Shown in pieces: positions 1-64,000 of a stretch of DNA of 64,000 nt (position 1 is its first letter; each line of letters opens with the position of its first letter). The position numbers and the translations under genes are program-made. The DNA is from Reyranella massiliensis 521. GTDB taxonomy: Bacteria > Pseudomonadota > Alphaproteobacteria > Reyranellales > Reyranellaceae. The DNA lies in NCBI RefSeq assembly GCF_000312425.1, contig NZ_HE997181.1, positions 5,007,788-5,071,787 on the forward strand. Reading direction: 5' to 3'. The notes beneath the pieces were generated by a model. It had not been told where the DNA came from, searched no databases, and was given only the letters and a program-made list of their open reading frames with translations.

Positions 1-1175
1 CCCTGTTCCTGATCCTGCAGACCGCGACCGCTTCGGGCATCGGCTCCGGCGTCTCCTCCTCCATCGGTCGCGCGTTGGGGGCCGGGAATGCCGAACGTGC
101 GCGATCGCTCGCCGGTGTCGCCGTCGCCATCGCGCTGGTCGGTGCAGCCCTCACCACGGCGCTGATGCTCCTGGTGGGCCCCCGCCTCTATGCAGCCATG
201 GGTCTGGCGTCGGGCGCCCTCGAGATGGCCGCGCTTTACAGCGCCGTGATGTTCGGTGGTTCGGGCTTCGTCTGGGCGATGAACCTGCTGGCCAATGTCT
301 CGCGCGGCGCCGGCAATATGCTGGTGCCGGCCTTCGCCATCGCTATCGGCGAACTCTTCCACCTCGCGCTGTCGCCCCTGCTGATCCTCGGCTGGGGGCC
401 GGTGCCGGCGATGGGCATCGTCGGTGCCGGCATCGCGGCCATTGCAGCCTACGCCGTCGGCACGATGGTTCTCGTGCTCCACCTCGTCTCGCGGCACGCG
501 CTCGTCCGACTGGAGCGCCGCAACTGGAGGTGGCGTGGCGGCGAAGCGAAGGAGATCCTGAGCGTCGGCGCGCTGTCGGCGGCAAGTGCGCTTGCTTTCC
601 AGATCACGACGTTCCTGGTCGCGGGGCTGATCGCCGGACTGGGCAGCACCGCGATCGCCGCGTACGGCGCGGCCAACCGGCTGGAGTTGCTGCAGTATCC
701 CATCACCTTCGCCTTCGGTGCGGCTGTCATCACGATGGTCGCGACGGCGGCGGGCGCGCGGGATTTCGCGCGGGCGCGGCGGGCCGCCTATACCGGGGCC
801 GCTGTGGCCGGCGTCATCGGCCTGATCTTCTCCGGCATCGCCTTGGTCGGCGGAGGCTGGATGAGCCTGTTCACCGCCGATCCTTCCATCCGGGCGGCTG
901 GCTCGCTCTATCTCCTGGGTCTCGCCGCGGTGTTCCCGCTGACCGGGGTCGGGCTCGCCTGCTACTTCGCCTGCCTCGCCATCGGCTATGTGACGGGGCC
1001 GTTCCTGCTGGCCGTCGCGCGTGTCGGCGTGGTCGTCGTTGGCGGCTGGGCGGCGCTGCAGCTTGGCGGCGGATTGATCGGCATTGCGCTCGCCAGTGCC
1101 GCGGCCTTCGCGTTGTTCGGGGGCGGCGTCTTCCTGTTGGCGCGCTGGCGTTTCAATACGTTGGCAAAACACTGA
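1..1175 (+). CDS. MATE family multidrug/Na+ efflux transporter, C-terminal part
   Basis: The reading frame is open from base 3, so the 5' end lies outside the window. The visible protein starts with a segment matching the MATE N-half motif (ASGIGSGVSSSIGRALGAGN), followed by about ten hydrophobic membrane spans to a stop at 1175. MATE proteins are inner-membrane antiporters that expel cationic compounds in exchange for Na+ or H+. The alternation of long hydrophobic stretches and the small-residue-rich helices fit this family. The substrate cannot be told from sequence. The encapsulin cargo gene follows after 61 bp on the same strand, but no functional link is evident. Confidence 0.85.
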   Translation, partial: LFLILQTATASGIGSGVSSSIGRALGAGNAERARSLAGVAVAIALVGAALTTALMLLVGPRLYAAMGLASGALEMAALYSAVMFGGSGFVWAMNLLANVSRGAGNMLVPAFAIAIGELFHLALSPLLILGWGPVPAMGIVGAGIAAIAAYAVGTMVLVLHLVSRHALVRLERRNWRWRGGEAKEILSVGALSAASALAFQITTFLVAGLIAGLGSTAIAAYGAANRLELLQYPITFAFGAAVITMVATAAGARDFARARRAAYTGAAVAGVIGLIFSGIALVGGGWMSLFTADPSIRAAGSLYLLGLAAVFPLTGVGLACYFACLAIGYVTGPFLLAVARVGVVVVGGWAALQLGGGLIGIALASAAAFALFGGGVFLLARWRFNTLAKH

Positions 1176-1236
1176 AACAGCCGCGCCAGCGGACACGTGG
1201 AAGGAACCAGCCGCGGCATCACGCGTTTGCCAGATC

Positions 1237-1620
1237 ATGGCAAGCGAAACACTTCACGAGGATCCGGCCGCTCTCGGTCCGGAGGTCATCGATCGTCACC
1301 GCGCGATCGTCTCTCTCATGGAAGAGCTCGAGGCCGTCGACTGGTACGACCAGAGAGCCAAGGCCACTGCGAATCCCGAGTTGCGCGCCATCCTCGAGCA
1401 CAATCGCGACGAGGAGAAGGAGCACGCGGCCATGGCGCTGGAATGGTTGCGCCGGTCCGATCCTGTGCTCGACAAGCATCTGCGGACGTTCCTGTTCAAG
1501 GAAGGGCCGATCACCGAGATCGAAGCGAACATGGAAAGCAGTACGGAGAGCAAAGCCGAAGAGGCCGCCCCTGCGGGAAGCCTCGGCATCGGCAGCCTGC
1601 GCCAGCGGCGGGGGAAGTGA
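1237..1620 (+). CDS. Encapsulated ferritin-like protein (encapsulin cargo)
   Basis: A 127-residue ferritin-like protein of the EncFtn family, which oxidises Fe(II) inside an encapsulin shell. The two-helix core carries the family iron-site residues: E29, E30 and E32 in the MEELEAVDWYDQR motif, W36, Y37, and E60/H63 in DEEKEHAAM. These align with E31/E32/E34/W38/Y39/E62/H65 of the Rhodospirillum rubrum protein. The C-terminus ends in SLGIGSLRQ (residues 115-123), which has the form of an encapsulin cargo-loading peptide. The ATG at 1237 is chosen because the conserved helix begins soon after it. The shell gene starts 4 bp downstream, so the two are almost certainly one operon. Confidence 0.95.
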   Translation: MASETLHEDPAALGPEVIDRHRAIVSLMEELEAVDWYDQRAKATANPELRAILEHNRDEEKEHAAMALEWLRRSDPVLDKHLRTFLFKEGPITEIEANMESSTESKAEEAAPAGSLGIGSLRQRRGK

Positions 1621-1624
1621 CGCC

Positions 1625-2455
1625 ATGAAGAACCATCTTTTTCGCGATCGCGCGCCGATCACCGAAGCCGGCTGGGAAGAGATCGAGAAGGAGGCGAAGC
1701 GCACCTTGCACGCGCTTCTCGCCGCCCGCCGTGTCGTCGACTTCAAGGGGCCTCTGGGATGGGGTGCCTCCGATGTCGAGCTTGGCCGAGCCGATGCCAT
1801 TGCCTCGCCGCCGTCGGCCGACAGGGTGCAGGCGCGGCTGCGTCGCATCCAGCCTCTGGTCGAACTGCGCATTCCCTTCGAGATGAGCCGCAGCGAGCTC
1901 GATGCGATCGATCGCGGTGCCCGCGATCCCGACCTCGATCCGGTGACGGCGGCCGCACGCGAGATCGCCATTGCGGAGGACCGCGCGATCTTTCACGGCT
2001 ACGAGGCGGCGCAGATTTCCGGTATCTGCGAGGCGCAGGCGGCCAATGCCGTGCCCTTGGGCGGCAGCCATGCCGACTATCCCGATGCGGTGGCCGCGGC
2101 GCTGAAGGCGCTGCGCGACGAAGGCGTCGATGGGCCTTTCGCCGTGGTGCTGAGCGAACAGCTCTACAAGGACCTCACTGCGCGCACCGACGGCGGCTAT
2201 CCGATCCTGAGCCATGTGCAGCGGCTGATCGACGGCGATGTCCATGCCGCCCCCGGTCTCGAGGGCGGCCTGGTGATCTCGCTGCGCGGCGGCGATTTCG
2301 AGCTGACCGTAGGCCAGGATTTCTCCATCGGCTACCTCGACCACGATGCAGAGCGCGTGCGGCTCTATATCGAGGAAAGCTTTACCTTCCTGGTTCTGTC
2401 CGCCCAGGCGGCCATTCCGCTCAGTGCCGGTGGTGCGACGAAGGGGAAACGCTAG
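1625..2455 (+). CDS. Family 1 encapsulin shell protein
   Basis: A 276-residue protein of the linocin_M18/encapsulin family, with the HK97 phage-capsid fold, that self-assembles into an icosahedral protein shell. The N-terminus (NHLFRDRAPITEAGWEEIEKE) is the family's typical helix that lines the lumen and binds cargo peptides. The characteristic ARRVVDFKGPLGWG segment follows, and the rest is collinear to the C-terminal P-domain/A-domain stretch (SIGYLDHDAERVRLYIEESF). The start ATG lies 4 bp after the cargo stop. With the ferritin-like cargo, the product would be an iron-storage nanocompartment that protects against free iron and peroxide. Confidence 0.96.
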   Translation: MKNHLFRDRAPITEAGWEEIEKEAKRTLHALLAARRVVDFKGPLGWGASDVELGRADAIASPPSADRVQARLRRIQPLVELRIPFEMSRSELDAIDRGARDPDLDPVTAAAREIAIAEDRAIFHGYEAAQISGICEAQAANAVPLGGSHADYPDAVAAALKALRDEGVDGPFAVVLSEQLYKDLTARTDGGYPILSHVQRLIDGDVHAAPGLEGGLVISLRGGDFELTVGQDFSIGYLDHDAERVRLYIEESFTFLVLSAQAAIPLSAGGATKGKR

Positions 2456-2507
2456 TCCCTTCCCTCGGCGGCGACTTCGTGGACATTGCCGGATATGATC
2501 GTCCGGC

Positions 2508-3155
2508 ATGATCGAGAAGCAGGACGTCCAGGAACTCTTCCCGACCCCTTTGTGGATCGTGGATCTCCAGCCCGCCGCGGCGGTGGCGCTGAATGCTCGG
2601 CTGAACGCCGAGATCGAGCGGCTGATCACGCCACGTCCGGCTGTCCCGGTGGGCAGCAATTGGCAGACTCCGCAGGACCTGCATACGCGCCCGGCGTTTG
2701 CCGAATTCATCAAGCTGGTCGAGACGGCAGCGCGCGGCGTCGCGCGCTTCCTGCAGGTCGATCAGTATCCCATGGCCATCACCGGCTGCTGGGCCAACAT
2801 CAATCCGCCGGGTGCCTATCATCCGATGCACCACCATCCGAACAACTACCTGAGCGGCGTTTACTACGTGGCGGTGCCGCCGCCGGGCTCGCTGATCCTG
2901 TTCCAGGATCCGCGCGGACAGGCGTCGATGATCATGCCCAAGCCGCGTCAGTACACGCGAATGACCGCCAACGGCGCCAATGCCGAGAGCAAGGAAGGGC
3001 GCCTGTTGATCTTCCCGTCATGGCTGAAGCACACGGTGCCGCCCAACGATGGGCAGAGCGATCGTGTAAGCATTTCGTTCAACCTGATGTTCAAGAACTT
3101 CAGCGAAACCATGGCCTCGCCGCTCTGGGATCCCACCGCCGGGAAGACCGGCTAA
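2508..3155 (+). CDS. Putative 2OG-Fe(II) oxygenase (TIGR02466-type)
   Basis: A 215-residue cytosolic protein resembling the TIGR02466 family of putative 2-oxoglutarate/Fe(II) dioxygenases. The N-terminal FPTPLW segment is typical. The jelly-roll core carries histidines at H105 and H108-H110 (YHPMHHHPNNYLSGVYYV), then FPSWLKHTV with H175 and a downstream R186 in RVSISFN that would bind 2OG. In related proteins the two histidine clusters supply the metal ligands. The substrate is unknown. It lies 52 bp after the encapsulin stop and ends tail-to-tail with holA, overlapping it by 4 bp. Confidence 0.8.
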   Translation: MIEKQDVQELFPTPLWIVDLQPAAAVALNARLNAEIERLITPRPAVPVGSNWQTPQDLHTRPAFAEFIKLVETAARGVARFLQVDQYPMAITGCWANINPPGAYHPMHHHPNNYLSGVYYVAVPPPGSLILFQDPRGQASMIMPKPRQYTRMTANGANAESKEGRLLIFPSWLKHTVPPNDGQSDRVSISFNLMFKNFSETMASPLWDPTAGKTG

Positions 3156-4195
3156 CGCCGCGCCCGTCCCGCGCGTGCAGCCTGGGATAATCTGAGGCAG
3201 AGCCGGCGGGCGATCGCCTCGTCGGGCAGGCCGGTCCGCTTGCACTCGATCTCGGCCTCCAGGATCGTCGTCAGCGCTGCGGAAAGTCGCGGCAGCGGCC
3301 AGTTGCGCAGGTGACGCTCGAACCGCTGGCGCACCGGGCCGCCGCGCGGCAATCCGCGCGCCTTGAACATCGCGGCTTCGAGGTTGCCGCCCTTGGCGGC
3401 GTGTCCCGACACGAGATGAAGCTGGTCGGCGTGGCGCTGCAGGGAGCGTACGAGCTGCACCGGATTGCCGCCTTCGGCGAACACGCGGTCCAGCGCACGG
3501 TCAAGGGCCACCGGCTCACCGTCGAAGGTCGCCGCGATCACGTCGTCGATGCCGATTGAGGCCGTGTCGCCCAGCACTGCCATCGCATCCTCGAGCGTGA
3601 CGGTCTTGCCGGCGTCGGTGCCCTTGTAGAGCAGGAGCTTGTCGATCTCGCTGCGCGTCTGGCCGCGATCGCCGCCCAGCCGCTCGACGATCCATTCCAG
3701 CGCTTCGGGCTCGACCGCCAGGCCGAGCGCGCGGGCCGAGCTCTCGACCAGCCCTTCGAGAGCGGCTTCGTTGTCCATGTAGCAAGGCAGGGCTGCCAAA
3801 GTGGGCTCGGTTTCGGCCAGCGTGCGCAGGGTCGAGCGCGGCGTGAGATTGCCACCCTCGACGATGATCAACGCATCGCCTGCCGTTGCTTCCACCAGAT
3901 TCTGGAGCGCGGTCGCGGACTCCTCGCCGGCTGGCCGCACGCGGATCACGCGCCTGCCGCCCATCAGCGACATGGCGCCGAACTCGTCGGCCAGCCGCGC
4001 CGGATCGCCCTTCAGCACGTCGCCGGCAATGTCGACGACACGGAACGGGTCCTTGAGGTCTTCGCAGACGGTCTTGGCGAGCTGGGCCGCCCGCTCGGCG
4101 ATCAGCCCGTCGTCATTGCCGTAGATCACCACGCCCCGGATCTTGGGATCCGGCTTCCGGAGAAAAGCTTCGGCGTTGCGCGGCTCGATCTTCAC
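3152..4195 (-). CDS. holA: DNA polymerase III delta subunit
   Basis: The clamp-loader delta subunit (347 residues), which opens the beta sliding clamp during replication. The N-terminal segment RGVVIYGNDDGLIAERAAQL matches the HolA domain start, and the C-terminal helical collar region is intact (VRQRFERHLRNWPLPRLSAAL). The start is taken as GTG at 4195, because the conserved domain begins a few residues later and leuS ends only 7 bp upstream at 4203. Upstream ATGs would lie inside leuS. In many alphaproteobacteria lptE sits between leuS and holA; here it is absent. Confidence 0.93.
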   Translation of the reverse strand: MKIEPRNAEAFLRKPDPKIRGVVIYGNDDGLIAERAAQLAKTVCEDLKDPFRVVDIAGDVLKGDPARLADEFGAMSLMGGRRVIRVRPAGEESATALQNLVEATAGDALIIVEGGNLTPRSTLRTLAETEPTLAALPCYMDNEAALEGLVESSARALGLAVEPEALEWIVERLGGDRGQTRSEIDKLLLYKGTDAGKTVTLEDAMAVLGDTASIGIDDVIAATFDGEPVALDRALDRVFAEGGNPVQLVRSLQRHADQLHLVSGHAAKGGNLEAAMFKARGLPRGGPVRQRFERHLRNWPLPRLSAALTTILEAEIECKRTGLPDEAIARRLCLRLSQAARAGRARR

Positions 4196-4202
4196 GCCGT
4201 CT

Positions 4203-6797
4203 TCATACCACGACGTTGACGATGCGGTTGGGCACGACGATGACGCGCTTGGGCGTCTTGCCGTCGAGGCCGCGCGCCAGCTCCGGCAGAGCAAGGGCGG
4301 TCTTCTCGGCAACCTCTTTGGGCGCGTCCTTGGCTAGCGCAATCGTGCCGCGCAGCTTGCCGTTCAACTGGACCGCCACGGTGACGGTGTCGTCGACCAA
4401 CAGGGCGTCGTCGGGCAACGGCCAGGGCGAGTCGGCCAGCAGGCTCTTGTGGCCGAGCGCCCCCCAAAGCTCTTCGGCGAGATGCGGCGTCATCGGCCCG
4501 ATCAGGCGCACGAAGATCTCCAGCGCCTCGCGCAACGCCCACTTGGCCGACTCCTCCTCAGCCTTGGCCGAGTCGATGATGTTGGCGAACTCGTAGAGGC
4601 GCGCCACGGCCTTGTTGAAGTGGAAGGCCTCGATGTCGGTCGAAATGCCGGCGATCGACTTGTGCGCCGCGCGACGCAGGGCCATGGCGGCATCGGAGAA
4701 AACGCCGGGCTTGGGTGTGCCGGCAGGCGGCAGCTTCTCGATGGCGGCCGTGGCAATGCGGAACAGCCGCTGCTGGAAGCGCCAGGCGCCGGTGACGCCG
4801 GCTTCGGTCCATTCAAGGTCGCGCTCCGGCGGGCTGTCGGAGAGCATGAACCAGCGCGCGGTATCGGCGCCGTAGTCGCGGATGATCTGGTCCGGGTCGA
4901 CGACGTTCTTCTTCGACTTGGACATCTTCTCCGAACGGCCGACCTCGACAGGGCTCTTGTCCGAGAGGCGCACGACCTTGCCGCCCTCCACCCGCTCGAT
5001 CTCTTCGGGCGTCAGCCAGGTGCCGTCACTTGCGCGATAGGTCTCGTGGCAGACCATGCCTTGCGTGAACAACCCGTCGAACGGCTCGTCGCGGCTGGTC
5101 AGCTGGACTTCGCGCATGGCGCGCGTCCAGAAGCGCGAGTAGAGCAGATGCAGGATCGCGTGCTCGACGCCGCCGATATACTGATCGACCGGCATCCAGT
5201 AGTGATTCTCGTCGCGATCGAAGGGCGCCGTCGCCAGCTGCGGCGAGGTGAATCGGTCGAAGTACCAGCTCGAATCGATGAAGGTGTCGAACGTGTCGGT
5301 CTCGCGCCGCGCCGGCTTGCCGCAACTCGGGCACGCGACGTGTTTCCATGTCGGATGACGGTCGAGCGGATTGCCCGGCCGGTCGAAGGTGACGTCTTCC
5401 GGCAGTTCGACGGGCAGGTCCTTGTCCGGCACCGGCACGACGCCACAGCTCTCGCAGTGGATCGCCGGGATCGGGCAACCCCAGTAGCGCTGGCGCGAGA
5501 CCAGCCAGTCGCGCAGGCGATACTGGGTGGTGCCCTTGCCGACACCCATCTCCTCCAGCCGCGCGATGACCCGGCTCTTGGCTTCCTCGACGTCGAGTCC
5601 GTTCAGGAAGTCGGAGTTCACGATGACGCCGTCCTCGATGAACGGCGCCGCCGCGATGTCGATCTTCGCGCCGTCGGCCGGCGCCACCACCTGCAGGATC
5701 GGCAGGCCGTACTTGGTCGCGAATTCATGGTCGCGCTCATCGTGGCCGGGGCAGCCGAAGATCGCGCCGGTGCCGTATTCCATCAGCACGAAGTTGGCGG
5801 CATAGACCGCCACCGTCTTGCCCGGCATCAACGGATGCTGCGCAAGCAGCGGCAGCTTGTAGCCCTGCTTCTCCGCGGTCTCGACCTCGGCCGCCGCCGT
5901 TCCGGTCTTGCGGCATTCGGCAACGAAGCGCTGCAGGCCGGGATCGTCGGCCGCGAGGCCTGCGACCAGCGGATGCTCGGCCGACAGCGCCATGAACGAA
6001 GCGCCGTAGAGCGTGTCAGGACGCGTGGTGAAGATTTCGAGCTTGCCGTGATCCTTCCCGGACGTGTCGGTGAGCTTCCAGAAGACACGCGCGCCGCGGC
6101 TCTTGCCGATCCAGTTCGCCTGCATCAGGCGCACCTTCTCCGGCCAGCGCTCGAGCGTGTCGAGGCGGCTCAGCAGCTCGTCGGCGAAATGCGTGATCTT
6201 GAGGTTCCACTGCGTGAGCTTGCGGCGCTCCACCGGCGCCCCGGTACGCCAACCCTTGCCTTCGATCACCTGCTCGTTCGCCAGCACGGTGTTGTCGACG
6301 GGATCCCAGTTGACCCAGGCTTCCTTGCGGTAGGCGAGCCCCGCCTTCCAGAAGTCGAGGAACATCTTCTGCTGGTGACGGTAGTAGGTCGGATCGCAGG
6401 TCGCGAGTTCGCGGCTCCAGTCGAGCGACAGGCCCATCGACTTGAGCTGCGCCTTCATGGTGGCGATGTTCTCGTAGGTCCATTTCTTCGGATGGACCTT
6501 CTTTTCCATGGCGGCGTTCTCGGCCGGCAGGCCGAAAGCGTCCCAGCCCATGGGATGCAGGACGTTGAAGCCCTTGGCGCGCTTGTAGCGGGCGATCACG
6601 TCACCCTGCGTGTAGTTGCGCACGTGGCCCATATGGATGCGCCCCGACGGATAGGGGAACATTTCGAGCACGTAGTACTTGGGCCGCGCCTTATCCATGA
6701 CGGCCTTGAAGGTCTGACGATCCTCCCAGACCTTCTGCCACTTGGCTTCGGTTTCGTGGAAATTGTAGCGCGCGGGTGCTGTGGGCGTCGACGACAC
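4203..6797 (-). CDS. leuS: Leucyl-tRNA synthetase
   Basis: A class I aminoacyl-tRNA synthetase of 864 residues, the usual bacterial length, that charges tRNA(Leu). The HIGH signature appears as HMGH at residues 55-58 ([11 protein letters not shown]). The KMSKS motif is at 624-628. Between them lie the CP1 editing domain and a zinc-ribbon-like CESCGVV/CPSCGK pair. The C-terminal anticodon-binding domain ends at [14 protein letters not shown]. The ATG start is 14 bp past a strong terminator, so the gene probably has its own promoter or relies on readthrough. holA follows within 10 bp and should be cotranscribed. Confidence 0.98.
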
Positions 6798-6810
6798 GGA
6801 CTTGTTCCCG

Positions 6811-6849
6811 AAAAAGACTGAGGCCGCAGCGGATGCCCGCTGCGGCCTC
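6811..6849 (-). terminator. Rho-independent terminator between the DUF3576 gene and leuS
   Basis: On the minus strand a perfect 13-bp stem (GAGGCCGCAGCGG, positions 6820-6832 paired with 6837-6849) with a 4-nt loop is followed, after 4 nt, by a run of five T (6815-6811). It lies 106 bp after the DUF3576 stop and 14 bp before the leuS start codon. It should end DUF3576 transcripts and limit readthrough into leuS. Confidence 0.85.
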
Positions 6850-6954
6850 TCACGTCAAGCTTTTGGCGACAGGCCTGGAATGCGTCAGGAGCCGCCGGCG
6901 GGGCGCGGGGCGTTAGCCCCGTGCGATGACAACGGTTGGTCTCTCAGGATGGGC

Positions 6955-7530
6955 TCAGGACCCGCCTGCGATACGAAGCTGGCGCGCACGCGTCAGGATC
7001 GCGTTCTCGATATCGATATTGGTCCGCGGATCCACCTGGGCATCGACCCAGTTGCCACCACGCGGCGAGGTTTGCTGCTTGAACACCGAAACGCGGACGC
7101 CGTCGGCGCGCAGGTCGCGGTCGAGGATGGTGACCTGGACCTTCATGCGCTCGTTGGGCGTCTCGGAAGGCGTGTACCAGTCGGTGATGATGACCCCGCC
7201 GAACGGATCGGCCGAAACCAGCGGGATGAAATTGATGGTGTCGAGGGAAGCGCGCCACAGATAGGCGTTCACGGCCACGCCCGTTCCTGTATCGTCCTTC
7301 TTCTGCTGCTTGGAGCCGAACAGGCCGCCGGGACCGAAAAGACTGCCCTCATCACGGTTACGGCCGCCGAGGCCCTCTCGGACGTCACGCGTCGAACGAT
7401 CACCGGACGGTCCGGTCCTCTTCTCCAGCGAGCTGCTGCCGTCGGCGCAGGCTCCCATGGCCAAAGGAGCGGCCAGAGCAAGCACGATGCTGCACGCGAT
7501 AACGATCGGCGATCTAGACGAGCCCGGCAT
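6955..7530 (-). CDS. DUF3576 domain-containing putative lipoprotein
   Basis: A 191-residue exported protein of the alphaproteobacterial DUF3576 family, which is commonly found just upstream of leuS. The chosen ATG at 7530 gives a signal peptide (hydrophobic IVIACSIVLALAAPLAMG) ending in a weak lipobox before a cysteine (AMGAC). A disordered Gly/Arg/Lys-rich linker follows. The conserved domain comes after it (AVNAYLWRASLDTINFIPL, DPFGGVIITDWY, RARQLRIA). Its function is not established; an outer-membrane or periplasmic location is inferred from the signal. It is separated from leuS by a terminator. Confidence 0.85.
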   Translation of the reverse strand: MPGSSRSPIVIACSIVLALAAPLAMGACADGSSSLEKRTGPSGDRSTRDVREGLGGRNRDEGSLFGPGGLFGSKQQKKDDTGTGVAVNAYLWRASLDTINFIPLVSADPFGGVIITDWYTPSETPNERMKVQVTILDRDLRADGVRVSVFKQQTSPRGGNWVDAQVDPRTNIDIENAILTRARQLRIAGGS

Positions 7531-7633
7531 GATTTTGACGCCCTTATCTTCTCTGGCCGTGGACGGCACGGCGGCGGCCGGACCATAGGCCCAAGCGGTG
7601 GTGGACTGCAAGCGCGCGAGACAGCGCATCACA

Positions 7634-7662
7634 ATAAGTTTTCAATAAAAACTATAACAACT
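7634..7662 (-). promoter_or_regulatory. Putative sigma70-type promoter for the DUF3576 gene
   Basis: Read on the minus strand, TTGTTA (7662-7657) and TTATTG (7639-7634) are separated by 17 bp. They lie in a distinctly AT-rich island (about 7630-7700) within otherwise GC-rich DNA, about 105 bp upstream of the DUF3576 start. The assignment rests on spacing and base composition only. The whole 7531-7927 gap holds no gene; it carries the two divergent promoters and the porin leader. Confidence 0.4.
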
Positions 7663-7787
7663 CCTCAGGTGAGTTCTATCTCGAAACTAATTTGATTTTG
7701 TAGCTCAGGAGATGCACGGAAGCCTCTGGAAAATGTGACAAAGACGCCACAGGTGCGGACAGAATGGTGCAACGGCGCGTCCATTTC

Positions 7788-7816
7788 TTGACCCCCTTTT
7801 TGGCGAAGTGTTTTAT
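7788..7816 (+). promoter_or_regulatory. Putative sigma70-type porin promoter
   Basis: TTGACC (7788-7793) and TTTTAT (7811-7816) are spaced by 17 bp and lie about 110 bp upstream of the porin ATG. This leaves a 5' leader of about 100 nt with a purine-rich ribosome site (GAGAGAGGGAGA) directly before the start codon. The good match fits a highly expressed outer-membrane protein. Confidence 0.6.
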
Positions 7817-7927
7817 AGGCCGGCCGCATTGGCGGGAGCCGTGAGTCGCTGCGTTCAGGCTTCCACTTTCCGCCGGTCGGACAGGCCTTTTGGTACGTAC
7901 CAGTCTCTGATCAATGAGAGAGGGAGA

Positions 7928-9295
7928 ATGATGAAAAAGCTTCTACTCGGCTCGACCGCTTTGGTCGTCGGCGGGCTGATGGCCGCCCCGGCCATGGCAG
8001 CCGATCCGATCAAGATCGGCGTGGGTGGTTACTACACCTTCTACGCGATCGCCGGCGGCATCGATTCCACCGTCGCCATGGACGGAACCTGGACCCAGTA
8101 CAAGGGCCTCAACTTCCAGCAGGAAGGTGAAATCCACTTCATCGGCCAGACGAAGCTCGACAACGGCACGTCGGTCGGTCTGCATGTGGAGCTCGAAGGC
8201 TGGAATCCGAGTGGTACCCAGGCCCGTACGATCGACGAAGCGTTCCTCTTCGCCTTCGGCGACTGGGGTCGTCTCGAGTTCGGTGGCCGCGATCCGGCTT
8301 CGTACCGTATGTACTACGGCACGCCGTCCGCTCTGATCGGCTTCGGCGCCATCCAGCACAACACGTCGTTCGCCTGGGCCAACCAGTCGGTCATGTCGAA
8401 CAACAAGGCGTGGTTCCACGCCACGACGACAACCAACGCCGGTCAGTTCCAGGACGGTCAGGGCATCAACTACTTCACGCCCCGCTTCCAGGGTCTGCAG
8501 ATCGGTGTCGGCTATCGCCCGAAGGCCAACCTTGGCCAGCAGGCGGGTGCCCTCTCCGGCCTCGGCAGCCCGGGTCCGGCAGGCGTCGCAGGCGTTTGCG
8601 GTTACAACGATCCGACGACCTCCCCGAACTGCCCGTCGGCTGACTACTCGTGGCAGGACGTGTTCGACGTCGGCGTCAACTACCTGAACAAGTTCGGTGA
8701 TGTGACCGTCGCCCTCTACGGCGCGTTCATGTACGCTTCGTTCATCCCCGGCAATCAGCCCTTCGGCACCCAGAACTACTCGAACGGTGCGAACCTGACG
8801 TCGTGGAAGCAGTGGGTCGTTGGTGCTCAGCTGGGCTACGCCGGCTTCACCATCGGTGGCGCCATCGGCTACGACAACAACGGCCTCGGCTCGAACTACT
8901 ACACCAACGTCGACAACGACACCCGCTTCTACACCGCGGGCGTGATGTACGAGACGGGTCCGTGGCAGATGTCGTTCGTGTGGGTTGGCTCGTTCAACAC
9001 CAACGGTAACGGCTCGGCTTCGGTCTCGAACATCGCAACGGGCACGGGCGCTCAGTCGACTGTTGCCTCCACGGGTGTCCCGGGCATCAATGCCAATGCC
9101 TTCAACGCGAACTCGCTCGGCGTTCTCCGCTTCGGTCAAGAGTCGGTCCAGAAGTTCGAAGTTGGTGTCAACTACGCGCTCGGACCGGGCGTGAAGCTGA
9201 CCGGCGGTGGTCTGTACTACGCCGCCTCGGGTCCCTCGAATGCCGTCTCCGGCAATTCCTGGGGCATCCTGGTCGGTATGGACCTGCGCTTCTAG
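7928..9295 (+). CDS. Outer-membrane porin
   Basis: A 455-residue Gram-negative porin. The N-terminal signal peptide (MMKKLLLGSTALVVGGLMAAPAMA) is followed by a mature protein rich in Gly, Asn, Tyr and alternating amphipathic strands, such as YKGLNFQQEGEIHFIGQTKL and FGDWGRLEFGGRDPASYRM. The C-terminus ends in the aromatic residue F (GILVGMDLRF), the usual signal for the BAM machinery. It should form a trimeric 16-strand beta barrel for passive diffusion of small solutes. Codon use is notably C-ending and uniform, and with the good promoter and terminator this suggests high expression. A second ATG at 7931 is equally possible as start. Confidence 0.93.
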   Translation: MMKKLLLGSTALVVGGLMAAPAMAADPIKIGVGGYYTFYAIAGGIDSTVAMDGTWTQYKGLNFQQEGEIHFIGQTKLDNGTSVGLHVELEGWNPSGTQARTIDEAFLFAFGDWGRLEFGGRDPASYRMYYGTPSALIGFGAIQHNTSFAWANQSVMSNNKAWFHATTTTNAGQFQDGQGINYFTPRFQGLQIGVGYRPKANLGQQAGALSGLGSPGPAGVAGVCGYNDPTTSPNCPSADYSWQDVFDVGVNYLNKFGDVTVALYGAFMYASFIPGNQPFGTQNYSNGANLTSWKQWVVGAQLGYAGFTIGGAIGYDNNGLGSNYYTNVDNDTRFYTAGVMYETGPWQMSFVWVGSFNTNGNGSASVSNIATGTGAQSTVASTGVPGINANAFNANSLGVLRFGQESVQKFEVGVNYALGPGVKLTGGGLYYAASGPSNAVSGNSWGILVGMDLRF

Positions 9296-9323
9296 TCGCA
9301 AGTCCTACGGATAAAATTGGAAG

Positions 9324-9352
9324 GAGCGGGCGAAAGCCCGCTCTTTTCTTTT
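9324..9352 (+). terminator. Rho-independent terminator after the porin gene
   Basis: The 8-bp perfect stem GAGCGGGC (9324-9331) with loop GAAA pairs with GCCCGCTC (9336-9343), followed by TTTTCTTTT (9344-9352). It lies 28 bp after the porin stop. Confidence 0.92.
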
Positions 9353-9383
9353 GCGTCCAGTCCGTCCGATGGAACAGGCCGGC

Positions 9384-10160
9384 TCAGGACTTGCAGGCCA
9401 CCATGTTGACGAACAGTGTCGGCAGGTAGGTCCGCGAGACAGGCAAGCGTTCGGTGGCCTGGCGCGCCAGAACCGCCTTGTTGTCCTCGTGGTCGAGCAC
9501 GAGCTGGAAGAGACCTTGCTCGACGGCGCCGGCCCGAGGATCGAGATCGGGTTTGCCGTCTCTTTCCACGCGATAGGCAACGTCGAGCCCAACATCACCG
9601 CCGCAGTAGAAGGTGCGGGCGACTTCCAACCGGCCGAACAGCAGTCGCAACCCGCTTAACGAGAAGCGCCAGTAATCGTCGGGCGTGGCATGGAAGGCCT
9701 GCGACCAGGCCGTCGAGACATAGGCGATACCGCCCGGCCGCAGCAGCCGTTCGATGTTGCGGGCAGCCCGCGCGGGATGGCGCGTCCGTTCCAGCACGTG
9801 GCGACTGATCACGAGATCGAACTGCTTCTCGTCGAGCTTGCCGCCGAGCGTGCGGGGATCGCTGCAGATGTCGGCAACGCAATCGACATTGGTGCCATCG
9901 AAGGCGTCGAGGCCGACGAAATGCGCCCGCGGGCCGAAGCGCTTGGCGACCAGACTCCGCCAGTTGCGTTCGTTGCGATCGGAGAGGAGGCTGCGCGAGC
10001 CTACCTGCAGCACGCGGGGCGCGCGTCGCCCGACCGACTGGGCGACGCGATCGAACAGCAACTCGATCTCCCGGCTGACGCTCGTGCCGACGACGCGGAG
10101 CTCGCTCCTCGGGCCGGAGCCTGCTGGCTCTGAAGCAGGTGCGTCGCCGGCGGACTTCAT
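9384..10160 (-). CDS. Class I SAM-dependent methyltransferase (Methyltransf_11-like)
   Basis: A 258-residue protein with a recognisable Rossmann methyltransferase core. RVLQVGSRSLL takes the place of motif I, FVGLDAFDGTNVDCVADIC follows, then FDLVISRHVLER (motif IV) and IERLLRPGGIAYVSTAWSQ (motif VI). The glycine pattern of motif I is weak (VGS rather than GxGxG). It is the last gene downstream of lutC. The ATG at 10160 lies 10 bp after the lutC stop; a GTG at 10178 overlapping lutC is an alternative start. Its substrate is unknown, and no role in lactate metabolism is implied by the sequence. Confidence 0.75.
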   Translation of the reverse strand: MKSAGDAPASEPAGSGPRSELRVVGTSVSREIELLFDRVAQSVGRRAPRVLQVGSRSLLSDRNERNWRSLVAKRFGPRAHFVGLDAFDGTNVDCVADICSDPRTLGGKLDEKQFDLVISRHVLERTRHPARAARNIERLLRPGGIAYVSTAWSQAFHATPDDYWRFSLSGLRLLFGRLEVARTFYCGGDVGLDVAYRVERDGKPDLDPRAGAVEQGLFQLVLDHEDNKAVLARQATERLPVSRTYLPTLFVNMVACKS

Positions 10161-10170
10161 GGCTGCGATC

Positions 10171-10845
10171 TCATTCACGTACGACCAGGATGTGCATGCG
10201 CCGCGGCCCATGCGCACCCAGCTCGATGGTCTGCTCGATATCGCCGGTCCGCGACGGGCCGGTGATGGTGTTGACGGTCCGCGGCATGCGGTCCTTCCCG
10301 TAGCGCTCGCGCAGCCGCGTCCAGACATCTTCGTAGCCGCTGACGATATCGCCTTCCCGCAAGACGACGATGTGCGTGTCCGGCAGCAGATTGAGCGACA
10401 CAGGATGGTCGGGCCCAGAGGCCATCACCACGGTTCCGGTTTCGGCGATGCCGGCGAAAGCTCCTGTGATCGAGACCTGGTCGCCGCCCTCGCCACGCCC
10501 GCGCCGGATCGACAGCATCTTCTCGCTTGCCCAGTTGTAGCCCTCGAGAAGCGGCGAGGGTGCCATGGCGACGGTGGCGGGCAGGTTGCTGCGTGCGAGA
10601 AAGGCCGTCACTTCGCCCGGCACGTCGGCTGTGCCGATGCGTGCAATGGTGGCGTTGTTGAACTCCGCCCACTGGCAGAACAGTGCCACCTTGTCGGCCG
10701 GTGCGACCTGCGCGCGCGCGATGGTGGGACCGCGGGGCGGCTGGGCCAGCCGGCCCTGAACGTTCTTCAATCCATCGCCGGCAAGCTCGCCCCGCTGCAA
10801 TGAGCGGCGGATGCCGTTCAGAATCTGCGCGCGGTCGGCGCTCAT
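10171..10845 (-). CDS. lutC: Lactate utilisation protein C (LutC/YkgG family)
   Basis: A 224-residue LUD-domain protein, the third component of the LutABC iron-sulfur complex that oxidises L-lactate to pyruvate. The family motifs GVSITGAFAGIAETGTVV-like (residues around 125-145, read here as QVSITGAFAGIAETGTVVMA) and RTVNTITGPSRTGDIEQT are intact. The ATG at 10845 overlaps the lutB stop as ATGA and has a GAGGAGG ribosome site 6 nt upstream, so it is preferred over an ATG 8 codons earlier. Confidence 0.92.
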   Translation of the reverse strand: MSADRAQILNGIRRSLQRGELAGDGLKNVQGRLAQPPRGPTIARAQVAPADKVALFCQWAEFNNATIARIGTADVPGEVTAFLARSNLPATVAMAPSPLLEGYNWASEKMLSIRRGRGEGGDQVSITGAFAGIAETGTVVMASGPDHPVSLNLLPDTHIVVLREGDIVSGYEDVWTRLRERYGKDRMPRTVNTITGPSRTGDIEQTIELGAHGPRRMHILVVRE

Positions 10846-12266
10846 GACTGCCTCCTCGCAGCCTTCCATTGCGCGTGGAAGGTGCCGCCAGGCGGCGGTG
10901 CGGGTAAGTCGCGGAAACGCGTCCAGCCGCCGGCCAGCGGCAGGCTGCGGTAGCGACCCTCGGCGCGCCCGAACAGGGAGAGCACGCGGTTGGCGATGGC
11001 CGTCAGGCTACGATAGAGACCGGGCCGTCGGGCCACGAAGCTCCAGAGCGCGAGGCCCTGACGAACGGCCTTGGGTGTCAGGTGTCGCTCGAACTCGCGT
11101 TCGCGCCAGTGTCGCATCAGCTTTGGCAGGGGGATGCGTACCGGACAGACGCTCTCGCAGCGGCCGCAGAAGGTCGACGCGTTGGGCAGGTTGCTCGCTT
11201 CCTCGACGCCCACGAGCTGGGGGGTCAGCACCGCGCCCATCGGACCGGGATAGACCCAGCCATAGGCGTGGCCGCCGACGGCGCCATAGACCGGGCAGTG
11301 ATTCATGCAGGCGCCGCAGCGGATGCAGCGTAGAATCTCCTGCATCTCGGTGCCCAGGACGCCGGAGCGGCCGTTGTCGAGCAGCACCACGTGATACTGC
11401 TCCGGTCCGTCGAGATCGCCGGACCGCTTCGGTCCGGTATTGAGTGTCGTGTAGGCCGACGATTCCTGGCCCGTAGCCGAACGTGCCAGCACGCGCAGCA
11501 GCACGGCGGCGTCTTCGAGCGTCGGGATCACCTTCTCGATGCTGGCCAGCACGATGTGCATCTTGGGCAGCGTGTTCGAGAGATCGGCATTGCCCTCGTT
11601 GGTCACCAGCATCGACGAGCCGGTTTCGGCCACCAGGAAGTTGGCGCCCGTCAGTCCCACATCGGCATCGAGGAATTTCTGGCGCAGGACATAGCGCGCT
11701 TCGGCGACGAGATCGTTGCGCTCGGTCAGCCGCTTGTCGAACCCCAACTTACGGTGATGCTCGAGGAACGTGTCGGCCACCTGATCCTTGGTGAGATGAA
11801 CGGCAGGCGCGATGATGTGGCTGGGCGGCTCGTGGCGGAGCTGGATGATGTACTCGCCGAGATCGGTCTCGATCGGCGCGATGCCCAGTTCTTCGAGATG
11901 CTCGTTGAGGGCGATCTCTTCCGCCACCATCGATTTCGACTTGGCGACGGTGCGTGCGCCGACGCTGCGGCAGAGATCGGCGATAATGCGCCGCGCATCG
12001 GCGGCCGTCGGCGCCCAATGGACGTGGCCGCCGAGGGCGATGACCTTGCGCTCGAACTCCTCGAGATAGAAATCGAGATTGGCCAGCGTGTGGTTCTTGA
12101 TGTCGCGCGCGCGGTCGCGCAGCGCCTCGAATTCGGGCAGCCGTTCGGCCGCCTGGCGTCGGCGCTCGGAAAAGCCGACCTTCAGCTTGGAAAGCGAATC
12201 CTGCAGGTTGGGATCGGCCAGGGCTGCGCCGACATTGTCCTTGAAAGCGTGGGCGGTGGATTGCAT
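10842..12266 (-). CDS. lutB: Lactate utilisation protein B, iron-sulfur LUD-domain protein
   Basis: A 474-residue LutB. The N-terminal half is the LUD domain (SVGARTVAKSKSMVAEEIAL, VAETGSSMLVTNEGN). The C-terminal half is a ferredoxin-like module with two cysteine clusters: C314/C317/C320/C324 (CIRCGACMNHCP) and C367/C370/C374 (CGRCESVCP), expected to hold [4Fe-4S] clusters. It would pass electrons from lactate oxidation between LutA and LutC. Its start overlaps the lutA stop by one base (TGATG), and its stop overlaps the lutC start, so the three genes are translationally coupled. Confidence 0.95.
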   Translation of the reverse strand: MQSTAHAFKDNVGAALADPNLQDSLSKLKVGFSERRRQAAERLPEFEALRDRARDIKNHTLANLDFYLEEFERKVIALGGHVHWAPTAADARRIIADLCRSVGARTVAKSKSMVAEEIALNEHLEELGIAPIETDLGEYIIQLRHEPPSHIIAPAVHLTKDQVADTFLEHHRKLGFDKRLTERNDLVAEARYVLRQKFLDADVGLTGANFLVAETGSSMLVTNEGNADLSNTLPKMHIVLASIEKVIPTLEDAAVLLRVLARSATGQESSAYTTLNTGPKRSGDLDGPEQYHVVLLDNGRSGVLGTEMQEILRCIRCGACMNHCPVYGAVGGHAYGWVYPGPMGAVLTPQLVGVEEASNLPNASTFCGRCESVCPVRIPLPKLMRHWREREFERHLTPKAVRQGLALWSFVARRPGLYRSLTAIANRVLSLFGRAEGRYRSLPLAGGWTRFRDLPAPPPGGTFHAQWKAARRQS

Positions 12267-13075
12267 CAGCGGGCTCCCGTATCGGGCTCGCCGATTGCAG
12301 GCAGGTTGCCCATGCCGGCCAGAACCTCGGCGACGTGACGTACGCGCACTGCGCTGCCTTCACGCTGCAGCTTGCCGGCCATGTTCATCAGACAGCCAAG
12401 GTCGCCCGCCAGCAGAGTATCTGCGCCCGTTGCCGCGATGTCGGCCGACTTCTCGCCGACCATGGCATTGGAGATCTCCGGATACTTCACGCAGAACGTC
12501 CCGCCGAAGCCGCAGCAGACTTCAGGCGTCTTCATCTCGCGAAGGGCAAGACCCTTCACCGACCCGAGCAACTGCCGCGGCTGCTGCTTCACGCCAAGTT
12601 CGCGCAGGCCGGAGCATGAATCATGATAGGTGACCGTGCCGTCGTAGCGGGCGGCGACCTTGTCGACGTGCAGGACGTCGACCAGGAAAGAGATCAGCTC
12701 GTGGCTGCGCGCGGCGAGATCCTCCGCCCGAGCCTTGAGGGCTGGATCGTCGTCGAACAAAGCAGGGTAGTGGTGCGACAGCATTCCACCGCAGGAACCC
12801 GAGGGCGCCACCACGGCGTCGTACCCGTCGAAGGCGTCCATGACCTGTATCGCGATGGCCCGGGTCGTGGCGCGATCGCCGGTATTGTAGGCGGGCTGAC
12901 CGCAGCAGACCTGCAACGGTGGGACCTCGACAGTACAGCCTGCCTCCTCGAGCAGCTTGACGGCGGCGAAGCCTACCGTGGGCCGGAAGAGGTCGACCAG
13001 ACAGGTGACGAAGAGCGCAACACGGCGCGGCGGGGGGCGGTGGTTTTCAATCGAAGTGGACACGCCGGCCACCAT
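12266..13075 (-). CDS. lutA: Lactate utilisation protein A (CCG-domain protein)
   Basis: A 269-residue protein with two CCG (DUF3483-like) modules typical of LutA and heterodisulfide-reductase-like subunits. The first is VCCGQPAYNTG, with an upstream TCLVDLF segment. The second is DSCSGLRELG with VCCGFGGTFCVKYPEIS. These cysteines would ligate non-standard iron-sulfur clusters. It is the first gene of lutABC and a methyltransferase gene. The ATG at 13075 is chosen because the first CCG-domain strand (RRVALFVTCLVD) begins soon after. Another in-frame ATG lies 15 codons upstream at 13120. Confidence 0.92.
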   Translation of the reverse strand: MVAGVSTSIENHRPPPRRVALFVTCLVDLFRPTVGFAAVKLLEEAGCTVEVPPLQVCCGQPAYNTGDRATTRAIAIQVMDAFDGYDAVVAPSGSCGGMLSHHYPALFDDDPALKARAEDLAARSHELISFLVDVLHVDKVAARYDGTVTYHDSCSGLRELGVKQQPRQLLGSVKGLALREMKTPEVCCGFGGTFCVKYPEISNAMVGEKSADIAATGADTLLAGDLGCLMNMAGKLQREGSAVRVRHVAEVLAGMGNLPAIGEPDTGAR

Positions 13076-13124
13076 GGCAGCGGCGAAAATAGGGTGCAAT
13101 GGCCCCTTTTTTAGAATCATTCTC

Positions 13125-13282
13125 GCCGGCCCGAACGGCCCGCCACTGTTGCAGGATCATCGCCTCGATCGAAAAGCTGGCGCGGCTTTCCGCTCAAGTT
13201 CCATACCGAGGAGGGCTACTAAGATCTGGTGGGCAACGGCGCGCCGATCTTCGTCATTCGCGATCCGCAAAGGCGCGATTGA
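13125..13282 (+). pseudogene. Decayed catalase gene fragment
   Basis: Three short pieces that resemble the N-terminal part of clade 1/3 haem catalases lie in order but in three different frames. The first is AGPNGPPLLQDH (13125-13160; catalases have RGPxLLQDxxLIEKLAHF). The second is IEKLAR (13168-13185). The third is WRGFPLKFHTEEGY, a TAA stop (13220-13222), then DLVGNGAPIFVIRDP (13178-13267; catalases have RGFAxKFYTEEGNxDLVGNNTPVFFIRDP). The third piece ends at a TGA at 13280. The stretch between IEKLA and RGF that should carry the active-site histidine is missing. This is therefore a small internally deleted remnant, not a working gene. Confidence 0.75.
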
Positions 13283-13307
13283 TCGCGATCGGCAAGCCGA
13301 CGCGGTA

Positions 13308-14411
13308 TCAGGTCTTATTGGGGACGAGAACGATGGCGCGGCCGTCACCGACCATGCGGCCGGCCCAATCGGCCGCTTGTTTGCCGGGGCCGAAATAAAC
13401 GTCGCCGCGCGCCGGGCCCTTGATGGCCGCACCTGTATCCTGAGAGATCATCAGCCGGCGATAGGGCTCCGTTACGCCGGGCTTGCGCGCTACCGGGCGC
13501 TTGGTGTCGATCCAGATCGGCGTGCCATAGGGCGTGATCGTCGGGTCGATCGCCATGCTGCGCTGCGCCGTCAACACGACGCCTTCGGCGCCGATCGGCG
13601 CGGAGGTCCGGGTGTCCTTGAAGAAGATGTAGCGCTCGTTGCGGCGCATCACATCCCGCGCCTGCTGCGGATTGTGCTTCAGCCAGTCGCGGATGGCGGG
13701 CCAGGTCGCATCTTCCCTCTTCATCACGCCCATCTCGGCCAGCACCGCGGCCATCGCCGTATAGGGGCGATTGTTGGAGCCGTCGAAGCCCAGGGTCATG
13801 GTCCCGCCCTCGGCGAGCTGGATGCGGCCGCTGCCCTGGACCTGCACCTCGAACAGCCCGACCGGATCCTGCACCCAGGCGATCTCGAGGCCCTTGCCTT
13901 TCAGCACGCCGCTCTCGATCTCGGCGCGCGTGTAGTAGGGCTTGTCGGTAAGGTCGGGCGGCTTGCGATAGACCGGCACGGTGAAAAGACGCGACGGCGC
14001 CTTGCTGCCCCGCAGTTCCGGTTCGAAGTAGCCGGTAAACTTGCCCGGAGACTGGACGACCAGCGGGCGGAAATTGTCTTCGAAGAAGAGGCGTGCGGCA
14101 CGCGCGTCGCCGGATTTCACGGCGGCCGCCGAAGCGCAGATGTTTCTCCATTCGGCCGAGGTAATCGTCTTTTCGCCGCCGTCAGTGGCGATCTTGGTGT
14201 CGGGGCCCGTCGTCAGCTTAGGGCAGGAGCGGCGGAACGTGACCAAGGCTTCGCCGTGCCGATCGTCCGCCCAGCCGGGAATTTCGTTGTAGGAGATCGG
14301 CGCCATCGCGACACGCGCCTCGGGCGCGGCACCCGGTGTGCTTGCGCAAGCAGAAAGAAGACCTGCAACGGCCAGCCATGCCGCGCCGCTGGCGAGGACG
14401 CTCCAACGCAT
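13308..14411 (-). CDS. mltA: Membrane-bound lytic murein transglycosylase A
   Basis: A 367-residue MltA lipoprotein that cleaves peptidoglycan glycan strands to 1,6-anhydro-muropeptides. The signal peptide ends at a good lipobox (GLLSAC, C22). The MltA barrel follows (GKFTGYFEPELRGS, VYRKPPDLTDKPYYTRAEIESG, VQGSGRIQLAEGG), and then the 3D domain with its conserved aspartates (LTAQRSMAIDPTITPYGTPIWID, ISQDTGAAIKGPARGDVYFG). The start ATG at 14411 lies 17 bp after the Tim44-like gene. That pairing is a conserved alphaproteobacterial arrangement. Confidence 0.96.
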   Translation of the reverse strand: MRWSVLASGAAWLAVAGLLSACASTPGAAPEARVAMAPISYNEIPGWADDRHGEALVTFRRSCPKLTTGPDTKIATDGGEKTITSAEWRNICASAAAVKSGDARAARLFFEDNFRPLVVQSPGKFTGYFEPELRGSKAPSRLFTVPVYRKPPDLTDKPYYTRAEIESGVLKGKGLEIAWVQDPVGLFEVQVQGSGRIQLAEGGTMTLGFDGSNNRPYTAMAAVLAEMGVMKREDATWPAIRDWLKHNPQQARDVMRRNERYIFFKDTRTSAPIGAEGVVLTAQRSMAIDPTITPYGTPIWIDTKRPVARKPGVTEPYRRLMISQDTGAAIKGPARGDVYFGPGKQAADWAGRMVGDGRAIVLVPNKT

Positions 14412-14428
14412 TATCGGCAACGCCTCCT

Positions 14429-15157
14429 TCAGCCTTCGCTTTCGGTCTTGATGAGCTGCCAATTGGGATCGCTGGACTTGGTGTCGCGTCGGAAGGTCCA
14501 GAGGTCCACGACCTTCTGCACTTCGTTCGGATTGCCGTCGACGATCTGGCCTTCGGCATTGCGCACGACGTTAATCTGTTCGCTGACGAAGCGCACGGTC
14601 ACTGCGGCATGCGTGCCCTGCATCTCGGCGCCCGCGATGTCGGAAGCCTCGAAGCCGATCAACGTGCCTTCGGCCTTTTCGTTGCGCTCGGCGCGGCCGC
14701 GGATGGCGGCCTCGAAGCTTGCAAACGTGGGGCCGTCGAGCAGCGGCTTCAGCGTTCCCGTATCGCCGCGTGCGAAAGCTTCGACGATGGCGGTGAAGGC
14801 GGCGCGGGCGCCAGCGGCAAAGCCCAGCGGATCGAAGGACGGATCGGCGGCGCGGATCGCGGCGACACCCGCTGTTGCCGTCGGCATCACCGTCGCGCGA
14901 ATGCCGCCTGGACCGCTCGTCGCGCTCGAGGGCCGCGGTGCGGGCTGATTGGCTGTGGGCAGCGGCACGACATTGTCGTTGCCCTGTGCGGCGTCGCCAC
15001 CGCTGCGCGGCGTTGCCGGAGGTGGCGTCGGCGGTGCGAACGGATCGCGCGCCGGCGGCCGTTCGTTGCCGGTACGCTTTCCAAGCACGGACCTCAGTCG
15101 CAAAATCAGAAAGACTGCGACCAGTCCAATAAGGATGATGTCGTAGTTGTTACCCAC
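14429..15157 (-). CDS. Tim44/TimA-domain membrane-anchored protein
   Basis: A 242-residue protein with one N-terminal transmembrane helix (residues 6-23), a long Pro/Ala-rich disordered linker (about 30-100) and a C-terminal Tim44-like domain (FDPLGFAAGARAAFTAIVEAFARGD, then VDLWTFRRDTKSSDPNWQLIKT). Bacterial Tim44-domain proteins are membrane-tethered and of uncertain role. The mitochondrial relative couples Hsp70 to protein import. It precedes mltA by 17 bp in the same operon, which suggests an envelope function. Confidence 0.9.
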   Translation of the reverse strand: MGNNYDIILIGLVAVFLILRLRSVLGKRTGNERPPARDPFAPPTPPPATPRSGGDAAQGNDNVVPLPTANQPAPRPSSATSGPGGIRATVMPTATAGVAAIRAADPSFDPLGFAAGARAAFTAIVEAFARGDTGTLKPLLDGPTFASFEAAIRGRAERNEKAEGTLIGFEASDIAGAEMQGTHAAVTVRFVSEQINVVRNAEGQIVDGNPNEVQKVVDLWTFRRDTKSSDPNWQLIKTESEG

Positions 15158-15274
15158 GATGGCGCTCCGCCAGCTCGCTACTCAAGCGTCCTTACCCTGT
15201 CCCCAAATTACATAGGCCCCGAATTGGGAAAGGGCAAGGCAACGAGATGCCGCCCTTTTGGGGCCCGGCCGACC

Positions 15275-16627
15275 TCAAATGGCGAGAATCACGATGTCGA
15301 CGGGCTCCGCGACACCGCTGACCGTCCGATTCATCCGTCGTTCCCGAGGTTCGGCGGGTACGTAACCCTGATGCTCGGCCAATCGGTAGGTCGCAACATC
15401 TGTCAGGGCACACGTATGTTCCTCCTTGTTGTGCTTCTCCAGTTTCGCCGCGAAATTCACGGCGTCGCCGATCACGGTGAACTCCAGCCGTTCGCCGTCG
15501 CCCACCGCGCCAAAGACGACCCGCCCGGAGGATACGGCCAGCCCGACCTGGAGAGGCGCCATGGCCGCAGCCTGACGCTCGCGTGACCATTGCGTGGCGG
15601 CCGCCATCACGGCGTCGGCGGCGCGCAGCGCATCGGCCGCGGCCGTCGGCGATGGCGCAACTGCGCCAAACGACGCGAGGATGCCGTCGCCCAGGAATTT
15701 GTCGATACTACCGCCGTGCGCGGCGATCAGCGGGCAGATGCGACCCTGATACTCCTGCAGGAGTTTCATCACCGCGTCGGGGGCGAGTTCGGTCGACAGC
15801 CGCGTGAAGCCGCGCAGGTCGACCGTCAGGATGGCGACGTCGCGCAGCTCGCCTTCGCCGGCCCTGATCGACATCGAGGCGCCCCGGATACGTGCCGCGA
15901 CGCCGGGATCGAAGAAGCGCGAGAGATCGCGGGCGGCGACGCCCTCGCTCACCGCACGCACCAGCAGATAGCGTGCGCGGGCAATGGCAAGAGCCAGCAC
16001 AATGGTCGTCAGCAGGATGGCGACCATCTTGTCGATCTCGGCGTAGAGCAGCAGCGCATTGCCGGTCATGTATTCGACGAAGTCGTCAGTCGGGTTGGGC
16101 GGGCCGCCGCGGCCGCCGATGGCGTAAAGGACGAGACCGATCCAGCCCAGAATGGCGACCAGGCCGGTAAACAGGACGAAGCGCGCCTCGAAGCGCAACG
16201 CGCGCAGGGCGATGAACAGGAATACGTAGAGAAGCGTCGGCACCTTCAGATAGAAGACGGCCGGCTGCGCATACTTGTAGTGGAACGAGTAGATCAGGCC
16301 CATCAGCAGGGCCATGTCCGCGATCACCGACAGGTAGAGCATCCAGGGCTTGAGCAGGCGGGCATAGGCGAGGCCGAGCCGCAGCAGGCAGAAGAGGCCA
16401 TAGATCGCGAGCACCTCGACCTCGAAGGAGTAGTCCTCCTGCACCACCCCTGTAGGCATGGCGGTCGACTCGTAGACCGTGGTGACCAGCACGACGATCG
16501 CGAGCTGGACCCAACCGATCAGGATTTCGCTTTGCTCCTGCTGGCGGCGGATCGCCGCCAGCACGCGCTCCGGCAGTTGCCCGTCGCCTGCGCCATCGAA
16601 CAACCATGCGCGCAGGCGGCCAAGCAT
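15275..16627 (-). CDS. Membrane-bound class III adenylate/guanylate cyclase
   Basis: A 450-residue protein with an N-terminal membrane domain of about six helices (residues 35-220, including IGWVQLAIVVLVTTVY, MLYLSVIADMALLMGLIY and VAILLTTIVLALAIARARYLL) and a C-terminal class III cyclase domain. The catalytic domain shows both metal-binding aspartates (ILTVDLRGFTRLS and IDKFLGDGILASFG) and the FTVIGDAVNFAAKLE helix, so it looks active. The ATG at 16627 follows the upstream methyltransferase stop by 10 bp. It would make cAMP in response to a membrane signal; the input is unknown. Confidence 0.9.
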   Translation of the reverse strand: MLGRLRAWLFDGAGDGQLPERVLAAIRRQQEQSEILIGWVQLAIVVLVTTVYESTAMPTGVVQEDYSFEVEVLAIYGLFCLLRLGLAYARLLKPWMLYLSVIADMALLMGLIYSFHYKYAQPAVFYLKVPTLLYVFLFIALRALRFEARFVLFTGLVAILGWIGLVLYAIGGRGGPPNPTDDFVEYMTGNALLLYAEIDKMVAILLTTIVLALAIARARYLLVRAVSEGVAARDLSRFFDPGVAARIRGASMSIRAGEGELRDVAILTVDLRGFTRLSTELAPDAVMKLLQEYQGRICPLIAAHGGSIDKFLGDGILASFGAVAPSPTAAADALRAADAVMAAATQWSRERQAAAMAPLQVGLAVSSGRVVFGAVGDGERLEFTVIGDAVNFAAKLEKHNKEEHTCALTDVATYRLAEHQGYVPAEPRERRMNRTVSGVAEPVDIVILAI

Positions 16628-16637
16628 TCGTCGATAC

Positions 16638-17474
16638 CTAGCGCTTCTCGAGCCAGAGGCTCGCCGGCAGGGCATCGGGCAGCCTGGGCAGCCTTGCCAC
16701 GACCGACGAGGCCAACCGATCTGCCAGCCGCCGCTCGGCCCAGACGCTGGCAAACAGGGGTGTATAGGCGCCGGTCGCCAGCAGGGGCATCACCCCTTGC
16801 TGCTCGTTGTAGGCCCGCCAGCCCCAGATGGCCGGATAGTCATAGGGCAGGAAAACGTCGTGGATATGGACCAAGACCCCGGCCGGAAGCTTCGGCAGCA
16901 CGCGGTTGAGCAGGATGTCGACGTCGCTGCCGGGCATCAGGATGTGGCTGGAATCGATGAACAGCGCATCGCCGGGCTGCAATCCATCGAGGATTTCCGG
17001 TGGCGCGGCCTGCAAGGTCGAGGGCACGACGCGCACGCCCGGCAGGTCGGCGATGTCGGCTCGCGGCGCGGGATCGATGGCCAGGATCTCGCCGAGACCC
17101 CCCAGCGCCTTCGACAGCAGGCGGGTCGAATGGCCGGAACCGACCTCGACGATGCGGCGCGGCTTGCGATCGCGCACCAGTGCATAGGCAACGGCCGCGT
17201 CGAGCGAGGGAAACCACGCTTGGTCGAGCAGGCTCTTGAGCCCTTCGAGCGCGGTCGCTTGGGCGTCGACGGCATCGATCACGGCGGTGAAGTCGGCCAG
17301 CCTGCTTTCGAAGATCTGCTCGATCGCGGGATAGGGCGGCTGCGCGCCGGGCGGCGGCAGAAGCGGCGCATAGCGGTGCGGGATGAACCAGCCGCGCGGC
17401 TTCATGCCGAGAACGGTCGGCAATCCGAGCGCGAACCGCCGCCAGCGGCCGCGCAGGCTGAGCCTGGCAGTCAT
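16638..17474 (-). CDS. Class I SAM methyltransferase (Methyltransf_24-like)
   Basis: A 278-residue protein with a typical Methyltransf_24 core: RRIVEVGSGHSTRLLSKAL (motif I), ILAIDPAPRADI (acidic residue of motif II), GDALFIDSSHILMPGSDVD (motif IV) and VHIHDVFLPYDYP. Proteins of this kind often act on sugar nucleotides or small molecules in surface polysaccharide loci, but no glycan genes are adjacent here. It lies 10 bp from both the hydrolase gene upstream and the cyclase gene downstream, so the three probably form one transcript. Confidence 0.85.
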   Translation of the reverse strand: MTARLSLRGRWRRFALGLPTVLGMKPRGWFIPHRYAPLLPPPGAQPPYPAIEQIFESRLADFTAVIDAVDAQATALEGLKSLLDQAWFPSLDAAVAYALVRDRKPRRIVEVGSGHSTRLLSKALGGLGEILAIDPAPRADIADLPGVRVVPSTLQAAPPEILDGLQPGDALFIDSSHILMPGSDVDILLNRVLPKLPAGVLVHIHDVFLPYDYPAIWGWRAYNEQQGVMPLLATGAYTPLFASVWAERRLADRLASSVVARLPRLPDALPASLWLEKR

Positions 17475-17484
17475 GACAATATGC

Positions 17485-18333
17485 TCACGGGCTAAGAGTA
17501 AGACCTTCGTGGGCGACGATCACACGCGGCAGGCCGTTTGTGGCGGTGCCAGGACGCAGCGCCGCCGCCTCGCGTGCCACGCCGTCCATGAAGGCGTCAT
17601 CGTGGCTGGGGTCGTGATGGAAGATCGCCAGCGTGCCGACGCCGGCTGCATCGGCAAGCCGCACGCCTTCCTGCCAGGTCGAATGGCCCCAGCCGCGATA
17701 GCGCTCATATTCGTCGTCGGTGTAGCTCGAATCGTAGATCATCACGTCGGCGCCGCGGCACAGGTCGACGATGGTCTGGTCGCGCCGGCCCTCGCGATGC
17801 TCGGTATCGGTGATGTAGCAGATCGACTTGTCGCGATAATCGATGCGGTAGCCGGTGGCGCCATTGGGATGGTTGAGCGGCGCCGTGCGGAGGCCGACCG
17901 TGCCGCAGGACAGCATCTCGCCGGCGCGGAATTCGCGGAACTCGACGCTGGCCTGGAAGACGTCGAGCGACACCGGGTAGAGCGGCGCCTGCATCAGGTG
18001 GCCCACGACCTTCTTCAACGTGTAGGGCGCCTCGAGATGGCCGGCCCACATGCGCACCGAATTGCGACGTTCGAACAGCGGCGCAAAGAAAGTGAGGCCG
18101 GAAATGTGATCGAGGTGCGTATGCGTGAAGTAGATGTCGAGGTCGAGCGGCGTCTGGCGCGCAAGCTCTACGCCCAGCGTGCGAATACCCGTGCCCGCAT
18201 CGAAAATCAGGCGACGGCCGCCAGCGGTGACCTCCAGACATGAGGTATTTCCGCCGTAGCGCGCATATTCAGCCCCAGGGCAGGAAATCGAACCCCGCAC
18301 ACCCCAGAACCGTACTTTCAAGCCCTCGGCCAA
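17485..18333 (-). CDS. Metallo-beta-lactamase-fold hydrolase
   Basis: A 282-residue MBL-fold protein of the type that opens with KVRFWGVRGSISCPG and is related to RNase Z/phosphodiesterase-like hydrolases. The zinc motif HTHLDH is intact, and later ligands appear as LNHPNG, ITDTEH and IFHHDPSHDD. No ATG precedes the domain. A TTG at 18333 with GGGAAGG 5 nt upstream is the best start, with TTG 18321 as the alternative. Related proteins are sometimes called cAMP phosphodiesterases, and this gene is cotranscribed with a cyclase, but that activity is only an inference. Confidence 0.8.
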   Translation of the reverse strand: MAEGLKVRFWGVRGSISCPGAEYARYGGNTSCLEVTAGGRRLIFDAGTGIRTLGVELARQTPLDLDIYFTHTHLDHISGLTFFAPLFERRNSVRMWAGHLEAPYTLKKVVGHLMQAPLYPVSLDVFQASVEFREFRAGEMLSCGTVGLRTAPLNHPNGATGYRIDYRDKSICYITDTEHREGRRDQTIVDLCRGADVMIYDSSYTDDEYERYRGWGHSTWQEGVRLADAAGVGTLAIFHHDPSHDDAFMDGVAREAAALRPGTATNGLPRVIVAHEGLTLSP

Positions 18334-18566
18334 CGATACCTTCCCGTGCAGCCTTTCGACGCCAGAGTCCACAGGCTGGCGGTTCCCGTCAACCGAGCCA
18401 CCCGTGCAGACCCTGCGCCGACCAGCCGGCCCATGATCGCGGGCGTATTGGCCGGAATCCGGCGGAGTGGGCCATGCGGCCATTTTTCACGCATTGTTGC
18501 AGTCCGAAGTCGAATCCGCGGACCTACTGCGTTGCCTCTCGGCAGCTTCGGAGCAATACTTTGTGT

Positions 18567-18944
18567 ATGGAACCCAATAACCAAGCCTCTGGCCCTGCCC
18601 CCGGGGCGGCACTTGGCATCTCCCGTCGCGCCAAGTTCGCCATCGGCCAGGTGGTAAAGCACAGGATCTACCCGTTCCGCGGCGTCATCTTCGACGTCGA
18701 CCCGGTGTTCGCCAACACCGAGGAGTGGCTCGCCTCGATTCCCGAAGAGGTCCGGCCGCGTCGCGACCAGCCGTTCTACCATCTGCTGGCCGAGAACGCG
18801 CAGACGACCTACGTCGCCTACGTGTCCGAACAGAACCTGCTGGCCGACGAGACCGGCAAGCCGGTGTCGCACCCGCAGGTCCCGCAGTTCTTCAAGGAAT
18901 TGAAGCGCGGCCACTACGTCTCGCGCGACCGCTCGCTTCACTGA
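18567..18944 (+). CDS. hspQ: Heat shock protein HspQ
   Basis: A 125-residue protein of the HspQ/YccV family, a hemimethylated-DNA-binding-fold protein that in enterobacteria acts as a specificity factor for Lon protease. The conserved core is clear: KFAIGQVVKHRIYPFRGVIFDVDP, FYHLLAEN, TYVAYVSEQNLL and a final HYVSRD. The N-terminal 25 residues are extra and probably disordered. It is divergent from the hydrolase operon with a 233-bp intergenic region. I saw no clear heat-shock promoter or CIRCE element there. Confidence 0.92.
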   Translation: MEPNNQASGPAPGAALGISRRAKFAIGQVVKHRIYPFRGVIFDVDPVFANTEEWLASIPEEVRPRRDQPFYHLLAENAQTTYVAYVSEQNLLADETGKPVSHPQVPQFFKELKRGHYVSRDRSLH

Positions 18945-18999
18945 TCGGCAGAGCGCCGCAGAGACCTGGTCGACCGTCGCCGCCGCCTGACGCGAACGT

Positions 19000-19872
19000 T
19001 CAATTCAGCGGGAACGGGAAGTATTTCTCGTTTATCTTCTTGTAGGTGCCGTCGCTGATCATGTCGGCGAAGGCCTTGTTGAGCGCGTCGCGCAGCTTGA
19101 CGTCTTCCTTGCGCAGGCCGGCGGAGACGCCGACGCCCAGGGTCTGGGTGTCCTTGATGTCCTGCCCGACCAGCTCGCAGCATTTGCCCTCCGGCTTCTG
19201 GCTCCACAGCCACAGCTGCGCCTTGTCGCCGAACACTGCGTCGACCTCGTCGTTCGCCAGGGCGTTCAGGGCTTCGTCGACGGTGCCGTAGCGCTTGAGC
19301 TGCGCCGAGCGGCGGAAGCTCTTGTCGGCCCAGTCGGCATGCATCGAATCCTTCTGGATGCCGATCCGCTTGTTGCGCAGGAGGGACGGCGGCCCGTCGA
19401 ACAGCGCACCCTTGGCGGCGATGAAGGCGCCGGGCGAGAGATAATAGCGCCGCGACAGGCCGAGCCGCTGGCGCCGCTCGCGCGTCACTTCCAGCGACGA
19501 CATGATGACGTCGAACTTCTTGTCGAGCAGGCCCGGAATCAGTTCGTCCCACTTGAGTGCGATGAACTCGCACTCCGCCTTGATGCGCTGACAGGCGTCC
19601 TGCGCCAGCTCGATCTCGAAGCCCGCCGGCATGCCCTTGCGGTCGAGATAGTTGAAGGGCGGGAAGGCCCCTTCGGTCGCGATGGTGATCTTGAACGCAG
19701 GCGGCGTGAACGGCGACTTGGGACCGGGCTTGGCGGCAGGCTGCGGCGCCGGCTTGGCCCCCGGCGCTTGCTTGGCGGGCGGGCGCTGCGGCTGTTGAGG
19801 CGGTTGTTGCTGCTGGGCCGAGGCGCTGGCGACCATTGCCAGCAGGGCAAGGAGGGGCGCCAGAAACTTCAT
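19000..19872 (-). CDS. Periplasmic solute-binding protein, amino-acid type
   Basis: A 290-residue family 3 binding protein. The signal peptide (MKFLAPLLALLAMVASASA) is followed by an unusual Gln/Pro/Lys-rich linker (residues 20-58) and then the two-lobed binding domain (ITIATEGAFPPFNYLDRKG, GFEIELAQDACQRI, DVIMSSLEVTRERRQ, YGTVDEALNALANDEVDAVFGD). It would bind a polar amino acid or related ligand. No permease or ATPase gene is nearby. Its ATG overlaps the hemW stop as ATGA, so it is translated from the rph-rdgB-hemW transcript, an odd setting for a binding protein. Confidence 0.88.
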   Translation of the reverse strand: MKFLAPLLALLAMVASASAQQQQPPQQPQRPPAKQAPGAKPAPQPAAKPGPKSPFTPPAFKITIATEGAFPPFNYLDRKGMPAGFEIELAQDACQRIKAECEFIALKWDELIPGLLDKKFDVIMSSLEVTRERRQRLGLSRRYYLSPGAFIAAKGALFDGPPSLLRNKRIGIQKDSMHADWADKSFRRSAQLKRYGTVDEALNALANDEVDAVFGDKAQLWLWSQKPEGKCCELVGQDIKDTQTLGVGVSAGLRKEDVKLRDALNKAFADMISDGTYKKINEKYFPFPLN

Positions 19873-21035
19873 GCGACCAGCCGCTCCAGAAGCGCGTTCA
19901 GCCGCTGCTGTCCGGCCGGCGTGGCGCGCAGATGCGTGGCGTCGACCTCGAGGAACCCGGCGGCGAGCAGCGGAGCCAGGCGCTTTTCACCGATGGCTTC
20001 GACGGGATCGGCGCCGGTGGCGGCGGCAAAGGTGACGCGGTCGATGCCGTCGGCCAGCCGCAATCCCATCATCAACGCCTCCTCCACCAGATCCCGGCCC
20101 TCGACCGACGACGTTTCCGCCGTGCCGTGACCATCGCGCTCCACGGCCTCCAGCCAGGCTTCCGGACCACTGGCGCGTCGGGTTGCCTTCTTGGCGGCGG
20201 CCTCGGCGAAGCGGCCATGGGCGCCCGGCCCGATGCCGACGTAATCCTGATATCGCCAATAGATCAAATTATGGCGGCAGGCAGCCCCAGGGCGCGCATG
20301 ATTGGAAATCTCGTAGGCGGGCAGCCCGGCCGCGGCGAGCCGCGCCTGGGTATGTTCGTACATCGCGGCCGCTTCGTCCTCGACCGGCAGAACGAAGGCG
20401 CCGCGGGCGTGCTGGGTGAAGAACTTCGTGCCGCGTTCGATGGTGAGCTGATAGAGCGACAGGTGCTCGCCGGCGAGGCCGAGCGCCCGATCCAGCTCGG
20501 CGGCCCACGTCTCTAGCGTCTGGCCGGGGCGGGCATAGATCAGGTCGAAGGAATGGCGCGCGAAATGACGGCGCGCGGTCTCGAAGGCGGCGAGCGCCTC
20601 GTCGACAGAATGCTCGCGGCCCAGAAACTTCAGCGCTTCGGGATCGAGCGCCTGGATGCCGAGCGACACCCGATTGACGCCAGCCTGAGCCAGGGCGGCG
20701 AAGCGGCTGGCTTCGACCGAGGTCGGATTGGCTTCGAGCGTGATCTCGATGTCGTCGGCGGTATCCCAGAGCGACCGCGTGCGCGCGATCAAGGCCGCAA
20801 CGGTATCCGGCTCCATTAACGATGGCGTGCCGCCGCCGAAGAACATCGTTTCGACGCGGCGACCCGGCGCTTCGCGTGCGGCATGTTCCAGCTCGGTGAG
20901 CAGCGCCTGGCGCCAACGCGCCTGCTCGACGCCGTCGCGAACGTGACTGTTGAAATCGCAGTAGGGGCACTTCGATTTGCAGAAGGGCCAGTGAACATAA
21001 ACGCCCAAGGGAGCAATGGGCGGCGTCGCGCTCAT
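19869..21035 (-). CDS. hemW: Radical SAM haem chaperone HemW
   Basis: A 388-residue HemW (formerly HemN-like), which inserts haem into respiratory enzymes. It has the HemW cluster motif CKSKCPYC (C19, C23, C26) with the adjacent DFNSH, the segment FFGGGTPSLM, and the C-terminal HemN domain (HNLIYWRYQDYVGIGPGAHGR). The start at 21035 overlaps the rdgB stop as ATGA, and the stop overlaps the next gene in the same way. The order rph-rdgB-hemW is conserved in alphaproteobacteria. Confidence 0.96.
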   Translation of the reverse strand: MSATPPIAPLGVYVHWPFCKSKCPYCDFNSHVRDGVEQARWRQALLTELEHAAREAPGRRVETMFFGGGTPSLMEPDTVAALIARTRSLWDTADDIEITLEANPTSVEASRFAALAQAGVNRVSLGIQALDPEALKFLGREHSVDEALAAFETARRHFARHSFDLIYARPGQTLETWAAELDRALGLAGEHLSLYQLTIERGTKFFTQHARGAFVLPVEDEAAAMYEHTQARLAAAGLPAYEISNHARPGAACRHNLIYWRYQDYVGIGPGAHGRFAEAAAKKATRRASGPEAWLEAVERDGHGTAETSSVEGRDLVEEALMMGLRLADGIDRVTFAAATGADPVEAIGEKRLAPLLAAGFLEVDATHLRATPAGQQRLNALLERLVA

Positions 21036-21646
21036 CCGAAGCAGGCCTCGACCATCATCCGGAAGGCTCGCCCGCGATGGCTGATGGCATTCTTCTCGGC
21101 GTCGGACATCTCGGCGGTCGTGCGCGTGTCGCCTTTCGGCTGGAAGCAGGGGTCGTAGCCATGGCCGCCGGTTCCCCGGGGCGGCCAGATGATCGAGCCG
21201 TCGAGCGTGCCGTGGAAGAGTTCGAGATGCTCGTCGGGCCACGCCAGCACCAGCACGCAATGGAACGTCGCGGTGCGGGCCTCGTCGGTCTGGGGCACGC
21301 CGCGCGCGGCCAGCTCGTCCTGGATGCGGCGCATGCCCACCATCGCGTCGCGCGTCGGGCCTTCCCAGTCGGCGGTGTAGAGACCGGGCTGATTGTCGAG
21401 CGCGTGCACGCTGAGGCCCGAATCGTCGGCCAGGACCGGCAGGCCGCTGGCGCGCGTCGCGGCCAGTGCCTTGATCGTGGCGTTCTCCTCGAAGGTGCTG
21501 CCGGTCTCGTCCGGTGCAGGCAGACCGAGGTCGCCGGCCGAGACGATCTCGATGCCGTAGGGCGACAGCATGGTGCGGATCTCGCCCGCCTTGCCGCGGT
21601 TGTGGGTCGCCACGACCAGTTTCGGCAGGACGAAGCGGCGCGCCAT
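21032..21646 (-). CDS. rdgB: dITP/XTP pyrophosphatase
   Basis: A 204-residue Ham1/RdgB protein that hydrolyses dITP, XTP and ITP to monophosphates to keep deaminated purines out of DNA. Family motifs are intact: VVATHNRGKAGEI, STFEENATIKALAA, LADDSGLSVHAL, GYDPCFQPKG and SDAEKNAISHRGRA. The ATG at 21646 overlaps the rph stop by one base. Confidence 0.97.
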   Translation of the reverse strand: MARRFVLPKLVVATHNRGKAGEIRTMLSPYGIEIVSAGDLGLPAPDETGSTFEENATIKALAATRASGLPVLADDSGLSVHALDNQPGLYTADWEGPTRDAMVGMRRIQDELAARGVPQTDEARTATFHCVLVLAWPDEHLELFHGTLDGSIIWPPRGTGGHGYDPCFQPKGDTRTTAEMSDAEKNAISHRGRAFRMMVEACFG

Positions 21647-22365
21647 CAGGTCTTGCCGACCGCCGTGCGCTGCAACACCGTGAGTTCGCCGATGCCTTTC
21701 TTGGCAAGGCTCAGCAGCTCCAGGAACTGCGCTTCGCTGAACGGGTCCTGCTCGGCAGTGCCCTGGACTTCGACGATGCCACCGTTGCCGGTCAGCACGA
21801 AATTGGCGTCGGCCTCGGCCTTGGAATCCTCGGGGTAGTCGAGGTCGAGCACGGCCTTGCCTTCCCAGAGACCGCAGGAGACGGCGGCGACCTGGCCGGT
21901 GATCGGGTTGGCCGCGAGCTTGCCCTCCTTGATCAGGCGCTCGAAGGCGAAGTGCAGCGCCACCCAGGAGCCGGTGATGCTGGCGGTGCGGGTGCCGCCA
22001 TCGGCCTGCAGGACGTCGCAGTCGATGTTGATCTGGCGCTCGCCCATCGCCTGCAGGTTCACCACGGCGCGCAGCGAACGGCCGATCAGGCGCTGGATTT
22101 CCTGGGTGCGGCCCGATTGCTTGCCGCGCGCGGCTTCACGGTCCGTGCGTGTGTGGGTGGAGCGCGGCAGCATGCCGTACTCGGCCGTTACCCAGCCCTT
22201 ACCGGAATTGCGCATCCACGGCGGCACCTTCTCGTCGATCGACGCCGTGCAGATCACATGGGTGTCGCCGAACTTCACCAGGCAGGAGCCTTCGGCGTGG
22301 CGCGAGAACCCTGGTTCCAGCGAAACCGGGCGAAGCTGGTCGGGGGCGCGGCCGGAAGGGCGCAT
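21646..22365 (-). CDS. rph: Ribonuclease PH
   Basis: A 239-residue phosphorolytic 3'-5' exoribonuclease that trims tRNA 3' ends. Conserved segments include [48 protein letters not shown] and [21 protein letters not shown]. The ATG at 22365 matches the family's usual start (MRPSGR) and is preferred over one 23 codons upstream. First gene of the rph-rdgB-hemW-binding-protein operon, divergent from hrcA. Confidence 0.97.
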
Positions 22366-22451
22366 GAAGGGTCTCCTGACGGGGGTGAGGCCGCCGGGTG
22401 TAACGCCGGCCTTCATTGACCGCAATGCCTGCACTACCTACATTTTTTGCC

Positions 22452-23561
22452 ATGGCGATCCACCGTATCGGTATTCAAGGAGGCGGCCTCGCCGAGACTC
22501 CGTCGGCGCAGCGGCAGGCGGCTTCGGTCACGGAGCTGAACGACCGGGCGCGCGAAGTGCTGCGCCACGTCGTCGAGAGCTATGTCGAGACCGGCGAGCC
22601 GGTCGGTTCGCGCGCGCTGACCCGCAAGCTGACCGAGACGCTCTCGCCCGCCACGATCCGCAACATCATGGCGGACCTGCAGGATGCCGGCTTGCTTTAC
22701 GCGCCGCATACCTCGGCCGGCCGTCTGCCGACCGATGCGGGCCTCAAGCTGTTCGTGAACGGCCTGCTCGAAATCGGCAATATCTCCGAGGAGGAGCGCG
22801 AATCGATCGAAGCACGCTGCGCCACGGTCGGCCGCAGCGTCACCGAGGCGCTGGAACAGGCGACCACCATGCTGTCGGGCCTGTCGCGCTGCGCCGGGCT
22901 GGTGATGGCGCCCAAGTCCGAGCACCCGCTGAAGCATATCGAGTTCGTCAATCTCGGCCCCGGCCGGGCGCTGGTCGTCACGGTCACGCAGTCGGGCCAT
23001 GTCGAGAATCGCGTGATCGACACGCCGATCGGCATGCCGCCGTCCGCGCTGACGGAAGCCAGCAACTACCTGAATGCACGGCTGAGCGGCCGCACGTTCG
23101 ACGAAGCGCGCCGGCTGATCCTCGAAGACCTGAAGCTGAAGCGCGCCGAACTGAACGACCTGACGGCGCGCGTGATCGAATCGGGGCTGGCCACCTGGGC
23201 CGGCGAGCCGGGCGCCGGCGGTGCGCTGATCGTGCGCGGCCAGGCGCGGCTTCTCGAAGACATCACCGCGATCGAGGATCTGGAGCGGGTGCGCCTGCTG
23301 TTCGATGCGCTGGAACGCGGCGAGAGCTTCGTGCGCCTGCTCGAACTCGCCAACGGCGCATCGGGTGTGCAGATCTTCATCGGTGCCGACAATCCGCTGT
23401 TTGCCAACACCGGCTGCTCGATGGTGGTGGCGCCGTTCCGCGATTCGCAGGAGCGCATTCTCGGCGCCATCGGCGTCATCGGTCCGACGCGGCTCAACTA
23501 CGCGCGCATCATCCCGCTGGTCGACTACACCGCCCGCGCCATCGGCCGCGTGGTGGGCTGA
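22452..23561 (+). CDS. hrcA: Heat-inducible transcription repressor HrcA
   Basis: A 369-residue HrcA, which represses groESL and other chaperone genes by binding CIRCE elements. The N-terminal winged-helix region is clear (LNDRAREVLRHVVESYVETGEPVGSRALT, LSPATIRNIMADLQDAGLL, PHTSAGRLPTDAGL), and the C-terminal GAF-like domain ends in GPTRLNYARIIPLVDYTA. The ATG at 22452 is taken as start, with a nearby upstream ATG at 22416 as alternative. No grpE follows, although hrcA-grpE is the usual pair. I found no CIRCE inverted repeat near this gene. Confidence 0.95.
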   Translation: MAIHRIGIQGGGLAETPSAQRQAASVTELNDRAREVLRHVVESYVETGEPVGSRALTRKLTETLSPATIRNIMADLQDAGLLYAPHTSAGRLPTDAGLKLFVNGLLEIGNISEEERESIEARCATVGRSVTEALEQATTMLSGLSRCAGLVMAPKSEHPLKHIEFVNLGPGRALVVTVTQSGHVENRVIDTPIGMPPSALTEASNYLNARLSGRTFDEARRLILEDLKLKRAELNDLTARVIESGLATWAGEPGAGGALIVRGQARLLEDITAIEDLERVRLLFDALERGESFVRLLELANGASGVQIFIGADNPLFANTGCSMVVAPFRDSQERILGAIGVIGPTRLNYARIIPLVDYTARAIGRVVG

Positions 23562-23574
23562 CCTGGTGGGCTGG

Positions 23575-24186
23575 CTACCAGTCCTTCTCGTCGAAGTCCT
23601 CGAACTGCTTCATCTCGTCGTCGGCAGTAGACGCCGGGCGCGCTTCTTCGTCGGCAGGATGTGACAGCACGCGCAGCCGCGTGTCGCGATTGAGCAATGG
23701 CAGCAGTTCGAGAAGATCGTCGCGGGCGAAAGCAACGCAGCCCTGGGTCGGGCTGTAATCCTCGCGGGCAATGTGGAGGAAGATGGCGCTGCCCCATTCG
23801 CCTTCGGGTGGATCGTCGTTGTAGCCGACCACGACCACGACGTCGTAGAGCCCGTCCTCGCGCCACATCTTCTCGTGGCTCCACTCGTTGGGAATATGGA
23901 CGAGGTGATTATAGGTGGGCGCACGCGGGTCGTCGCACCAGCCGTCATGCTCGTTGATCGGTCGCGCCGGCAGGCCGGTCTTGGGCAGGACCACCCGATC
24001 GTTGCGGAAATAGATTCGGCGCAGCGGAAATTCGCCGACGGGCGTGGCGGCATCGCCCTCGACCTTGTCCTCGCGTATGCCGCCTGCACCCAGCGTGCAA
24101 CGCCACCGGCGCTCGCCCAGGCGGGCGCTCGCCAGCGAGGTTTCGGCCGAATCGGCCTGCACGATCAGGACATTTTCGTCGGTCAT
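23575..24186 (-). CDS. L,D-transpeptidase family protein (YkuD domain)
   Basis: A 203-residue YkuD-domain protein. The catalytic signature is present in the variant form found in short cytosolic-looking relatives: H138 ([10 protein letters not shown]) and C150 in TQGCVAF. The sequence upstream ([21 protein letters not shown]) matches the domain's typical start. YkuD enzymes make 3-3 crosslinks or attach proteins to peptidoglycan. No signal peptide or TM helix is seen, so export is unclear. An acidic tail ([10 protein letters not shown]) ends the protein. It converges on hrcA with 13 bp between stops. Confidence 0.85.
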
Positions 24187-24238
24187 TGCCTGGTACTCCG
24201 GTGCCCTTCATAAAGGCACGCTCTTGAGGGAGGAAGCG

Positions 24239-24940
24239 ATGGCTTATGTCGTGACGCCGCCGGCCACGGTCGGCGTGCCGGTCAACGGAACCGGCGATCT
24301 GTTCCCTGTGCGCCGCATCTTCTGCGTCGGCCGCAACTACGCTGCCCATGCGCGCGAGATGGGCCACGATCCCGACCGCGAGCCGCCCTTCTTCTTCACC
24401 AAGCCGGCCGATGCCATCGTCATCTGCGCCGACCCGAGGAACCCGACCAAGGTTGCCTATCCGCCGGCCACCAAGAACCTGCACCACGAGATGGAATTGG
24501 TGGTGGCGATGAAGTCTGGCGGCTCGGACATCCCCGTTGAGAAGGCGCTGGAGCATGTGTTCGGCTACGGCGTCGGCCTCGACATGACGCGCCGCGACCT
24601 GCAGAACCAAGCCAAGGACATGGGCCGCCCGTGGGACATGGGCAAGGGCTTCGACCAGTCTGCACCGATCGGCGAGATCTATCCGGCCGCCAAGATCGGG
24701 CATCCGTCCAAGGGCACCATCCAGCTCGACGTCAACGGCAAGACCCGCCAGAAGTCGGACCTCAACGCGCTGATCTGGAGCGTGCCGGAGACGATTTCCT
24801 ACCTCTCGGGCCTCGTGGCGCTGGCCGCCGGCGACCTCATCTACACCGGCACGCCCGACGGCGTGGCCGCCGTCGTCAGGGGCGACACGCTCTCGGGCTT
24901 CGTCGACGGCTGCGGCACTGTCACCTGCACGCTCGTGTAG
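24239..24940 (+). CDS. Fumarylacetoacetate hydrolase family protein
   Basis: A 233-residue FAH-family enzyme. Typical motifs are [38 protein letters not shown] (the metal-binding Glu pair), [14 protein letters not shown] and [13 protein letters not shown]. Related enzymes act as fumarylpyruvate or acylpyruvate hydrolases in aromatic and other catabolic routes. The exact substrate cannot be told here. A GAGGGAGGAA ribosome site lies just before the ATG at 24239. It stands alone, divergent from the transpeptidase. Confidence 0.9.
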
Positions 24941-25043
24941 CGCATTCACATGCGCTGGCGGGCGGCAGCGCCTTCTGAGGCGCGAGAGCCCGCACCGAGC
25001 AGAAAAGGCAAGAATGCACCTCTGGAGTGGCGCACTCCCAGCC

Positions 25044-25997
25044 TCAGAGTTGCTGCGCCCTGAAGGTATCGCACTGGCGAGGATCGCCCGTGTCCAACCC
25101 CTTGCGGAACCAGCGGGCGCGTTGCGCGCTGGTGCCATGGGTGAAGCTGTCGGGAACGACGCGGCCCTGCGCCTGACGCTGTAGCGCGTCGTCGCCGATC
25201 GCCGACGCAGCGGCCAACGCCTGGTCCACGTCCTTGTCGTCGATCATCCTGCCGCCGCGCTGCTTGTCGGCGCGGTTGGCCCAAACGCCGGCAAAGCAGT
25301 CGGCCTGCAATTCCGTGCGTACGGAAAGCGCGTTGCCGTCGCGCCGGCTCATGCTCTGGCGCATCTGCTGTACCTTGTCGGAGATACCGAGCAGCTTCTG
25401 TACGTGATGGCCGATTTCGTGGGAAATTACATAGGCTTGCGGGAACTGGCCGGGCGCGCGGAAGCGGCGGGCCAGTTCGTCGAAGAAGCCGAGGTCGAGA
25501 TAGACGCGCTGATCGGCCGGGCAATAGAAGGGACCCATCGCGGCCTGGCCGACGCCGCACTCGGTCCGCGTGGCGTCGCGGAACAGCACGAGCTTGGGCT
25601 CGCGATACTGTCTGCCCATCTCGCGGAAGATATCACCCCATACGTCTTCGGTGCTCTTGAGCACGCGCGAGACGAACTGCGATTCGGCATCTGTCGTGGG
25701 CGCCGAGGCTGACGGCCCGCTTTGCGACGGTGCCGAGCGCGGCGGCGGGGAAGGGGCCGGCGAATAGCTCGCGCCGCCGCCGGCAATGTCGTTCAGGATC
25801 GCGCCAGGATCGGCGCCCATGATCATGGCGATGACGACGAAGGCCACCAGGCCGAAGCCGCCCTTGAACAGGCCGCCGCCGCCGCCGCCCATCGGGATGG
25901 GAAAGCCGCCACCCATGCCGCCGCCCATGCCGCCGCCCATGCTGTCGTCGCTGCGGCGATCCTCGATGTTGCTGCTCTGGTCGCCATCCATCTGCAT
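25044..25997 (-). CDS. ypfJ: Zinc metallopeptidase-like protein (YpfJ family)
   Basis: A 317-residue membrane protein of the YpfJ/KPN_02809 putative neutral zinc metallopeptidase family. The N-terminal NIEDRRSDD motif is followed by a Met/Gly repeat tract (residues 20-43), one TM helix (about 45-62), a Pro/Ser linker, and the peptidase domain with the zinc site HEIGHH and a downstream ELQADCFAGVWA. The catalytic HExxH is intact. Substrate and role are unknown. Confidence 0.9.
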   Translation of the reverse strand: MQMDGDQSSNIEDRRSDDSMGGGMGGGMGGGFPIPMGGGGGGLFKGGFGLVAFVVIAMIMGADPGAILNDIAGGGASYSPAPSPPPRSAPSQSGPSASAPTTDAESQFVSRVLKSTEDVWGDIFREMGRQYREPKLVLFRDATRTECGVGQAAMGPFYCPADQRVYLDLGFFDELARRFRAPGQFPQAYVISHEIGHHVQKLLGISDKVQQMRQSMSRRDGNALSVRTELQADCFAGVWANRADKQRGGRMIDDKDVDQALAAASAIGDDALQRQAQGRVVPDSFTHGTSAQRARWFRKGLDTGDPRQCDTFRAQQL

Positions 25998-26062
25998 GGC
26001 CGGTCTCCCTCACCGAGATCGTAGCGTCGAGATCGTCTCCGGATCGTCTATAGTGCCGGGCA

Positions 26063-26884
26063 ATGAGTCTCACCATTGCTACTTGGAACATTAATTCGGT
26101 CCGGCTGCGGATCGCCAACGTCGAACGTTACCTGAAGTTGCGCAAGCCCGATGTGCTTTGCCTGCAGGAAACCAAGTGTCCCGACGAGTTCTTTCCCCAC
26201 GCGGCCTTCGAGCGGCTGGGCTACGTCCATCGCCTCGTGCAGGGCATGAAGGCCTATAACGGCGTGGCGATCCTCTCCAAGGTGCCGTTCTCCGGCACCA
26301 ATATTCACCACCGCTGCGGCAAAGAGGATTGCCGGCACGTCGAAGCCGCTCTCGATATCGGCGGCGATCCGATCCTGCTCGACAATCTCTACATCCCGGC
26401 CGGCGGCGACATTCCCGATCCCGATCTCAACATCAAGTTCGCGCACAAGCTCGACTTCTATCGCGAGATGGCCGGTTGGTACGCCGATCGCAAGCCGCGG
26501 CCACGTGCACGCAAAGGCTTGCGCCGCATCACCGTCGGCGACCTCAACGTCGCCCCGCTGGAGCACGATGTGTGGAGCCACAAGCAGCTCCTGAAGATCG
26601 TCTCGCACACGCCGGTCGAGGTCGAACTGTTCGGCCGCCTGCAGGCTTCGCTCGACTGGATCGACGTGCCGCGCCAGTTCGTGCCGCCCGACAAGAAGCT
26701 CTATTCCTGGTGGAGCTATCGCAATAACGATTGGCGCGCCTCCAATCGCGGCCGACGCCTCGATCATATTCTCGCCAGCCCGGCGCTGGCGGGCGCGATT
26801 TCCAGTCATCATATCGATGTAGATTTGAGAGACTGGGAGCTTGCATCGGATCATGTCCCGGTGTCGGCCACCTTCGAGGTTTGA
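26063..26884 (+). CDS. xth: Exodeoxyribonuclease III (AP endonuclease)
   Basis: A 273-residue ExoIII/APE1-family enzyme that cleaves DNA at abasic sites and removes 3' blocking groups. Conserved residues are visible in TIATWNINSVRLR, CLQETKCPD (metal-binding Glu), NLYIPAGG, VGDLNVAP (Asp/Asn pair), RRLDHILAS and the final SDHVPVSATF (catalytic His). The full family length is present. It is cotranscribed with, and 22 bp upstream of, a small membrane protein gene. Confidence 0.96.
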   Translation: MSLTIATWNINSVRLRIANVERYLKLRKPDVLCLQETKCPDEFFPHAAFERLGYVHRLVQGMKAYNGVAILSKVPFSGTNIHHRCGKEDCRHVEAALDIGGDPILLDNLYIPAGGDIPDPDLNIKFAHKLDFYREMAGWYADRKPRPRARKGLRRITVGDLNVAPLEHDVWSHKQLLKIVSHTPVEVELFGRLQASLDWIDVPRQFVPPDKKLYSWWSYRNNDWRASNRGRRLDHILASPALAGAISSHHIDVDLRDWELASDHVPVSATFEV

Positions 26885-26906
26885 AACAGGATCTGAGGGA
26901 GATCAC

Positions 26907-27149
26907 ATGTCGATCGTCATTACTCTGATCATTGGCCTGATCGTCGGCCTGCTCGCGCGCTTCCTCACCCCGGGCCCCAATCCGCACGGCATCATCGTCA
27001 CGATCGTGATCGGCATCGTCGGCGCGGTGATCGCGACCTACGGCGGCCAGGCGCTCAACCTCTACCAGCCCGGTGAGCCCGCCGGCTTCTTCGGCTCCGT
27101 GATCGGCGCGGTCGTACTGCTGGTGATCCTGCGCCTTATTCAGCGTTAA
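26907..27149 (+). CDS. GlsB/YeaQ/YmgE family small membrane protein
   Basis: An 80-residue protein of the transglycosylase-associated (GlsB/YeaQ/YmgE) family with three hydrophobic segments: IVITLIIGLIVGLLARFL, IIVTIVIGIVGAVIATY and GFFGSVIGAVVLLVILRLI. The G-P-N-P-H-G loop and GA-rich middle are typical. Members are often stress-induced inner-membrane proteins of unknown function. A GAGGGAGATC stretch precedes the ATG. Confidence 0.88.
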   Translation: MSIVITLIIGLIVGLLARFLTPGPNPHGIIVTIVIGIVGAVIATYGGQALNLYQPGEPAGFFGSVIGAVVLLVILRLIQR

Positions 27150-27162
27150 CTGACCGGCAGCG

Positions 27163-27651
27163 CTAGCCGACCCGGTAGAGGAAATACCGGCCCTCCGGCA
27201 CGCCGGGGGGATCGGGCTGGCGCTGCCAGCGTGCGACGTCGAGCGCCTGATTGGCGAGAACATAGCTTCCTTTGGCGGCCAGGGCGTCGAGCGCGGGGCC
27301 GAGCCATTTCCCCATAGCGACGTTGGCCTGATGATCGCCGGTGCCGAGGTCGGTATGGATCAGCGCCGCCGTCGCGCCGAGCGAGGCGGCGGCACGCGGG
27401 ATCGATTCGCTCGCTTCGCCGAGAAACAGCCGGTTGTCGGGCGGGATGCAGTCGGGATGGGCCGCCACCTTGCGCTCGAACACGAAGATGTCCCGACCGG
27501 GAAAGAGATCGCGCAAATGGTCGTAGGTACGGCCGTTGCCCAGCCCGACTTCGAGGATCGGTCCGGGCAGGGCGTCGATGGCGGGCTTCAGAAAATTGAG
27601 GCAATCGCGCTGCGCCTTCATGCGCGCAATGAAACTGTCGAGACGACTCAT
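27163..27651 (-). CDS. Small class I SAM methyltransferase-like protein
   Basis: A 162-residue protein with motif I as ILEVGLGNGRTYDHL (residues about 32-46), an acidic motif II position in IFVFERKVAAHP, and a later ALIHTDLGTGDHQAN segment in place of motif IV. It is short for a methyltransferase and lacks an obvious substrate lid. It is the third gene after the unusual ABC exporter and the cNMP-binding protein (9 bp gap), which suggests a shared role. The target is unknown. Confidence 0.75.
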   Translation of the reverse strand: MSRLDSFIARMKAQRDCLNFLKPAIDALPGPILEVGLGNGRTYDHLRDLFPGRDIFVFERKVAAHPDCIPPDNRLFLGEASESIPRAAASLGATAALIHTDLGTGDHQANVAMGKWLGPALDALAAKGSYVLANQALDVARWQRQPDPPGVPEGRYFLYRVG

Positions 27652-27660
27652 GCGTGATGC

Positions 27661-28113
27661 TCAGGCCGCTGCCCTTGTCGCCGCACGCAGCTTCTCGTTG
27701 GTGTCTTCCAGACGATGCGCCAGCTCGCGCATGATCTCGACCGCCATCTGCGGGAACTCCGCGACCAGGCGGTAGAACATGTCCTTGGTGATTTTGAGCG
27801 TGCTGAGCGGTTCGCGCGCCTTGATGGTGGCGGTACGCGGCACATCGCACAGGATGGCGATCTCGCCGAAGAAGCTGTTGGGCTGCATCTCGGCGACCAC
27901 GATCTGGCCCTTGTCGGTGTCGATCAGCACGTCGGCGACGCCGCCCAGGATGACGTACATCGTATCGCCGGGGTCGCCCTGGTGGCAGACCTCCTGGCCT
28001 GCGGCGAAATTCACGCGCTCGCTAGTGAAGGCCAGCAGCTTCAGCTTCGCCTGCTCGACCTTGGAAAAGATAGGAACGCCCTTCAACAGCTCGACTTCCT
28101 CGTTGAGGTTCAT
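27661..28113 (-). CDS. Cyclic nucleotide-binding domain protein
   Basis: A 150-residue protein that is essentially a single CRP-like cNMP-binding domain. The fold pattern is clear: LKGVPIFSKVEQAKLKLLAF, FAAGQEVCHQGDPGDTMYVILGG, and the phosphate-binding cassette FFGEIAILCDVPRTATIKA (Glu and Arg of the cNMP pocket are present). A C-terminal helix follows but no helix-turn-helix, so it is not a transcription factor. It lies 18 bp downstream of the ABC exporter and 9 bp before the methyltransferase gene, and may give cAMP control to one of them. Confidence 0.9.
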   Translation of the reverse strand: MNLNEEVELLKGVPIFSKVEQAKLKLLAFTSERVNFAAGQEVCHQGDPGDTMYVILGGVADVLIDTDKGQIVVAEMQPNSFFGEIAILCDVPRTATIKAREPLSTLKITKDMFYRLVAEFPQMAVEIMRELAHRLEDTNEKLRAATRAAA

Positions 28114-28131
28114 CGTGTCCTCCTCGATCCG

Positions 28132-30852
28132 CTACGCCGACGCCATCAGCTCAGCATAGAGCCCACCCTTTGCCGCCAGGTCCGCCGGTGCGCCCTGTAC
28201 GGCAACCCGCCCGCCCTGCATGACGACGACCTGCTCGAACGGCTCGGCCTGGCTCGCCCGGTTGGCAATCCACACGACGCCGCGCCCTTCTTCGGCCGCC
28301 GCGGCCAGGATGTTGTCGCGAATGCGATCCTGCGTGCGGCCGTCGAACATGGCCACCGCTTCGTTCACCACCAGGAGCTGCGGCCGCTTGATCAGTGCAC
28401 GGGCGATGCCGAGCTTCTGGCGCTGCGTTGCCGGCAGGCGCTTGCCTCCGACGCCGACATTGTACTCCAGGCCGACTTCGATCACCGAATCGCGCAGGCC
28501 GAGCTTGTCCAGCACTTCGGCGATGAGCGTGCCGATACGCTCGCCCGCCTGCGCCTGGCCGTAGACCAGGCGGCCGAACAGGATGTTGTCCTGCAGGGTG
28601 GCTGCGCTGTTGTAGCGGCCGAAATCATAGAACTCGACGGCGTCGTGCAGGCTCTCCGGCAGGCCGTCGGCGAAGCTGCGCCGGGCTTGCAGGATGCGCT
28701 CTTCCATCGCCGCGTCGATCAGGCCGAGGCGATGGCGTGCCTCGATGTACCGGAACGGCAGGGTCATCAGGCGCGTGCGGTCGGCCTCGGGCACGGCTTC
28801 GATGCCCTTGCCGCCCAACCGCTGCAACAACAGCCGCACATTGGGCAGCTCGTCGGCCGAGATGAAGCTGTACTGCTCGAACAACGGATTGTCCGGCGAC
28901 AGGCCGGAGAAGAGTTCGACCATGGTCTCGGCGATCGACAGGCCCATGCGCTGCAGGTCGAGATCGAGGCCGGTGGCCTGCAGGACCGACCGGACGTAGG
29001 GGTCCGCCGCGATATTGTCGCCGTCGAACTGCTTGCCGACCGCCGTGCCGAACAGCAGGTTCTCCGCGACCGAGAGGTTGCGGATGTAGTGGTCCTTGTC
29101 GAACCGCTCGACGAGGCCGGCGTAGGTGCCGTCCTTCAATCTCTCGTGCAGCGCATGGCGCGCCTTCAAAATCTTCTCCGCGAGGTCGGGCCGCGCCGCG
29201 GCATCGACGGTGCCACGCAGGCCCAGCGAATAGACGTCTTCATCGAGCTCGACCTGCTTCAACACCTTGACGATGCACGGCAGCAGGTCCTCCGGGCCGG
29301 TGGCGCCGGCCAGCTCGTAGTCCACCCAATCGGCATTTGGATCGAGCGACGGATTGCCGGCGCGTTCCGATTCCTTCCAGAAGGTCTCGCGCAGGGCCTT
29401 GGCGGCCTCGTCGTAGGTGGCCGGCGCAATCGGCCGGAGCTTCAGGCCGAACAGCAGGTTCTCGCGGACCGTTAGTGGAAACAGGTAGGTGTCCTGGCCG
29501 ATATAGGCCACGCGTGCACCGAGCACGTATTCGGGAAGCTGGAAGAAATCCTTGCCGTCGATCTTGATCGAGCCGCTGCTCGGCAGCGCCTGACGCGCCA
29601 GCACCTGGCCCAGCACGTCCTTGCCCGAGCTGGCGGCGCCGATAATGGCACAGCGCGCCGCCGTCGACAGGGTGAGCGATACGCTGTCGAGCTGCTTCAC
29701 GCGCCCGTCTTCCGAAACCACGACGCCGGCCAGAGCGAGTTCCTTGCCGAGAGCCGGCGGCGGACCGTCGGGGATTGCCTGCAGCTCCGGCGGCATCATG
29801 CCCTCGGGCTGGAACTGGTCGATCACCTGCTCGTACTTGATCTGGACGTCCTGGCGCTGCTGGTCCCAGTCGATCAGCTCCTTGATCGGCGAGGGCAGGT
29901 CTTTGTAGGCGAGCAGAACGCCGACCACGGCGCCCACGTCCATGCGGCCGGTGATGGCGAAGTAGCCACCCACCAGGTAGATCGCGAACGGCGTGGCCTG
30001 GGAGAGGATGTTGTTCCAGAACTTGGCCAGGAACTTCTTCTGGTAGAGATCGAAGCGGATCTTGAAGATCCGGCCCAGGCGCTCCGTGATGTCGGCGCGC
30101 TCGTAGTTGGCGGCGCCGTGGATGTGGATTTCGGTGATGCCGTCGGCGGTCTCGGCGATCCGGCCGGCGAGCTGGCGGGCCGTGATCTGACGTTCCCTAC
30201 CGAGCACCAGCACGGGCTTGCGGAGCCGCGGGATGATCATCATCTGCGCCGCCAGCAGCACGATCACGATGATTCCGAGGGCCCAGCTCTGCAGCATGAT
30301 GAAGATGATGGCCGTCAACGCCTGGCCGCCCAGGAACATCGGCTGCACGAAGGCATCGCCGATGAAACCGCCGAGCGGCTCGACCTCGTCCTTGATCATG
30401 GTCGCGAGTTCGGCCTGTTTCACCTTCCGGAAGTGAGCCGGCGGAAAGCGCAGGATGCGGTCATAAAGCTCGTAGCGCAGGCGGCGCAGCATGCGCTCGC
30501 CCATGCGGCCCTTCTGGGTATTGATCGTCTTCTTGAAGAGGCCGTTGACGATGACGGCTCCAAGAAAGACGAAGCTCATCGCCACGAGGTATTGAAGCTG
30601 GTCGACCTGAAAGCCGTCGAAGAGGCGAATCACCTTGCCGGGCAGGAAGGCCGAGAGGTCGAACTCCCAGACCAGGAACGGGATGGTGTGCTGGTTCTTG
30701 AAGGCGTTGCCCTGGATGCCATTGTTGATGACATCCTTCGGGACAGTCAGCGACAGGAAGTAGAAGACCTGGGCCAATACGACGAGCGCCAGGATCACGA
30801 CCTGCTCAGGTCGGCTGTAGCGCCAGATGTAAGCGAAGAGACTGCGTTCCAT
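28132..30852 (-). CDS. ABC exporter with degenerate, expanded nucleotide-binding domain
   Basis: A 906-residue protein. Residues 1-330 form a type IV exporter membrane domain (MERSLFAYIWRYSRPEQ, about five or six TM helices, GRMGERMLRRLRYELYDRIL). The ATPase half is abnormal. Walker A is GAASSGKD (405-412, Asp where Ser/Thr is normal), the signature is GKRLPATQRQ, Walker B is LLVVNEAVAMFD (Asn before Glu), and the switch histidine is replaced (IANRAS). About 330 residues are inserted between Walker A and the signature. The segment after the Q-loop recurs: TVRENLLFG (461-469), SVAENLLFG (594-602), TLQDNILFG (752-760). ATG 30852 is preferred to GTG 30864. It heads the operon with a cNMP-binding protein and a methyltransferase. 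Confidence 0.82.
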   Translation of the reverse strand: MERSLFAYIWRYSRPEQVVILALVVLAQVFYFLSLTVPKDVINNGIQGNAFKNQHTIPFLVWEFDLSAFLPGKVIRLFDGFQVDQLQYLVAMSFVFLGAVIVNGLFKKTINTQKGRMGERMLRRLRYELYDRILRFPPAHFRKVKQAELATMIKDEVEPLGGFIGDAFVQPMFLGGQALTAIIFIMLQSWALGIIVIVLLAAQMMIIPRLRKPVLVLGRERQITARQLAGRIAETADGITEIHIHGAANYERADITERLGRIFKIRFDLYQKKFLAKFWNNILSQATPFAIYLVGGYFAITGRMDVGAVVGVLLAYKDLPSPIKELIDWDQQRQDVQIKYEQVIDQFQPEGMMPPELQAIPDGPPPALGKELALAGVVVSEDGRVKQLDSVSLTLSTAARCAIIGAASSGKDVLGQVLARQALPSSGSIKIDGKDFFQLPEYVLGARVAYIGQDTYLFPLTVRENLLFGLKLRPIAPATYDEAAKALRETFWKESERAGNPSLDPNADWVDYELAGATGPEDLLPCIVKVLKQVELDEDVYSLGLRGTVDAAARPDLAEKILKARHALHERLKDGTYAGLVERFDKDHYIRNLSVAENLLFGTAVGKQFDGDNIAADPYVRSVLQATGLDLDLQRMGLSIAETMVELFSGLSPDNPLFEQYSFISADELPNVRLLLQRLGGKGIEAVPEADRTRLMTLPFRYIEARHRLGLIDAAMEERILQARRSFADGLPESLHDAVEFYDFGRYNSAATLQDNILFGRLVYGQAQAGERIGTLIAEVLDKLGLRDSVIEVGLEYNVGVGGKRLPATQRQKLGIARALIKRPQLLVVNEAVAMFDGRTQDRIRDNILAAAAEEGRGVVWIANRASQAEPFEQVVVMQGGRVAVQGAPADLAAKGGLYAELMASA

Positions 30853-31039
30853 TGATTCCCGCACTACGGCGATCTCGTCTCCCGTATAGGCGATCAGGCC
30901 CTTGATTACATTCGGTTTTTTCGGGCAAGAAGTGGCCGGAAAGTTGGTGGGGGTGCGCGGCGACCCTGCCTTATGGCATAATTTGTCGAGACTTCACCGG
31001 TCGGGGCAGGAAGCGCTTCGGCAACGGGAGACGCACTGC

Positions 31040-32320
31040 ATGTCGTTAAGCGGCCGGTCCAAGCGTGTGCTGCTGTACAGCCACGACTCCTTCGGTCTCG
31101 GCCATGTGAGCCGGTGCCGTACCATCGCCAATGCGATCGTCGAGGCCGACCACACGGTCTCCGTCCTGATCGTTTCGGGCTCGCCGATCATCGGTTCCTA
31201 CGAATTCCGTTCGGGCATCGACTTCGTGCGTATTCCCGGCGTGGTGAAGCAGATCGACACCGGCGAGTACGATTCGGCCAATCTGCGGGTGAACGTCGAG
31301 CATACACTCGAGATGCGCACCCGCATTATCCGCGATACGGCCGACATCTATCGGCCGGACCTTTTCATCGTCGACAAGGAGCCGCTCGGCCTGCGTGGCG
31401 AGGTCGGCCCAGCGCTGCACTTGCTGAAACAGCGTGGCACCCCGCTGGTGTTGGGCCTGCGCGACGTCATGGACGACCCCGCCCAGCTCGCCAAGGAGTG
31501 GGAGCGCAAGAATGTCGTGCCGGCGCTGCGCGACCTCTACGACGAGATCTGGGTCTATGGCCTGCCGCAGATCAACAAGCCGCTGACCGGCATCGAGGTG
31601 CCGCCGTCGGTGCGCCACAAGATGATCTACACCGGCTACCTGCGCCGCGAGCTGCCGTTGCACACCGACGTGCCGCACGAGGGCGAGGACATCGACGGGC
31701 CGTTCATCCTGGTCACGCCGGGTGGCGGCGGCGATGGCGTCGAGCTGGTCGACTGGGTTCTGTCCGCTTACGAGACCGATTCGAACATCCCCTACGGGGC
31801 GGTGATCGTGTTCGGTCCGTTCATGTCGGCCGCGGCGCGCGAGGCCTTCAAGGAACGCGCGGCCAAGTTCCGCAACATCCGGACGCTCACCTTCACCAAC
31901 AATCTCGGCGCGCTGATGCAGCGCGCAGCGGGTGTCGTCGCGATGGGCGGCTACAACACGTTCTGCGAAATCCTGTCCTTCGACAAGAAGGCCATTATCG
32001 TGCCGCGCACGCGGCCACGGCTGGAGCAGTTCATTCGCGCGCGCGCGGCGCGCAACGTCGGCCTGCTCGAAATGCTCGATGCCGATCGCGGCTGCGATCC
32101 GCAGCATATGGCAACCGCGCTGCGCCAGTTGCCGCAGCAGGGCCTGCCGAGCGAAGTCGTGGTGCCCGGCCTGCTCGACGGCCTCGGCAACGTCTGGCGC
32201 CTCGTCTCCAAGCAGCTCGCGAATCCGCATCGCGGCCCGGCCTCGCTCGACCCTCCCGAGGTGCCGGCCAGCCCGGTAGCGACGGACACGGCCTCGCTGC
32301 CGTCGCGCGCCAGGACCTGA
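31040..32320 (+). CDS. Glycosyltransferase, MurG-like GT-B fold
   Basis: A 426-residue cytosolic protein with GT-B features: RVLLYSHDSFGLGHVSRCRTIANAI at the N-terminus, like MurG-type nucleotide-sugar transferases, and GVVAMGGYNTFCEILSFDKKAIIVPR in the C-terminal donor-binding lobe. A Pro/Ala-rich tail ends the protein. It is related in plan to the gene at 35321 (GHLRRAATLARAL and AGYNTVVETL). It is the first gene of a six-gene glycan cluster and is divergent from the ABC exporter. Acceptor and donor are unknown. The ATG at 31040 gives the conserved N-terminus directly. Confidence 0.82.
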   Translation: MSLSGRSKRVLLYSHDSFGLGHVSRCRTIANAIVEADHTVSVLIVSGSPIIGSYEFRSGIDFVRIPGVVKQIDTGEYDSANLRVNVEHTLEMRTRIIRDTADIYRPDLFIVDKEPLGLRGEVGPALHLLKQRGTPLVLGLRDVMDDPAQLAKEWERKNVVPALRDLYDEIWVYGLPQINKPLTGIEVPPSVRHKMIYTGYLRRELPLHTDVPHEGEDIDGPFILVTPGGGGDGVELVDWVLSAYETDSNIPYGAVIVFGPFMSAAAREAFKERAAKFRNIRTLTFTNNLGALMQRAAGVVAMGGYNTFCEILSFDKKAIIVPRTRPRLEQFIRARAARNVGLLEMLDADRGCDPQHMATALRQLPQQGLPSEVVVPGLLDGLGNVWRLVSKQLANPHRGPASLDPPEVPASPVATDTASLPSRART

Positions 32321-32333
32321 TAGCCGGTCTTTC

Positions 32334-33626
32334 ATGTCTCAGAGTTCCGGTCAGAAAACAGGGACCGCGCGCGTCGCGGTCGTCCTCAAGGGGTGGCCGC
32401 GCCTGTCGGAAACCTTCATCGCTCAGGAGCTGGCGGGTCTGGAGGCGCGCGGCGTGGCGCTCGAACTCTGGTCGATGCGCCATCCGACCGACAAGGAACG
32501 CCATCCGGTGCACGACAGGGTCCGGGGTCGCGTCGTCTATCTGCCGGAATACCTCAAGGACGATCCGCGCCGTGTCTTCGCCGGCTGGCTGAAGGCGCGC
32601 CGGTTTCCCGGCTACGGCGCGGCTAGGCGGAAATTCCTCGCCGATCTGCGGCGCGACTTCACGCCGAACCGGGTGCGCCGCTGGGGGCAGGCCTTGGTGC
32701 TGGCGGCCGAGCTGCCGCCCTCGATCGAAAGGCTCTACGCGCATTTCCTGCACACGCCTGCGTCGGTGACCCGCTATGCCGCCACCATGCGCGGTTTGCC
32801 GTGGAGCGTGTCGGCCCACGCCAAGGACATCTGGACCAGCGAATCCTGGGACGTGAGCGAGAAGCTGGAGGATTGCGCCTGGCTGGTGACCTGCACGAAT
32901 CTCGGCCTGCAGCGCCTGAAGGAGTTGGCGCCGCATCCGGAGCGGCTGCGTCTCGTCTATCACGGGCTCGACTTTGCGCATCTGCCGCCGCCGCCTCTGG
33001 CGCGCCCGCGCCGCGACGGCACGGATCCGCAGGATCCCGTCACTGTGCTGTCGGTCGGCCGCAAGGTCGAGAAGAAGGGCTACGGCGATCTCCTCGATGC
33101 GCTCGCCCGCCTGCCGCGCTCCCTGCATTGGCGGTTCGAGCATATCGGGGCCGGCGGCCTCTCCGATGCGTTGAAGGCGGAGGCAGCTGTACTTGGCATT
33201 GCGGAGCGCTGCATCTGGCGCGGTGCCCAGCCGCAAAAGGAGGTCTTCGCAGCGCTCGCGCGCGCCGATCTCTTCGTGCTGGCCGCCAAGAAGGCGGCCG
33301 ATGGCGACCAGGACGGTCTGCCCAACGTATTGATGGAAGCGGCCTACCAGGGCCTGCCGCTGGTTTCGACCTCGGCGGCGGCGATCGGCGAGTTCATCGA
33401 AGATGGCGAGAACGGCTTGCTCGTTCCGCCGGGCGCTCCCGACGCGCTGAGTGCAGCGTTGGCTCGCATGATCGGCGATCCCGATCTGCGCCAGCGCCTC
33501 GCCGAGTCCGCGGGCGAGATCGTACGCACACGTTTTTCTTTCGAGGCCGGTGTCGACTGGATCGCCTCGTCGCTCGGTGAGCCGCGTTCGTCACAGCAAT
33601 CCGCTGCCGCACGCGCTGCGGCGTAG
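32334..33626 (+). CDS. Glycosyltransferase family 4 protein
   Basis: A 430-residue GT4-type enzyme. The N-terminal lobe begins VAVVLKGWPRLSETFIAQELAGLE, the form seen in capsule and colanic-type transferases. The C-terminal lobe has VTVLSVGRKVEKKGYGDLLDALA, GAQPQKEVFAALARADLFVLAAKK and the EX7E-like donor site DGLPNVLMEAAYQGLPLV. It follows the first transferase by 13 bp and precedes a second GT4 gene by 4 bp. It probably adds one sugar in a surface or secreted glycan. Confidence 0.88.
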   Translation: MSQSSGQKTGTARVAVVLKGWPRLSETFIAQELAGLEARGVALELWSMRHPTDKERHPVHDRVRGRVVYLPEYLKDDPRRVFAGWLKARRFPGYGAARRKFLADLRRDFTPNRVRRWGQALVLAAELPPSIERLYAHFLHTPASVTRYAATMRGLPWSVSAHAKDIWTSESWDVSEKLEDCAWLVTCTNLGLQRLKELAPHPERLRLVYHGLDFAHLPPPPLARPRRDGTDPQDPVTVLSVGRKVEKKGYGDLLDALARLPRSLHWRFEHIGAGGLSDALKAEAAVLGIAERCIWRGAQPQKEVFAALARADLFVLAAKKAADGDQDGLPNVLMEAAYQGLPLVSTSAAAIGEFIEDGENGLLVPPGAPDALSAALARMIGDPDLRQRLAESAGEIVRTRFSFEAGVDWIASSLGEPRSSQQSAAARAAA

Positions 33627-33630
33627 CGCC

Positions 33631-34734
33631 ATGCGCGTGCTCCTGCACACGCCGTTGAAGCCCCCCGACAGTCCCGTGCCGTCGGGCGATCGCGAAATGG
33701 CGCGCGGCCTGTCGCGCCTGCTGCGACGTCTCGGTCATGAAGTCCTGATGCCGGCCGCGAGCCGGGTCGCGCCGGGCGTGCCGGCCGCCGACGCCCATAT
33801 CGACTTGGAGCGGCGCGCGCGGGCCCAGGCGGCGCGGCTGATCGCGCACTGGAAGGCGCTGCCGGCCCATCATCCGCAACGCTTCGATCTCTGGTTCACT
33901 TACCATTGCTACTACCGCAAGCCCGACTGGCTGGGGCCTGCGGTCACCGATGCGCTGGGCATTCCCTATGTGATCGCCGAAGCCAGCCACGCGCCGCGCC
34001 GCGCCCAGGGGCCGACCCGGCTCGGCCATCGCGCCGTCGAGCGGGCACTGGCCGCTGCCGATCTCGTGCTGACCCTGAATCCGCGCGATGTGCCCGGCGT
34101 GAAGACCCGGCTACGGCCCGGCGCGCGTCAGGTCTGGCTGCCGCCGTTCATCGATACCGCACCGTTCCGTTGCTCGTCGCGCCGCGACCCGAATCTTCCG
34201 CCGCTGCTCCTGAGCGTCGGCATGATGCGCACGCGCGACAAGGCGGACTCCTACCGCGTGCTGGCGCGCGCCCTCGGCAAGTTGAAGGACCGTTCCTGGC
34301 GGGCGCTGCTGGTGGGCGATGGGCCGGCGCGGCCCGAAATCGAATCGCTGATGGCGCCGCTGGGCGACCGCGTCGTGTTCGCTGGCGCACGATCGCATGC
34401 GGAACTGCCGGCGATCTATCGGTCGGCGGACCTTTACCTTTGGCCGGCGATCAACGAAGCCTATGGCATGGCTTTCCTCGAAGCGCAGGCGTCGGGCCTT
34501 CCCGTGGTTGCTGGCCGGACCGGCGGCGTACCGGCTGTTGTGGCCGACGGCGTCACCGGCCTGTTGACGCCGATCGGCGACGCCGATGCCTTTGCCGCTG
34601 CCGTGGCGCATCTGCTCGACGCGCCGCAGGAGCGTGCGCGTCTCGCCGCCGCTGCTGCGGCCCGTGTGGCGGCCCATCACGACGAGCGTGCTGCGGCGCG
34701 TGCCCTGGCGATGGCGCTCCGGACCTTGCGATGA
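33631..34734 (+). CDS. Glycosyltransferase family 4 protein
   Basis: A 367-residue GT-B glycosyltransferase. The N-terminus (MRVLLHTPLKPPDSPVPSGDREMARGL) and a middle LLLSVGMMRTRDKADSYRVLARAL lead to the donor-binding motif AINEAYGMAFLEAQASGLPVV, with both Glu residues of the EX7E motif. It starts 4 bp after the previous gene and overlaps the next as ATGA, so the cluster is tightly coupled. Specificity is unknown. Confidence 0.88.
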   Translation: MRVLLHTPLKPPDSPVPSGDREMARGLSRLLRRLGHEVLMPAASRVAPGVPAADAHIDLERRARAQAARLIAHWKALPAHHPQRFDLWFTYHCYYRKPDWLGPAVTDALGIPYVIAEASHAPRRAQGPTRLGHRAVERALAAADLVLTLNPRDVPGVKTRLRPGARQVWLPPFIDTAPFRCSSRRDPNLPPLLLSVGMMRTRDKADSYRVLARALGKLKDRSWRALLVGDGPARPEIESLMAPLGDRVVFAGARSHAELPAIYRSADLYLWPAINEAYGMAFLEAQASGLPVVAGRTGGVPAVVADGVTGLLTPIGDADAFAAAVAHLLDAPQERARLAAAAAARVAAHHDERAAARALAMALRTLR

Positions 34735-35324
34735 CGGGTATTCCTTTCGCCATCCTGCGGCATGGGCCGACCGACTGGAACGCGACGGGCCGCCTGCAGG
34801 GCCTGACCGATACCGATCTCAGCCCCGATGGTGAGGCGTTGGTGCGGCGCTGGCGATTGCCGCCGCCGGCCGATGGCTGGAAACGGGTGTGCAGCCCGCT
34901 GCGGCGTGCCCGCCGCACGGCGGAGCTGCTGCGGCCGGCGATGCCGGCCGGCACCGATTCGGCCCTGCGCGAGATGAGCTTCGGCGTCTGGGAGGGCCGG
35001 ACGCTGGCCGACCTGCGGGCCGACGGCGGCGAGAGCTTTGCTGCTGCGGAAGCCGCCGGCCTCGATTTTCAGCCGCCGGGTGGCGAGTCGCCGCGCGCGA
35101 CCATGGTTCGCCTTGCCGGCTGGGCCTCGTCGTTGCGCGAGCCCGTCGTTGCCGTATCGCACAAGGCGGCGATCCGGGCGCTGCTGGCGCTGGCCACCGG
35201 CTGGGACATGCTGGGACGTCCACCCCACAAGCTCGATTGGCGTTCGGTGCATTTCTTCGTGGTGTCGGGCGACGGCAGAGTCGCGATCGACCGTCTCAAT
35301 GTGCCGTTCGAGAGCGCGCCATGA
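34731..35324 (+). CDS. Histidine phosphatase superfamily protein
   Basis: A 197-residue phosphoglycerate-mutase-like phosphatase. The catalytic RHG motif is present (FAILRHGPTDWNATGRLQGLTDTDLS), followed by VCSPLRRARRTAEL, the Glu-containing EMSFGVWEGR, and the second histidine in VVAVSHKAAIRALLAL. All four active-site residues are therefore in place. In this glycan cluster it may remove a phosphate from a sugar-phosphate intermediate. That role is inferred from context only. Confidence 0.9.
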   Translation: MTGIPFAILRHGPTDWNATGRLQGLTDTDLSPDGEALVRRWRLPPPADGWKRVCSPLRRARRTAELLRPAMPAGTDSALREMSFGVWEGRTLADLRADGGESFAAAEAAGLDFQPPGGESPRATMVRLAGWASSLREPVVAVSHKAAIRALLALATGWDMLGRPPHKLDWRSVHFFVVSGDGRVAIDRLNVPFESAP

Positions 35325-36469
35325 CGGAGCGTGTCTTCCTTTACGTGCAGCATCTGCTGGGCATCGGCCATCTGCGCCGGGCGGCCACTCTGGCGCGGGC
35401 GCTGGTGTCGGGCGGTTTCGACGTGCTGCTGGTTTCGGGCGGCGCGCCGGTCGCGGGAATCGATCTCGGGGGCGCACGTTTCCATCAACTACCGCCGTTG
35501 CGTGCGGCCGACGCGCGGCTGAAGGAGCTGGCGCAGCTCGACGGCACGCCGATCGACGAGGCTTTCCGTGCAGCGCGCACGCGCCAATTGCTTGAGCTGT
35601 TCGATGCGGAACAGCCCGACATACTGTTGACGGAACAGTTTCCCTTCGGCCGCACGCAGCTTCGCTTCGAGCTGCTGCCGCTGCTCGAAGCGGCGCAGAA
35701 CCGCGCCTCCGCCCCGTGGATCGTTTCTTCGGTACGCGACGTGCTGCGGCGCTCGGCCTCGCCGGCCCGGGTCGACGAGATGGTCGTGACCTTCGAGGCT
35801 TTCGACGCGGTGCTGATCCATGCCGATCCGGCGCTGGTGCGCCTCGACGAGAGCTTTCCGGCCTGGCCCGACATCCAGGATCGCGCGCTCTACACCGGCT
35901 ACGTCGCCGAGGTCGATCCGGCGCGCGCCCTGCAAGGGTCGGTTGGCGCGGGCGAGGTGATCGTCTCGGCCGGTGGCGGCGCGGTCGGCATGCCGCTGTT
36001 GCAGGCCGCCATCGCGGCGCGCCCGATGACCGGGCTGGCCGACCGCAGGTGGCGCCTGTTGCTGGGGCCAAACGTGTCTGGGGCGGAGGAGGAGACGCTG
36101 CGCGCTGCAGCCAGCGAGGGCATCGTCGTCGAGCCCGCGCGGGCCGACTTTCCGAGCCTGCTGCGCAATGCGGCGCTCTCGATCTCGCAGGCCGGCTACA
36201 ACACTGTGGTCGAGACGCTCTGCCTTGCCGACCGGGCTGTCCTGGTGCCGTTCGGCACGGCGCGCGAGACGGAGCAGGCCGACCGCGCGCGCGTACTGGT
36301 CGAACGCGGCATGGTGGCGTCGGTGCCGCCGGATACGCTCTCGCCACAGAGCCTGGCGGCGGCCGTTGCGCGTGCCTGGGCCGGCCCGTCGATCCGCAGC
36401 TTTCCGGCCGTCGATGCAAATGGCGGCCCGGCGACGGTCGCCGCCTTGAAGCAGATGCTGTCGCCATGA
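35321..36469 (+). CDS. Glycosyltransferase, MurG-like GT-B fold
   Basis: A 382-residue protein sharing the plan of the first gene of the cluster: VFLYVQHLLGIGHLRRAATLARALV at the N-terminus, VIVSAGGGAVGMPLLQAAIA in the middle, and the donor lobe LSISQAGYNTVVETLCLADRAVLVPFGT. It resembles MurG-type transferases in which the GGYNT/AGYNT loop contacts the nucleotide sugar. ATGA overlaps link it to the phosphatase before it and to the deacetylase-like gene after it. Confidence 0.82.
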   Translation: MTERVFLYVQHLLGIGHLRRAATLARALVSGGFDVLLVSGGAPVAGIDLGGARFHQLPPLRAADARLKELAQLDGTPIDEAFRAARTRQLLELFDAEQPDILLTEQFPFGRTQLRFELLPLLEAAQNRASAPWIVSSVRDVLRRSASPARVDEMVVTFEAFDAVLIHADPALVRLDESFPAWPDIQDRALYTGYVAEVDPARALQGSVGAGEVIVSAGGGAVGMPLLQAAIAARPMTGLADRRWRLLLGPNVSGAEEETLRAAASEGIVVEPARADFPSLLRNAALSISQAGYNTVVETLCLADRAVLVPFGTARETEQADRARVLVERGMVASVPPDTLSPQSLAAAVARAWAGPSIRSFPAVDANGGPATVAALKQMLSP

Positions 36470-37218
36470 CCTCCTGGCAGGCTCTGGCCGACGAGGCGGC
36501 GCGCTGGCGCGATGCGGGGCGCACGGCCGACCTCTGGTGGCGCGACGACGACGCGGCGGATGTCGATCCTGCCTTGGATCGTCTGCTGGCCATCCAGCGC
36601 GACACGGCCGCCCCGCTCGCCCTGGCCGTCGTGCCGGCGCGTGCCACGGCGGCACTGGCGCAACGGCTGGCCGGTGAGCCGGGCATCGATGTGCTGCAGC
36701 ACGGCTATGCCCACCTGAATCATGCCGCGCCGCCCGACAAGAAGATCGAACTCGGGCTGCAGCGACCCGCGATGATCGTGCTGGGCGAACTCGGCACCGG
36801 CTGGATGGCCCTGGAGCGGCTGTTCGCGGCGCAGGCCCTGCCGGTCATGGTCCCGCCATGGAACCGCATCGCCGACATCCTGGTGCCGACCCTGCCGGAG
36901 ATCGGCTATCGCGGTCTGTCGACCTTCGGCCCCCGCAAGCGCGCCCAGCCGGTGCGCGGGTTTCTTCAGGTTAACACCCATATCGACCTGATCGACTGGA
37001 AGGCCGGCGGCGGCTTCGTCGGCGAGGATGCCGCTCTCGCTATCCTGGTCGAAGCGCTTGGGCGCTCGCGCCGCGGCGATGGCGAGCCGATAGGTCTGCT
37101 CAGTCATCATCTTGCGATGGACGGCCGGGCTTGGGATTTCCTAAGGTCGGTTTTGGAAGCAACAAAAACGACGCAAGGGCTGTGTGTTCGCGCGGCGCGC
37201 GAGCTTTTCGCGTCGTGA
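36466..37218 (+). CDS. Polysaccharide deacetylase-like protein
   Basis: A 250-residue protein related to NodB-type deacetylases. The metal-binding Asp pair appears as DLWWRDDDAAD (residues 22-32), and the His site as VLQHGYAHLNH. MVPPWNRI matches motif 3 and LLSHHLAMDG the last catalytic histidine. It lacks a signal peptide, so it may act on a cytosolic sugar intermediate. It is the last of six overlapping or nearly contiguous glycan genes. Confidence 0.82.
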   Translation: MTSWQALADEAARWRDAGRTADLWWRDDDAADVDPALDRLLAIQRDTAAPLALAVVPARATAALAQRLAGEPGIDVLQHGYAHLNHAAPPDKKIELGLQRPAMIVLGELGTGWMALERLFAAQALPVMVPPWNRIADILVPTLPEIGYRGLSTFGPRKRAQPVRGFLQVNTHIDLIDWKAGGGFVGEDAALAILVEALGRSRRGDGEPIGLLSHHLAMDGRAWDFLRSVLEATKTTQGLCVRAARELFAS

Positions 37219-37243
37219 GCGTTCAATCAGGGGAGGAGCGCGG

Positions 37244-37746
37244 GTGAGTTCTGCCGATCTGCGCTATCCGCGCCCGACAATCATGGCGGACTATGCGCGC
37301 GCCGGCATCGGCGTGCTGCTGTGCGGTGCGCCGCTTCTGCTGCTCGAAGTCAACTATTGGCTGGCCGCGATCCTGGGCGCCGGTTTCGCGCTCTTCGCAT
37401 TGTTTCTCCTGCGCACGGCGCTTCGACATCGCACCCGCTATGTGTTGGGGCCCGACACGCTCTGTGCCGATGGCCCTGCCGGCACGCTGGTCGAATGGAG
37501 CCGTCTCGACCGGATGAAGCTCAGTTATTTCTCGACCAAACGCGATCGGTCGGACGGCTGGATGCAGCTCGCCATCGGCTCGACGAACGGGCGGCTGATA
37601 AAGGTCGATTCCTCCCTCGACGGCTTTCACGATATTGTCGAGCGGGCGGCACGTGCAGCCGAGGCGACGGGGGTGACGTTGAGTGACGCGACACGCGCGA
37701 ATTTGCGGGCGATGGGGATCGTGGTGGCGGGTCAGGAAGAATCGGT

Positions 37747-37750
<4 letters not shown>
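37244..37750 (+). CDS. Membrane protein with PH-like domain, unknown function
   Basis: A 168-residue protein starting at GTG with a GGGAGGAG ribosome site. Two adjacent TM helices (about residues 22-38 and 42-60, GIGVLLCGAPLLLLEVNYWLAA and GFALFALFLLRTAL) are followed by a soluble domain (RYVLGPDTLCADGPAG, RLDRMKLSYFSTKRDRSDGW, LIKVDSSLDGFHDIVERA) that looks like a bacterial PH-type domain. I do not recognise a specific family. It overlaps the peptide-transporter ATPase gene as ATGA. Confidence 0.72.
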
Positions 37751-39705
<1,955 letters not shown>

Positions 39706-39707
39706 GC

Positions 39708-40706
39708 ATGTTGCGCTTCATCGTCCGCCGCGTGCTGCTGATGATCCCGACCCTGTTCGTGATCAGCGCGCTCGTCTACTTCATCATCGACCTGCCGCCG
39801 GGCGACTGCGTTTCCTCGCAGATCGACGAGTTGCTGGCGCGCGGCGACGCCGATGCGCATCAGCGCGCCGACGAGCTGCGCGAGCTTTACGGCCTCAATA
39901 TGCCACTCTGGCAGCGCTATCTGAGCTGGGTCAGCGGCATCTTCCGCTGGGATTTCGGCCTGTCCTGCCAGGATACCGTGCCGGTGGCCGACCTGATCGG
40001 CGAGCGGCTGACGCTCACCATCATCATGGAAACCAGCACGATCGCCTTCATCTGGATCGTGTCCTTCCTGATCGGCACCTATGCCGCCACGCACCAGTAC
40101 AAGCTCGGCGACTATGTCGCCTCCTTCATCGGCTTCATCGGGCTCGCCATCCCGAACTTCCTGCTGGCGCTGGTGCTGCTCTACGTCGGCAAGGTCTATT
40201 TCGGACTGTCGATCGGCGGCCTGATGGATCCCGAGTACATCGACAAGCCGCTGAGCTGGGGCAAGGTCGTGTCGGTCATGCAGCATCTGATCATTCCGGT
40301 GATCGTGATCGGCATGTCGGGGACCGCCGGCATGATCCGCCGCCTGCGCGCCAATCTGCTCGACGAACTGCAGAAGCAATATGTCGTCACCGGCCGCGCC
40401 AAGGGCCTGCCTCCCATGAAGCTCCTGGTGAAATACCCGCTGCGCCATTCGCTGAACCCGTTCGTGGCCGACATCGGCGGCCTGTTGCCCGACGTCATTT
40501 CGGGGTCGGTCATCGTCTCGGTCGTGCTGTCGCTTCCCACGACCGGCCCGATGCTGCTGGGCGCGCTCAAGACCCAGGACGTCAACCTCGCGGCCACCTT
40601 CCTGCTGTTCGTGGCGGCTCTCACCGTGATCGGCATGCTGATTTCGGACCTGGCGCTGGCCGCTCTCGACCCGCGTATCCGCTTCGGCGCGACTTCGGAG
40701 AAGTGA
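39708..40706 (+). CDS. Peptide ABC transporter permease, DppB/YejB type
   Basis: A 332-residue inner-membrane permease. The N-terminus MLRFIVRRVLLMIPTLFVISALVYF is the DppB hallmark. About six TM helices follow, with the EAA coupling motif around GRAKGLPPMKLLVKYPLRHSLNPF. It starts 2 bp after the ATPase stop and pairs with the next gene. It would form the inner half of a peptide or oligosaccharide importer. Confidence 0.92.
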   Translation: MLRFIVRRVLLMIPTLFVISALVYFIIDLPPGDCVSSQIDELLARGDADAHQRADELRELYGLNMPLWQRYLSWVSGIFRWDFGLSCQDTVPVADLIGERLTLTIIMETSTIAFIWIVSFLIGTYAATHQYKLGDYVASFIGFIGLAIPNFLLALVLLYVGKVYFGLSIGGLMDPEYIDKPLSWGKVVSVMQHLIIPVIVIGMSGTAGMIRRLRANLLDELQKQYVVTGRAKGLPPMKLLVKYPLRHSLNPFVADIGGLLPDVISGSVIVSVVLSLPTTGPMLLGALKTQDVNLAATFLLFVAALTVIGMLISDLALAALDPRIRFGATSEK

Positions 40707-40713
40707 GCCGGAC

Positions 40714-41895
40714 ATGACCGATATCACCCCCAATTCCAACCCGCCGCGCCGCACGCCGCACTTCGTCAGCCAGGAGCCGTGGGATCCCTACGTCTCCGAG
40801 CGCCTGACCAAGGAGCAGGAACGCTACTACATGGCGGGCCAGTGGAAGCTGATGTGGTGGCGCTTCCGCCGCCACCGGCCGGCCGTCGTCTCCGCGATTT
40901 TCCTGGCGCTGATGTACTTTTCCACGCTCATCAGCGAGTGGATCGCGCCCTACGACCTGCACACGCGCAATTCGCGCTACATCTTCGCAGCCCCCCAATC
41001 CGTGCATCTCTTCCACGAGGGCAGGTTCATGGGGCCGTTCGTCTACGGCCTGAAGATGGAACGCGATCCGGCGACCCTGCAGCGGGTCTATTCGCCCGAT
41101 ACGACCAAGCCGCAGCAGCTGCGCTTCTTCTGTCTCGGCGAGCGCTACGAATTCTGGGGCCTGATCGAAGGCCGCTTCCACCTCGTCTGTCCGCCGGAGG
41201 ACGGGACGTTCTTCTGGCTGGGGACCGACCGGCTGGGGCGCGACATGTTCAGTCGCATCGTCTACGCGGCGCGAATCTCCCTCACCATCGGCATCATCGG
41301 CATTTCGCTCTCCTTTGCTCTTGCGCTCATACTGGGAGGGCTCGCCGGTTACTATGGCGGTTGGGTCGACAGCGTCGTGCAGCGCATCACCGAGATCATC
41401 AAGAGCTTCCCGCATCTGCCGCTGTGGCTGGCGCTGTCGGCGGCATTGCCCGTCACCTGGTCGCCGCTGCTGATCTATTTTGGCATCACGCTGATCCTGG
41501 CGCTGCTCGACTGGCCGGGCCTCGGCCGCGCGGTACGCTCCAAGCTCCTGTCCCTGCGCGAGGAGGACTATGCGGCGGCCGCCCAGATGATGGGCGCCAA
41601 GCCGGCCCGCATCATCGGCCGTCATCTGCTGCCGGGCTTCATGAGCCATCTCATCGCTTCGGCCACGCTGTCGATCCCCTCGATGATCCTGGCGGAAACG
41701 GCGCTCTCCTTCCTGGGCCTCGGCCTGCGACCGCCCATCACGTCGTGGGGCGTGCTGTTGAACGAGGCGACCGACATCAACGTCGTTGCGGTAAACTGGT
41801 GGCTGATGCTGCCGGTGGTGCCGGTGATTCTGGTGATCCTGGCCTATCAGTTCATGGGCGACGGCATGAGGGACGCTGCGGATCCTTACGCCTGA
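40714..41895 (+). CDS. Peptide ABC transporter permease, DppC/YejE type
   Basis: A 393-residue permease. A cytosolic N-tail and TM1 (RPAVVSAIFLALMYFSTLI) lead to an enlarged periplasmic segment of about 100 residues containing IAPYDLHTRNSRYIF and LIEGRFHLVCPPEDGTFF. The standard GTDRLGRDMFSRIVYAARISL start of the transport domain and the EAA loop (AAAQMMGAKPARIIGRHLLPG) come next. The long loop is like that of YejE-type permeases. No solute-binding protein gene is linked, so the receptor must be encoded elsewhere. Confidence 0.92.
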   Translation: MTDITPNSNPPRRTPHFVSQEPWDPYVSERLTKEQERYYMAGQWKLMWWRFRRHRPAVVSAIFLALMYFSTLISEWIAPYDLHTRNSRYIFAAPQSVHLFHEGRFMGPFVYGLKMERDPATLQRVYSPDTTKPQQLRFFCLGERYEFWGLIEGRFHLVCPPEDGTFFWLGTDRLGRDMFSRIVYAARISLTIGIIGISLSFALALILGGLAGYYGGWVDSVVQRITEIIKSFPHLPLWLALSAALPVTWSPLLIYFGITLILALLDWPGLGRAVRSKLLSLREEDYAAAAQMMGAKPARIIGRHLLPGFMSHLIASATLSIPSMILAETALSFLGLGLRPPITSWGVLLNEATDINVVAVNWWLMLPVVPVILVILAYQFMGDGMRDAADPYA

Positions 41896-42000
41896 GTGCG
41901 GTGCACGCAGGCGTGGCGGACGGCTGGGGGCCGCAATCGGTCCCGGAGGGCCCGCACTGCCGAATGGATGCAGGTTGGGGCGAGCCGAATCCTCAATGCC

Positions 42001-42028
42001 TTGAGATTCCTGTCTTTTTCCCTACATT
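42001..42028 (+). promoter_or_regulatory. Possible promoter of an intergenic RNA
   Basis: TTGAGA (42001-42006) and TACATT (42023-42028) are separated by 16 bp in the gap after dppC. The match to sigma70 consensus is moderate. It is reported because a structured, terminated region without a reading frame lies just downstream. Confidence 0.3.
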
Positions 42029-42033
42029 TCCCA

Positions 42034-42213
42034 TCGCAGCGAGTGTGATTAAAAAATCACAGTCTTGCCCCATTTGGGTCTAGCGACCGCCATGGGGGGG
42101 TTCCATCTTCCTCTTGTATCTCCCCCGAACGTGGTCCCCCCAAAGCCACGTTCTAGCCTCTTCGGAGGCGCTTAGGCCGTCATCTCACTCTCCCCCGAGA
42201 TGACGGCCTTTTT
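42034..42213 (+). ncRNA. Candidate small RNA with C-rich loops (upstream of ccmA)
   Basis: The 345-bp gap between dppC and ccmA has no convincing gene but has ordered RNA structure. It starts with a 7-bp stem (42044-42050 with 42055-42061). A second stem AACGTGG/CCACGTT (42128-42134, 42146-42152) has the loop UCCCCCCAAAG. A third, 13-bp stem has the loop ACUCUCCCCC and a U tract. C-runs occur at 42122-42126, 42136-42141 and 42192-42196, two of them in loops. This is the layout of anti-Shine-Dalgarno small RNAs in alphaproteobacteria. It could instead be a structured dppC 3' end. Confidence 0.4.
42044..42061. repeat. Short AT-rich inverted repeat
   Basis: TGTGATT-AAAA-AATCACA is a perfect 7-bp inverted repeat around a 4-base centre in the dppC-ccmA gap. 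It could be an operator for a dimeric regulator or the first hairpin of the candidate RNA. No T tract follows, so it is not a terminator. Confidence 0.5.
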
Positions 42214-42218
42214 CTTTT
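42174..42218 (+). terminator. Rho-independent terminator before ccmA
   Basis: The perfect 13-bp stem AGGCCGTCATCTC (42174-42186) pairs with 42197-42209 around a 10-nt C-rich loop, followed by TTTTT C TTTT. It ends just 23 bp before the ccmA start, so it closes the peptide transporter transcript or the candidate RNA. Confidence 0.92.
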
Positions 42219-42240
42219 CCCCGTGCTACCACGGCGCGTC

Positions 42241-42861
42241 ATGGCGCCTCCCTCCCTCGAAATCGATGGTCTGGCCTGCCGGCGCGGCGGCAGGCGCGTG
42301 TTCGATCGCCTGTCCTTCGGACTGGGCGAAGGCGAACTACTGGCGCTGACCGGTCGCAACGGCAGCGGCAAGACCACTCTGCTGCGGGCCCTGGCGGGCC
42401 TGGTCCGGCCCGATGCCGGCACGGTGCGATGGTGTGGCGCCGATGTGGCCGACGATCCCGAGGCCTGGCGCGGCAGGCTCGCATGGCTCGGCCACCTCGA
42501 CGGACTGAAGGGCGATCTGTCGGTGGCCGAGAACCTGCTCGTCGCCGAGCGGTTGCGCGGCGGCTCGGCGGACAATCTCGATGGGGCCCTGCTTGCCTTC
42601 GATCTCGGCGCACTCGCAGGCCGGGCGGTGCGGACGTTGTCGGCCGGCCAGCGCCGCCGTACGGCGCTGGCGCGGATCGTCCTGTCCGCGGCCCCGCTCT
42701 GGCTGCTCGACGAGCCGCTGAACGCGCTGGACGTGCCGGCGCAGCAGGCTTTTCGCGCCGCTCTGCAAAGACATCTCGCCGCCGGCGGGCTTGCCATTGC
42801 CGCTACCCATGCGGAGCTGGGTGTGAACGGCGCCCGAACCTTGGAGCTGGGGCGCGCATGA
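42241..42861 (+). CDS. ccmA: Haem exporter ATPase CcmA
   Basis: A 206-residue ABC ATPase of the CcmABCD complex, which releases holo-CcmE during cytochrome c maturation. Walker A (GRNGSGKTTLLRALAGL), signature (LSAGQRRRTALARI), Walker B (LWLLDEPLNALD) and the switch His (AATHAELG) are all present. The ATG at 42241 is first of a continuous ccm cluster, and the stop overlaps ccmB as ATGA. Confidence 0.95.
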   Translation: MAPPSLEIDGLACRRGGRRVFDRLSFGLGEGELLALTGRNGSGKTTLLRALAGLVRPDAGTVRWCGADVADDPEAWRGRLAWLGHLDGLKGDLSVAENLLVAERLRGGSADNLDGALLAFDLGALAGRAVRTLSAGQRRRTALARIVLSAAPLWLLDEPLNALDVPAQQAFRAALQRHLAAGGLAIAATHAELGVNGARTLELGRA

Positions 42862-43523
42862 ACGGTTTCACGGCCTTGCTGGCGCGAGACTTGCGCCTCG
42901 TCTGGCGGCGTCCCGGCGATGTCGGCGTCGTGCTGGCCTTCTTCGTCGTGGCGGTCGTGCTCTTTCCTCTGGGCATCGGACCGGAGACCAACACCCTGCA
43001 GCGCATTGCGGCAGGCGTGCTCTGGTGCGCGGCGCTGTTCGCGGCGCTGCTGTCGCTCGAACGGCTGTTCGCGGCCGACTATGAGGACGGCACGCTCGAT
43101 CTCCTGCTGCTGGCGCCGTGGCCGCTCGAGCTGGCGGCGCTCGCGAAATGCACCTCTCACTGGATCGTGACCGGCCTGCCCCTCAGCCTCCTGGCGCCAG
43201 TGCTGGGCGTCGCCTTCGGGCTCGATGGCGACAGTCTGCTGGCCCTGTTTGGAACCCTGCTGATCGGCACGCCGACCCTGTCGTTGATTGGCGGGCTGGC
43301 GGCGGCCCTGACGCTCGGGGCGCGCAAATCCGGCGCTCTATTGGCCCTCCTGGCGTTGCCGCTCTGCGTGCCAACCCTGATTTTCGGCGCCGGCGCCGTC
43401 GAAACCCTGGCGGCGGGCGAGGGACTTTGGACCCATCTTGCGATCCTGGGGGCGCTGGCGCTGGTCGCGCTGGCGACGACCCCGTGGGCGATTGCCGCGG
43501 CCTTGCGGCAAGCCGGGGAATAG
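42858..43523 (+). CDS. ccmB: Haem exporter membrane protein CcmB
   Basis: A 221-residue membrane protein with six TM helices, the permease subunit that partners CcmA. The N-terminus (FTALLARDLRLVWRRPGD) and the DYEDGTLDLLLLAPWPLELAALAK loop are characteristic of CcmB. ATGA-coupled to ccmA. Confidence 0.95.
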   Translation: MNGFTALLARDLRLVWRRPGDVGVVLAFFVVAVVLFPLGIGPETNTLQRIAAGVLWCAALFAALLSLERLFAADYEDGTLDLLLLAPWPLELAALAKCTSHWIVTGLPLSLLAPVLGVAFGLDGDSLLALFGTLLIGTPTLSLIGGLAAALTLGARKSGALLALLALPLCVPTLIFGAGAVETLAAGEGLWTHLAILGALALVALATTPWAIAAALRQAGE

Positions 43524-43565
43524 ACAAAAGACCAGCCAAGCCAGAAACAAGGGCGGGACAAAGCC

Positions 43566-44300
43566 ATGGCCGACCTGCATTTCCTCGCCAACCCCGCGCG
43601 CTTCCGCCGCTTCAGCCAGCGCGTGCTGCCGGGCCTCGGCTTCGCCACGGTGCTGATGCTGGCCTTTGGCCTCTACATGGCGTTCTTCGTGGCCCCGGTG
43701 GACTACCAGCAGGGCCAGACCGTGCGCATCATGTTCCTGCACGTGCCCTCCGCCTGGCTGTCGATGGGAGGCTATGCGCTGCTGGCCGGCCTCGGCGCTT
43801 CGCTGCTGGTGTGGCGTCATCCGCTCGCCGCCCTGATGGCGCGGGCGGCCGCACCCGTGGGGGCGAGCTTTGCGGCCGTGTGCCTGCTCACCGGCTCCCT
43901 GTGGGGACGGCCGATGTGGGGCACTTACTGGGTGTGGGATGCGCGGCTGACGTCGATGCTCCTGCTCTTCTTCCTCTATCTCGGCCATATCGCCTTGAGC
44001 CGCGCCTACGACGAGCCGGAGCGCGGCGATCGTTCCGCCGCCATCCTGGCGCTGGTCGGCGTCATCAACCTGCCGATCATCAAGTTCTCCGTCGATTGGT
44101 GGAACACCCTGCACCAGCCGGCGTCGGTGACGCGTCTCGATGCGCCCGCGATCCACAATTCGATCCTGATTCCGCTCATCTGGATGGCGGTGTCGCTGCT
44201 CTTTCTGTTCATCTTCCTGGTGCTGGTGCGGACAGAGACGGAGATCGACCGGCGCCGCCTTGAGAATGCCGCCGTGCAGGAAGAGGAAGCAGCGGCATGA
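43566..44300 (+). CDS. ccmC: Haem-handling protein CcmC
   Basis: A 244-residue membrane protein that loads haem onto CcmE. It has the tryptophan-rich haem-handling motif WGTYWVWDARLTS and the conserved flanking histidines (FLHVPSAW, VDWWNTLHQPASV). Six TM helices are visible. ATGA overlap with ccmD. Confidence 0.97.
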   Translation: MADLHFLANPARFRRFSQRVLPGLGFATVLMLAFGLYMAFFVAPVDYQQGQTVRIMFLHVPSAWLSMGGYALLAGLGASLLVWRHPLAALMARAAAPVGASFAAVCLLTGSLWGRPMWGTYWVWDARLTSMLLLFFLYLGHIALSRAYDEPERGDRSAAILALVGVINLPIIKFSVDWWNTLHQPASVTRLDAPAIHNSILIPLIWMAVSLLFLFIFLVLVRTETEIDRRRLENAAVQEEEAAA

Positions 44301-44437
44301 GCAACCACGCGGCCTTCATCCTCGCCTCCTATCTGGCGGCTTTCGCTATTCTGGGCGGGCTGGTCATCGCCTCGTTGAGCGCGCGAAGCAAAGTGCGTCG
44401 TGAGTTGGCGGCGCGCGGATTGGACAGAAAGCGATGA
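44297..44437 (+). CDS. ccmD: Haem exporter subunit CcmD
   Basis: A 46-residue single-TM protein ([20 protein letters not shown]), the small subunit that links CcmE to CcmABC. The Tyr within the TM start and the basic C-terminal tail ([17 protein letters not shown]) fit the family. Both ends overlap neighbouring genes as ATGA, which supports it as real despite its size. Confidence 0.93.
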
Positions 44438-44868
44438 CACCCAAACGCCGCCGCCTCTGGTTGTTGATCGGGTCGCTCGGGACGCTGGGCGTCGCGGCCG
44501 CTCTCGTGCTGTCGGCGCTGAACGACAATCTCGTCTTCTTCTATTCGCCGACGCAGGTTGCCGAGAAGAGCCTCGGGCCGGACCGTCGCTTCCGTCTGGG
44601 TGGCCTGGTCGAAGCGGGCAGCGTCCAGAAGGACGGCCAGGTCGTGCGTTTCACGGTCACCGACACGAACAAGACGATCGCCGTCGTCTATCGCGGCATC
44701 CTTCCCGATCTGTTTCGCGAGGGGCAGGGCGTGATTGCCGAAGGCGCCCTCGGCAGCGACGGCGTCTTCACCGCGCGCGAGGTCCTGGCCAAGCACGACG
44801 AGAACTACATGCCTCCCGAAGTCGCGAAGGCGATCAAGGAAGCGGGACAGTGGAAGGAACGTAAATGA
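44434..44868 (+). CDS. ccmE: Haem chaperone CcmE
   Basis: A 144-residue periplasmic haem chaperone anchored by one N-terminal TM helix ([22 protein letters not shown]). The OB-fold domain includes [13 protein letters not shown] and [19 protein letters not shown]. The covalent haem-binding motif is intact as [12 protein letters not shown], with the histidine that attaches haem and the tyrosine that co-ligates it. The stop lies inside a strong 13-bp hairpin that spans the ccmE-ccmF junction. Confidence 0.97.
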
Positions 44869-44888
44869 TGCTCCGCATCATTTACGTT
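44858..44888 (+). repeat. Perfect hairpin at the ccmE-ccmF junction
   Basis: AACGTAAATGATG (44858-44870) pairs perfectly over 13 bp with 44876-44888 around a 5-nt loop (CTCCG). It includes the ccmE stop codon and ends 8 bp before the ccmF GTG start. No T tract follows, so it is not an intrinsic terminator. It may control translation or mRNA stability between the two genes. Confidence 0.8.
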
Positions 44889-44903
44889 GGTGCCTCGTGG
44901 TAG
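44865..44903 (+). other. Possible 12-codon coupling ORF before ccmF
   Basis: An ATG that overlaps the ccmE stop (ATGA) opens a short frame coding [12 protein letters not shown] and stopping at 44901-44903, so it overlaps the ccmF GTG start at 44897. The ccmF start has no good ribosome site of its own. Translation of this mini-frame could deliver ribosomes to it by coupling. It overlaps the hairpin described at 44858-44888. Confidence 0.35.
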
Positions 44904-46855
44904 CGGAGCTCGGCCACTTCGCGCTGATCCTGGCGCTGGCCGTGGCATTGGTTCAGGGAACCGTGCCGCTGATCGGCGCGTCGCGGAACGACGACCGGCT
45001 GATGGCGCTGGGTCGGACGGCGGCGCTGACACAGGCGTTCCTGGTCGTCCTGGCATTCGGCGCGCTGACGCAGGCCTATGTGACGTCCGACTTCTCCGTG
45101 GCCAACGTCGTCGCCAATTCGCACTCCGCCAAGCCGCTGCTCTACAAGATCTCCGGCGTGTGGGGGAACCACGAGGGCTCGATGCTCCTGTGGGCGCTGA
45201 TCCTCGCGCTGTTCGGTGCGGCGGTCGCGGTCTTCGGCGCAGGCCTGCCCGACACCCTGCGCAGCCGCGTGCTGGCCATCCAGGCGTTGATCGGAGTCGG
45301 CTTCCTCGCGTTCCTGCTGTTCACCTCGAACCCCTTCGAGCGCGTCTTTCCCGCGCCGGCCGACGGCAATGGCCTCAATCCGCTGCTGCAGGACCCCGGT
45401 CTCGCTTTCCATCCGCCGCTGCTCTACCTGGGCTATGTCGGCTTCTCCGTTACCTATGCCTTCGCCGTCGCCGCGCTCCTCGAGGGCCGTGTCGATGCGG
45501 CCTGGGCGCGCTGGGTGCGGCCGTGGACGCTTGCGGCCTGGTGCTTCCTGACCCTCGGCATCGCGCTGGGAAGCTGGTGGGCCTATTACATCCTCGGCTG
45601 GGGCGGCTTCTGGTTCTGGGATCCGGTCGAGAATGCGTCGCTGATGCCCTGGCTTGCCGGTACGGCGTTGCTGCACTCCGCCATCGTCGTGGAGAAGCGC
45701 GATGCGCTGAAGAGCTGGACGGTGCTGCTGGCGATCCTCGCCTTCTCGCTGTCGCTGCTGGGCACCTTCCTGGTGCGTTCCGGCGTGCTGACGTCGGTGC
45801 ATGCCTTCGCACAGGACCCGGCGCGCGGCCTCTACATCCTCGGCTTCCTGCTGACGGTGACGGGCGGCGGTCTCGCGCTCTACGCCTGGCGCGCGCCTCA
45901 GCTTCAGGGCGGCGGCCTGTTCCAGCCGATCAGTCGCGAAGGCGGGCTGATCCTGAACAACCTGCTGCTCTGCACCCTGACGGTCACCGTGCTGCTGGGG
46001 ACGCTCTATCCGCTGTTCCTCGACCTGTTGACCGGAGACAAGGTCTCGGTCGGTCCGCCCTTCTTCAACGCCACCTTCGTACCGATCTGCGCGCCGTTGT
46101 TCGCGGCCCTCTGTGTCGGCCCGTTCCTGGGCTGGAAGCGCGCCGAACTCTGGCCGGCCTTGATGAGGCTCCGCGTGGCCTTTGTCGTGGCTCTGGCGGC
46201 CGCGTTGATCGCCATGACGATGATCGACAGCCGCAGCACGCTCGCCGCACTGGCCTTCGGCTTCGGCGTCTGGCTGATCGTCGGCAGCCTGTGGGCGCTG
46301 GCGGATCGCCTCAAGCAGGGCACCTTGCGCACCACGCCGCGGGCGACGCTCGGCATGGTCATCGCGCACGCTTCGCTGGGCATCGTGGTGCTGGGGTCGG
46401 TCGCGACGTCCGCCTGGCACACCGAGGTGATGCAGACCATGAAGCCTGGCGACCGCCTTTCCTTTGCAGGCTATGCCGTCCAGCTCGACAGGATCGACCA
46501 GGTGCAGGGCCCCAACTACGTCGCCGAGCGGGCCACGCTCAACGTCACCGTCGGCGGCAAGCCCTACACCGTGCTCCAACCAGAGCGCCGGCTGTTTACG
46601 GTGCAGCGCCGCCAGGTCGCCGAGACGGCCATCCAGACCAACTTCCTGCGCGACTTCTATGCGACCCTGGGTGAGGGCGATCCCAGCCAGGGCTGGGTGA
46701 TCCGCCTCTATCTCAACCCGCTCGCGCCGTGGATCTGGCTGGGCGCGGCCTTCATGGCGTTCGGCGGCTTCGTTTCGTTGTCGGATCGGCGACTGAGGAT
46801 CGGCGCGCCGCGCAGCAGCAAGACACGCCGCCCGGCCGCGCAGCCCGCCGAATAG
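44897..46855 (+). CDS. ccmF: Cytochrome c haem lyase subunit CcmF
   Basis: A 652-residue membrane protein that ligates haem to apocytochrome c with CcmH. The haem-handling motif WGGFWFWDPVENASLMPWL is intact, as are conserved histidines (FHPPLLYLGYVG, VHAFAQDP). About 13-15 TM helices and a periplasmic domain near the C-terminus are seen. The protein begins VVAELGHFALILAL, matching the usual family start, so the GTG at 44897 is taken; no ATG is available in frame between ccmE and this point. Confidence 0.96.
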   Translation: MVAELGHFALILALAVALVQGTVPLIGASRNDDRLMALGRTAALTQAFLVVLAFGALTQAYVTSDFSVANVVANSHSAKPLLYKISGVWGNHEGSMLLWALILALFGAAVAVFGAGLPDTLRSRVLAIQALIGVGFLAFLLFTSNPFERVFPAPADGNGLNPLLQDPGLAFHPPLLYLGYVGFSVTYAFAVAALLEGRVDAAWARWVRPWTLAAWCFLTLGIALGSWWAYYILGWGGFWFWDPVENASLMPWLAGTALLHSAIVVEKRDALKSWTVLLAILAFSLSLLGTFLVRSGVLTSVHAFAQDPARGLYILGFLLTVTGGGLALYAWRAPQLQGGGLFQPISREGGLILNNLLLCTLTVTVLLGTLYPLFLDLLTGDKVSVGPPFFNATFVPICAPLFAALCVGPFLGWKRAELWPALMRLRVAFVVALAAALIAMTMIDSRSTLAALAFGFGVWLIVGSLWALADRLKQGTLRTTPRATLGMVIAHASLGIVVLGSVATSAWHTEVMQTMKPGDRLSFAGYAVQLDRIDQVQGPNYVAERATLNVTVGGKPYTVLQPERRLFTVQRRQVAETAIQTNFLRDFYATLGEGDPSQGWVIRLYLNPLAPWIWLGAAFMAFGGFVSLSDRRLRIGAPRSSKTRRPAAQPAE

Positions 46856-46857
46856 CG

Positions 46858-47394
46858 ATGCGCCGCGCAATCTTTATCCTGCCGTTGCTGACTTTGGCCC
46901 TGATGGCCGGGTTCTTCGCCTGGTCGCTGACCTCGGGCCGCGATCCTGCGTCGATCGGTTCGGTGATGGTGGGCCGGCCGGCACCCAAGCTCGACCTTGT
47001 TGCTTTGCGCGAAGGCGAGCCGGCGCTGACGGATGCGCTGCTGAAGTCCGGCAAGCCCGTGCTGGTCAATTTCTTTGCGAGCTGGTGCACGCCCTGCCTC
47101 GCCGAGCATCCGCTGTTCACGCGGCTTGCCGAGCGCGACGGCGCGACCATCATCGGCATTGCCTGGAAGAACAAGCGTGACGATGCGCTGAAGTGGCTGA
47201 AGCGCCTGGGCGATCCGTTCAAGTATGCCGGCCTCGATCTCGAAGGCCGCACCGGCCTCGACTGGGGTCTTTCCGGCGTGCCCGAGACCTACCTCGTCGA
47301 TGGCCAGGGCATCGTGCGGCTGCATTTCCGTGGCCCGATCACCGAACGCGATCTCAACGAGCGCATCCTGCCGGCATTGAAGGGCGCGAAATGA
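46858..47394 (+). CDS. ccmG: Cytochrome c biogenesis thioredoxin CcmG/DsbE
   Basis: A 178-residue membrane-anchored periplasmic thioredoxin that reduces the apocytochrome haem-binding cysteines or CcmH. The N-terminal TM helix ([18 protein letters not shown]) is followed by [14 protein letters not shown] with the CxxC active site, and the [12 protein letters not shown] cis-proline loop. It starts 2 bp after ccmF and overlaps ccmH as ATGA. Confidence 0.96.
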
Positions 47395-47840
47395 AAGCCG
47401 TCCTCGCCCTTCTGCTGCTGGTGTTCGCTTTCCCGGCCTTCGCGGTCGATCCCTCGGAGGTCCTGCCCGATCCTGCGCTGGAAACCCGCGCGCGCGAGAT
47501 CGGCCGGGCCTTGCGCTGCGTCGTCTGCCAGAACCAGTCGATCGACGACTCGAATGCCGAGGTCGCGCGCGACATGCGCCGCGCTGTGCGCGAGCGGCTG
47601 GTCGCCGGCGACAACGATGCCGCCGTGTTCGACTTCATGGTGGCGCGCTATGGCGACTACGTGCTGCTCAATCCACCCTTCAAGGCGCGCACGCTCATTC
47701 TCTGGCTCGGCGCCCCGCTGGTGCTGTTGATTGCCGGCAGCGCCCTGCTGCTTGCGGCACGCCGGCGCAAGGCGGTCGTGGCGCCCCAACCGTTGAGCGA
47801 CGAGGAGCAGCGCCGTCTCGACTCGTTGCTGAAGGGATAG
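47391..47840 (+). CDS. ccmH: Cytochrome c maturation protein CcmH (CycL-type)
   Basis: A 149-residue protein with a signal peptide ([18 protein letters not shown]), the apocytochrome-reducing motif [23 protein letters not shown], and a C-terminal TM helix ([23 protein letters not shown]). It presents reduced apocytochrome to CcmF. The ATG overlaps the ccmG stop. Confidence 0.96.
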
Positions 47841-47845
47841 CGGCG

Positions 47846-49117
47846 TTGCTGGAGTTCCTGCTCGCTCTCCTCACCACGGCGACTGTCGGCGCGCTGCTCG
47901 GGCCGCTGCTGAAGACGCGCGTCGATCATCGCGACCGGCTGAGCGGCGAACTCGCGATCTATCGCGATCAGCTTGCCGAACTGGAGCGCGAGCGGGCGGC
48001 AGGCGCGGTGAGCGAGTCCGATGCGACGGCCGCTCGGGTCGAGATCGAGCGGCGCATCCTGGCCGCCGGTGCAGCAGCGGAAAAAGTCGGTGCATCGTCT
48101 GCCGCTCCGAGGCTGCACAAGTTTCTTCCGCCGGCTCTCTCGCTGCTGGTGCCGCTGCTGGCGTTGGGCGTCTACTTGCAGATGGGCCGACCGGGTCTGC
48201 CGTCCGCACCCTTCGACCGCAGCCAGATCGCAGGTCAGGACTCCGACCGTCCCCTCGACGTCTTGCGCCTGCTGGCCGACGCGCGGGCAAAGCTTGCGCA
48301 GGATCCCGAGGACGCCGAGGCGCTGGCCGCGCTGGGCGAAGGGCTCACTCTCGAAGCCGAGGGCATCGTCACCCAACCGGCAGTGCAAGCCTTCACCAAA
48401 GCACTGCAGAAGCTGCCCGACGATCCGCGGGCTCAATACTATCTCGGCCTGCACGAGGCGCAGAGCGGCAACAGCCGCGCCGCGATCACCCGCTGGCAGA
48501 AGCTCGAAGCCAACAGCCCTCCCGATGCGCCCTGGCTCGGCCTGCTGCGCGCCGAGATCGCAAGGGTCGCCAAAGCAGCTGGCATCGAGGTGCCCTCGGC
48601 GCCGGCCGCACCTCCCTCGGCCATGCCGCAGCCCAGCCGCGAACAGCAGGAGGCGATGGCGGCCCTCGCGCCTGCTGATCGCGAACAGGCGATCCGTTCC
48701 ATGGTCGAAGGGCTGGCCGCGCGTCTCGAACAGAACCCGCAAGACCGTGCGGGCTGGCTGCGGCTGGCCAATGCCTGGAAGGTGTTGGGCGACAATCCCC
48801 GCGCCGCCGCCGCCTATCGCCAGGCGGACACGTTGGGGCCGGTCGATGCGCGCATTTTGGCCGACTGGGCCGAGGCGCATGTGCGGCAGATCACGCCGGG
48901 CACGCCGCCTTCGGCCGATGCGGTGCAGGTGCTGGAGCGGTTGGAGAAAGTCGAGCCACGCAATGCGCTGGCGCTGTTCTATCTCGGTGCGGCTGCCTTT
49001 GCCGCGGGCGACAAGCCGGCGGCGGCGCGCCGCTGGAAGACGTTGCTGGCCCTGCTGCCGGCCGACGCGCCGATCCGCCCGATGCTCGAAGAGCGGATCA
49101 AGGAAACCGAGAAGTAA
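47846..49117 (+). CDS. ccmI: Apocytochrome chaperone CcmI (CycH-type, TPR)
   Basis: A 423-residue protein with two TM helices (near residues 1-20 and 93-115) flanking a cytosolic loop (LSGELAIYRDQLAELERERAAGAVSE) that matches the CcmI N-terminal domain. The periplasmic part has TPR repeats (for example DPEDAEALAALGEGL, PDDPRAQYYLGLHEAQSGN, PRNALALFYLGAAAFAAGD) that bind the apocytochrome C-terminus. The start is TTG at 47846, 6 bp after ccmH; no ATG or GTG fits. Last gene of the ccm cluster. Confidence 0.93.
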   Translation: MLEFLLALLTTATVGALLGPLLKTRVDHRDRLSGELAIYRDQLAELERERAAGAVSESDATAARVEIERRILAAGAAAEKVGASSAAPRLHKFLPPALSLLVPLLALGVYLQMGRPGLPSAPFDRSQIAGQDSDRPLDVLRLLADARAKLAQDPEDAEALAALGEGLTLEAEGIVTQPAVQAFTKALQKLPDDPRAQYYLGLHEAQSGNSRAAITRWQKLEANSPPDAPWLGLLRAEIARVAKAAGIEVPSAPAAPPSAMPQPSREQQEAMAALAPADREQAIRSMVEGLAARLEQNPQDRAGWLRLANAWKVLGDNPRAAAAYRQADTLGPVDARILADWAEAHVRQITPGTPPSADAVQVLERLEKVEPRNALALFYLGAAAFAAGDKPAAARRWKTLLALLPADAPIRPMLEERIKETEK

Positions 49118-49172
49118 GGGCGGCCTGCCCGGACACCCCGGGCGTGTCGTGACAGGGCGAGAACTGGAAGAG

Positions 49173-49544
49173 ATGCCGCTTCATTGGATCATCGACTCGC
49201 GAACGCGACTGGTCACGGCGACGGTTGAGGGCGATTGCACCCGCTCCGACGTCGAAGCCTATCTCAAGGCTGTGGACGGCGGCGGCGCCGTGGCCTGGCG
49301 CAAGCTGTTCGATGCCCGTCACGGCCGGCCCGCCATGGATCACAACGACATGCTGGCCGTCGGCACCCTGTTCCGCGGCTACCACCGGCGCGGCCCTGTC
49401 GGCGCGCTGGCGCTCATCGTATCCGAAACACACGCGGAGCCGATCTCGCGAACGCTCGGCATTCTCGCCACCGCGGACCGGCCGATGCGCCTCTTCACCG
49501 ATCTGGAAAAAGGGCGTCGCTGGATCGAGAGCCTGCCGGCATAG
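49173..49544 (+). CDS. SpoIIAA/STAS-like small protein, function unknown
   Basis: A 123-residue protein with the pattern of SpoIIAA-like domains: an opening strand LHWIIDSRTRLVTATVEGDCT, then VEAYLKAVDGGGAVAWRKLFDARHGRPAM, VGALALIVSETHAEPISRTL and a final FTDLEKGRRWIESL helix. This resembles DUF-type SpoIIAA-like proteins found alone in proteobacteria. GGAAGAG precedes the ATG at 49173. It lies between ccmI and the histidine kinase. No partner is evident. Confidence 0.7.
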   Translation: MPLHWIIDSRTRLVTATVEGDCTRSDVEAYLKAVDGGGAVAWRKLFDARHGRPAMDHNDMLAVGTLFRGYHRRGPVGALALIVSETHAEPISRTLGILATADRPMRLFTDLEKGRRWIESLPA

Positions 49545-49581
49545 GCCCTTCTCGTCGCGTCGGCGCGCAGACCGGGCAGAT

Positions 49582-49591
49582 CCCCCCCCCC
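49582..49591. repeat. Homopolymeric C10 tract upstream of the histidine kinase gene
   Basis: Ten consecutive C bases lie in the 170-bp gap between the SpoIIAA-like gene and the sensor kinase, about 123 bp before the kinase start. Tracts of this length can slip during replication and alter promoter spacing, but it may also be a neutral low-complexity run. The rest of the gap shows nothing further. Confidence 0.8.
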
Positions 49592-49714
49592 AACCGGAGC
49601 CGATGGTGTCGCATGCGACGGCACTCCCCACGGCGATGTCATGGCTTTGGCCGATATCGCCGGCCGCGTTGGGGCAGCACCGAAGCGCCGTTTGCTGTAA
49701 AAGGCTTCGTCGAC

Positions 49715-52345
49715 ATGTCCGATGTGGGTTCCCGTCCAGGGACGGCGTCGCGTCCGCGACCGCTGTCGCTGACGGGGTTGCTGCGTTCCTTTCCGATGCT
49801 GGTCCGCCGCGGGCTGGGCACCATCGGTGTCGCCTGGGCGACGGGTGCGGCGCTGCTCTTCCTTGTCTGCTGCCTCGCCTCCTTCCTGTATCTCTGGCTT
49901 GCGCTGCACCAAAACGAAACGGTGGCGGCACGTCGCAAGTCGGCCGAAGTGCTCGAACTCGTTCATGTCGGCGGGGAGCTCGTTTACGCCGTGCAGGCCT
50001 ATACCGACGGCGGCCGTCATTCCGTGCATGCCTTACCGGCGCTGCGCGATGCCTGGCGGAGCTTCGACGCGCAGCTCAACCGCAAATGCCTTCTGCCCGG
50101 CGGCGTGGTCTGCACCGATGCCTGGCTACTGCGCGAAGTGCTGGCCCCGATCCTGGCCGAAGACCCTCCGCTGTTCGGCCACGACGAAATGCACCGCGTC
50201 CTGGTGGCCCACGCCGAGCTGAACCGGGCCGGCACAGTGGTCGCAACGGAGCTCGAAACCGTCATCGACCGCGTGATCGAACGTTATCAGACGGCCCTGG
50301 CCGTGCTGGCGCTCAGCACGCTCGGCTTCATCGCGTCGGGTCTGGTGCTGCTGCTGCTGGTGGGACGCGCCGCGCTGGAGCGCCATGCCCTCTACACCCA
50401 GGCGAGGGAGGCCGAGGCGCTCCTTTCGGAAACCATCGAGGCGCTGCCCGCTGGTCTCACCGTGTACGACAGCGAGGAACGGCTGATGCTTTTCAACGCC
50501 GCCGCCCGCGAGATCAGCTCGGTGCTGACAGCACCCGACGCGATCGGTCTGACCTATACCGAACTGGCCGCGCGCGCGGCCGCAGCGCGTGGTGGAGATC
50601 CTGCGCAGCAACGCGAGAGGGTGCAGGTCTGGCTGCAACGTTTTCGTGCCAAAGGCATGCCGCAGACGCAGCGGATGCCCAATGGCCGTTGGTACGAATG
50701 GTCGGAGAAGAAGACGGCTTCCGACCGTACCGTCGGCCTGCGCATCGACGTCACGCATATCAAGACGCTGCAGCTGCAAAGCGACAAGGCTCGCCGGGAG
50801 TATCAGCGTCTCGTCGAGTCGCTTGCCGATGTGGTCTTCGAAGTCGATATCGCAAGTGGCGCGCTGATCTTCGTGAGTGCCGCCGCCGCCGACCTGTTCG
50901 GCCTGCCGGCCGCCGAAATGGTGGGTACGGTACTGCTCAACCATGTCCATGCCGAGGATCGCGAGCTGCTGCGCGACGCCGTACGTCGGGAGCTGCACAG
51001 CGGCGAGGGCGAGGTGCACCAGATCGGCTTCCGTGTCCTGCAGGCGAGCGCCGAGGGTGCGAATGTGGTGCGCTACGTCGAAGCCCGCTATCGCCGGCTC
51101 GTGCGCGACGATGGCACGGCGATCGTCAGCGGCGTCGTTCGCGATGTCGACGGCGAGGTGCGGTTGGCGCGCCGGCTGGAGCAGGAACGCGCCCGCCTGC
51201 GCTCGATCATCGACTCGAGTGCAGCGCTGGTCGTGCTGACCGACCGCAACCTCGACATTCTGATGGTGAACCACGAATTCTCGGTTTTCAGCGGGCTTTC
51301 GTCCGAGCAGGCCGTCGGCCGTTCGCTGCACACGGTCTTCGCCCGACCGATCGATCCCTTCATCCTGGCGGGCTGGCTCGATCGGTCGTGGACCGAGAAG
51401 GCGCTGACGGCCGCGCGCGGCACGCTCACGGTGGTGGATGCCGAGGGTCGGGAACGCGTGGTCGAAGTCACCGCCAGACCAGTGCTGAACGCCGAAGGCC
51501 TGGTGCGTCAGATCGTTTTCGTGGGCGTCGACGACACGGTGCGCCGCGAGACCGAGCGTGCCTTGTTCGACGCCGAGCGCCTGAAGAGCGTCGGCACCAT
51601 CGCCGCCACAGTGATCCATGAGGTCAACCAGCCGCTGCAAGTGATCACGCTCGCCGCCGAATCCGCGCTGGAAGATCTGGAAGCCGCAACGCTTGCCCGC
51701 CGTTCGGTCGAACCAGCGCCCGTTGCCGCCAAGTTCGAGCGTGTCCTGAAGCAGGTGGATCGCATGGTGCGCATCACCAGCGAGCTGCGAGCCTTCTCGC
51801 GGGCTACGGCTGCAGAGAAGCCTGCGGCGTTCGATGTGCGTGGGGCGCTGGCCAGTGCCGTCGATCTCACGGCTGCGCCTGCACGTCATGCCGGCATCGC
51901 GCTCACCCTGGACCAGGCAGACGACCTGCCATTGGTGCTGGGTCATGTCGGCCGGCTGGAGCAGGTGATGATCAATTTGATCAACAATGCCCGCGACGCT
52001 CTCGTCGAGAGCGATCCCGAGGGGCTGCGTCGCGACATGGTGATCACCGTTACCGCGCGCGCTGTGCCGACGCCGCGCGGCAACGCCGTGCGCATAACTG
52101 TCGACGATAACGGCCCCGGCATCGCCGCCGACGTCCTGCCGCGCCTGTTCGAGATGTTCGTCACGACCAAGCCGCGCACCAAGGGCACTGGCCTGGGCCT
52201 TGCCGTCTGCCAGCGCATCGTCGAGGAAATGGGTGGCTCCATTGTCGCCGCGAACAAGCCGGAAGGCGGGGCCAGGTTCACGGTGATGCTGCCGGAGGCG
52301 GCGCCCGGCTCGACCGAGGCCGTCGCGCAACCCGTGTCGACCTAG
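49715..52345 (+). CDS. PAS-domain sensor histidine kinase
   Basis: An 876-residue membrane-bound kinase. TM1 is at about residues 40-64 (GVAWATGAALLFLVCCLASFLYLWL), followed by a periplasmic sensor of about 125 residues and TM2 (LAVLALSTLGFIASGLVLLLLVGRA). Three PAS domains follow (LLSETIEALPAGLTVYDSEERLMLFN, LVESLADVVFEVDI, IIDSSAALVVLTDRNLDILMVN). The HisKA site is H635 in VIHEVNQPLQVI. The ATPase motifs are NLINNARDAL, DNGPGI and GTGLGLAV. No receiver domain or response-regulator gene is adjacent, so it is an orphan kinase. The periplasmic domain contains two cysteines about 11 residues apart (RKCLLPGGVVC). Confidence 0.93.
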   Translation: MSDVGSRPGTASRPRPLSLTGLLRSFPMLVRRGLGTIGVAWATGAALLFLVCCLASFLYLWLALHQNETVAARRKSAEVLELVHVGGELVYAVQAYTDGGRHSVHALPALRDAWRSFDAQLNRKCLLPGGVVCTDAWLLREVLAPILAEDPPLFGHDEMHRVLVAHAELNRAGTVVATELETVIDRVIERYQTALAVLALSTLGFIASGLVLLLLVGRAALERHALYTQAREAEALLSETIEALPAGLTVYDSEERLMLFNAAAREISSVLTAPDAIGLTYTELAARAAAARGGDPAQQRERVQVWLQRFRAKGMPQTQRMPNGRWYEWSEKKTASDRTVGLRIDVTHIKTLQLQSDKARREYQRLVESLADVVFEVDIASGALIFVSAAAADLFGLPAAEMVGTVLLNHVHAEDRELLRDAVRRELHSGEGEVHQIGFRVLQASAEGANVVRYVEARYRRLVRDDGTAIVSGVVRDVDGEVRLARRLEQERARLRSIIDSSAALVVLTDRNLDILMVNHEFSVFSGLSSEQAVGRSLHTVFARPIDPFILAGWLDRSWTEKALTAARGTLTVVDAEGRERVVEVTARPVLNAEGLVRQIVFVGVDDTVRRETERALFDAERLKSVGTIAATVIHEVNQPLQVITLAAESALEDLEAATLARRSVEPAPVAAKFERVLKQVDRMVRITSELRAFSRATAAEKPAAFDVRGALASAVDLTAAPARHAGIALTLDQADDLPLVLGHVGRLEQVMINLINNARDALVESDPEGLRRDMVITVTARAVPTPRGNAVRITVDDNGPGIAADVLPRLFEMFVTTKPRTKGTGLGLAVCQRIVEEMGGSIVAANKPEGGARFTVMLPEAAPGSTEAVAQPVST

Positions 52346-52431
52346 TCCTGCCGATTACCTCCCAGGAAATCGCCGGCGGCCCGGTCTCGCGCTTATCTCC
52401 TTCGCGGACAAACCATCCCAAGGAGCAAGCC

Positions 52432-52806
52432 ATGTCGAACTTCCCTTCGTCGCCCGATGCCGTCGTCGAGACCTACGTCGCGGCCTGGAACGAGACCGAT
52501 GCCGGCCGTCGCGGTGCGGCTGTTGCCAGGTCCTTTGCCGAAAAGGCGACCTATCGCGATCCGGTGATGGCGGGCGACGGTCCCGGCGGGATCGATGCCA
52601 TGCTGGCGGGGGTTCAGGCGAAGTTTCCGGGCTTCGTGCTGAAGCGGACGTCCAAGGTCGACCACCACAACGGCGCGCTGCGCTTCACCTGGTCGCTGGG
52701 GCCGGCGGCGGGGCCGGCGGTCGTCGAGGGTGTCGACTTCTGCACGCTGGCGCCGGATGGCCGGCTCGCCTCGGTGGTCGGGTTCATCGACAAGATGCCG
52801 GGCTGA
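52432..52806 (+). CDS. NTF2-like/SnoaL-like domain protein
   Basis: A 124-residue protein with the cone-fold pattern of the NTF2/SnoaL superfamily: VVETYVAAWNETDAGRRGAAVARSFAEKATYRDPVM, a GIDAMLAGVQAKFPGFVLKRTSKVDHH helix-strand unit, and paired strands LRFTWSLGP and VEGVDFCTL. Members include isomerases, hydrolases and proteins of unknown role. No partner gene suggests a substrate. An AAGGAGCAAGCC ribosome site precedes the ATG. Confidence 0.8.
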   Translation: MSNFPSSPDAVVETYVAAWNETDAGRRGAAVARSFAEKATYRDPVMAGDGPGGIDAMLAGVQAKFPGFVLKRTSKVDHHNGALRFTWSLGPAAGPAVVEGVDFCTLAPDGRLASVVGFIDKMPG

Positions 52807-52822
52807 TCGTCCGAACAGTAGG

Positions 52823-52860
52823 AGGCGCGGTCTCGACCGAGGCCGCGCCTTCCTTTCCTT
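52823..52860 (+). terminator. Probable terminator between the NTF2-like gene and ahpF
   Basis: AGGCGCGG (52823-52830) pairs with CCGCGCCT (52843-52850) around a 12-nt loop and is followed by TCCTTTCCTT. It lies 16 bp after the NTF2-like stop and before the convergent ahpF stop. The T tract is interrupted, so strength is uncertain. Confidence 0.6.
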
Positions 52861-52878
52861 CGATCGGTGCGGCGGCCT

Positions 52879-54459
52879 CTAGGCGGCCTTGGCGAGGTTC
52901 ACCGGCTCGTTGCGGATCAGGTAGTCGAACGCCGACAGCGCGGCCTTCGCCCCTTCGCCCATGGCGATGACGATCTGCTTGTAGGGCACGGTCGTCGCAT
53001 CGCCGGCAGCGAACACGCCGGTGGCGGAGGTGGCGCCGCGGGCGTCGACCTCGATCTCGCCGCGCGGACTGAGCGCGATAGCGCCCTTCAGCCATTCGGT
53101 GTTGGGCACCAGGCCGATCTGCACGAAGATGCCGTCCAGCTCGACCTGCTTCGTCTCGCCGCTTTGCCGGTCCTTGTAGGAGAGGCCCGTCACCTTGGCG
53201 CCGTCGCCATGCACTTCCGTCGTCTGCGCGGAGACGAGCGTCGTGACGTTGGACAGCGAGGCGAGCTTGGCCTGCAGCACCGCGTCGGCCCGCAGCTGGC
53301 TGTCGAACTCGATCAAGGTGACGTGCGCCACGATGCCCGCGAGGTCGATTGCCGCCTCGACGCCGGAGTTGCCGCCGCCGATCACCGCCACCCGCTTGCC
53401 CTTGAACAGCGGGCCATCGCAGTGCGGGCAGTAGGCCACGCCCTTGTTGCGATATTCGGCCTCGCCCGGAACGTTCATCTGTCTCCAGCGTGCGCCGGGC
53501 GAGAGCACCACGGTGCGCGCCTTGAGGCTGGCGCCGTTCTTGAGCTGCACCTCGGCCAGCCCGCCGGGCTGCGAGGCCGGGATCAGCTTCGTGGCGGTCT
53601 GCAGGTCCATCACATCGACCTCGTAGTCCTTCACGTGGCTCTCCAGCGCCGCGGCCATCTTCGGACCCTCGGTATGGGAAACGGAAATGAAGTTCTCGAT
53701 GCCCATCGTGTCCAGCACCTGGCCGCCGAAGCGCTCGGAGGCGACGCCGGTACGGATGCCCTTGCGAGCGGCATAAATCGCCGCCGCGGCGCCCGCCGGG
53801 CCGCCGCCGATGACCAGCACGTCGAAGGCCGCCTTGGCCGCGATCTCTTCGGCGGCGCGCTCGCTTGCTCCGGTGTCGAGCTTGGCCAGGATCTGCTCCA
53901 GGCTCATGCGACCCTGCGCGAAAGGTTCGCCGTTCAGGAACACAGAGGGCACGGCCATCACGCCACGCTTCTCGACCTCGTCCTGGAACAGCGCGCCGTC
54001 GATCGCGGTGTGGCGGATCTTGGGATTGAGTACGCTCATCAGGTTCAGCGCCTGCACCACGTCGGGGCAGTTCTGGCAGGAGAGCGAGAAATAGGTCTCG
54101 AACGTCCGCTCACCCTCCAGACCCTGGATGCGGGCGATCGTCTCCTGCGTCTCCTTGCTGGGATGACCGCCGACCTGCAGCAGCGCCAGCACAAGAGACG
54201 TGAATTCATGGCCCATCGGCAGGCCGGCGAAGCGCACGGAGATGTCGGTACCCGCGCGGACGATGGCGAAGGAGGGTCGGCGCGCGTCGTCGTCGCGGCG
54301 CACGCAAGTCACCTTGTCGGAGAGCGTGGCGATCTCTTCCAGCAGTTCCTGCAGCTCGCGCGACTTGGCGCTGTCGTCGAGAGACGCCACCAGCTCCACC
54401 GGCTGCGTCAGGCGCTCGAGATATCCCTGCAACTGTGTCTTGAGGTTGGCGTCCAACAT
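52879..54459 (-). CDS. ahpF: Alkyl hydroperoxide reductase subunit F
   Basis: A 526-residue flavoprotein that passes electrons from NAD(P)H to AhpC. The N-terminal double-thioredoxin domain carries CQNC (C128, C131). The FAD-binding GGGPAG lies at 218-223, the catalytic disulfide CPHC at C344/C347, and a second nucleotide site at [19 protein letters not shown]. The full family length is present. ahpF is downstream of ahpC with a 75-bp gap containing a hairpin. Confidence 0.97.
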
Positions 54460-54490
54460 GAAGGTACTCCGGAAAAAATCTGGTCACGAT

Positions 54491-54516
54491 CCTCTCCCCC
54501 GCCATCGGGGGAGAGG
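54491..54516. repeat. Hairpin in the ahpC-ahpF gap
   Basis: CCTCTCCCCCG (54491-54501) pairs perfectly over 11 bp with 54506-54516 around the loop CCAT. No T tract follows on either strand within a few bases. It could slow transcription, protect the ahpC mRNA 3' end and so make AhpC more abundant than AhpF. It also looks like a small intergenic repeat type common in GC-rich proteobacteria; only one copy is seen here. Confidence 0.75.
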
Positions 54517-54534
54517 TTGGGTGAGATGCCGTCG

Positions 54535-55104
54535 TTAGATCTTGCCGACCAGGTCGAGGCTCGGGGCCAGGGTCTTCTCGCCTTCCTTCCAGGCGGCGGG
54601 GCAGACTTCGCCCGGATGGGCGGCGACGTACTGGGCGGCCTTGATCTTGCGCAGCAGCTCCTTGGCGTCGCGGCCGATGCCGCCTGCGGTGATCTCGACG
54701 ATCTGGATCTTGCCCTCGGGGTCGACGACGAAGGTGCCGCGGTCCGCGAGGCCGGCTTCCTCGATCATCACGCCGAAGTTGCGGGTGATCGTGCCGGTCG
54801 GGTCACCGACCATCACGTAGTCGATCTTCTTGATGGCGTCCGAGGTGTCGTGCCAGGCCTTGTGGCTGAAGTGGGTGTCGGTCGAGACGCTGTAGATCTC
54901 GACGCCCAGCTTCTTGAACTCGGCATAGTTGTCGGCCAAGTCCTCGAGTTCGGTCGGGCAGACGAAAGTGAAGTCGGCCGGGTAGAAGAACACGACAGAC
55001 CACTTGCCCTTCCCCTTGAGGTTGGCGTCGGTCACGTCGACGAACTTGCCCTTCTGATAGGCGGTCGCCTTGAATGGCTTAATTTCGGTGTTGATCAGAG
55101 ACAT
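54535..55104 (-). CDS. ahpC: Alkyl hydroperoxide reductase subunit C (2-Cys peroxiredoxin)
   Basis: A 189-residue typical 2-Cys peroxiredoxin that reduces H2O2 and organic peroxides. The peroxidatic cysteine is C49 ([17 protein letters not shown]), and the resolving cysteine is C168 in [11 protein letters not shown]. An excellent ribosome site AAGGAG lies 7 nt before the ATG at 55104. It is divergent from oxyR and has a palindromic site in its promoter region, so peroxide induction is expected. Confidence 0.98.
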
Positions 55105-55171
55105 ATCGGTACTCCTTGAGTGTTCGGTCGCGCCGGGAGGGCGACGGCTGAACCCGGCGTCGGACTAATAC

Positions 55172-55186
55172 TTAGGATCGTTCTAA
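55172..55186. promoter_or_regulatory. Putative OxyR/LysR operator in the ahpC-oxyR intergenic region
   Basis: TTAG-N7-CTAA (55172-55186) is a perfect inverted repeat with the T-N11-A layout of LysR-family sites and close to the OxyR half-site spacing (ATAG-N7-CTAT). It lies in an AT-rich stretch between the divergent genes, about 70 bp upstream of ahpC and 50 bp upstream of oxyR. The identification of OxyR as ligand is inferred from position and the neighbouring gene. Confidence 0.6.
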
Positions 55187-55237
55187 TATTTATCAAACCG
55201 CAAAATACCGAATTGATTAATCGGAAAAAGCGATTAT

Positions 55238-56143
55238 ATGCTAACCATGAGGGCCGTCCCGACCTTGCGGCAATTGCGGTATCTGGTTGCCGTGGTCGAC
55301 CGTTGCCATTTCGGCCAGGCGGCGGCGGCCTGCAACGTCAGCCAGTCGACCCTGAGCGCCGGCATCCAGGAGCTGGAAGACCTGTTGGGCGCTCCCCTGT
55401 TGGAGCGCACCAAACGTACGGTCGTCCCCACGGCGCTGGGCCGCGACGTGGCGGATCGGTCGCGCGACCTGCTGAAGGGTGCCGAGGAACTGATGGACGT
55501 GGCGCAGGCGGCGCGCGAGCCCATGGCCGGGCCGCTGCGTCTCGGCGTCATCCCGACCGTGGGCCCCTTCCTGCTGCCACGCGCCCTGCCTCGGTTACGC
55601 GAGACCTTTCCCAAGCTGCAGCTCTACCTGCGCGAGGACCAGACCGCGCGGCTGCTCGAACGGCTGGATGCCGGCGAACTCGATGCCGTGCTGCTGGCCC
55701 TGCCCTATGCGCTGGGCGATCTCGAGGTCATGGATCTCGGCGAGGATCGCTTCTCCGTCGTCTATCCCGCGGATCATCGCCTGCCGGCGACCGGCGCGGC
55801 GACGCCCGCCGACATCGCGCGCGAGAACCTGCTGCTGCTGGAGGATGGCCACTGCCTGCGCGACCAGGCGCTGGCGGCCTGCGAACTCGAAAGCGCGCGG
55901 CGCAACACCGCCTTCAACGGGACCAGCCTGCACACGCTTGTGCAGATGGTCGCCAACGGGTTGGGCGTCACCCTGATGCCGCAGATGGCGCTGGACGCCG
56001 GCATCGTTAGAGGCCTCGACGTCACGGTGCGGCCGATGGCAGACGGCACTCAGCATCGCCGTATCGGACTTGTCTGGCGGCGCACCTCCGCGCGCAAAGA
56101 AACCTTTCGTCGGTTGGGCGAGGCGCTTCGTCTGTTCCTGTAG
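55238..56143 (+). CDS. oxyR: Hydrogen-peroxide sensor OxyR (LysR family)
   Basis: A 301-residue LysR-type regulator. The N-terminal helix-turn-helix (LRQLRYLVAVVDRCHFGQAAAACNVSQSTLSAGI) is followed by the sensor domain, which carries the redox pair C206 and C215 in GHCLRDQALAAC, the same 9-residue spacing as E. coli C199/C208. This makes a peroxide sensor, rather than a generic LysR protein, very likely. An ATG three codons downstream (55247) is an alternative start. It is divergent from ahpC. Confidence 0.95.
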   Translation: MLTMRAVPTLRQLRYLVAVVDRCHFGQAAAACNVSQSTLSAGIQELEDLLGAPLLERTKRTVVPTALGRDVADRSRDLLKGAEELMDVAQAAREPMAGPLRLGVIPTVGPFLLPRALPRLRETFPKLQLYLREDQTARLLERLDAGELDAVLLALPYALGDLEVMDLGEDRFSVVYPADHRLPATGAATPADIARENLLLLEDGHCLRDQALAACELESARRNTAFNGTSLHTLVQMVANGLGVTLMPQMALDAGIVRGLDVTVRPMADGTQHRRIGLVWRRTSARKETFRRLGEALRLFL

Positions 56144-56152
56144 AGGGACGCT

Positions 56153-59100
56153 CTACGCGCGCGGATGCGAGAGACGTCGCAGCAGCTCGGCGCCCGTCGC
56201 TTCGACCAGACTGTTGAAAGACGCCGACGCCGGGCCGCCGATCAGCCACTCGCTGTAGGCCAGCCAGACCTTCGCACCGCGCCGGCGTGCCACCGCGGCT
56301 GCTTCCTCGGCGGTGTCGCGCGCGCGATCGACGAGGCCGGCGCGGAGCTGGACATGGGCGAGATCGGCCAGCAGGCGCGCTTCGTTCTCCAGCCCGGCAT
56401 TGCGGCGGCGCGCGTAGGCCAGAGCATCGCTGAGCGTCGTCGTCGCGTCGGAATGGGCGCCGCGTATGGCCTGTGCCAGCCCGGCATAGCCCTTGCCGTA
56501 GACCAACAGGTAGGGATTGCCGCTGCGCTCCGCGAGCTGCAGCGCCTGCTTGCTGTGAAAGTCGAGCAACTCCAGATCGCCCAGCGCCCACGCGATGTCG
56601 CACTGGGTCGCGTGGGCCAGCAGCCTGTGCAACACGTCCACCGTCGTCTCGTCGGCTGCGATCAGTGCGTCGAGCAGCGGCCTCGCCTCGTCGAACCGTC
56701 CCATCATGGCAAGGATCTGGGCGCGCATGCCGTTGATCCAGATGGCGATACTGAAGCCCAGCGTCTGCTGATCGATGTCGTCGATGTCCTTCACGCGCGC
56801 CAAGGCGCGATCGTTGGCTTCGAGCGCGCGCGACAGGCTTCCCGACAGCCTGAGGGCGTGGCACAGGATCGCCGTCAGGACGACGCGCAGGCTGGCGTTG
56901 CGCACACTGTCGTCGACCGTCGCTAGCACGTCGTCGACGGTGGCTACATAGTCCTCGGCTGAGCCGCTGGCCGCCAGGACCCGGCCATATGCCGCCGTCA
57001 GCAGCGTGATGGCCCGCATGTCGCCCAGCTCGCGGGCGATCGTCAGGGCCTCGGTGTAGTAAGGCTCGATATCGACGGCCGTCAGCCCTTCGCGCCAGGC
57101 GAGGTTCACGATCTGACCGCTGGCCATCAGCAGCGGATACCGCTGCTGCCCCTGCAGGGACAGGCCGCTCAACAGACGATGCGCGCGCTTCCAGGCCTGC
57201 AGGGCTTGGGCGGCGTCGCGCGTGCCGTGCCAGGTTCCCGCCTTCATGCTGTACGAGGCGGCCTGCAGCGGGTTGCCGGCCTCCTCCCAGTGATAGGCGA
57301 TGAAGCCTGCCTGGGCGCCGTTGGGATCGGGCAGGGTCTTCTCGAGTTCGGCGGCCACGGCGGCATGCAAGTTGCGGCGCTTCTCGGAAAGCAGCGAGTG
57401 ATAGGCGACGTCCTGGACCATCGGATGCCGGAAGGCGTAGAGGTCGTCGCCGCCGGCGCCGGCCTCGTAGACCAGGCCGGCGCTGGCCAGGCGATGCATC
57501 ACATTGCCGAGTTGGGAGGCGAGCCCCCCGACCAGCCGCGCCAGCACGGGCAGGGCGAATTCGCGGCCGATGACCGCGGCTGTCTGCAGGATCGACTTCT
57601 CGGCCTCCGGTTGCCCATCGATGCGCGCGCCAATGATCGCCTGCACCGTGTCGGGCACCAGCCGCATGTCGGGCGATCGGCGCAATCGATAGACGCCACG
57701 TTCGCCCACGAGGTCGCCACTCTCCTCGAACTTGCGCACCAGTTCCTCGATGAACAGCGGATTGCCGCGGGCGCGGTCGGCCATCAACGACAGCAATGGC
57801 GCCACCGATTCGTCGTCGCCGAGAAGTTGTGCCGCCAGTTGATCTGCCGCTCCTCGCCGCAACGGCGCCAGCGAGACCTGGTCGTAGTGGTCGCCATGCA
57901 TCCAGGCCGCGGCATAGCCGGGGCGAAAGTTGACCACGAGCAGGATGCGCGTGCCGGGCAGCGACTCGGCCAATACCTCGAGAAGCGATTCGCTGCCGGA
58001 ATCGAGGAAGTGCAAATCCTCGAGCAGGATGACGGCGGGCGTCGTTGCGCCGGCGGTGCGAATGAGCCGGCGGAACAGGCCGTTCAGCCGTTCGCGCCGC
58101 ACGACCGGATCGGCGCGGGAGAGCTTCGTGGCCGGATCGGCAACGCCCAGGAAATCGAACAGCAGTGCCAGGTCGGCGCCGAGGTCGACACCCAGCGACT
58201 GCAGCACCGTGATGATCTTCTCGCGGGCCCGTTCCGGTTCGTCGTCCGGCGTCATCTCGAAGAGAGCCTTCATCACGTCGATGACCGGCTCGAAGGGGGT
58301 CGCGCGACTGTGCGCGAGCGCGAGGCCTTCGAGCACGCGGATGCCGCGTGCGCGGCAGCGTTCGGTGAATTCGAAACAGAGCCGGCTCTTGCCGATACCG
58401 GCGTCGGCCACCAGGCCGACCGCGCATCCGTCGCCTTCGTCGGCCCGTTCCAGGCCACGTTCGAGCACCGCCATCTCGGTGTCGCGTCCGACGAATTCCG
58501 AGCGGCCGATCTCGTTGCTGAACCGCTGGCTGTTGGGGCCGCGCCGCAGGCCGGTCAGCAGGAAGATCTCGAGTGGCGCCGAAAGGCCGCGAATCGGCTG
58601 CGTGCCGAGCGACTCGACGGATACGAACTGACGGGCGCCGCGCAGAGTCGCCGACGAGAGCGCGATGCCGCCGGGAGGCGCCAGGTTCTGCAGGCGATTG
58701 GCGATATGCACCGTGAGGCCGGTCGCATCGAACTCGTTGGAGAAATCGTTGGCGATCACCCGCGCCAGCACCTCGCCCGAGTGTATGCCGACCCGGACGG
58801 GCGGCGCCTCTGCCGGCAAGGCTCTGAAAGCGGCCTGCATAGCCAGGGCGGCGCAGCAGGCGCGCACGGCATGATCTTCCTGCGGGTTGGGCGCACCGAA
58901 CAGCGCCATGACGCCATCGCCCTGAATCTTGACGACGGTACCGTCGAAGCGATGCACGGCCTCTTTCATCGTCTCGATGCAGGGGGCAAGACGACGGTCG
59001 GCTTCCTCGGGGTCGAGCGCTTCGATCAATTCCGTCGAGCCGAAGACGTCGGCGAACAGCACGGTGATCTGCTTCAGCTCGCCCCGAATGGTGAAGGTGT

Positions 59101-59275
59101 TGTGGGAAGCGGCCGTCGGCGAGCGCTGCACGGCCGTGCCGCACTGGGTGCAGTACCGGGCGGTTGCAGCATTGAGGTGATTGCACGCCGGGCACAACTG
59201 CCCAAGGGCCGCACCGCAGGAGATGCAGAAACGGCTGTCCGCTGTGTTGTCGGCTTCACAACTCGTGCAACGCAT
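56153..59275 (-). CDS. Zinc-ribbon/class III cyclase/AAA ATPase/TPR signalling protein
   Basis: A 1040-residue cytosolic protein. Two zinc ribbons open it (C3/C6 with C17/C20; C28/C31 with C42/C45). A class III cyclase domain follows (about 68-240), with both metal aspartates D76 (LFADVFGSTEL) and D120 (KIQGDGVMALFG). Next is an AAA/STAND-type ATPase with Walker A ADAGIGKS (about 291-297) and Walker B VILLEDLHFLDS. The remainder (about 590-1000) is TPR-like helical repeats. Such proteins link protein or ligand sensing to cAMP synthesis or act as large regulatory scaffolds. Its stop is 9 bp from the convergent oxyR stop. The first codon ATG directly precedes the first zinc ribbon. Confidence 0.9.
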   Translation of the reverse strand: MRCTSCEADNTADSRFCISCGAALGQLCPACNHLNAATARYCTQCGTAVQRSPTAASHNTFTIRGELKQITVLFADVFGSTELIEALDPEEADRRLAPCIETMKEAVHRFDGTVVKIQGDGVMALFGAPNPQEDHAVRACCAALAMQAAFRALPAEAPPVRVGIHSGEVLARVIANDFSNEFDATGLTVHIANRLQNLAPPGGIALSSATLRGARQFVSVESLGTQPIRGLSAPLEIFLLTGLRRGPNSQRFSNEIGRSEFVGRDTEMAVLERGLERADEGDGCAVGLVADAGIGKSRLCFEFTERCRARGIRVLEGLALAHSRATPFEPVIDVMKALFEMTPDDEPERAREKIITVLQSLGVDLGADLALLFDFLGVADPATKLSRADPVVRRERLNGLFRRLIRTAGATTPAVILLEDLHFLDSGSESLLEVLAESLPGTRILLVVNFRPGYAAAWMHGDHYDQVSLAPLRRGAADQLAAQLLGDDESVAPLLSLMADRARGNPLFIEELVRKFEESGDLVGERGVYRLRRSPDMRLVPDTVQAIIGARIDGQPEAEKSILQTAAVIGREFALPVLARLVGGLASQLGNVMHRLASAGLVYEAGAGGDDLYAFRHPMVQDVAYHSLLSEKRRNLHAAVAAELEKTLPDPNGAQAGFIAYHWEEAGNPLQAASYSMKAGTWHGTRDAAQALQAWKRAHRLLSGLSLQGQQRYPLLMASGQIVNLAWREGLTAVDIEPYYTEALTIARELGDMRAITLLTAAYGRVLAASGSAEDYVATVDDVLATVDDSVRNASLRVVLTAILCHALRLSGSLSRALEANDRALARVKDIDDIDQQTLGFSIAIWINGMRAQILAMMGRFDEARPLLDALIAADETTVDVLHRLLAHATQCDIAWALGDLELLDFHSKQALQLAERSGNPYLLVYGKGYAGLAQAIRGAHSDATTTLSDALAYARRRNAGLENEARLLADLAHVQLRAGLVDRARDTAEEAAAVARRRGAKVWLAYSEWLIGGPASASFNSLVEATGAELLRRLSHPRA

Positions 59276-59419
59276 CGTCTTCCCCCGACGGTGGTGCAGC
59301 GCAAGTCTAGCTTAGCGGGCCTTTCGCCAGGAAGGGAGTCTCATTGGAGAATCGTCGAGATTGTAGACTCTCTCCTGACCTCGCCCTAAGGTCCGGCATC
59401 GATCGGTGGAGACCTTGGC

Positions 59420-59854
59420 ATGATCCTGGGCTCAGTAACGCCGAAGCGTAATTTACGATCTTTACTGGATTATAGGCATCGCACCCGGGTCGAAGGGATC
59501 GTCGGGCGCTTCGCCGCGCGCTTCCCCGACATCCGTTTCGACATCCTCTGGACGTCGTCGACATGCAACGCGCAGGCCTTCGTGCTGGATGGCCGGAAAC
59601 GGATTCGCCTCTACGGCGGTCTCGCACGGCATCGCCGTCTCTCGGTCGCGGGCATCGCCTGGGTGATGGCGCACGAAACCGGACACCATCTGGGCGGCGC
59701 TCCCGCCCATCCTCATTACTTCTGGTTGAGCTCCGAGGAGCGCGCCGACGAATGGGCCGCGACCGGCGGCTTGCGGACCGTCTTTGGCAGATCGCTCGGC
59801 CGTCGCTACGCGACCGTCGGCCGTCGCGAGGCAATGAGAGTCGCGCGTTCATAG
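59420..59854 (+). CDS. Small putative zinc peptidase (HETGHH)
   Basis: A 144-residue protein with a canonical zinc-peptidase motif, H85-E-T-G-H89-H in WVMAHETGHHLGG, and a likely third ligand E107 in EERADEWAA, spaced as in M48-like gluzincins. No signal peptide or TM helix is seen, so it is probably cytosolic. Its small size is below that of standard M48 enzymes, and I do not recognise a named family. The next gene starts 20 bp downstream and encodes a protein with a histone-like tail. Confidence 0.75.
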   Translation: MILGSVTPKRNLRSLLDYRHRTRVEGIVGRFAARFPDIRFDILWTSSTCNAQAFVLDGRKRIRLYGGLARHRRLSVAGIAWVMAHETGHHLGGAPAHPHYFWLSSEERADEWAATGGLRTVFGRSLGRRYATVGRREAMRVARS

Positions 59855-59874
59855 TTCGAGCGGGGGATCAGACG

Positions 59875-60567
59875 ATGGGACTTTGGCTCAACGACAAGCA
59901 GATCCAGAGGATTGTCTCCAGGCTGGATTTCAAGTTCAGCGACACGGGTCCGAACAGCGGCATCAACAAAATTCGAACGACGCCCGCGCGCCTGAAGCGC
60001 TTCGACGCGGGCACCGCGGGACTCAAACTGCACAAGATCGCGCGACGCATGCGTATCTGGGGCGATTCGGGTGGGCCCGCCACGCCCAAATCAAAGCGAT
60101 GGTGGGGCTTCCTCAAAGTCCTGCACACCAAGGCGAACAGTGCTCCCGGCGGCGGACCCGATGCCGCCGAAGACATCAAGAGGTACATCAAGACCGCGCT
60201 GCTGGGAGTGGACTGTCAGTCGATCAAGTTCGCCGCCGTGACGGGAACGGATCTGCGTGTGGTGGCCAATGCCATCCCTCTGCCGCAGGACCCCGCCAAG
60301 TACATCACCCTGATCGTCCTGCAGACGCCTGAAACCGACGGTACCGAGGAAGACGATCCGGGCTCGGGTGGCGAGGATCCGCCTGACGAAGATCCTTTCG
60401 CGCCGAATATGGCGAGGGCCAGAATTGTGGCCGGCAACTACGCCGCCAAGAAGAAGACAGCCAAGAAGAAGGCAGCCAAGAAGGCGGCAAAGAGGAAGGT
60501 GACGAAGAAGAAGGCCGCCAAGAGGAAAGCCACCAGAAAGACGGCGGCAAAGAAGAAGAAATCCTGA
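59875..60567 (+). CDS. Unknown protein with histone H1-like Lys-rich tail
   Basis: A 230-residue protein in three parts. Residues 1-150 form a basic, probably folded domain that I do not recognise (LWLNDKQIQRIVSRLDFKF, LKLHKIARRMRIWGD, IKFAAVTGTDLRVVANAIPL, ITLIVLQTPE). Residues 152-176 are strongly acidic and disordered. Residues 191-230 are a Lys/Ala tail (AKKKTAKKKAAKKAAKRK and similar) like the C-terminus of histone H1 and bacterial H1-like proteins, which bind DNA or RNA non-specifically. It follows the putative peptidase gene by 20 bp. Confidence 0.75.
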   Translation: MGLWLNDKQIQRIVSRLDFKFSDTGPNSGINKIRTTPARLKRFDAGTAGLKLHKIARRMRIWGDSGGPATPKSKRWWGFLKVLHTKANSAPGGGPDAAEDIKRYIKTALLGVDCQSIKFAAVTGTDLRVVANAIPLPQDPAKYITLIVLQTPETDGTEEDDPGSGGEDPPDEDPFAPNMARARIVAGNYAAKKKTAKKKAAKKAAKRKVTKKKAAKRKATRKTAAKKKKS

Positions 60568-60650
60568 CAGTTGAGATGTGCGGGCTGGGCATCGAATGCC
60601 CGGCCCGCCTAGTCCGCACGCTTAAGTTCAAATCCTCTGGGGAGAGGGAC

Positions 60651-62060
60651 ATGTCGGTAGGTCGGATCGCCATCGTGGCCATGGCGTTGATGTTGGTTGG
60701 CTGCGGTTCACCGCGACCGGAGTCGTTGCAGGGCGAAGTCTGCAAGTCGATCGCCACGGCAGGGCATTCGCCCTATCCCTGGCCGGATATCTATCAGAGT
60801 GTCATCGACGCGCAGGCGCAGCTCCCGCCTGTGCCGCCTGGTGGTGGTCCTGTCGCTGCCGCCCCGGCGCCGCCTCCACCGCCGCCGCCCGCTACGCCGC
60901 GCACAGCCGCTTTCCGCGACAAGATCGCGGCTCAGGCCGATGCACGCCAGCGGGCACTGGCGCCGGCCCCGCCGCCCATGGTGGCACCACGCCTGACCGC
61001 GCCACCCCCACCGCCGCCGACGCGCATTCTTTCGGTTTCGGCGGGCGGGGCGTGGGGGGCTTTCTCGGCTGGGTTCCTCGAAGGCTGGGGCGAAAACGGC
61101 GCGGAGCCGCGGCCCAAGTTCGACGTAGTCACCGGCGTCAGCACCGGCTCGATGGTCGCGCCCGTGATCTTCCTCGGCGACGCCAAACGCATGGCCAAGC
61201 TGCGCGAGATGTACTCCAATCTCAGCAACAAAGATGTCTTCACCTCGCGCGGGGCGCTCTCGCTGCTCACCGCCACGTCGCTCTACGACAACGCGCCACT
61301 GAGGAGGAAGGTCGAGGAGATCCTGGACGAGGAGATGGTCGAGGCGATCGCCGCCGAGAATGCGACGCGTACGCTTGCCGTCATGGCGACCAATCTCGAC
61401 AGTGGCGTGCCGGAAGTCTTCGACCTTACGGCGATTGCAGCGCGCCAGGACATGACGATGGCGCAGAAGCGGCAGCGCATGGTGGCCGCGATCATGGCCT
61501 CGGCGGCGCTTCCCATCGGCTTTCCGCCGGAGTTCATCGACAACAACCTCTACGTCGACGGCGGTGTGCGCCTGCATGTCTTCTTTACGCGCGAACTGCA
61601 GGCGGCGCTGCAGGGCCGTCGGCTCGACGTCACCATCGTGGTCAGCGGCGACATGAAGGTCGGCCGCGATTGCACCGGCAAGGACGGTCTCGACCTTTTG
61701 AGTATCGCCGGTCGCACGGCCTCCATCGCCATCGACCAGCTCCTGCGTTCCAGCGTCGAGTCGCTGCTCACCGTCGGCCGACAGCGCGGCAATGTTGCGC
61801 GTTACATCGATGCCGCTTCGCTGATCGACTATGGGGCAAAAGTCCCGCAGCCCGGCATGCCGCCGCCCGGTCCCTGCCGCATCGGCGGCGGTGGCGGCAA
61901 TGACGACATGTTCGATCCGGTCTTCCAGCGCTGCCTGGCCGCCCAGGGAGCGGCCATGGGCCGCTCCGCTCCGATTCCCTGGCGGCTTACCGTCGACAGT
62001 GGCCGGGTCGCCCGCCCCATCGTTGTGCCGCCTGCTCCGGTGACACCCACTTCCGGATGA
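60651..62060 (+). CDS. Patatin-like phospholipase lipoprotein
   Basis: A 469-residue exported lipoprotein. The signal peptide ends in the lipobox LVGC (C18). A long Pro/Ala-rich linker (about 55-120) leads to a patatin domain: the oxyanion-hole segment ILSVSAGGAWGAFSAG, the nucleophile elbow GVSTGS and the dyad aspartate in YVDGGV. The Ser/Asp catalytic pair is intact. Such enzymes are acyl hydrolases or phospholipases A. It lies 83 bp after the H1-tail gene and has a strong terminator downstream. Whether it belongs to the same transcript is uncertain. Confidence 0.9.
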   Translation: MSVGRIAIVAMALMLVGCGSPRPESLQGEVCKSIATAGHSPYPWPDIYQSVIDAQAQLPPVPPGGGPVAAAPAPPPPPPPATPRTAAFRDKIAAQADARQRALAPAPPPMVAPRLTAPPPPPPTRILSVSAGGAWGAFSAGFLEGWGENGAEPRPKFDVVTGVSTGSMVAPVIFLGDAKRMAKLREMYSNLSNKDVFTSRGALSLLTATSLYDNAPLRRKVEEILDEEMVEAIAAENATRTLAVMATNLDSGVPEVFDLTAIAARQDMTMAQKRQRMVAAIMASAALPIGFPPEFIDNNLYVDGGVRLHVFFTRELQAALQGRRLDVTIVVSGDMKVGRDCTGKDGLDLLSIAGRTASIAIDQLLRSSVESLLTVGRQRGNVARYIDAASLIDYGAKVPQPGMPPPGPCRIGGGGGNDDMFDPVFQRCLAAQGAAMGRSAPIPWRLTVDSGRVARPIVVPPAPVTPTSG

Positions 62061-62175
62061 TGGGCGCTTGGCGTCGATAAGATGCAATCAAGCTATGCAC
62101 GAAAAAAATGGCGGACCGTCTGGTCCGTCGTCCGACAAACTGCTAACTCGAACATGCAGAGATTAAGGCCTGTGC

Positions 62176-62211
62176 GCCCGATCGCGGAACTCGCGATCGG
62201 GCTCTTTTTTT
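62176..62211 (+). terminator. Rho-independent terminator after the patatin gene
   Basis: The 11-bp perfect stem GCCCGATCGCG (62176-62186) pairs with 62192-62202 around a 5-nt loop and is followed by TCTTTTTTT. It lies 115 bp after the patatin stop. The gap between them shows no gene. Confidence 0.92.
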
Positions 62212-62245
62212 GTTCCACCCTACCTGTCCTATTGCGTATCCCCGC

Positions 62246-62497
62246 CTACTGCTGTGCGGGTCGGTCGGGGGTCGGCGTGGTCTCCGTCGGAGCCGGACGC
62301 ATGGGAATCGCCGGCGTCCGCGGCTCGTCGGCAGGCAATACGGTCGGCGCCGGATCGAGCGGAGCGCGGGCCGTGTCTTTGCGGATGTCGACTGTGCCCG
62401 ACATGAACAGCATGCCGACCACAATCACGAGGACCGCGACTACCCCCAAGACGAGGTAGAGGCCTCGGCTGGGCGGACGGAGATCGTCACTCGCCAT
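62246..62497 (-). CDS. Small single-TM protein, Pro/Thr-rich tail
   Basis: An 83-residue protein with one N-terminal TM helix (LYLVLGVVAVLVIVVGMLFMSG, about 13-34) and a Pro/Thr/Asp-rich tail predicted to be disordered (PADEPRTPAIPMRPAPTETT). No known domain. It lies 3 bp after a similar small gene, so the two are one operon. Likely inner membrane with a periplasmic tail. Confidence 0.65.
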   Translation of the reverse strand: MASDDLRPPSRGLYLVLGVVAVLVIVVGMLFMSGTVDIRKDTARAPLDPAPTVLPADEPRTPAIPMRPAPTETTPTPDRPAQQ

Positions 62498-62500
62498 ACC

Positions 62501-62833
62501 CTACTCCTGCGGCGACGGGCGCGGCTCGGCCGGCGTGGCCGGGACCATCGGCGCTGCCGAAGCCGGCGGCTTGGGCGTGTCGATGCCCGGGACCGTGTTC
62601 GGGTTTGCGCCCGGTGGCTGGGTCAGCGACCGTTCGGTAGCTGGCGGTGACTGGGCCTGCTGCTCGTTGGCATTCTGCGGATTGGCGAAGTAAAGGAACC
62701 CGCCTACCAAGGCGACGCCGGCCAGAATGGCCAAAAGCGCGAATCCCGAGTTGCCGCTCTCGGTCTGGTATCCCGGTTCCTGACCATAACGGCCGCGGTT
62801 GGGACCCAGATCGTTGGGGTTGTAGTCGCTCAT
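62501..62833 (-). CDS. Small single-TM protein, Pro/Ala-rich tail
   Basis: A 110-residue protein with a hydrophilic start (MSDYNPNDLGPNRGRYGQEPG), one TM helix (FALLAILAGVALVGGFLYFA, about 31-50) and a disordered Pro/Gln/Ala tail. No known domain. It resembles its downstream neighbour in plan but not in sequence. GAGAGGAGGA provides a good ribosome site before the ATG. Confidence 0.7.
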   Translation of the reverse strand: MSDYNPNDLGPNRGRYGQEPGYQTESGNSGFALLAILAGVALVGGFLYFANPQNANEQQAQSPPATERSLTQPPGANPNTVPGIDTPKPPASAAPMVPATPAEPRPSPQE

Positions 62834-62946
62834 CTGGTCCTCCTCTCTCTTGGATGTCCGTCAGACCAACGACTCGTCGGGGGCAATGGTTTCCAAGGAA
62901 TGACATGGCTGATAGCCTTCCCCTGCCTAGGTTGGAGGTCTGACAA

Positions 62947-63621
62947 ATGCCTGATTCGATGCCATTTTCTGCGCCGCCGCGGGAACCTGCCCTGCTCGAT
63001 GCCGATGGCGCGGCGGCCCTGGTCGGCTCCTATGCGCCGGTCTCCAAGACCGCCGCGGTAAAGGACATCGGCCGGATCGACGTCCATATGGGTCGCTTCA
63101 TCGGGCTGTCGCCGATTTGCCTGATCGCCACGGCCGACGCTTCGGGCATGCAGGACGTCACCCCACGCGGCGATCCGCCCGGTGCCTTCAAGGTGCTCGA
63201 CGAGAAGACGGTCGCGATCGCCGACCGACCCGGCAACAACCGTCTCGATACGTTGAAGAACCTGCTCGAGAATCCCGAGATCGCCCTGATCTTCCTGCTT
63301 CCTGGCGTCAGCGAGACGGTACGGATTGCGGGCACCGCCCGTCTTTCGGTCGATCCGGCGCTGCTGGAGTCGATGGCGGTGCAGGGCAAGGCTCCGAAAT
63401 GCGCCATCGTGGTCTCGGTGCGGCAGGCCTACCTCCATTGCGCCAAGGCGCTGCTGCGGTCGCGGCTGTGGACCGGCGACTATGCCCAGCCCAAGGGCAC
63501 CTTCCCGTCGATCAGCCGCATGGTCGGCGACCAGGTCGGCCTTTCGGAGGAAGAGAAGAAGCAGCGCGAAGCCGCCACAGAGCATGCCTACAGGGAAGGG
63601 CTGTGGGCGCCGATCTCCTAG
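62947..63621 (+). CDS. Pyridoxamine 5'-phosphate oxidase-like (flavin-binding split-barrel) protein
   Basis: A 224-residue protein of the PNPOx-like family that includes MSMEG_1061-type proteins. The signature pattern is a split-barrel strand LIATADASGMQDVTPRGDPPGAF followed by VAIADRPGNNRLDTLKNLLENPEIALIFLLPG and RIAGTARLSVDPALLESM. These proteins bind FMN or F420 and may reduce small substrates. The true vitamin B6 pathway enzyme is less likely given the sequence form. ATG at 62947 preceded by AGGT. Confidence 0.85.
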   Translation: MPDSMPFSAPPREPALLDADGAAALVGSYAPVSKTAAVKDIGRIDVHMGRFIGLSPICLIATADASGMQDVTPRGDPPGAFKVLDEKTVAIADRPGNNRLDTLKNLLENPEIALIFLLPGVSETVRIAGTARLSVDPALLESMAVQGKAPKCAIVVSVRQAYLHCAKALLRSRLWTGDYAQPKGTFPSISRMVGDQVGLSEEEKKQREAATEHAYREGLWAPIS

Positions 63622-63632
63622 GCCGCAGGCAT

Positions 63633-64000
63633 ATGAGAAGCAGCCAGGGTGTCTTCGAGTGCGGCGACCTTCCGCTGCAACGCGGCGGCACGCTGCGCGA
63701 TGCACGTATCGTCTACAAGACGTTCGGAACGCTCTCGCCGCGCCGCGACAACGTCATTCTCTATCCCACGAGCTACGGCGCCCACCACACCGACATCGAA
63801 TGGCTGGTCGACCCGGAACACTGCCTCGACCCCAGCCGCTATTTCGTCGTCATTCCCAACATGTTCACCAATGGCCTCTCCTCGTCGCCGTCGAACACGC
63901 CGGGGGAATTCCCACAGGTCACGACCTACGACAACGTCCTGCAGCAGCGCCGCCTGTTGAACGAGCTGTTCGGCGTCGACCGGCTGAAGATGGTCTATGG
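63633..64000 (+). CDS. Alpha/beta hydrolase, homoserine O-acetyltransferase (MetX)-like, 5' part
   Basis: The frame is open from an ATG at 63633 to the window end (122 codons). The protein matches the N-terminal half of MetX-like hydrolases: FECGDLPLQRGGTLRDARIVYKTFG, VILYPTSYGAHHTDIEWLV, YFVVIPNMFTNGLSSSPSNTP and FPQVTTYDNV, then the strand before the nucleophile (FGVDRLKMVYG). The family's GxSxGG nucleophile elbow should follow outside the window. The typical MetX NxLGG segment is replaced by NMFTNG, so it is probably a homolog rather than methionine-pathway MetX. Confidence 0.8.
   Translation, partial: MRSSQGVFECGDLPLQRGGTLRDARIVYKTFGTLSPRRDNVILYPTSYGAHHTDIEWLVDPEHCLDPSRYFVVIPNMFTNGLSSSPSNTPGEFPQVTTYDNVLQQRRLLNELFGVDRLKMVY

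Follow-up and report, generated by a model that had tools for sequence, protein, structure and literature searches.

A family of exporter-type ABC proteins with degenerate ATP sites, a triplicated Q-loop/helical core and a conserved partner with a cyclic-nucleotide-binding domain

Introduction

What defines an ABC transporter is its ATP sites, yet in Reyranella massiliensis 521 one gene codes for an exporter-type ABC protein whose catalytic motifs have decayed. Located on the minus strand of the window (the whole 64-kb stretch of DNA that was analysed), the gene runs from an ATG at 30852 to a stop codon ending at 28132 and encodes 906 amino acids. A preliminary description of the window had drawn attention to the unusual motifs and to a repeated segment in an inserted region; the conserved partner and gene cluster reported below, which say most about function, were absent from it.

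Results and Discussion

Domain architecture and the ATP site

Pfam and Foldseek both recognised the layout of a type IV ABC exporter, in which a membrane domain of exporter type is joined to a nucleotide-binding domain. ABC_membrane (PF00664) matched residues 20-312 above its cut-off and ABC_tran also scored above cut-off, its match being split into two stretches. The top NCBIfam match, MsbA (5e-53), lay far below the family cut-off, and the full-length AlphaFold2 model matched type IV exporters (E ~1e-15 to 1e-16), TmrAB and TM287/288 among them. The relevant features are as follows.

28132..30852, minus strand: whole gene, ATPase-degenerate exporter-type ABC protein of 906 aa (open reading frame, Pfam, Foldseek)
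29818..30852, minus strand: membrane domain (residues 1-345), best conserved of all regions in the family (PF00664; site entropy)
29617..29640, minus strand: degenerate Walker A GAASSGKD, residues 405-412 (variable in the family)
28423..28437, minus strand: degenerate signature LPATQ, residues 806-810 (signature glycines in 3/42 and 4/42 sequences)
28360..28377, minus strand: degenerate Walker B LLVVNE, residues 826-831 (Asp 12/42, Glu 12/42)
28252..28269, minus strand: degenerate switch IANRAS, residues 862-867 (His 4/42)
29617-29619 and 28363-28365, minus strand: residues 412 and 830, possible charge swap (residue covariation)

The departures from consensus noted in the preliminary description were all present: Walker A reads GAASSGKD rather than GxxGxGK[ST], the signature LPATQ rather than LSGGQ, and Asn-Glu and Asn occupy the places of the Walker B Asp-Glu and the switch His (Walker B, VVNEA, at residue 828; the Q-loop, QDTYLF, at residue 453). 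The decay holds family-wide. In 42 sequences below 70% identity, the Walker A Lys is found in 15/42, its Ser/Thr in 8/42 and the Q-loop Gln in 6/42, and these three positions, like the two signature glycines, the Walker B Glu and the switch His, fall at the 60th-97th variability percentile. The family tree records repeated state changes at the Walker A Lys (four), Walker B Glu (seven) and Q-loop (five), and zero at N598 and N756. Within the same genome, another four ABC exporters retain GxxGxGK[ST], Asp-Glu and His, so that motif decay is not typical of the lineage. Judged from these motifs, ATPase activity has probably been lost. Mean site entropy across the family alignment was 1.34 for the membrane domain, as against about 2.0-2.1 elsewhere.

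Residue 412 as Asp/Glu tends to pair with Asn at residue 830, and Ser/Thr at 412 with Asp at 830, a correlation that on the family tree amounts to only about three independent events, too few for significance. One member, L103 (~44% identical), has kept a Walker A Gly and Lys together with the Walker B Glu and switch His, and perhaps lies nearest to the ancestral state. No relative combining intact motifs with the same insert was found among 397 sampled genomes and 60 relatives of another family.

Most close relatives, and the Reyranella clade itself, retain the Walker A Lys (K411) and Walker B Glu (E831), so that these proteins could still bind ATP or hydrolyse it slowly, and an atypical working ATPase becomes the main rival reading. 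On that reading the two residues would suffice for an active ATP-driven exporter, modulated by its partner and exporting a glycosyltransferase product, and both the switch His of L103 and the neighbouring glycosyltransferase genes are in keeping with it. However, most of the family lacks the signature glycines, switch His and Q-loop Gln, and many members lack the Lys and Glu themselves; we consider an active exporter somewhat unlikely.

The insert and its triplicated segment

The preliminary description had placed about 330 inserted residues between Walker A and the signature. An insert is indeed present, at a smaller size: ~395 residues separate the Walker A Lys from the signature, compared with roughly 100 in canonical exporters, so that the excess is nearer 295. 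No Pfam family covers it at an E-value limit of 10. The post-Q-loop motif occurs three times, TVRENLLFG, SVAENLLFG and TLQDNILFG at residues 461, 594 and 752 as first described, and the protein can be divided around these motifs into three units.

29137..29520, minus strand: unit A, residues 445-572, true Q-loop strand, TVRENLLFG helix and further helices (profile repeat, model)
28657..29136, minus strand: unit B, residues 573-732, inserted repeat with SVAENLLFG and ~70 extra residues (B-C E 3.5e-15, models)
28438..28656, minus strand: unit C, residues 733-805, TLQDNILFG and helices toward the signature (profile repeat, model)

Profiles of non-overlapping segments of the family alignment were compared by hhalign, and gave scores of 82.2 for B-C (E 3.5e-15), 41.6 for A-C (1.6e-7) and 37.4 for A-B (8.5e-6), compared with means of 11-13 and an overall maximum of 22.7 for 40 column shuffles per pair. 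A signal confined to the nine-residue motifs had been named in advance as the outcome counting against duplication. With the nine-mers masked the scores were 53.8 (B-C), 27.9 (A-C) and 31.4 (A-B), above the respective shuffle maxima of 19.1, 22.7 and 19.3, and the repeat signal thus extends past the motifs. Units A and B likewise match each other at their ends (E 7.9e-9). A further proposed mirror, of EKILKARHAL with QKLGIARAL, gained no support, giving no profile alignment (E 0.03).

AlphaFold2 modelled the whole protein with a pLDDT of 84.1, the insert lying mostly at about 80-95, and predicted the same order of elements three times: a strand (448-451, 581-583, 739-741), the xVxENLLFG helix, helices, and a long helix (555-572, 714-730, 808-821) occupying the signature-helix position in each unit. 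In the profile comparison, however, the long helices at the ends of units A and B showed no match to the real signature helix. Unit B folded alone reached a pLDDT of 91 and had no significant match in the PDB (best E 1.1), the helical subdomain itself being small; unit B also holds ~70 unrelated residues forming extra helices. The duplicated core amounts to ~60 residues, made up of the strand at the Q-loop exit, the xVxENLLFG helix and a helix pair after it. That this Q-loop/helical core is triplicated we accept; the wider proposal, duplication of the whole helical subdomain, is only partly supported, the profiles speaking for it and the unrelated helices and missing PDB match of unit B against. 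Three insert residues, N598, N756 and G760, are invariant in 42/42 sequences, and no distinct class of members carrying only part of the insert was seen.

Distribution and selection

The protein, treated at first as a lone oddity, belongs to a family: the same protein with the insert occurs in hundreds of Alphaproteobacteria and some Betaproteobacteria. A search of genome contigs matched 506 stretches, of which 494 were confirmed as relatives; among the best 80, which were retrieved, Reyranella and other Alphaproteobacteria predominate, and a small number of records bear the titles Betaproteobacteria, Burkholderiales or Nitrosomonadales. Plasmid records with a family member numbered 263, mainly from Rhizobium and Sinorhizobium, and among the 397 sampled genomes 36 matched the whole protein and 38 the insert profile. 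Annotated records label family members merely 'ABC transporter ATP-binding protein'. The preliminary description knew of no published account, and a search of the open-access full-text literature, a scope that makes absence weak evidence, likewise found none, HetC being nearest; the family, though widespread, is apparently undescribed. An insert match in another genome (G454:C1:1844934-1845920) lies inside a 1753-aa open frame, roughly double the usual length, which may be a fusion.

Between close relatives dN/dS was about 0.04-0.24 in every region, and the family is thus under purifying selection. Loss of catalytic motifs is what a decaying pseudogene or an assembly artefact would also display, yet the gene is intact in hundreds of genomes, and in one bacterial family is present in 37/37, a single copy being interrupted by an in-frame stop; selection and breadth together led us to reject this barely credible reading.

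Genomes of family f28 (G421, G386, G425, G411, G122 and G154; loci L111-L115 and L117) hold two paralogs of ~1010-1080 aa, and G122 has a third, more distant match. Such pairs are possible heterodimers. It is well established that a heterodimeric exporter can have one degenerate site, and the structural matches included TmrAB and TM287/288, so the R. massiliensis protein might be half of a heterodimer in which a canonical exporter partner provides the working ATP site. Nevertheless, no canonical exporter gene recurs alongside in annotated loci, the sampled paralogs are degenerate too, and both halves of the site are degenerate within one chain, which makes this arrangement improbable.

A partner with a cyclic-nucleotide-binding domain

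Directly downstream of the pseudo-exporter gene lies a second conserved gene.

27661..28113, minus strand: partner, 150-aa stand-alone cNMP-binding domain with no DNA-binding domain (PF00027 5.9e-21; adjacency)

Of the 111 loci with room for one, 106 carry a cNMP-binding gene or domain no more than 700 b downstream and on the same strand, a few of these being fused domains rather than separate genes. Of the remaining five, L010 has its partner 22 b downstream and the other four are Rhodobacterales/Azospirillum-type loci; three of the five exceptions (L112, L117, L122) are fused. Pfam located a C-terminal fused cNMP domain in L112, L113, L115, L117, L121 and L122, and L114 is of the same length class as the fused members; fusion to the pseudo-exporter C-terminus is a feature of Rhodobacterales and Azospirillum. 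One record annotates the partner as a Crp/Fnr transcription regulator, an assignment rejected here, as PF00027 was the only family above cut-off in the 150 aa.

The phosphate-binding cassette of the partner is retained (Gly 40/40, Glu, E84, 36/40, Arg, R93, 38/40), and the partner thus looks able to bind cyclic nucleotides, whether cGMP or cAMP. A Thr follows the cassette Arg in 35/40 partners, a feature which we take to recall cGMP-type sites. What is likely to be the signal-binding site has therefore been conserved, and the ATP site has not. The R. massiliensis genome encodes 27 class III cyclase domains; the window holds two (15416-15844 and 58556-59077, minus strand), the latter in a protein with zinc-ribbon and AAA_16 domains.

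Gene neighbourhood

The surrounding genes of the window include the following.

27163..27651, minus strand: Methyltransf_17-type methyltransferase, often third in the run (PF12692 2.2e-56)
30902-32320, plus strand: gt1 glycosyltransferase, divergent (Pfam; conserved neighbour)
32334-33626, plus strand: gt2 glycosyltransferase, divergent (Pfam; conserved neighbour)
33550..37218, plus strand: gt3, histidine-phosphatase-like, gt4 and deacetylase-like genes in conserved order (Pfam for gt3 and gt4; phosphatase and deacetylase named by resemblance only)
37747..41895, plus strand: Dpp/Opp-type importer, a fused double ATPase and two permeases (conserved neighbour)

A Dpp/Opp-type importer gene and/or gt1/gt2 was found nearby in 46 of 50 loci longer than 15 kb, and in six more distant loci (L074, L075, L077, L081, L083, L085) the importer operon continues into the pseudo-exporter and partner. 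On pSymB of Sinorhizobium meliloti the order is ATPase, binding protein, permease, permease, three glycosyltransferases, methyltransferase (opposite strand), pseudo-exporter and partner. The importer operon of the window (37747-41895), unlike that of S. meliloti, has no binding-protein gene between ATPase and permeases; the closest binding protein of the R. massiliensis genome is encoded elsewhere (G000 4049347, 48% identity). Shared gene order is largely a matter of common descent, so that the locus counts are not independent events, and the weight of the neighbourhood argument is carried by recurrence in distant groups and by the fusions.

The conserved cluster and the enlarged helical platform would also suit a membrane scaffold without transport, one that brings the glycosyltransferases or the importer together and that cyclic nucleotide releases or recruits. 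The membrane domain, which a pure scaffold would not need, is nevertheless the most conserved region, and we regard this possibility as distinctly improbable.

Proposed role of the family

Catalytic motifs have decayed, a segment has been triplicated and selection is purifying, and the membrane domain, partner and neighbourhood are conserved. These observations suggest that a transporter has become a switch or scaffold under the control of a signal. The reading we favour, at about even odds, is a family of ATPase-degenerate pseudo-exporters controlled by cyclic nucleotide via a partner subunit that is sometimes fused. The membrane domain has been retained during decay of the ATP machinery; in such a scheme the nucleotide-binding domain would now serve as a structural or regulatory module, made larger by the tandem Q-loop/helical copies. 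Binding of cGMP or cAMP by the partner would then change the platform and through it the membrane domain, the cyclic-nucleotide signal replacing or overriding the ATP cycle. The existence of natural fusions supports a putative physical complex between pseudo-exporter and partner. From the gene neighbourhood alone, the pseudo-exporter may act with the adjoining glycosyltransferases and Dpp-type importer in a surface-glycan or oligosaccharide/peptide process. A sharper version, rather unlikely as it stands, is that the exporter fold is nucleotide-dead and now serves as a cNMP-gated membrane channel, flippase or switch, its ATP sites supplanted by a cNMP-binding subunit docking on the tandem helical-subdomain platform.

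If control by cyclic nucleotide is borne out, the family would illustrate a different way to drive or gate the exporter fold, and its presence in genetically tractable symbionts (Sinorhizobium meliloti, Rhizobium) means that the proposal can be tested.

Comparison with known systems

Membrane and nucleotide-binding domains are common to the pseudo-exporter and the type IV exporters MsbA, TmrAB, TM287/288 and P-glycoprotein, from which it differs in its degenerate motifs, its ~295-residue insert with the repeated Q-loop/helical segment, and its cNMP-binding partner. In SUR1/SUR2 and CFTR the ABC exporter fold, with a degenerate site, has been repurposed as a regulator or channel. The likeness is one of analogy only, for to our knowledge these proteins still use ATP at a site and have neither such a cNMP-binding partner nor such an insert.

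Nearest in the literature searched is HetC of Nostoc, a C39-peptidase ABC exporter whose N-terminal cNMP-type domain is required in vivo and bound ppGpp, not cAMP (PMC10986499). Both systems combine an ABC exporter with a domain of cyclic-nucleotide-binding type. HetC, however, depends on its ATPase residue and carries a peptidase domain, whereas the pseudo-exporter has decayed ATPase motifs and no peptidase domain was found in it; the cNMP domain, N-terminal in HetC, is here a separate gene product or C-terminal. HetC thus stands as a precedent for a cNMP-type domain required by an ABC exporter.
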